DNA from: a virus
Reading direction: 5' to 3' (one strand)
Virus record (IMG/VR): IMGVR_UViG_3300009788_000344
Coordinates: 1 to 20,848 of that record
Length of the DNA: 20,848 nt
Notes under the pieces: generated by a model
Seen by the model: only the letters and a program-made list of their open reading frames with translations
What the model was told of the DNA's origin: nothing
Databases searched by the model: none
Program-made: the position numbers and the translations under genes
Shown: in pieces, positions 1-20,848 of the stretch
Position numbering within the stretch: position 1 is the first letter of the stretch
How the letters are laid out: each line of letters starts with the position of its first letter

Positions 1-1434
1 TACCGGGCGGCGGGCAAGTCCGGCTCCAAGACCCCTTGGCTTGGCGATGATTCTTCCGCCGATGCCGAAATACTTCTCTCCCTTCCGAAGCTGCGTAGCC
101 GGAGCCGTGAACTGAATCGCGACGATCCAATCGGCTCCGGCCTGACGCAGAGCTTCGTTAACAACGTCATAGGAACCGGCTTGCGGGCACAGGCGCGCAC
201 AAAGAAGCCCGCCAAGAACGAAGCGCTTGAGGCCGTCTGGAAATCGCGCAAGGACACTCTCAGCCTAGCCGATCAACTCGGCCATGGTGAAGCGCAGCGC
301 ATGATTATACGGAAGGTCTTTGAGGACGGGGAGATCTTTCGGAAGATTACTGTCAGAGAAGCGGGCGAGCCGATATGGTTTGAAACCGTGGAAGCCGAGC
401 GCGTTGCAACCCCGATGGAGTTTATTGCAGACCCCCATTTCCGACAGGGCGTAGAGCGTGATGACGCAAGCGTTCCTGTGGCATATTGGATTCTCAATCA
501 GCACCCTGGCGACACCATCACCGTCGGCACACACCAAACAAGCGAATTTCAGCGCATTCCGGCAGAATCCGTGCGGCACATTCGCATGATTGAGCGCCCC
601 GGTCAAACGCGCGGCGTTCCGGCGTTCCATGCAATTCTCCAAGACATCCGAGACCTTGACCTGCTCTTGATTGCCGCATTGAAGCGTACACAGATCGCCG
701 CCTGCCTTGCCGTGTTCATCAATTCGCCCGAAGAGACAGACCAGATGATTGACGTGACGGCGGAGAAGTACGGTTATTCTCTTGACCAATCACTCGAGCC
801 GGGCATGATTTGGAAATTGAAACCCGGCGAAGGTATCGAGACGTTGATCCCAAACTTCCCGACGCCGGAACTTGAGGCGTTCATTATCATGGTTTGCCGT
901 CGCATCGGCGCGGCCCTCGGGGTTTCATGGCAAGTAGTGCTCAAGGACTTCTCCAAATCCACATATTCCAGCGCCCGCACGGACCTACTCGAAACGCGGC
1001 AAGTCTACATTGTCCTGCAATCGTTCATCATCGAAAAGTACCTGAATTGGGAATGGCAAGTGGTGATGGAAGATGCCATCCTTCGGGGCGATGAGCGGCT
1101 GGCAGGCATCACTTCCGATGACATTCTCGCCGTGGGCTGGATCGGCAACGGATGGAAATGGATTGACCCCGTCAAGGAAGCCAAGGGCGCTCAGATAGAA
1201 TTGGAAATGGGGACCACTACGCTCCGTGATCAATGTGCGATGCGCGGCACGGATTGGGAAGAAATCCAGGACCAACGGCTCCGCGAAGAGTTGCGCGAAA
1301 TGAAAGAGCGCGAACGCCTCGGGCTTCCGCCGAAGGGCGTCGATCCCAATGAGCCGAATGAGCCCGACGAGCCCGACGATCCCGATGACGATGATGACAA
1401 CGGAAGGAATAATTCCAATGGCCGACAAGAATAG
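1..1434 (+). CDS. phage portal protein, lambda family (5' truncated)
   Basis: This gene encodes the dodecameric portal ring at one capsid vertex, through which DNA is packaged and ejected. The frame is open from base 1 with no start, so the N terminus lies outside the window; 477 residues are visible, against roughly 500-530 for lambda gpB-type portals. Diagnostic signs are RSRSRELNRDDPIGSG followed by NNVIGTG (window residues about 32-60), HIRMIERPGQTRGVP (about 193-207), and KSTYSSARTDLLE in the second half. A TTG at 181 would give an internal start, but the family motif upstream of it shows that the true protein begins earlier. The C terminus is a low-complexity acidic Asn/Glu/Asp-Pro tail ending in a run of five Asp. 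The stop overlaps the protease start at 1418 by 17 bases. The family call is strong and no catalytic activity is expected. Confidence 0.92.
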   Translation, partial: YRAAGKSGSKTPWLGDDSSADAEILLSLPKLRSRSRELNRDDPIGSGLTQSFVNNVIGTGLRAQARTKKPAKNEALEAVWKSRKDTLSLADQLGHGEAQRMIIRKVFEDGEIFRKITVREAGEPIWFETVEAERVATPMEFIADPHFRQGVERDDASVPVAYWILNQHPGDTITVGTHQTSEFQRIPAESVRHIRMIERPGQTRGVPAFHAILQDIRDLDLLLIAALKRTQIAACLAVFINSPEETDQMIDVTAEKYGYSLDQSLEPGMIWKLKPGEGIETLIPNFPTPELEAFIIMVCRRIGAALGVSWQVVLKDFSKSTYSSARTDLLETRQVYIVLQSFIIEKYLNWEWQVVMEDAILRGDERLAGITSDDILAVGWIGNGWKWIDPVKEAKGAQIELEMGTTTLRDQCAMRGTDWEEIQDQRLREELREMKERERLGLPPKGVDPNEPNEPDEPDDPDDDDDNGRNNSNGRQE

Positions 1435-2395
1435 ATTCAAAGACATGAATCGCGCCATGCTCGATACTGTCGAGGTGCGGGACATTGACGAAGACAACCG
1501 CACAGCCACATTCATAGCGGCCACAGAGGCCGGCGTCGATACGTTCTGGGGGCCGGAGCATCTGCGTATCCCCGGCATTCGCCTCGAGCGCTTTCGGAAG
1601 AATCCCGTAGTACTCGACACACATGACCGGAAGAGCGTAGGAAACATCGTTGGGCGCGCCATTGTGAAGGCCGTCAACCGGACCCTTGAGACAACGATTA
1701 CATTCGCCCCAACAGAACGCGCCGAAGTCATCTGGACTCTAGTTAAGGGCGGTTTTGCCCGCGCCCTGAGCATCGGCTTTATCCCTGACCGCTCGAAGAT
1801 CAAGGAATTGGACGATGGCGAAACGGACGGCGAAGGGCCAAACATGATAACCGGCCCGGCTACCATCATTCGCCAGTGGGAACTCTTGGAGATCTCCGTA
1901 GTCCCCGTGCCCGCAGATATGAACGCCTTGCGAAGGGCGATGCTTGACGGCGAGGACTTAGAATCGATGATTCGCAACCTCTCCGAACTATTGACCATCA
2001 ACAGAGAAAAGGAGGCAGAGATTATGCCTAAGAATGAAGAGGGCGTAGAAGATGCGCCGAAGAATGACGATCCAAAGGTTCGCGAAGAGCCCAAGGTAGA
2101 AAGCGCGGAAGAAATCGACGGGCGTACGCGCGCCGCAATCAACACGCAGATCCGGGACATTTGCCCCGAAGGTCTCGAGCGGACAGCCGAAGATTGCATC
2201 CTTGAGAAGTTGAACGTTGAGGATGCCAGGAAGCGGTTGCTCGAGGAACGCGCAAAGCAGTCGCCCCCGGCCGGCACACCCGAGCCGGAAGACGTGAGCA
2301 AGTCGGCGGAGAAGAAAAGGGCTGAAGACGAAAAGAAGGATCGCAAAATCGGCGACATTTCCGATGACGAATTCAAGCGCGGCTTGACAGGTTAA
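1418..2395 (+). CDS. prohead protease (S78/HK97 family) with C-terminal scaffold-like region
   Basis: This is a capsid maturation serine protease of the HK97/herpesvirus-assemblin fold, which cleaves scaffold and capsid N termini inside the prohead. The ATG at 1418 is chosen because GGAAGG lies 7-12 bases upstream and a start at 1349 would lie deep in the portal gene. It gives 325 residues. Residues 1-175 are the protease: LDTHDRKSVGNIVG (His69), ARALSIGF (Ser118) and WELLEISVVPVPA (Glu159) are the candidate active-site segments. Residues 203-325 are charged, proline-spotted and helix-prone (for example LEKLNVEDARKRLLEERAK), as expected of a fused scaffold. An internal ATG with a perfect Shine-Dalgarno lies at residue 203 and is listed separately. 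The gene sits in the standard position between portal and capsid. Assigning exact catalytic residues is inference from motif position. Confidence 0.9.
   Translation: MADKNRFKDMNRAMLDTVEVRDIDEDNRTATFIAATEAGVDTFWGPEHLRIPGIRLERFRKNPVVLDTHDRKSVGNIVGRAIVKAVNRTLETTITFAPTERAEVIWTLVKGGFARALSIGFIPDRSKIKELDDGETDGEGPNMITGPATIIRQWELLEISVVPVPADMNALRRAMLDGEDLESMIRNLSELLTINREKEAEIMPKNEEGVEDAPKNDDPKVREEPKVESAEEIDGRTRAAINTQIRDICPEGLERTAEDCILEKLNVEDARKRLLEERAKQSPPAGTPEPEDVSKSAEKKRAEDEKKDRKIGDISDDEFKRGLTG
2024..2395 (+). CDS. probable nested scaffold protein from an in-frame internal start
   Basis: Inside the protease gene and in the same frame, ATG at 2024 is preceded by GGAGG at 2011-2015 with an 8-base spacer, stronger than the site of the full-length gene. 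Translation from here gives 123 residues sharing the protease C terminus: a Glu/Lys/Asp/Pro-rich start (MPKNEEGVEDAPKNDD), then a helical segment, then a charged tail. This copies the lambda C/Nu3 arrangement, in which a scaffold is made from an internal start in the protease gene so that scaffold exceeds protease. The sequence shows the start signal and composition; the scaffold role is inference from architecture. No separate scaffold gene is seen between protease and capsid genes, which supports the reading. Confidence 0.68.
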   Translation: MPKNEEGVEDAPKNDDPKVREEPKVESAEEIDGRTRAAINTQIRDICPEGLERTAEDCILEKLNVEDARKRLLEERAKQSPPAGTPEPEDVSKSAEKKRAEDEKKDRKIGDISDDEFKRGLTG

Positions 2396-2438
2396 GAGGC
2401 CGCGAAACCTCAGACGGTGAAATAGGAGACTAAGAACC

Positions 2439-2963
2439 ATGGCAGACAATGCAACAAGATGGGTAGGCAATCTCGGTGGAGCCGCTGAGCCCCTTATAAA
2501 GCTCGGCAAGTTCGTTGCGGGGGCCACCACGGCCATCAAGCGCGGCGAACTCATCGAATTGACCGGCTCGACAAACACAACGTGGATCCCGATCGATTCC
2601 GACTTTGACATGGATGCGAACATCGCAATCATGAATGAGGAAATCAAGTCCGGAGATCTTGCGGGCTACTACGAGATCATCGTGCCGCGTCCGGACGATA
2701 TCTTCGAATATGAGCTGGCCGCTGCAAGTAATCCCTCGGTGGGTGCCGCCTTGTATTTCTCGGCCTCCGACAAGGTGACGGTAAGTGCCGGGACGAACAT
2801 TTTGGCGCGCGTCGTGGGCCAGGAGCACTACCCACAGAAACAGGGCCACGCAAGCGACGATGCGAGCGGCGATCGAGGCACAACGATCCGCTCAGACACA
2901 CATGTCCGCTGCGTCATCGCGCAAGACAATTCGTACTACGCCGCGATGGTAGCAAACGCTTAG
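2439..2963 (+). CDS. candidate head decoration protein
   Basis: This 174-residue protein starts at ATG 2439 with AGGAG at 2424-2428. It lies directly upstream of the major capsid gene, where lambda gpD-type or DUF2190-type decoration proteins usually sit. The sequence is rich in predicted beta strands and small residues, with no membrane segment, signal peptide or catalytic motif. A short segment, AGTNILARVVGQ (near residues 118-129), resembles GGTHILARVVLK at the very C terminus of the large fibre-like protein encoded at 13734-17030. The DUF2190 resemblance is weak and based on pattern (alternating Gly-containing strands), so the function comes mainly from gene order. It could instead be another minor capsid component. 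Confidence 0.55.
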   Translation: MADNATRWVGNLGGAAEPLIKLGKFVAGATTAIKRGELIELTGSTNTTWIPIDSDFDMDANIAIMNEEIKSGDLAGYYEIIVPRPDDIFEYELAAASNPSVGAALYFSASDKVTVSAGTNILARVVGQEHYPQKQGHASDDASGDRGTTIRSDTHVRCVIAQDNSYYAAMVANA

Positions 2964-2972
2964 AGACAGTTG

Positions 2973-2992
2973 CTGGGGCCGAAAGGCCCCGG
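2973..2992 (+). promoter_or_regulatory. intercistronic hairpin before the capsid gene
   Basis: The spacer between the decoration and capsid genes holds CTGGGGCC-GAAA-GGCCCCGG. It forms a stem of six G:C-type pairs extended by a G-U and a C-G pair, closed by a stable GNRA (GAAA) loop. It is followed by CGCTTTCCAC, with only a short T run, so termination would be weak. It more likely affects mRNA stability, processing or partial read-through. The capsid Shine-Dalgarno lies about 27 bases downstream and outside the stem. Confidence 0.6.
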
Positions 2993-3032
2993 CGCTTTCC
3001 ACAATTGAAACAGAGAATAGGAGACATAGAAG

Positions 3033-4250
3033 ATGTCTAAGAAGAAAAAGACACCCCTTATCGAATCTGGACTCAGATTCACTCGGGCCGACACAGCCGA
3101 CGAGTTTGCGCGGATGGCGGCCGACGATCCGTCCGCGTTCATTCAGAGGGCAAAGGATTTCATTGACGCCGGCGATCTCCGCTGGGGCGACTTCCACGAT
3201 CTGAAGCGGATGTTCCACAGCCTCATAGATGTTGGCGTCGAAGTCTATGCCGACGTGCTTGGCCAAGAGCGCGCCGTCATGGCGTCCGCATTCCCTGTCC
3301 TGTCCGGAGCGCTTACGGTGGCCGGCGTCAACGACGCTTTCGACGCCGTTCCAACAATCGGCCAGGAACTCGTAACCGAAGATGATAACAACAAAAAGAC
3401 GGCGACGTATGTTGCTATCACGTCCGAAGACACGACTATCGACACCGTCAAGGAAGGTGATGACTTCCCAGAGATTGGCGCAGGTGAAGAGTCTTTCGAG
3501 ATTCGCCACAAGCGCAATGGCCGCCGCCTAAGCATCACTGGCGAGACCATCGAAGAAAACGATCTCTCCAACATCGTCCGGCTTATCAACGCCCTCGGCG
3601 AGATCGCGGGCGAGTTCATCGAAGAGCAGACTCTTTCGCGCGTGACGGATCACGACGGATCCGCGTCATCCCCTGTGGAGACATTCGTTTATCGTCCGAA
3701 CGGAACGGGAACGGCGCTGTTTTCCGCGTCGGCGAATACGCCGGGCAAGCGCGCCCCGAGCGGAACGCGCGTCAACTCCAATCCTCTCGTCAATGAGACG
3801 GACCTGGACAATGCGCGCGCCGTGTTGGCCGCCATGCTCAACTACCGTCTAAAGGGGGTGAGCATCCCAATCAATCAGGCGACGTTGCTTGTGCCCGATG
3901 CGCTTGTCGGAACGGCGGACAAGATCCTCGGAAGCGAAATGTCCCCCGGTGTCGAGAACGAACTGAATCCGTGGGGCCCTCGAGGCCGCTGGCGTCCGAG
4001 CCTTCTGTCCTCGACGAAGTTGGACGATCTGTCCACATCCGCGTGGTATCTCGGAATTCCCAGAAAGCAGTTCATCCGAAAGTGGAAACTGCGGATCGAG
4101 AACGTCACGCTCGGAATGACCACGGAAAGTTTCCTCAAGAGCCGCATTGCCTTCCAGGCGCGCGTAGCTTGGGACGTCGAGATCGGTGCTACCGATTTCG
4201 TCTACTGGGTGCAGAACTTGGCCGCCACAACGGCTCCGGCTGACGAGTAA
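3033..4250 (+). CDS. major capsid protein (HK97-fold type)
   Basis: This 405-residue protein is the probable shell subunit. The ATG at 3033 follows AATAGGAGA at 3016-3024. The layout fits phage major capsid proteins: a charged helical N-terminal segment (residues about 1-75), then MASAFPVLSGALTVAGVNDAF. A strand-turn region with EGDDFPEIGAGEESFEIRHK comes next (the extended-loop area), then KRNGRRLSITGETIEENDLS and a long helix (NIVRLINALGEIAGEFIEEQ) resembling the spine helix. The C-terminal half has FLKSRIAFQARVAWDVEIGA, a typical closing beta strand. It lies downstream of portal and protease, in the right place and size range. Hairpins flank it on both sides, consistent with the need for very high expression. 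The exact capsid family was not determined. Confidence 0.85.
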   Translation: MSKKKKTPLIESGLRFTRADTADEFARMAADDPSAFIQRAKDFIDAGDLRWGDFHDLKRMFHSLIDVGVEVYADVLGQERAVMASAFPVLSGALTVAGVNDAFDAVPTIGQELVTEDDNNKKTATYVAITSEDTTIDTVKEGDDFPEIGAGEESFEIRHKRNGRRLSITGETIEENDLSNIVRLINALGEIAGEFIEEQTLSRVTDHDGSASSPVETFVYRPNGTGTALFSASANTPGKRAPSGTRVNSNPLVNETDLDNARAVLAAMLNYRLKGVSIPINQATLLVPDALVGTADKILGSEMSPGVENELNPWGPRGRWRPSLLSSTKLDDLSTSAWYLGIPRKQFIRKWKLRIENVTLGMTTESFLKSRIAFQARVAWDVEIGATDFVYWVQNLAATTAPADE

Positions 4251-4264
4251 ACCGCAACGTGTGA

Positions 4265-4286
4265 GCGGGCGGCACGGGCCGTCCGC
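4265..4286 (+). promoter_or_regulatory. intercistronic hairpin after the capsid gene
   Basis: GCGGGCGGC-ACGG-GCCGTCCGC forms a 9-bp stem (one G-U pair) with a 4-base loop, starting 15 bases after the capsid stop. No T tract follows (CGCACTCGAATAGG), so it is unlikely to be a strong intrinsic terminator. The AATAGGAGA ribosome site of the next gene lies 9 bases beyond the stem. Confidence 0.6.
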
Positions 4287-4309
4287 CGCACTCGAATAGG
4301 AGAAGAGTC

Positions 4310-4918
4310 ATGCCAAGAGTTTCTGGCCCAGACGACACAGAAAACAGACTCACATTTGAGGTGATCGGGAACAAGGTTGACGCCGCCGTTACGAGCGTCG
4401 GCACAACGGCCTCGATCATTGCCTACATCAAGGGCATCCTTAATCAGATGGCCACGAATGTAGCGCTCGTACTAGCAGGCGACACGCTAGGCGAGGCAAA
4501 CGGCGAGACAGATGTTGATATCAGCGAAGCCGACTACACCGACTTTGTGACGATTTTGACAATCGTTCCGGCGGCGGGCGGACTTCGAGATCTTCACATC
4601 TATCTCGACTACAACAAAGACACAACCGGACTCGACACAATTGCGACCGCCGCAGACGTTATCGATTCGGCAGTCGTGACTAAGATCGACGGAACGAATC
4701 TGCGACACGTCATGAATGGCGCACAAGTCACTGCGAACGGAGACGGATCTCTCGACTCAAGCGAAAGTGGACAGCACTTCTATGTAGGAAGTGTGAGTGT
4801 TGCGCAGGAGTTACAGGTACAAATTCGGGTTGACACCGAACGCGATGACGCAGAGATCCCGTACCGCGTCACGTATCACGGCGCAGCCCCGACGATCACC
4901 GAAGTTGCCGCGGCATAA
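4310..4918 (+). CDS. unrecognised capsid-locus protein
   Basis: This gene encodes 202 residues from ATG 4310, with AATAGGAGA at 4295-4303. The family is not recognised with confidence. The N-terminal third contains TTASIIAYIKGILNQM (residues about 32-47), a short helix that recurs in structural proteins of many environmental phages, as far as I recall. After a negatively charged linker (GEANGETDVDISEADY), the C-terminal half looks like a beta-sandwich with FYVGSVSVAQELQVQIRV and IPYRVTYHG. No signal peptide, membrane segment or enzyme motif is visible. It directly follows the capsid gene and shares its leader type, so a head fibre or decoration role is plausible but unproven. Confidence 0.5.
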   Translation: MPRVSGPDDTENRLTFEVIGNKVDAAVTSVGTTASIIAYIKGILNQMATNVALVLAGDTLGEANGETDVDISEADYTDFVTILTIVPAAGGLRDLHIYLDYNKDTTGLDTIATAADVIDSAVVTKIDGTNLRHVMNGAQVTANGDGSLDSSESGQHFYVGSVSVAQELQVQIRVDTERDDAEIPYRVTYHGAAPTITEVAAA

Positions 4919-4943
4919 CTCCCGCTGAAAAGTGGTTTGATGT

Positions 4944-4973
4944 TGCGTCCCGGCCCTGCGAGGCCGGGACGCA
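4944..4973 (+). promoter_or_regulatory. perfect 12-bp intercistronic hairpin
   Basis: TGCGTCCCGGCC and GGCCGGGACGCA pair perfectly over 12 bp around the loop CTGCGA. This is the strongest inverted repeat noticed in the window. The bases after it are GAAAAGGAGTTGG, so there is no terminator T run; instead the AAGGAG of the next gene begins 4 bases downstream. It could act as an mRNA stability or processing element, or influence ribosome access to the start at 4989. Confidence 0.7.
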
Positions 4974-4988
4974 GAAAAGGAGTTGGTT

Positions 4989-5291
4989 TTGCCAAACGAA
5001 TATACAACACCTACAAAAACGACCACTCCGGTGGCCGACACGACGGCGGGCCTGTGGACCTTTGGGACGGCGGCCAGCCATCTTCTCCTGACAAACACGT
5101 CGGGACAACGCATCTACGTGCGATTCAACACATCCACGGCGGCAAGCGTGGCCGCACACGATTTGTCGTTGGCCGATGGCGCCTCGATCAACATAGCTAA
5201 GGACGATTACGGGCTCGACGTTATCAAGCTTGTGGGCGTGTGGTTTCCGGCGGCCGCGACAGTAGGAAACTTTACGATTCGAGGAACGTAG
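4989..5291 (+). CDS. small beta-rich capsid-locus protein
   Basis: This 100-residue protein uses TTG at 4989: AAGGAG at 4977-4982 is 6 bases upstream, whereas the in-frame TTG at 4983 touches the Shine-Dalgarno and cannot be used well. After a Thr/Pro-rich N terminus (about 20 residues) come alternating strands, HLLLTNTSGQRIYVRFNT, DGASINI and IKLVGVWFPAAATVGNFTIRG, giving the look of a small beta-sandwich. No family is recognised. Position between the capsid gene and the neck genes suggests a minor head or decoration protein. The stop is separated by a single base from the next start. Confidence 0.55.
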   Translation: MPNEYTTPTKTTTPVADTTAGLWTFGTAASHLLLTNTSGQRIYVRFNTSTAASVAAHDLSLADGASINIAKDDYGLDVIKLVGVWFPAAATVGNFTIRGT

Positions 5292-5292
5292 A

Positions 5293-5700
5293 ATGCCGAG
5301 TTCCTTCGATACGCAGTTTGCGACAAGCGCCGCAGACGAATTGAAAGCATCCTTTGGCGAGGATGTGACCTACAAGCAATTCGACTCTGCGGATTCCGAG
5401 ACGTTTAACGAAACCGTTAACGTCGTATTCTGCGAACAGAAGATCGAAGAGCGGATCCAGGTCGACGGCGAGAACGCGCTAGGCATGGCGGAGGTGACGC
5501 TCAAAGTGGCGGATACACTCGCAACGCCGGGGCGTGATGACGAAATTACGCGCGGCGGGCTTAGCTGGAGCGCAACAGATACGATTGAAGTCTCGGGTGG
5601 CATGATCACACTCCAATTCCTGCGTGTCGAGCCGGGCTACAGATCGCCGGGCGGAAGCGTGGAACTTGAACGGGTAGACGGAAACAGGCGGCGCGAATGA
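5293..5700 (+). CDS. probable head-tail connector/adaptor protein
   Basis: This gene encodes 135 residues from ATG 5293, one base after the previous stop. It is acidic and soluble with mixed alpha/beta character: an N-terminal helix (DTQFATSAADELKASFG), then strands such as VNVVFCEQKIEERIQV, AEVTLKVADTL and GMITLQFLRVEPGY. Size and place, right after the head genes, match the lambda gpFII/SPP1 gp16 class of neck proteins that plug the portal exit and receive the tail. No diagnostic motif was found, so this rests mainly on synteny. Its last 4 bases overlap the next gene (ATGA). Confidence 0.5.
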   Translation: MPSSFDTQFATSAADELKASFGEDVTYKQFDSADSETFNETVNVVFCEQKIEERIQVDGENALGMAEVTLKVADTLATPGRDDEITRGGLSWSATDTIEVSGGMITLQFLRVEPGYRSPGGSVELERVDGNRRRE

Positions 5701-6785
5701 CAACGAACGGACACAATTGGCCAGGCCCCCCGAAGGAGAATCGCGCCCTCGGATCCGGCCCCATCTCTTTCGCCATGTCCGAGCCGCACTACGCCGCGCA
5801 CTGGATCCCCGTGTGGAGCCGTCTCAAGAATCGCGGCAAGTTCTACGCGCACAACATCCACCATGGCTATCTCGTCTCGCAAGGCGTCCCTGAGCGCGAC
5901 CTTGAGAACTTTCCCAACCTACGCATGCGCGGCGGCACTCGACAAGCACAGCGCGGCCGCACGTCGCGCACGCGCACGAACAACGATATCATCCTTGTGG
6001 CGGCGTCCGGGGACTACCAGTCCGCAAACCGCCACTTTGGCCATAAGATCTTCGTGGAACATGGCTGCGGTATTTCATACGGCAACCGTCATCCTTCCTA
6101 CGCAGGCGGCACGGGTAGGCGTAGCGTTGGCCTCTTCTTGTGTCCGAACGAATATGTTGCGAAACTCAATCGCCAATACTACCCGGCGGCCACTTCTGCT
6201 ATCGTGGGCGATCCTTATCTCGACAAGCACATGGCCGCCCCGAAGAAAGATCCGGGCGACAAACCACTTGTAGTCATCAGCTTCCATTGGCCGGCCAAGT
6301 TTGCGGCGGAGGCCGGGTGGGCGTTCCCCGAGTATGAGCAAGTCCTTCCCGAGCTGGCGAAGCGGTTCAAGATCGCCGGCCACTGCCATCCCCGCGTAGC
6401 GTCCGTCATGGCGCAAAACTTCCGCAAGGCAGGCATTCCCTTCATTGCCGACTTTGACCGCGTCATGCTCGAGGCGGACATCTACGCCGTCGATAACTCG
6501 AGCACGCTCTACGAATTCGCCGCAACGGATCGGCCCGTCGTGGCCATGAACTCCGCGAAGTACCGACGGGACGTCAATCATGGCCTGCGATTCTGGGAGC
6601 ATTCGGAAGTCGGCTTCAATTGCGACTTTCCGGCCGACCTGGCCGACACAATCGACCTTGCGCTACTCGATCCTCCAAGCCAAAAGGAACGGCGCCATGC
6701 GGCTACGGCGGCCGTCTTTCCCGTCCTTGGCAACGCTACGGACGCGGCCGTGGATGCTATCGAGTCATGGAGGGCTACGCTGTGA
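5697..6785 (+). CDS. CDP-glycerol glycerophosphotransferase-like (TagB/TagF family) enzyme
   Basis: This 362-residue protein resembles the GT-B-fold polymerases that transfer glycerol-phosphate from CDP-glycerol in teichoic acid synthesis and related surface glycopolymer enzymes. Visible family signs are KIFVEHGCGISYG (residues about 117-129, with the conserved His-Gly), a Rossmann-like second domain starting at LVVISFHWPAKF (about 191), AGHCHPRV (about 227-234), and the hallmark EADIYAVDNSSTLYEFAATDRPVVAM (about 259-284; only the spread of the motif matters). The DNSS plus downstream FAATDRP pattern is the nucleotide/phosphate-binding end of this family. There is no signal peptide or membrane segment. 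It overlaps the connector gene by ATGA and the next neck gene by GTGA, so it is co-translated with virion genes. Donor and acceptor cannot be read from sequence; a related glycosyltransferase is the main alternative. Confidence 0.7.
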   Translation: MTTNGHNWPGPPKENRALGSGPISFAMSEPHYAAHWIPVWSRLKNRGKFYAHNIHHGYLVSQGVPERDLENFPNLRMRGGTRQAQRGRTSRTRTNNDIILVAASGDYQSANRHFGHKIFVEHGCGISYGNRHPSYAGGTGRRSVGLFLCPNEYVAKLNRQYYPAATSAIVGDPYLDKHMAAPKKDPGDKPLVVISFHWPAKFAAEAGWAFPEYEQVLPELAKRFKIAGHCHPRVASVMAQNFRKAGIPFIADFDRVMLEADIYAVDNSSTLYEFAATDRPVVAMNSAKYRRDVNHGLRFWEHSEVGFNCDFPADLADTIDLALLDPPSQKERRHAATAAVFPVLGNATDAAVDAIESWRATL

Positions 6786-7264
6786 GCGATTTCCTTTCGA
6801 GCCCTGTCGGACAACTTAAGACGGACATCTCGGAACTCGCCACGTGGCAGACCATCACCGGCGCGGCGAATGCGACTGCGGCCTTAGCCTTCATATTCAT
6901 TGACGCAGAAGTAAGCCCCGCGTTTCCATACCTCATCATCGACGACGATTCACACAACGAAGGATCCCTTGCCCTGGACATCTTGACCCCCGGCGGTAAC
7001 TTTACTACGGAAGGCATGCTGAATATCATCATCGGGATTGAAATTCCCGTGGGCTCAAATCGCGCAAGCATGGCAACGCGGCTCCAATATGGGAGGGAAC
7101 AGGTTGGTCCGCTCATTGAAGAGATGGGTAACTCGGTAGGGCGCAGCGGCGCGCAAAATCTGAGGCGAATTGAACGCCTTTGGGGGCCCGCGATCCCCAC
7201 GAAGGCGGAGCGAAGAAAGATCGGAGACTTCGTGGAATTCGCCTGGCGCACGAGGTGGACATAA
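6782..7264 (+). CDS. candidate tail terminator or neck protein
   Basis: The GTG at 6782 is chosen as start because GGAGG at 6769-6773 lies 8 bases upstream and the codon overlaps the preceding TGA (GTGA). The upstream ATG at 6767 would overlap that Shine-Dalgarno. The 160-residue product has strands FPYLIIDDDS and GMLNIIIGIEIPVG, then a helix region with RASMATRLQYGREQVGPLI and a basic C terminus. This size and alpha/beta outline, between connector and tube genes, fits tail terminators such as lambda gpU or HK97 gp10-region proteins. No sequence motif proves it. Confidence 0.45.
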   Translation: MSDFLSSPVGQLKTDISELATWQTITGAANATAALAFIFIDAEVSPAFPYLIIDDDSHNEGSLALDILTPGGNFTTEGMLNIIIGIEIPVGSNRASMATRLQYGREQVGPLIEEMGNSVGRSGAQNLRRIERLWGPAIPTKAERRKIGDFVEFAWRTRWT

Positions 7265-7746
7265 TGGCCGAATGGGTAGTGACATGGAAGAATCGACCCG
7301 GCTTTCTGAAACGCCAGTTTCCGGGGATTGTCAAGAAGTCGCTCAAGAGCATGATGAAGTTCTGGTTCTTTGAATTGTTCCCGACGCATTTTGAGTTGGG
7401 CGCGGCCCAGGAATACGGCTACCAGAAACGCAAGCGCGTGACGATGGTGGCGAAGGCACGCCTGAAACACCATGCAAAGCCGATGACGTTCACGGGCCAC
7501 ATGGCCAGGACTATCAAGTCGAATTTCACGGAGCCTACGGGGAGCGCAAAGTCCGTCAAGATGAAATTGCGCGGCCCTCTGAAAATGAGGTTTCGCGGAG
7601 TCAAAGGAACCGGCCCGGACATGATATCAGAGATGAAGGCCGTGAGCGATAAAGACCGCAAGCTACTCGCCCGGCATCTAAGCAGGGATATCGAGCGGCG
7701 CATGTCTCGACTCAAAGGCAAATCGAAAAAACGCATACGAGCGTAG
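7264..7746 (+). CDS. basic neck or tail-completion protein
   Basis: This gene starts at ATG 7264 within TAATG, overlapping the previous stop by one base, with GAGGTGG 5 bases upstream. The 160-residue product is strikingly basic: Lys and Arg are dense throughout, especially GYQKRKRVTMVAKARLKHH and the end SRLKGKSKKRIRA. It also has aromatic-rich helices near MKFWFFELFPTHFELG. Position between the terminator candidate and the tail tube matches HK97 gp10-like or lambda gpZ-like tail-completion proteins, which are often basic. A nucleic-acid contact at the neck is possible but only inferred. No membrane segment is predicted. Confidence 0.5.
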   Translation: MAEWVVTWKNRPGFLKRQFPGIVKKSLKSMMKFWFFELFPTHFELGAAQEYGYQKRKRVTMVAKARLKHHAKPMTFTGHMARTIKSNFTEPTGSAKSVKMKLRGPLKMRFRGVKGTGPDMISEMKAVSDKDRKLLARHLSRDIERRMSRLKGKSKKRIRA

Positions 7747-7758
7747 GAGGATAGAACA

Positions 7759-8667
7759 GTGGCACAGATTGCATATACTCAAGGGCCGATAGACATTGAC
7801 GGGACTGCGTATGGATCGATCCAGAGCCTAAATTTCGACCCCGCAATTCAATCGCTGATACTCAGCGGCGCGGGACTTATCAATCCAACATTCGCCGGGC
7901 TTCAATCCGGACGGCCCGCCGTGACGTTTACCACGACAGCCATTGACACGTTCTTGGCTTTGCTTGGCGCTACGGGCCATGCCATCGCTACATCTGTGAT
8001 CGTCTACTTCACGCAGAAGGTAAACGAAGGCGTCAACGCCGGGGCCACGTCGCACGTCAAGTTGACCATCGGAAACGGGCTGGTTATTCCCGTGAGCCTG
8101 ACAGCTTCGCAAGGAGACGGGAGCCCCGGTAACGCCGTGCTCGAATGCCAAGTCTTCGCAACGTCGGACGGCACGAACAGCCCGCTGACGATTGCGGTTT
8201 CCCAAAGCCTTCCGGCGATCCCCGTCAATAACGAAGTCTTCTCCTTGGCGAAGCTGGACTACGGCGGAGCGGACTGGGATATCGAGTCGGCCACATTGAA
8301 CTTCGGCCTGGACATTTTGCAGCAAGGATCGAATGGCATCCCGTGGGATCAATTCGTTGCCGTGAGGACTCAACAGCCGACGCTGGAGATCATTACATCA
8401 GACCTGGACCTTCTCGCCACCCTCACCAATAACGGCGACAGTATCGATGACGTGATCCAGTATTTCCGGCGCAAGACACAGCGCGGAACTCACGATACGG
8501 ACGTAACCGAAAGCCACGTCAAAATCACGATTGCCGAGGCGTTTGCAACGGCCGGGGCCGTCAGCTCCGATCAGGGCGGCGAAGCAAAATTGCCCGTGAC
8601 GATACAGCCGATTTTCGACGGCACGAATGCAATCCTTGTCATCGATCCTAATGCGGCCATCGCGTAA
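7759..8667 (+). CDS. probable major tail tube protein
   Basis: This gene uses GTG 7759 preceded by TAGGAGGATAGAACA, with GGAGG 8-9 bases upstream; an earlier in-frame start is blocked by the preceding gene's end. It encodes 302 residues, beta-rich and largely free of Cys, with repeated strand-turn patterns such as GPIDIDGTAYGSIQSLNF, HVKLTIGNGLVIPVSL and HVKITIAEAFATAGAV. The two HVK(L/I)TI segments (residues about 94 and 253) hint at an internal two-domain duplication. Tail tube proteins are often 200-300 residues, made of beta domains, and encoded just before the chaperone and tape-measure genes, as here. Identification is by architecture and order. Confidence 0.6.
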   Translation: MAQIAYTQGPIDIDGTAYGSIQSLNFDPAIQSLILSGAGLINPTFAGLQSGRPAVTFTTTAIDTFLALLGATGHAIATSVIVYFTQKVNEGVNAGATSHVKLTIGNGLVIPVSLTASQGDGSPGNAVLECQVFATSDGTNSPLTIAVSQSLPAIPVNNEVFSLAKLDYGGADWDIESATLNFGLDILQQGSNGIPWDQFVAVRTQQPTLEIITSDLDLLATLTNNGDSIDDVIQYFRRKTQRGTHDTDVTESHVKITIAEAFATAGAVSSDQGGEAKLPVTIQPIFDGTNAILVIDPNAAIA

Positions 8668-9365
8668 TGGGATTCTTGTACTACATAGGCGGACTCACGA
8701 CGCCCCCGCACAACGAGCGATTGAAGTTGGCGGGGTTGGATGCCACGTTTTACCGGGCCGAGATTGATCATCGGGGCGTTGAACAGGCCGGCCCGGACAA
8801 GGGCTCGGGCTGCGTCATTACGCCCCGCTCTCCGCACCAATTGAAGCCGACGCCGTTGCGCGATATCGGATACTTCAAGGATAAGCAACGCTGGATCGAA
8901 ATCGACGGCGGGAAGTATTGGCTCGGGTGGTTCACTGACCGGCCAATGCCGACGTGTTCCGATCTCATTCGGGAGAAGGTGACGCCGGGGAATGCGCTCG
9001 TCTTGGGAGACGGGTCAAAATGGCTTATCCCGGAATACACATCCATCCCAAAGACCTTTGCGCTTGATGACGACGGGGAAGAAATCGCCATCGTTCCAAA
9101 TCGCCTCAAGGCTTTTGATTCGGGCGTGCAGACTATGTTGCGAGAAATGTCTAAGCAGGTTTCGGAGGCGGACGCAAGCGATTCTATCGACACATCATAT
9201 TCAAGTACAGCGCTTCTTTATTTGGCGGTGGAGGCATTGGCTGTCAACTATAGAACCAACAGGAAAGAGGCGGCGGCCCTTGGAATTCTGACCACTGAAA
9301 ATGTGGTAGAGATTTGTTGGTCTGCCTTGGGTGTTGCGGAAAAACCGACGGTTATAGAGGGATAG
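8667..9365 (+). CDS. tail gene in the assembly-chaperone position
   Basis: This gene starts at ATG 8667 in TAATG, sharing a base with the tube gene stop, and encodes 232 residues. The N-terminal part (1-120) has GGKYWLGWFTDRPMPTCSDLI and reads like a beta domain. The C-terminal part is helical, with FDSGVQTMLREMSKQV and TALLYLAVEALAVNYRTNRKEAAALG. Genes between tube and tape measure usually encode tail assembly chaperones, commonly as a frameshifted pair, and the helical C-terminal half would suit that. No canonical slippery heptamer or useful -1 extension was found at the 3' end: a -1 shift near the AAAAA at 9340-9344 meets a stop at 9380-9382. Function is inferred from position only. Confidence 0.42.
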   Translation: MGFLYYIGGLTTPPHNERLKLAGLDATFYRAEIDHRGVEQAGPDKGSGCVITPRSPHQLKPTPLRDIGYFKDKQRWIEIDGGKYWLGWFTDRPMPTCSDLIREKVTPGNALVLGDGSKWLIPEYTSIPKTFALDDDGEEIAIVPNRLKAFDSGVQTMLREMSKQVSEADASDSIDTSYSSTALLYLAVEALAVNYRTNRKEAAALGILTTENVVEICWSALGVAEKPTVIEG

Positions 9366-9366
9366 G

Positions 9367-10824
9367 ATGCCAGACGCCGTAACAACGATGCGTTTTGACG
9401 CAGATGTCGCAAAGGCCGATAAGGGTTTCGCCAAGCTGAGTGACGCCAACAAGAACCTAGAGAAAAGCCTCAAAAGATCCGCCAAAGCAACGAAGAAACG
9501 CACAACCGCGATGGAGCGAGGATTTTCCAAAGCCAAGACACAACTATTGGCATTTGGCGCGGGCCTGCTGTCGCTCCGCGCGGGACTGGGTGTCTTGAGC
9601 GGGATCGCAAAGAAGCTCAATGAAATAGAAGCAACCAGGAAAGATGTAGGCGATCCTGCGATTGCGTTTGCGCTCCTTCAGCCGAAAGGAAAAGAAGAAG
9701 AGAACTTCTTGAGGTCAGCCATCATAAGCGCAGGGGCGGGAGTTAAGCCTAGTGAAGGGCTAAAGGCTTTTATCGCGGAACAATCCGTATCGGGCAGCGA
9801 CTTTGAAACCGCTATCCCCGATGTGCTTTCCACATTCCAGCTCGGCAAAGTCATCAGCAATCAAGAACTGGCCGCCGAAACTCTGAAAATATCCCAAGCC
9901 TTCAAGGTGACGCAGGAAGAATTTAACTCCCTGCTGGTTGGCTCCGCTAGGGTCTCGGGCGATATCGAAATAGACTTTGCCAAAGCGGCCTCGGCATTGC
10001 TTCAATTCAAACAGGGCACGGAAGTGGATCGATTCACGGGCCTATCCTCTCTCGCGGCGATCTCTGCATCGGGCGAGTTTCCAAAAACACAACTGAGGGA
10101 AGCTCTCCAGGGGCTTTCGAGGACAATAACTCAACCTAGTGATCTTACCGAATCTATACCGGGCTTTTTCGAGCTTCCAATTGACGAACGATTTCAGGCC
10201 TTGCGGTCAAAGATATTGTCAGGGCAGGGAGATCTTACGACGGCATCAATTAAGGAATCCGGTATAACCGAAGATATTAATGCTAGGGCTCTGAGTGCTC
10301 TATTTGCGCGCTTTGAGGTCTTTGAAGAAACATTGCGCGATATACCAACATTCACAACAAAATTCGATATTGAAGATCGCCTAAAAGACATCCAGGCAGT
10401 GGGGCCGATCCAGGAGAAATTCATTGCCGAGCTTGCCGGGGCTGCTTCGGAACTGTCAACTCTAGTAGGGCCACAAGCGGAACGCGCTCGCCGCGAATTG
10501 TTCAGCAAGCTACTGACAGGTGCAGAGGCGGGGGGCGGCGCGGCATTCGGTGTCGATACGCCAACTGGTGAGGCGGGTTTTTTGCAAAGGCTTCTTAGAC
10601 TATTGGTTATTCCGCAAGGCCCGGGGTTTGCCCCCGGAACGGCGTTGCAGACGACAGCGACGCAAGCGCAACCCGTTACGGCGGTAGGCGCCGAGGAGGC
10701 TATCCGGGAACTCATATCCACAATTGGGTCACAGATTGAGGCCACCCGCGAACTGACCCAGGCTCAGGGCGGCAACGCAGCCAATCGCAAAAACCAGAAC
10801 CGCCGCACCGTGAGCGCCGAATAA
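9367..10824 (+). CDS. short tail tape-measure protein
   Basis: This 485-residue protein from ATG 9367 looks like a tail length ruler and ejected core protein. The N terminus has MRFDADVAKADKGFAKLSDA and a basic coiled-coil-like stretch (residues about 8-55), followed by a hydrophobic segment LLAFGAGLLSLRAGLGVLSG (about 58-77). The middle resembles the TP901-type tape-measure core (PF10145), with ELAAETLKISQAFKVTQEEF and FAKAASALLQFKQG leading to LREALQGLSRTI. The C-terminal part is Ala/Gly/Gln-rich. Most tape measures are longer; using the rough rule of 0.15 nm per residue, a tail near 70 nm would be expected. No lysin domain is visible. It is placed correctly after the tube and chaperone-position genes. 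Confidence 0.68.
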   Translation: MPDAVTTMRFDADVAKADKGFAKLSDANKNLEKSLKRSAKATKKRTTAMERGFSKAKTQLLAFGAGLLSLRAGLGVLSGIAKKLNEIEATRKDVGDPAIAFALLQPKGKEEENFLRSAIISAGAGVKPSEGLKAFIAEQSVSGSDFETAIPDVLSTFQLGKVISNQELAAETLKISQAFKVTQEEFNSLLVGSARVSGDIEIDFAKAASALLQFKQGTEVDRFTGLSSLAAISASGEFPKTQLREALQGLSRTITQPSDLTESIPGFFELPIDERFQALRSKILSGQGDLTTASIKESGITEDINARALSALFARFEVFEETLRDIPTFTTKFDIEDRLKDIQAVGPIQEKFIAELAGAASELSTLVGPQAERARRELFSKLLTGAEAGGGAAFGVDTPTGEAGFLQRLLRLLVIPQGPGFAPGTALQTTATQAQPVTAVGAEEAIRELISTIGSQIEATRELTQAQGGNAANRKNQNRRTVSAE

Positions 10825-11228
10825 TGGCCAGCAGCCAAATCAATAACACGGAGATCCTCGGAAGCCCGATCCAATTCGAGAACATCCAAGGACAGATCGA
10901 CACGGCCGGGATTACGATGGAAAAGATCACACGCCCCGGCGTTTCGGGTGTAGCCTTCCATGACACGGGCTTTCGCGCCGGCGAATCGGAGATCGTCACG
11001 ACGGAGAAACTTGCGAGCCTTCCGGCGGCGGACGCGGCAATCTTGGAGTACAGCTCTCTTCAAGGCAATCTCGTTTCGGTTGTCGATGACTTTGGAACTG
11101 AGCGGACTAACATCATGGTGATCAAGGTGACGGCCCAACAGCCATTCGCCGTCGGCCCGTCTTCGGATGGAACTACCGTGGCCATCGTAAAGGCCAATTG
11201 GCGAGTGCAAGATACAGCGACTTCTTAG
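10824..11228 (+). CDS. unrecognised tail protein after the tape measure
   Basis: This 134-residue protein begins at ATG 10824 in a TAATG junction with the tape-measure stop. It contains MEKITRPGVSGVAFHDTGFR, an aromatic/Gly strand pattern, and closing strands NIMVIKVTA and VAIVKANWRVQ. It is soluble, mixed alpha/beta, without enzyme motifs. Genes just after the tape measure often encode distal tail or tail-tip adaptor proteins, and the size would suit a small distal tail ring component. No family can be named from the sequence. Confidence 0.45.
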   Translation: MASSQINNTEILGSPIQFENIQGQIDTAGITMEKITRPGVSGVAFHDTGFRAGESEIVTTEKLASLPAADAAILEYSSLQGNLVSVVDDFGTERTNIMVIKVTAQQPFAVGPSSDGTTVAIVKANWRVQDTATS

Positions 11229-11236
11229 GATGAACA

Positions 11237-11758
11237 TTGAGCGTAACATTCACAGAGCAGACGCAAACGGGAGGCCGAACGTGGTTTTTCTCATGGACAT
11301 CTACGCTCGACGATCCGACATTCTACGTCTACCAGGATGGCTTGCTCATAGACATCACGACGCAGACATCCCGCACCGTGCGAGTCAGCGAAAACGGGCA
11401 ACTTCAATTCGAGGTATTGGACAGTGCGTCCGAGTTGCCGGCGCGCGCCTTCCCCGCACATCTCTTTTTCACGTGGGAGCCCGTTGCGGCCGCGAAGTAC
11501 CGCGTCGAGCGCTTCGTAGATGCGGCATGGACGGAAGTGTTGACCATCACGGACCGCGGCCAGGCGACATTCTCCTACACGACGCCAACGCTTGCGGACG
11601 TGACGACGCATCAGTATCGAGTCGTTCCGGTGACGGCTGGCGGGGTAGACGGGCCCCCTCGCACATGGGCAGTGTTTCTAGTCAGATGGCCAGACAAGGC
11701 AGACGTAACGCTGACGTGGAATGAATCCACGCACAAGATCAATGTGGCGGTAGCATGA
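11237..11758 (+). CDS. small tail protein with fibronectin-III-like pattern
   Basis: The start is TTG 11237 with AGGA at 11227-11230; a TGA at 11231-11233 blocks any earlier in-frame start. The competing frame opening at ATG 11230 yields an Arg/His-rich translation typical of a shadow. The 173-residue product has YRVERFVDAAWTEVLTI followed by a Tyr/Thr strand and HQYRVVPVTAGGVDGP (residues about 91-140), the alternating-strand pattern of a fibronectin type III or related immunoglobulin-like domain. Such domains decorate tail proteins and bind carbohydrates weakly. The next gene overlaps by ATGA, so the pair is probably coupled. Confidence 0.55.
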   Translation: MSVTFTEQTQTGGRTWFFSWTSTLDDPTFYVYQDGLLIDITTQTSRTVRVSENGQLQFEVLDSASELPARAFPAHLFFTWEPVAAAKYRVERFVDAAWTEVLTITDRGQATFSYTTPTLADVTTHQYRVVPVTAGGVDGPPRTWAVFLVRWPDKADVTLTWNESTHKINVAVA

Positions 11759-13737
11759 GCGAAGTACTCACAGGAGCGGACAGCCTACAATTCTACCTGA
11801 CCGGCGCGCACATAGTTGGCGTCGCGCAACCCGATCATGATGACTCTCTGGGTGGGAAGCGCGCATACAACCGGGCGGACGCATTCAATCCCCATCGTCT
11901 CGGCATGATCCGCAACGTCCGCATCAACAGCGTTCAAGGACAGAACGGCGAAGGGCTTGGATCTCTGGACATCCAAGACGATGACACGCTGCGATGGACG
12001 GCCCCGAACGGATCGCCTGGCGACGCCGTGACGATCCTCAACGGCGAAACCAAGGTTGTGGCGGACACGGACACGCAGAAATTCGCCATTGTGAGCCGCA
12101 CATCTTCCGTCCCGATGATTGGCGCGGAGACAGTACAGCTCCTGGACCTTCTCAATAACGTTGTGGGCGGATCCAACATTTCCAGCGCGGAGAGTACGGC
12201 GGGCGTCGTGAAATATCGGGCGGTCATATTCGCCGGCACCGCGCTCGGATCTTCTCTGTCCGTCGAATTTTGGCTTGACGCCGCCACAGCATCCGGCACG
12301 GCCATAGCAATCGAGCCGGACAGCGACGGAGAGATCCAGACCATCGCAGACGAAACGACAGCGCCGGGCGGCCTGAGCTTCACTTCCCCAACGGAAGGAT
12401 CCCCCCTGGCTTACATCAATCCCGGCGACGGCGCAACGCCCGGCCTGTGGATTCGCCGCACCATCGGCGCAAGCGCAAGCGCATCTTCAATGGAGAAGGT
12501 TATCATTCACTGGAAGGCGCTGCAATCCCCTGGCGTCATCACTTCGCAAGGCCAGCTTCGCGGGGCTTACCAGATTGCCGAGGCCAGCCTTCCTGAGGTT
12601 GTGGTATTCATTTCCACGGATGCCATACCGGACATCACCGGGACGCCGGACAAGACAATTGCCTCTTTCCCGGGCAACGTCGATAGCGACGCGGTTTCCG
12701 CCGATGACGAGTATTTCGTAGTGGCTCAATTACAGGACGCCTACGGGCTCCGCACGCGAGCCTTCGATATCGACTCCATTATCGTGGGCGCATCTTTCGA
12801 GGAATTGCCCGTTCCCCCGTCCGGGCCCTCTACCGTCTCCGCTGTGCCCGTGGCGGCCGGCAAGGTGAATATCAGGGCTGCATACTCCAGGCGGCAAGAA
12901 AGCCCCATACCGGCTACAGCGAACGCCCTGGCCGCCGATACGTGGCTCCTATACATCACGACGGATGGGGTTGACCCGGACCCCGACGTTGACGTGCCTA
13001 CCGAAGTCGCTATGAACGATGATGGCAATCAGGAATTCCTTGACTTCACCACGGGTGCGCAGACGGATCAGACAGAAGTGAAGGTGATTGTCCGGACGCG
13101 GCGCTCGGGGACTCCGGATGCGGACAGCACGAACACAACGGTATTCTCGGCTACGGCGGCCATCTTCGGCCCGCTTGCGCCACATGGCGCCGTTTCGATT
13201 GGCCGCAGGGCGGGCGTGTACGTTTCGCCCGACGTTCCCGATGAAATCATCTTTATCGATGAGCCGCTGAACATCTACTGGGAGGTCTTGGCCGGGGAGA
13301 CGCGGCTGTGGGCGGACACCGTGCTCGTGTGGACGCTTCGCTTCGATTCTGGTTTCGATTCGATGTTCGCTCTCAAGACAATCTTTCAGAGGGATCACGT
13401 TGCGGCCGCAGGGGCGGGAACCGGGGCTATCGAGGTTGGCACGTGGAATGTCGGGGTAGAACAGAAACTCCACATCAACGTGGGCACAACCCGAGTGTGC
13501 GATATCGACGTATTGAACGAGGTTATTCTATTCGCGGGATGGGACGCCATTGGAGTTCCGTCAAGCGTTGTGACAAGCGCCCCGATCTACCAGACGGCAA
13601 CGCACACGCTCCTGCAAGTTTGGGATCCGAGTTGCGAAAACTACATCACCGTAGCGGCCTTCGACGCAACAGGCACGCTACTCTCACGGGTTGGCTGGGA
13701 TAATCCCAGAACCCAAGCGGAGGTCCTAGCACTATGA
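11755..13737 (+). CDS. large tail structural protein with Ig/Fn3-like domain
   Basis: This gene encodes 660 residues from ATG 11755, coupled to the gene before (ATGA) and the gene after (ATGA at 13734). No signal peptide or membrane segment is present. Residues about 150-255 form a beta-rich block (KYRAVIFAGTALGSSLSVEFWLD...LWIRRTIGA; only part quoted). Residues about 355-470 look fibronectin-like: PSGPSTVSAVPVAAGKVNI, WLLYITTDGVDPDPD and EVKVIVRTRRSG. The C-terminal portion, with PLNIYWEV and VWTLRFDSGFD, is another beta domain. Location between tail genes and the fibre suggests a tail-tip or fibre-attachment protein. The family is not recognised. Confidence 0.55.
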   Translation: MSEVLTGADSLQFYLTGAHIVGVAQPDHDDSLGGKRAYNRADAFNPHRLGMIRNVRINSVQGQNGEGLGSLDIQDDDTLRWTAPNGSPGDAVTILNGETKVVADTDTQKFAIVSRTSSVPMIGAETVQLLDLLNNVVGGSNISSAESTAGVVKYRAVIFAGTALGSSLSVEFWLDAATASGTAIAIEPDSDGEIQTIADETTAPGGLSFTSPTEGSPLAYINPGDGATPGLWIRRTIGASASASSMEKVIIHWKALQSPGVITSQGQLRGAYQIAEASLPEVVVFISTDAIPDITGTPDKTIASFPGNVDSDAVSADDEYFVVAQLQDAYGLRTRAFDIDSIIVGASFEELPVPPSGPSTVSAVPVAAGKVNIRAAYSRRQESPIPATANALAADTWLLYITTDGVDPDPDVDVPTEVAMNDDGNQEFLDFTTGAQTDQTEVKVIVRTRRSGTPDADSTNTTVFSATAAIFGPLAPHGAVSIGRRAGVYVSPDVPDEIIFIDEPLNIYWEVLAGETRLWADTVLVWTLRFDSGFDSMFALKTIFQRDHVAAAGAGTGAIEVGTWNVGVEQKLHINVGTTRVCDIDVLNEVILFAGWDAIGVPSSVVTSAPIYQTATHTLLQVWDPSCENYITVAAFDATGTLLSRVGWDNPRTQAEVLAL

Positions 13738-16700
13738 AAATTAAGCACACATTGATTCTCATGGCCTTAATGGCCATTGTGTCCGTCGGCGCGGATGCAC
13801 AGAGGTTTTCCTACCGAGTGCATGATGACGATTGGGGCGCATACGGAAGCGATGATGACTTCATGATCAAATTCGACTCGAGCGATGTGCGTCTCGAGTG
13901 GGATGACGCGGATAGCAATACGATCATGACGTTGACGGATCAGGGAACTACCGGTGATCTCGGTGTCACTGGCAAAGTGGACATTGCCGGAATTCTCGAA
14001 ACGGGCTCTGGAAACCATTCCTTGACGAACGCCGCCGGGTTAATCGATGGCGGCAAGATTCAGTCCGGCACGGTGGACACGGCGCAGTTAGCCCTTGATG
14101 CTGTGGATGCGACCATCTTGGATGAAACTGCCAGCTTCACCATGGTGAACTTGACGGCTACCGGCCTCATTGCCGTGACGGGCGAAATCGACGTAGGCGG
14201 CATAATCGAGACGGGCTCTGGAAACCACGAACTCACGAACGCAGCGGGGTTGATCGACGGACTCAAGATCCAGCCAGGGACGGTTGATTCGACCATCATA
14301 GACGCGACGGACAGCTACATTATCGACGGCCTCCAAATGGGGGACGATCTGATATTCACCGGGCAAGTCGATAATGTCTATGACATCATGACGGCAACCT
14401 CGGATGGCAGCGATGATGAAAGTATCCGCATCAATCCGGCGGGCGCTTTCGGGCCTTCCAGGGGCGCAGGAATTGCGCTTTCCGGAAACGAAGCAGGCGC
14501 AGGAAGCGCTGGCCGTGTCTTCATTGACGCGGGCAATTTCTTTAGCTCTGGCCAGGATGGCTCGATAGAGTTCCGAACGGGCGCAAGCGCGGAACGGATG
14601 AACATCCCATTCACGGGCGATATCACCGTTGCTGTGGGCTTTGACATCGAAGGATTGATGTCCGTTGGCCAAAAGACGGAAACGGGAACGGACACAACCC
14701 CGAGCGTTGCGGACGCCAGCATCATAACGCTGAACCTGTCCGGGGCAACGACGATCACGGACTTCGATAATGAGATCATCGGGCAAGTGCTCTTTGTGCG
14801 CTCTACCGATTCAGATCCAACAATTGAACACGGTGCAACAATCGTTCTTGACGGCGGGGTCGATTACGAAATGACCGCGGACGACACGCTGATTCTTGTC
14901 AACGTCGGGGGCGTCTGGTACGAGCATGGGCGGAACGGCGCAAGCGGCGGAGGTGGAGGAAGCGGCGATACGATCACATCTACAGGGAGCGTATTCGCCG
15001 ATCCCGACTCGGATGGAAACGGCACAGAGAGTTTTGAAGTGTTGTTCGACGGCGGAGCGATTCCGATGTTCGAGGTTAGGGAGCCTTCGGGCGATCTCTA
15101 TCTTGGGATTGACGCTACGGACGTACTAATAACGGGCGATGACGAAGGTGATGCTGATGCCGGGGCAACCGATGGCGACATCATCATGGCCACAGACGGC
15201 AACTTGTCTTTCATTGTGGACGCCGATGAAGATCAAGCTGGAGCGTTCACTATCTTCGAGGGTGACGGCACGACCGAAATGCTGTCATCCCACGAAGGCG
15301 GGCTCCTACGGGCAACCGGAAACATCCAAACACTTTCAGGGATCGTGCTTGGCGCAGCCGCCCCTAGTGGAGACTTGACCCTTTCCTCTGTGGACAACGT
15401 GACGGTGCGCATAGACAACGCGAACGCGAACGTGAGCTTGTTCACTGTTGCCGCAGGCGGTGGGCCGACAACCGTGATGACTGTCGATGAACTCGGTAAC
15501 CTTCTAATGCTGTCCGATGTGACGGCGGAAGGCGGCGATTACTTCGGCACAGTGGGTGGGGATACGTCCGTGCAAAGCGATGGGGATGTGACTGTCGAAT
15601 TAGATAATAATACCGGTGAGACTTCCAGCTTTATCGTAGTTGACGATGGCGGCACGCCTATCGTCACGGCCACCGAGGGCGGAGACTTTCTGATAGCCGA
15701 CACGTTGACAGTGACGGGGCAGGTGACTCTATCATCCGGATTTGTGGACGGACACCCAACAAGCGACTTTCAATTCAATGCCGGCGCAAATTTTCTCATG
15801 GACCTTGACGCCAATGACGACGGTGGAAATAACACATTTGGGATTAGAGACAGCGACCTCACAACGGTTTTCACTGTTGACGAAGCGGGCGTAACGGACA
15901 CGCTTACTGGTTACGAAATCAACGGCACGGCGCTTGCCTCGACAGACCTCTCAGACACGGCGGAAATCATTCGCACGACGGATACCGATACCGTCACGAG
16001 CACGATTATTTTGGATGCGACGGTGGATACGATAGATCTTGCGGCGGATGCGGTGGACGCTACTATCCTCGACGAAACGGACGATTATCTTGTCAACAGC
16101 CTGTCCACGACGCTAGACCTCACGGCGTTGGGCGGCGATCTGTTTGGAACCGTGGATGGCACTACTACGGGTAACGCGGATACCGATTTCATAATCGCGA
16201 TCGACGTTGATGGGGGCGGCACGAACAGCTTCTTCCTTCACAATGATGGGGGCAGCACGCCGATTTTTGAAGTGCGTGAGCCGAATGGCGATTTGCATTT
16301 GGGAATTAACGATACAAACGTGTTTATCTACGGAGATAATGAAGCCGATGGCAGTAGTGATGATGGCGATATAATATTTCAAACTGACGGTGATTTTCGT
16401 TTTGATATGGACACGGACGATGATTACGGATTTCAACGCTTTATCATCCTGGATGGCGACGGTATCACGATGTTCGTAGTACAGGAAAATAGTGATGCCT
16501 TCTTACTTACGGATAAAAATTTCGTTGTAGAATTAGACAACGATGCTAACGATGTAAACATGTCGCTGCAAATCATCGACGGCCTAGGCGCAACGGCCCA
16601 CGAATTCTCCGAGCTAGGTGGCTACAACGGCCTAAGATTCCGCATCACACCAATCGGCGGCTACGCGATTCTTATGGCGGACAACACAACGTCGAGCATC

Positions 16701-17030
16701 ATTGGCCAAGTGGTGATCGTGGACGCCGCAGCGGACGATCAGGTTGAAGACGCGGGCAATAACGAAACGGAGCAATTGGGCATAATCGAATCTGTGAGTG
16801 GCTCCAATGTATGGGTTGTCGTTAACGGAATAGCCGACGTTGCATTCGAAGACAACACCGCCACAACAGCAGGGGATCATGCGATAACGAGCGTGACGGA
16901 AGGGCCGTACTGTATTAATAGCGCAACCGCGTCCGCGACCAGAAATATAGGCCACATAATTGAGTCTGTGGCGGCTGGCGGCGGCGGGACACATATTTTG
17001 GCACGTGTAGTGTTGAAGACAACTCCATAA
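13734..17030 (+). CDS. giant repeat-built fibre-like protein with Sec signal peptide
   Basis: This 1098-residue protein starts at ATG 13734 with GGAGG at 13719-13723. Residues 1-22 are a classic Sec signal (MKIKH, a hydrophobic core, then GADA before Q23). Residues 78-115 and 148-185 are a tandem repeat carrying ETGSGNH(S/E)LTNAAGLIDG. A recurring strand motif, roughly V-x-(L/I)-D-x-(D/N) ... F-x-(V/I) ... G ... F-x-V-x-E, occurs near residues 43, 418, 488, 553, 616, 686, 816, 886 and 928. Two copies contain FEVREP(S/N)GDL(Y/H)LGI. GSIEFRTGASAERMNI (277-292) is a pattern common in phage tail fibres. A Gly-rich linker (GASGGGGGSG) splits the protein near 402-411. Residues about 965-1098 form a C-terminal domain. 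The likely role is receptor-binding fibre or spike, but the export signal is unexpected for a virion part. Confidence 0.65.
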   Translation: MKIKHTLILMALMAIVSVGADAQRFSYRVHDDDWGAYGSDDDFMIKFDSSDVRLEWDDADSNTIMTLTDQGTTGDLGVTGKVDIAGILETGSGNHSLTNAAGLIDGGKIQSGTVDTAQLALDAVDATILDETASFTMVNLTATGLIAVTGEIDVGGIIETGSGNHELTNAAGLIDGLKIQPGTVDSTIIDATDSYIIDGLQMGDDLIFTGQVDNVYDIMTATSDGSDDESIRINPAGAFGPSRGAGIALSGNEAGAGSAGRVFIDAGNFFSSGQDGSIEFRTGASAERMNIPFTGDITVAVGFDIEGLMSVGQKTETGTDTTPSVADASIITLNLSGATTITDFDNEIIGQVLFVRSTDSDPTIEHGATIVLDGGVDYEMTADDTLILVNVGGVWYEHGRNGASGGGGGSGDTITSTGSVFADPDSDGNGTESFEVLFDGGAIPMFEVREPSGDLYLGIDATDVLITGDDEGDADAGATDGDIIMATDGNLSFIVDADEDQAGAFTIFEGDGTTEMLSSHEGGLLRATGNIQTLSGIVLGAAAPSGDLTLSSVDNVTVRIDNANANVSLFTVAAGGGPTTVMTVDELGNLLMLSDVTAEGGDYFGTVGGDTSVQSDGDVTVELDNNTGETSSFIVVDDGGTPIVTATEGGDFLIADTLTVTGQVTLSSGFVDGHPTSDFQFNAGANFLMDLDANDDGGNNTFGIRDSDLTTVFTVDEAGVTDTLTGYEINGTALASTDLSDTAEIIRTTDTDTVTSTIILDATVDTIDLAADAVDATILDETDDYLVNSLSTTLDLTALGGDLFGTVDGTTTGNADTDFIIAIDVDGGGTNSFFLHNDGGSTPIFEVREPNGDLHLGINDTNVFIYGDNEADGSSDDGDIIFQTDGDFRFDMDTDDDYGFQRFIILDGDGITMFVVQENSDAFLLTDKNFVVELDNDANDVNMSLQIIDGLGATAHEFSELGGYNGLRFRITPIGGYAILMADNTTSSIIGQVVIVDAAADDQVEDAGNNETEQLGIIESVSGSNVWVVVNGIADVAFEDNTATTAGDHAITSVTEGPYCINSATASATRNIGHIIESVAAGGGGTHILARVVLKTTP
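13965..14078 (+). repeat. fibre repeat A, copy 1
   Basis: This encodes residues 78-115 of the fibre-like protein. It matches copy 2 exactly 210 bases (70 residues) downstream, including the identical 17-base ACGGGCTCTGGAAACCA at 14001-14017. Confidence 0.85.
14175..14288 (+). repeat. fibre repeat A, copy 2
   Basis: This encodes residues 148-185. The protein matches copy 1 at most positions while many third bases differ, so selection has kept the unit rather than recent duplication alone. ACGGGCTCTGGAAACCA recurs at 14211-14227. Confidence 0.85.
14991..15293 (+). repeat. fibre repeat B, copy 1
   Basis: This encodes residues about 420-520, containing PMFEVREPSGDLYLGID and then TDGDIIMATDGN. 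It aligns with copy 2 about 1190 bases downstream at protein level. Confidence 0.7.
16179..16481 (+). repeat. fibre repeat B, copy 2
   Basis: This encodes residues about 816-916, containing PIFEVREPNGDLHLGIN and then SDDGDIIFQTDGD. The DNA is much more AT-rich than copy 1, so the two copies have diverged in base composition while keeping the protein pattern. Confidence 0.7.
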
Positions 17031-17046
17031 CGGAAAGGAAAGTGAC

Positions 17047-17433
17047 ATGAAGAGGACATTGACGGTAGCGTTGGTATTGGCGGTCATGGTCGCCTCATTC
17101 GGTTTCGGCTGGATGGAATCGGCGAAGGCGGCCACACAGGCCGAGCGCATCGAAGCGCTCATGGCAGAGGACATTGAGTATTTCTGGAATGACCTGATGC
17201 AGGGCTCCTACCACCGGGAAGCGCCGCGTGCCGTTACGTGGGATAGGGCCAATTTGACTGAGGAGCAGAAGGTGGCGAAGGGAATATGGATGCTTCCTCC
17301 TGTGCCGCCCGAGCAAGTGAAACAGCAAATCCAAAGCTTGTTGCTCAGTCTCGACCATGATCATAAGGCAGCCCTAGTGACCGAACTGGAAAAAGAAAAG
17401 ACAGTTTTGGAAGCTGCAATCGCAGGCCAGTAA
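17047..17433 (+). CDS. small exported protein of unknown function
   Basis: This 128-residue protein from ATG 17047 (GGAAAGGAA upstream) has a Sec signal: MKRTLTVALVLAVMVASFGF, then a predicted cleavage at AKA before A29. There is no lipobox Cys, so it is not a lipoprotein. The mature part is mostly helical: a first helix AATQAERIEALMAEDIEYFW, a Pro-rich middle (LPPVPPEQVKQQIQSLLLSL), and a charged C-terminal helix DHKAALVTELEKEKTVLEAA. No enzyme motif was seen. It follows another signal-peptide protein and precedes a coiled-coil membrane protein. It may be an envelope accessory protein, possibly linked to lysis or host-surface interaction, but this is a guess. Confidence 0.6.
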   Translation: MKRTLTVALVLAVMVASFGFGWMESAKAATQAERIEALMAEDIEYFWNDLMQGSYHREAPRAVTWDRANLTEEQKVAKGIWMLPPVPPEQVKQQIQSLLLSLDHDHKAALVTELEKEKTVLEAAIAGQ

Positions 17434-17449
17434 TCTAAGGAGTAGAATC

Positions 17450-17893
17450 GTGGGCGGAGACGGAGAAATGGATAAGAGCATCATTAGGGCGGTTGCCGCC
17501 GAAGTAGTCGAGGCGAAGACATCCGAGATGGAGAAAAGCGTCATCCTGATGACGGCCGCCGTGGATCGTATCGACGGCAGCGTTACGGACCTTTCGGGCC
17601 GCGTCGGCAAGTTGCTCGACGGCAACGGAACGCCGGGTATCCGCGTGCAAATGGCCAACTTCGAGAACGAACTCGGGAACGCCCTTGCTGATGTGAAGAT
17701 CCTGAAAACCGATAAGACGAATCACCAAAGGGACATCAAGGCCCTCACATATAAGGTGGTAGGCCCCCTCATCGTTGCCGCCATTCTCAGCGTTGCTGCA
17801 ATCTGGTCGTCGCAGCGGAGCGCAAACGATAGCGCCGCCACGATCCAAGATATCCAACGCTTGCTCGCAACGCAAACGCAGAAGGTGCCTTGA
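17450..17893 (+). CDS. coiled-coil protein with one membrane segment
   Basis: This gene starts at GTG 17450 with AAGGAG at 17437-17442 (7-base spacer) and encodes 147 residues. Residues about 8-55 are helical and hydrophilic. LDGNGTPGIRVQMANFENEL follows (about 56-75), then a coiled-coil-like segment, one transmembrane helix VVGPLIVAAILSVAAIW (103-119) and a short polar tail. The GNG-x-PG-x-RV segment before a helix and membrane anchor is a layout I associate with small phage membrane proteins near lysis genes (XhlA or holin-accessory type), but no such family is firmly matched. It lies inside a tail module with no recognisable endolysin nearby, so a lysis role is uncertain. Confidence 0.55.
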   Translation: MGGDGEMDKSIIRAVAAEVVEAKTSEMEKSVILMTAAVDRIDGSVTDLSGRVGKLLDGNGTPGIRVQMANFENELGNALADVKILKTDKTNHQRDIKALTYKVVGPLIVAAILSVAAIWSSQRSANDSAATIQDIQRLLATQTQKVP

Positions 17894-17894
17894 C

Positions 17895-18689
17895 ATGGCC
17901 ATCGCTGGCGCATTCGGAGAGGGCTTGACAGACAGCCCATTTCAATGGCCGGACCTCTCCGTTTATGTGAAACAATTGTGGGCGGATGAATGGGAGTGGA
18001 TCCCATATCTCTACCCCACGAACGTGAAGCTGGTTGCGCAGAGCGGCGGGGCGGTTTCGACGGCGCAATTGAAGTATGAGTTCGGCAACGCCAAACGCGA
18101 AGATGTAAACGCGATTGAATCCTTTGACTTTCTCGTCTTAAACGGACTCTACGTGCTCGTGACATCTTTCGAGGGATATGAAGAGGCCGACCTTTTTCAG
18201 GGCATAATCGACATTGAAGACGGGGACGATTTTGGATCGCCAACGCCGGCGGGCCGGCAAACTTTCACGGCCTACGGCTACGGCCACTTGCTCGACCGTG
18301 ACGAAATTCGCGGGAGCTTCACGGATGACGGATTCATTGACCGCGCTGTAACATTCAACCAACACGGCGGAAGGGGCCTCGTTTTACAGGGCAACCGCTC
18401 AACGGACGCGTTAGAAGACGGAGCGCACGTATTCTCTGTTGACGGTGCGCTGTGGTCGAATCTCGATATCATCAACTACATTCTAACCAGCCACAACAAC
18501 ACCGGGATCGAGATCCGCGTCACTGGCCAGACGGAGTTGATCGAGTCGATATTTGAGGTTCACAACCTCCACGGATTGTCTGTGCGTCAAGCGATCAGCA
18601 AGCTGATAGACCGGCGGCGCGGCGCGGGCTGGCTGATTCTCAGAGAGCCGCCGGACGAAGCACAGGGCTCGGAGAAGCGGGAGAAGTAG
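17895..18689 (+). CDS. tail hub/baseplate protein, N-terminal half (possible split gene)
   Basis: ATG 17895 is used (one base after the previous stop); an upstream in-frame ATG lies in the preceding gene and adds an Arg-rich shadow. The 264-residue product has a strand-rich start (PFQWPDLSVYVKQLW), QGIIDIEDGDDFG and RQTFTAYGYGHLLDRDEI. These are reminiscent of gp27/gp44-type hub barrels that hold the tail tip. The helical segment GLSVRQAISKLIDRRRGAGW (about 227-246) also fits such hubs. It ends abruptly in a charged tail at TAG 18687. The next gene, in the -1 relative frame, starts with sequence that would continue a hub protein. Confidence 0.52.
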   Translation: MAIAGAFGEGLTDSPFQWPDLSVYVKQLWADEWEWIPYLYPTNVKLVAQSGGAVSTAQLKYEFGNAKREDVNAIESFDFLVLNGLYVLVTSFEGYEEADLFQGIIDIEDGDDFGSPTPAGRQTFTAYGYGHLLDRDEIRGSFTDDGFIDRAVTFNQHGGRGLVLQGNRSTDALEDGAHVFSVDGALWSNLDIINYILTSHNNTGIEIRVTGQTELIESIFEVHNLHGLSVRQAISKLIDRRRGAGWLILREPPDEAQGSEKREK

Positions 18690-18694
18690 AGACG

Positions 18695-19990
18695 TTGGCC
18701 ATTAAAATCTTCTCCGTCCTGAGCGAAGCGCTTAGCGTCGGGGATGACTTGCTCCCCGCAAACGCGGATCAGATGACGCTCGAGGTCGAGGAAGATATTC
18801 TGGCGAATCCCGTGTTGAATTTCAGTAGCGCCGAAGAGTATGACGATCTTCTTGTCGAGGGCGGCTCCGTAATGATGTGCGGCACATTCTCAATCGCCGA
18901 GGCAACAATCCAAAAGGGATGGACGTCCGGAGAAGAGTCCTCGTACAAGGTTGGCGACAGGACCGGAAATTCGACAGCCGAAGAGGATGACGCCGCACGG
19001 AAGGCGGACAGGTTTGCGCCGGTCTTTTCCAAGCTGGAAGTTCCCGCCGATTGGGATTGGCTCATTGGAAACGGGGAGGGCGGCTCAGGGGTGACGCAAA
19101 CAAACTTCGCGCCAGGCGTGACGGACGGCGGTTATATCGACGCGTCCTTGACGCCCGCGCAATGGCGGCCCGATCAGCGGTTTGAGAGAACCTTACCGAT
19201 CCTGGAAGCCATCGCGACGGACACGGGATCCGGGGGCGGCTCAGGCATCGGCTCGGGAAGCGGCGCGGCGGCACTTCTCTCGCAAGCAGACGCAGAATTC
19301 CGAAAGCCCTTCGCGCTTGTAAAGGATGGCGAGACATACTATCTGTCAGAACGCGCCGAGAAAGACGGCTCCGCTTCCCCGGTCAGTTTCCGCGTCAGCG
19401 ATCGGGAGCTGGCCGTATACTTAGCCGCGCCCGCAAATCATGTTATGGCGTTGAACCATTGGGCGGAGTATCTCAACAGCAACACGGAGCCGGCTTATGA
19501 CTACGAAGACGTGATGATAACGGTATTCGTGCGCACGGACACGAACCTGCGTCGGAAGATCTCTCTCGGAACGGATCCCTCTCAGAGAGACGGAACGAAG
19601 ACAAAACGTATCGCCGTTCCCGATGCGGAGATGTGGCTCATTGCGCCGGGAACCGTCGTTGATACCGAAGACGGCAAACTTGTGCGGGTTGAAGACACAG
19701 ACCTCTCATTGATCGTCCGAGACGATTCGGCCCGACTCCGAAGTATTGCGGGCCTAGCGCTCGCATGGTACGGAACTCAACGCAACACGGTCGACCTGCC
19801 ATTCATTGGGCACCATACGGACGTGCCGCTTGGCTCAATGATTCGCGGCCTCGGCGGCCGCTGGCATGACATGGCCGTGAATACCGTCGTGACGCAGGTA
19901 GAGTTCCAGCTCGACAAGAGAGAGGGCATACCTGAAACGCACATCATGACCGGATACGATGAACTCGCATTTGCATCGCTAGGAGCCTGA
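18695..19990 (+). CDS. tail hub/baseplate protein, C-terminal half (possible split gene)
   Basis: The TTG at 18695 with GGGAGA at 18679-18684 gives 431 residues, but the frame is also open upstream through the end of the previous gene, so the start may be artificial if the two are one protein. Residues 1-45 include IKIFSVLSEALSVGDDLLPAN, a pattern expected inside a hub protein. A Gly/Ser linker (DTGSGGGSGIGSGSG, about 176-190) divides it. LRSIAGLALAWYGTQRNTVD and GSMIRGLGGRWHDM lead to a closing strand (about 348-407), as seen at the end of hub proteins. The family call is by pattern and context, not by a search. Confidence 0.5.
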   Translation: MAIKIFSVLSEALSVGDDLLPANADQMTLEVEEDILANPVLNFSSAEEYDDLLVEGGSVMMCGTFSIAEATIQKGWTSGEESSYKVGDRTGNSTAEEDDAARKADRFAPVFSKLEVPADWDWLIGNGEGGSGVTQTNFAPGVTDGGYIDASLTPAQWRPDQRFERTLPILEAIATDTGSGGGSGIGSGSGAAALLSQADAEFRKPFALVKDGETYYLSERAEKDGSASPVSFRVSDRELAVYLAAPANHVMALNHWAEYLNSNTEPAYDYEDVMITVFVRTDTNLRRKISLGTDPSQRDGTKTKRIAVPDAEMWLIAPGTVVDTEDGKLVRVEDTDLSLIVRDDSARLRSIAGLALAWYGTQRNTVDLPFIGHHTDVPLGSMIRGLGGRWHDMAVNTVVTQVEFQLDKREGIPETHIMTGYDELAFASLGA

Positions 19991-19991
19991 C

Positions 19992-20321
19992 ATGGCCGAT
20001 CCTGATATCTTGAGGCGACTGGAAAAGTTGGAAAGAGAGGCGGCGGAAATGCGGCGGGAGTTAGCCGGGTTGCCCATACGACAAGCGGAAGGCGGGGGCG
20101 GTGGGAGCGGACTCGGAACGGCGGACCCGGAAGATTTGGGCGCAACGCCGGTTGTTGGAGACGCCGCGCGCGGCTCCCATGAGAATCACGAGCACGGATT
20201 GAGCACATCGGAGGCAAGCACGCCCCAGGGGCTACTGACAAACGTAGGAGGCAAGTTGTTTTTCAACGGCACATCACGGCGGATATCCGTCACCCACCTA
20301 CAGGCACTACCGTTGCCATGA
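19992..20321 (+). CDS. small tail-tip/fibre-type protein with HxxHxH motif
   Basis: This 109-residue protein from ATG 19992 has an N-terminal coiled coil (ILRRLEKLEREAAEMRREL, residues 6-24), a Gly/Ser linker (EGGGGGSGLG, 33-42) and GDAARGSHENHEHGLSTSE (56-74). This pattern resembles fibre and tip proteins, where histidines may bind a metal. The HENHEH cluster could form such a site, but with too few residues to be sure. Its short C-terminal domain has GKLFFNGTSRRISVTHL. It overlaps the next start by ATGA. A trimeric coiled-coil tip or fibre anchor is the best guess. Confidence 0.5.
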   Translation: MADPDILRRLEKLEREAAEMRRELAGLPIRQAEGGGGGSGLGTADPEDLGATPVVGDAARGSHENHEHGLSTSEASTPQGLLTNVGGKLFFNGTSRRISVTHLQALPLP

Positions 20322-20848
20322 GTTGGTTCAACGGTGGATCTTATGAAGGATTGCTGGTTGATCGGCTCGGGGAAGTTCTTTCTGAGTTCTGTTTCGCAAT
20401 GAATGAACGCGAGCAGCTTTTCGGCCTTGAGTTGACGGAGTGGAGTGCGGTTGGAAAGGCCTTTCCGAGCGCCGGCGATTTCGATGGGGTTACCCAAGAC
20501 GTAGGCGTGCGGGACACGGTTAGCGAAATTCAGACATCGATCTTTAGTATGTTCCCAACCTTTGGCTTCAACGGAAGGCTGGTGTTTTGGACGCAAAGTA
20601 GCGGCGCGCTTTTGCGCTCGGAACGATGGACCGGCATAAGTCAGTTATTGGAGGCCATCGGAAGCGAGACAAGCGGGATTATTCAGCCCACAGGGGAGCC
20701 AACAACGAACACGCATATCTATACGCAGCTCAGAGAAATAATCGAAACCCTCGTATACTATTTGGCGTATCCTCCTAAGACATTGGGGGATGCGGCGCTG
20801 AAGGAATATCAACACGCCGAGCCACCGCCATATGTGGTTCATGAAGGA
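20318..20848 (+). CDS. unrecognised tail protein (3' truncated by window end)
   Basis: The ATG at 20318 overlaps the previous stop (ATGA) and the frame stays open to the end, giving 177 visible residues. There is no signal peptide or membrane segment. Visible sequence includes MSWFNGGSYEGLLVDRLGEV, MFPTFGFNGRLVFWTQSS and LREIIETLVYYLAYPPKTLG. The mix of aromatic residues and strands fits a tail protein, but no family is recognised. The rest of the gene lies outside the window. Confidence 0.6.
   Translation, partial: MSWFNGGSYEGLLVDRLGEVLSEFCFAMNEREQLFGLELTEWSAVGKAFPSAGDFDGVTQDVGVRDTVSEIQTSIFSMFPTFGFNGRLVFWTQSSGALLRSERWTGISQLLEAIGSETSGIIQPTGEPTTNTHIYTQLREIIETLVYYLAYPPKTLGDAALKEYQHAEPPPYVVHEG

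Follow-up and report, generated by a model that had tools for sequence, protein, structure and literature searches.

The stretch of DNA analysed here, referred to as the window, is a virus record of 20,848 bases on which gene calls and Pfam and PHROG profile searches were made. Its late gene run passes from portal, protease and major capsid protein through small head genes to neck and tail, and the gene of interest, encoding a teichoic-acid-type transferase, lies within the neck (Table 1). The position between head-tail connector genes that had been read from the sequence holds up: the upstream neighbour resembles head-closure (Hc1) proteins by its phrog_82 match, and the downstream one appears to be a tail terminator, its model being of low confidence (pLDDT 58) but the best Foldseek matches of that model, T5 p142 and lambda gpU included, being mostly tail terminators (best E 4e-3); a profile search with this downstream gene gave no match.

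Table 1. Features of the head and neck region of the window and motifs of the transferase (residue counts refer to aligned family members).
Feature	Position	Strand	Evidence or remark
Portal protein, lambda family	1..1434	+	PF05136, E 3.8e-78; 5' end beyond contig
Head maturation protease	1418..2395	+	PF04586 and phrog_4523
Major capsid protein	3033..4250	+	PF25209, E 4.6e-14
Head-closure (Hc1)-like neck gene	5293..5700	+	phrog_82, E 0.016, near-complete profile; homologue in the same place in L165 and L166
ATGA start/stop overlap with upstream gene (stop at 5700)	5697..5700	+	
GT-B transferase, PF04464 CDP-glycerol glycerophosphotransferase kind, 362 aa	5697..6785	+	
EHGCG, codons 121-125	6057..6071	+	HG motif, candidate equivalent of TagF WHG; H122 in 65/65 ungapped rows
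FHW, codons 196-198	6282..6290	+	H197 invariant, 66/66
GHCHPR, codons 228-233	6378..6395	+	H229, H231 in 65/66; candidate pyrophosphate-binding histidine (TagF H584 region)
DNSST, codons 266-270	6492..6506	+	D266, S269 in 66/66; aligns with DxSS of PF04464 enzymes
HGLRFW, codons 295-300	6579..6596	+	R298-F299-W300 invariant (66/66); family-specific motif
GTGA start/stop overlap with downstream gene	6782..6785	+	
Tail-terminator-like neck gene	6782..7264	+	Low-confidence model, Foldseek; homologue right after Hc1 in L165
Next neck gene, 160 aa	7264..7746	+	Order homologous in L165 and L169

The four-base overlaps on both sides of the gene, ATGA and GTGA, are present as the sequence-only reading described, and a well-spaced Shine-Dalgarno-like GGAGG at 6769-6773 supports the GTG start at 6782. 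That reading had gone on to tie expression of the enzyme to virion assembly through these overlaps, a step that proved weak. Overlapping junctions are the norm, being found at 35/66 upstream and 40/68 downstream junctions of related genes, and they carry little information because 370 of 822 other same-strand gene pairs in the same loci (45%) overlap as well. Coupled overlaps were dropped as non-specific evidence for assembly-linked expression; membership of a co-directional late operon remains, and genomic context is the stronger evidence.

A promoter and terminator scan gave signals near chance, the window has no Rfam match and no tRNA, and the GC content of the transferase gene (0.607), the highest by a small margin among the window genes tested, was not used as evidence. 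No other glycan gene was seen across the 20.8 kb of the window, and sugar partners or the donor would therefore have to be supplied by the host or encoded in portions of the genome that were not sequenced. In the tail module, a 1098-aa open reading frame (13734-17030, + strand) begins with a Sec-like signal peptide (MKIKHTLILMALMAIVSVGADAQ), which is unusual in a tail protein, and contains diverged internal repeats (13948-14077 versus 14158-14287, 71% identical); the 128-aa reading frame directly 3' of it (17047-17433, + strand) has a signal-peptide-like start too (MKRTLTVALVLAVMVASFGFGWMESAKAA).

Distribution and genomic placement of the family

A single-sequence scan of viral contigs and a phmmer search of the PDB returned no matches, and the family was opened with alignments, first of two sequences and later of four, which matched 108 viral loci, 80 of them kept. 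Locus counts below refer to 70 non-redundant loci and motif and profile counts to 66 aligned members; the scans are pattern-based, with the usual limits. A tblastn search over 50,697 GenBank phage records found only Virus Rctr41k, and thus no sequence relatives in the mycobacteriophages with glycosylated virions, and plasmids yielded no relatives with family member L045 as the query. Comparable scans of 84,980 cellular genomes gave three contigs, against the 108 viral loci, which makes lysogenic conversion unlikely, and in one of the three (L084) the family gene is surrounded by terminase, portal and capsid genes. The family is known mainly from uncultured phages. A member in a Coriobacteriia metagenome-assembled genome (L180, JAUVXE010000002.1) immediately follows a capsid-like gene on a cellular contig of 232 kb, apparently in a prophage, and its C-terminal part runs into different sequence.

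Homologue positions, whose survey the sequence-only reading had proposed, are not randomly scattered: in at least 52 of the 70 loci the family gene stands among packaging, head or neck genes. The count comprises 44 loci with structural gene clusters whose representatives match PHROG families (terminase, portal, capsid, adaptor, head-closure, tail-terminator and major-tail families being counted as structural) and eight further loci assigned by direct profile or homology, namely the window, L002, L004, L017, L026, L037, L044 and L056. None of the loci beyond these speaks against virion-gene placement, and an HK97 capsid profile run on the loci lacking a structural assignment gave no matches. 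Structural genes flank the family gene on both sides in at least 27 loci, or 29 if a tape-measure-like cluster, assigned without a profile test, is included; the bracketing genes are portal and major capsid protein in 15 loci and Hc1 and tail terminator in six. The transferase of L011 follows Hc1 directly, as in the window. Counted over the rows whose site is known, the family tree, many of whose branches are weak, shows at least 11 switches from one type of site to another.

The capsid protein served to locate the closest relatives of the head module in the window. In L165, whose capsid protein is 59% identical, and in L166, the Hc1 homologue leads straight into the following neck gene with no transferase between them, and the order in L165 (Hc1, g165, g160, tail protein) is that of the window minus the transferase. 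L169, too, lacks the transferase and keeps g165, g160 and the tail protein in window order, and the other head-module relatives carry none where the region is covered. The nearest relatives thus share the neck genes without the transferase, which is therefore an accessory insertion. Reciprocal empty sites were found in a second pair: in Rctr41k the family gene lies between an SU10-type adaptor and a small neck gene, with an ATGA overlap, and this adaptor/neck junction is empty in the related L044, where the family gene instead follows a head-morphogenesis gene at a junction that is empty in Rctr41k. The transferase is mobile cargo, yet it settles among virion genes.

Enzyme class and proposed donor

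The sole Pfam match of the window protein is to PF04464 (E 4e-4, residues 214-291), at 19.9 bits against a curated cut-off of 22.1. Among its aligned relatives 63/66 match this profile (E<=0.1; best 2.3e-13), and L012, L017, L019 and L026 exceed the cut-off with 40.9, 38.2, 29.5 and 27.4 bits, respectively. The family profile aligns over 240 columns with the bacterial PF04464 protein L179, and in this alignment EHGxG, GxPxLD, FHW, HxHP and DNSST meet the corresponding motifs of L179. The EHG of the family was aligned with GHG in a bacterial PF04464 protein, the W of WHG not being conserved, and DNSST was also aligned with the DYSS of Cps3D and TarL. The WHG histidine of TagF, H444, probably serves as the base, and its H584 binds pyrophosphate (PMC11666461); H122 may correspond to the former and H229/H231 to the latter, equivalences taken from alignments rather than from coordinates.

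The alignment-based model of the transferase (pLDDT 89.9, pTM 0.89) has a predicted GT-B fold with two Rossmann-like domains, a fold common to TagF/TagB-type enzymes, TarL, Cps3D and the phage family. It matches TagF (3l7j) with Z 20.3 over 311 residues (rmsd 4.4), the TagF-like Cps3D with Z 19.6 and TarL with Z 19.1. The alignment to TagF begins only at residue 343, and the N-terminal membrane part of TagF (~340 residues) is absent. UDP-GlcNAc 2-epimerases are level with TagF (Z 20.5), and fold and Z cannot tell the two apart. The profile search and fold comparison, which could have pointed to a non-GT-B family, gave the GT-B fold and PF04464 instead. The CDP-glycerol glycerophosphotransferase signs first noticed in the sequence are borne out in this way, and the reading frame at 5697-6785 is confirmed as a GT-B enzyme of the PF04464 kind. 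The phage family shares with PF04464 enzymes the aligned HG, GxPxxD, HxHP-type and DxSS motifs, the TagD-like partner gene of some relatives and a sugar-transferase fusion as in Cps3D. Unlike TagF, it is a single-domain viral protein with EHG in place of WHG, a family-specific HGxRFW motif and no N-terminal TagF domain, it is found among virion genes, and identity in the structural alignment is ~14%.

The TagD-like cytidylyltransferase, with the motifs GTFDxxHxGH, GDDW and RTxGxSST, occurs in nine loci and points to a CDP-polyol donor, a link seen in a minority of loci, the window not among them. It adjoins the family gene in L011, L045 and L060, and in L014, L020 and L030 the cassette opens with it immediately after Hc1. 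It aligns over its full length with the glycerol-3-phosphate cytidylyltransferase TagD (1coz, 9e-23), whereas ethanolamine-phosphate cytidylyltransferase scores slightly higher but over part of the protein only; judged from these alignments, glycerol is the likely substrate. A reciprocal search, in which only L117 was independent of the starting set, is weakly informative: 72 of 79 TagD-like loci have no family member in the fetched flanks. TagD-like cytidylyltransferases (L086-L164) are common among viral contigs, the scan having matched 393 loci, and most have no member of the transferase family nearby.

The enzyme might, though we think this less likely than not, belong to the common GT-B glycosyltransferases that take nucleotide sugars, or be a UDP-sugar 2-epimerase. 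It would then act on UDP- or dTDP-sugars and transfer or make a sugar in place of a phosphopolyol; this alternative concerns the donor and is compatible with either acceptor. The non-hydrolysing UDP-GlcNAc 2-epimerases (WecB/MnaA/NeuC) have the same fold and tie for the best fold match, PF02350 and PF13692 match 13/66 and 16/66 members weakly, and hexose-phosphate transferases likewise carry an HG motif, in the form QHG (PMC11666461). However, the best E-value for profiles of this type is 3.5e-5, far behind PF04464, which nearly all members match, and the window protein has no PF02350 match. DNSST and the TagD-like neighbours also fit PF04464 enzymes better than the 2-epimerases.

Proposed acceptor and role

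Genes of glycan type lie at most five genes away from the family gene in 45 of the 70 loci, some clusters being labelled from sequence alone; those tested with profiles are rhamnosyltransferase-like, GT2, FkbM and other methyltransferase, pyruvyltransferase and cytidylyltransferase clusters. In dozens of environmental phages that are unrelated to one another, the relatives thus sit in particle-building genes, often beside sugar-chain genes, and the enzyme therefore probably decorates the virus particle. The gene is an accessory insertion in the late-expressed neck operon of a tailed phage, and its product is a soluble GT-B transferase with a single domain that belongs to the CDP-glycerol glycerophosphotransferase superfamily. 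The enzyme would be made alongside head and neck proteins late in infection and act in the cytoplasm. It may transfer a glycerol-phosphate-like (phosphopolyol) or related nucleotide-activated group to a glycan on the new virion, or to a virion protein directly, with masking or altered adsorption as a possible benefit. We lean slightly towards the view that the virion is decorated, through late expression of the enzyme, with a glycan that bears a (phospho)polyol. The CDP-polyol donor, the virion acceptor and the benefit are all things that we infer, and gene position does not itself reveal the acceptor.

Both roles that the sequence-only reading had offered, virion decoration and alteration of the host surface, were weighed, and the first is the better supported. 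An enzyme acting on a glycan of the host envelope, whether late in infection or in the lysogen, could block further adsorption or keep progeny from sticking to debris, and the seat in the virion operon would then set timing alone. TagF, TarL and Cps3D, all PF04464 enzymes, build envelope polymers (PMC5974469, PMC11666461), and late expression would fit release or superinfection exclusion. We nevertheless regard this as rather improbable and favour the virion over the host envelope because the enzyme is a soluble single domain lacking the N-terminal part of TagF, because the family is rare in cellular genomes and because its insertion sites move yet remain among virion genes. Glycosylation of phage DNA bases rather than protein is highly improbable: DNA-modifying phage glycosyltransferases are known, according to review statements in PMC12619734, but no base-modification genes were seen beside the transferase, and neighbours of FkbM methyltransferase and rhamnosyl-, pyruvyl- and cytidylyltransferase type are typical of surface glycans.

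Virion decoration could be taken further, to a mobile cassette that is centred on the transferase, has in part its own CDP-glycerol-type donor synthesis and is slotted into the virion operon, coating the particles of an undescribed, widespread phage group with teichoic-acid-like phosphopolyol glycans. We put this forward tentatively, as a proposal more apt to fail than to hold. Virion glycosylation itself is known from mycobacteriophages (Freeman et al., 2023, as cited in passages of PMC12619734 and PMC13313380), and PF04464 enzymes are familiar from the synthesis of teichoic acids and capsules (PMC5974469, PMC11666461). The mycobacteriophage systems likewise involve phage-encoded glycan enzymes with methyltransferases alongside and a proposed capsid or tail protein target; the phage family described here differs in its predicted phosphopolyol chemistry. 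A search of the open literature, with subscription journals mostly outside its scope, found no precedent for phage virion decoration by CDP-glycerol or glycerophosphate, and what would be new is the combination of this enzyme class with virion decoration. Virion glycosylation has so far been shown for few actinobacteriophages; if the proposed role is true, virion decoration would be common and chemically broader, extending to charged phosphopolyols, and would bear on how particles adsorb, what charge they have and how they are recognised. A family gene placed in the neck or in the interval from portal to capsid offers a simple genomic marker for picking phages for mass spectrometry.

Some family members are fused to other domains, among them FkbM, GT2/GT7C, GT32-type and PF03407 domains. 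Single-linkage clustering had suggested tandem paralogues of the transferase, a suggestion that was rejected: the extra members have no match to the family profile and are other glycan domains chained in via fusion proteins. One fusion of 914 aa (L017:4468-7209) joins FkbM, GT2/GT7C and PF04464-like parts near head-morphogenesis and head-protease genes, and another (L026:5437-7158), close to a terminase large subunit gene, combines a GT32-like DXD part, a PF04464-like part and a C-terminal YqbF domain.
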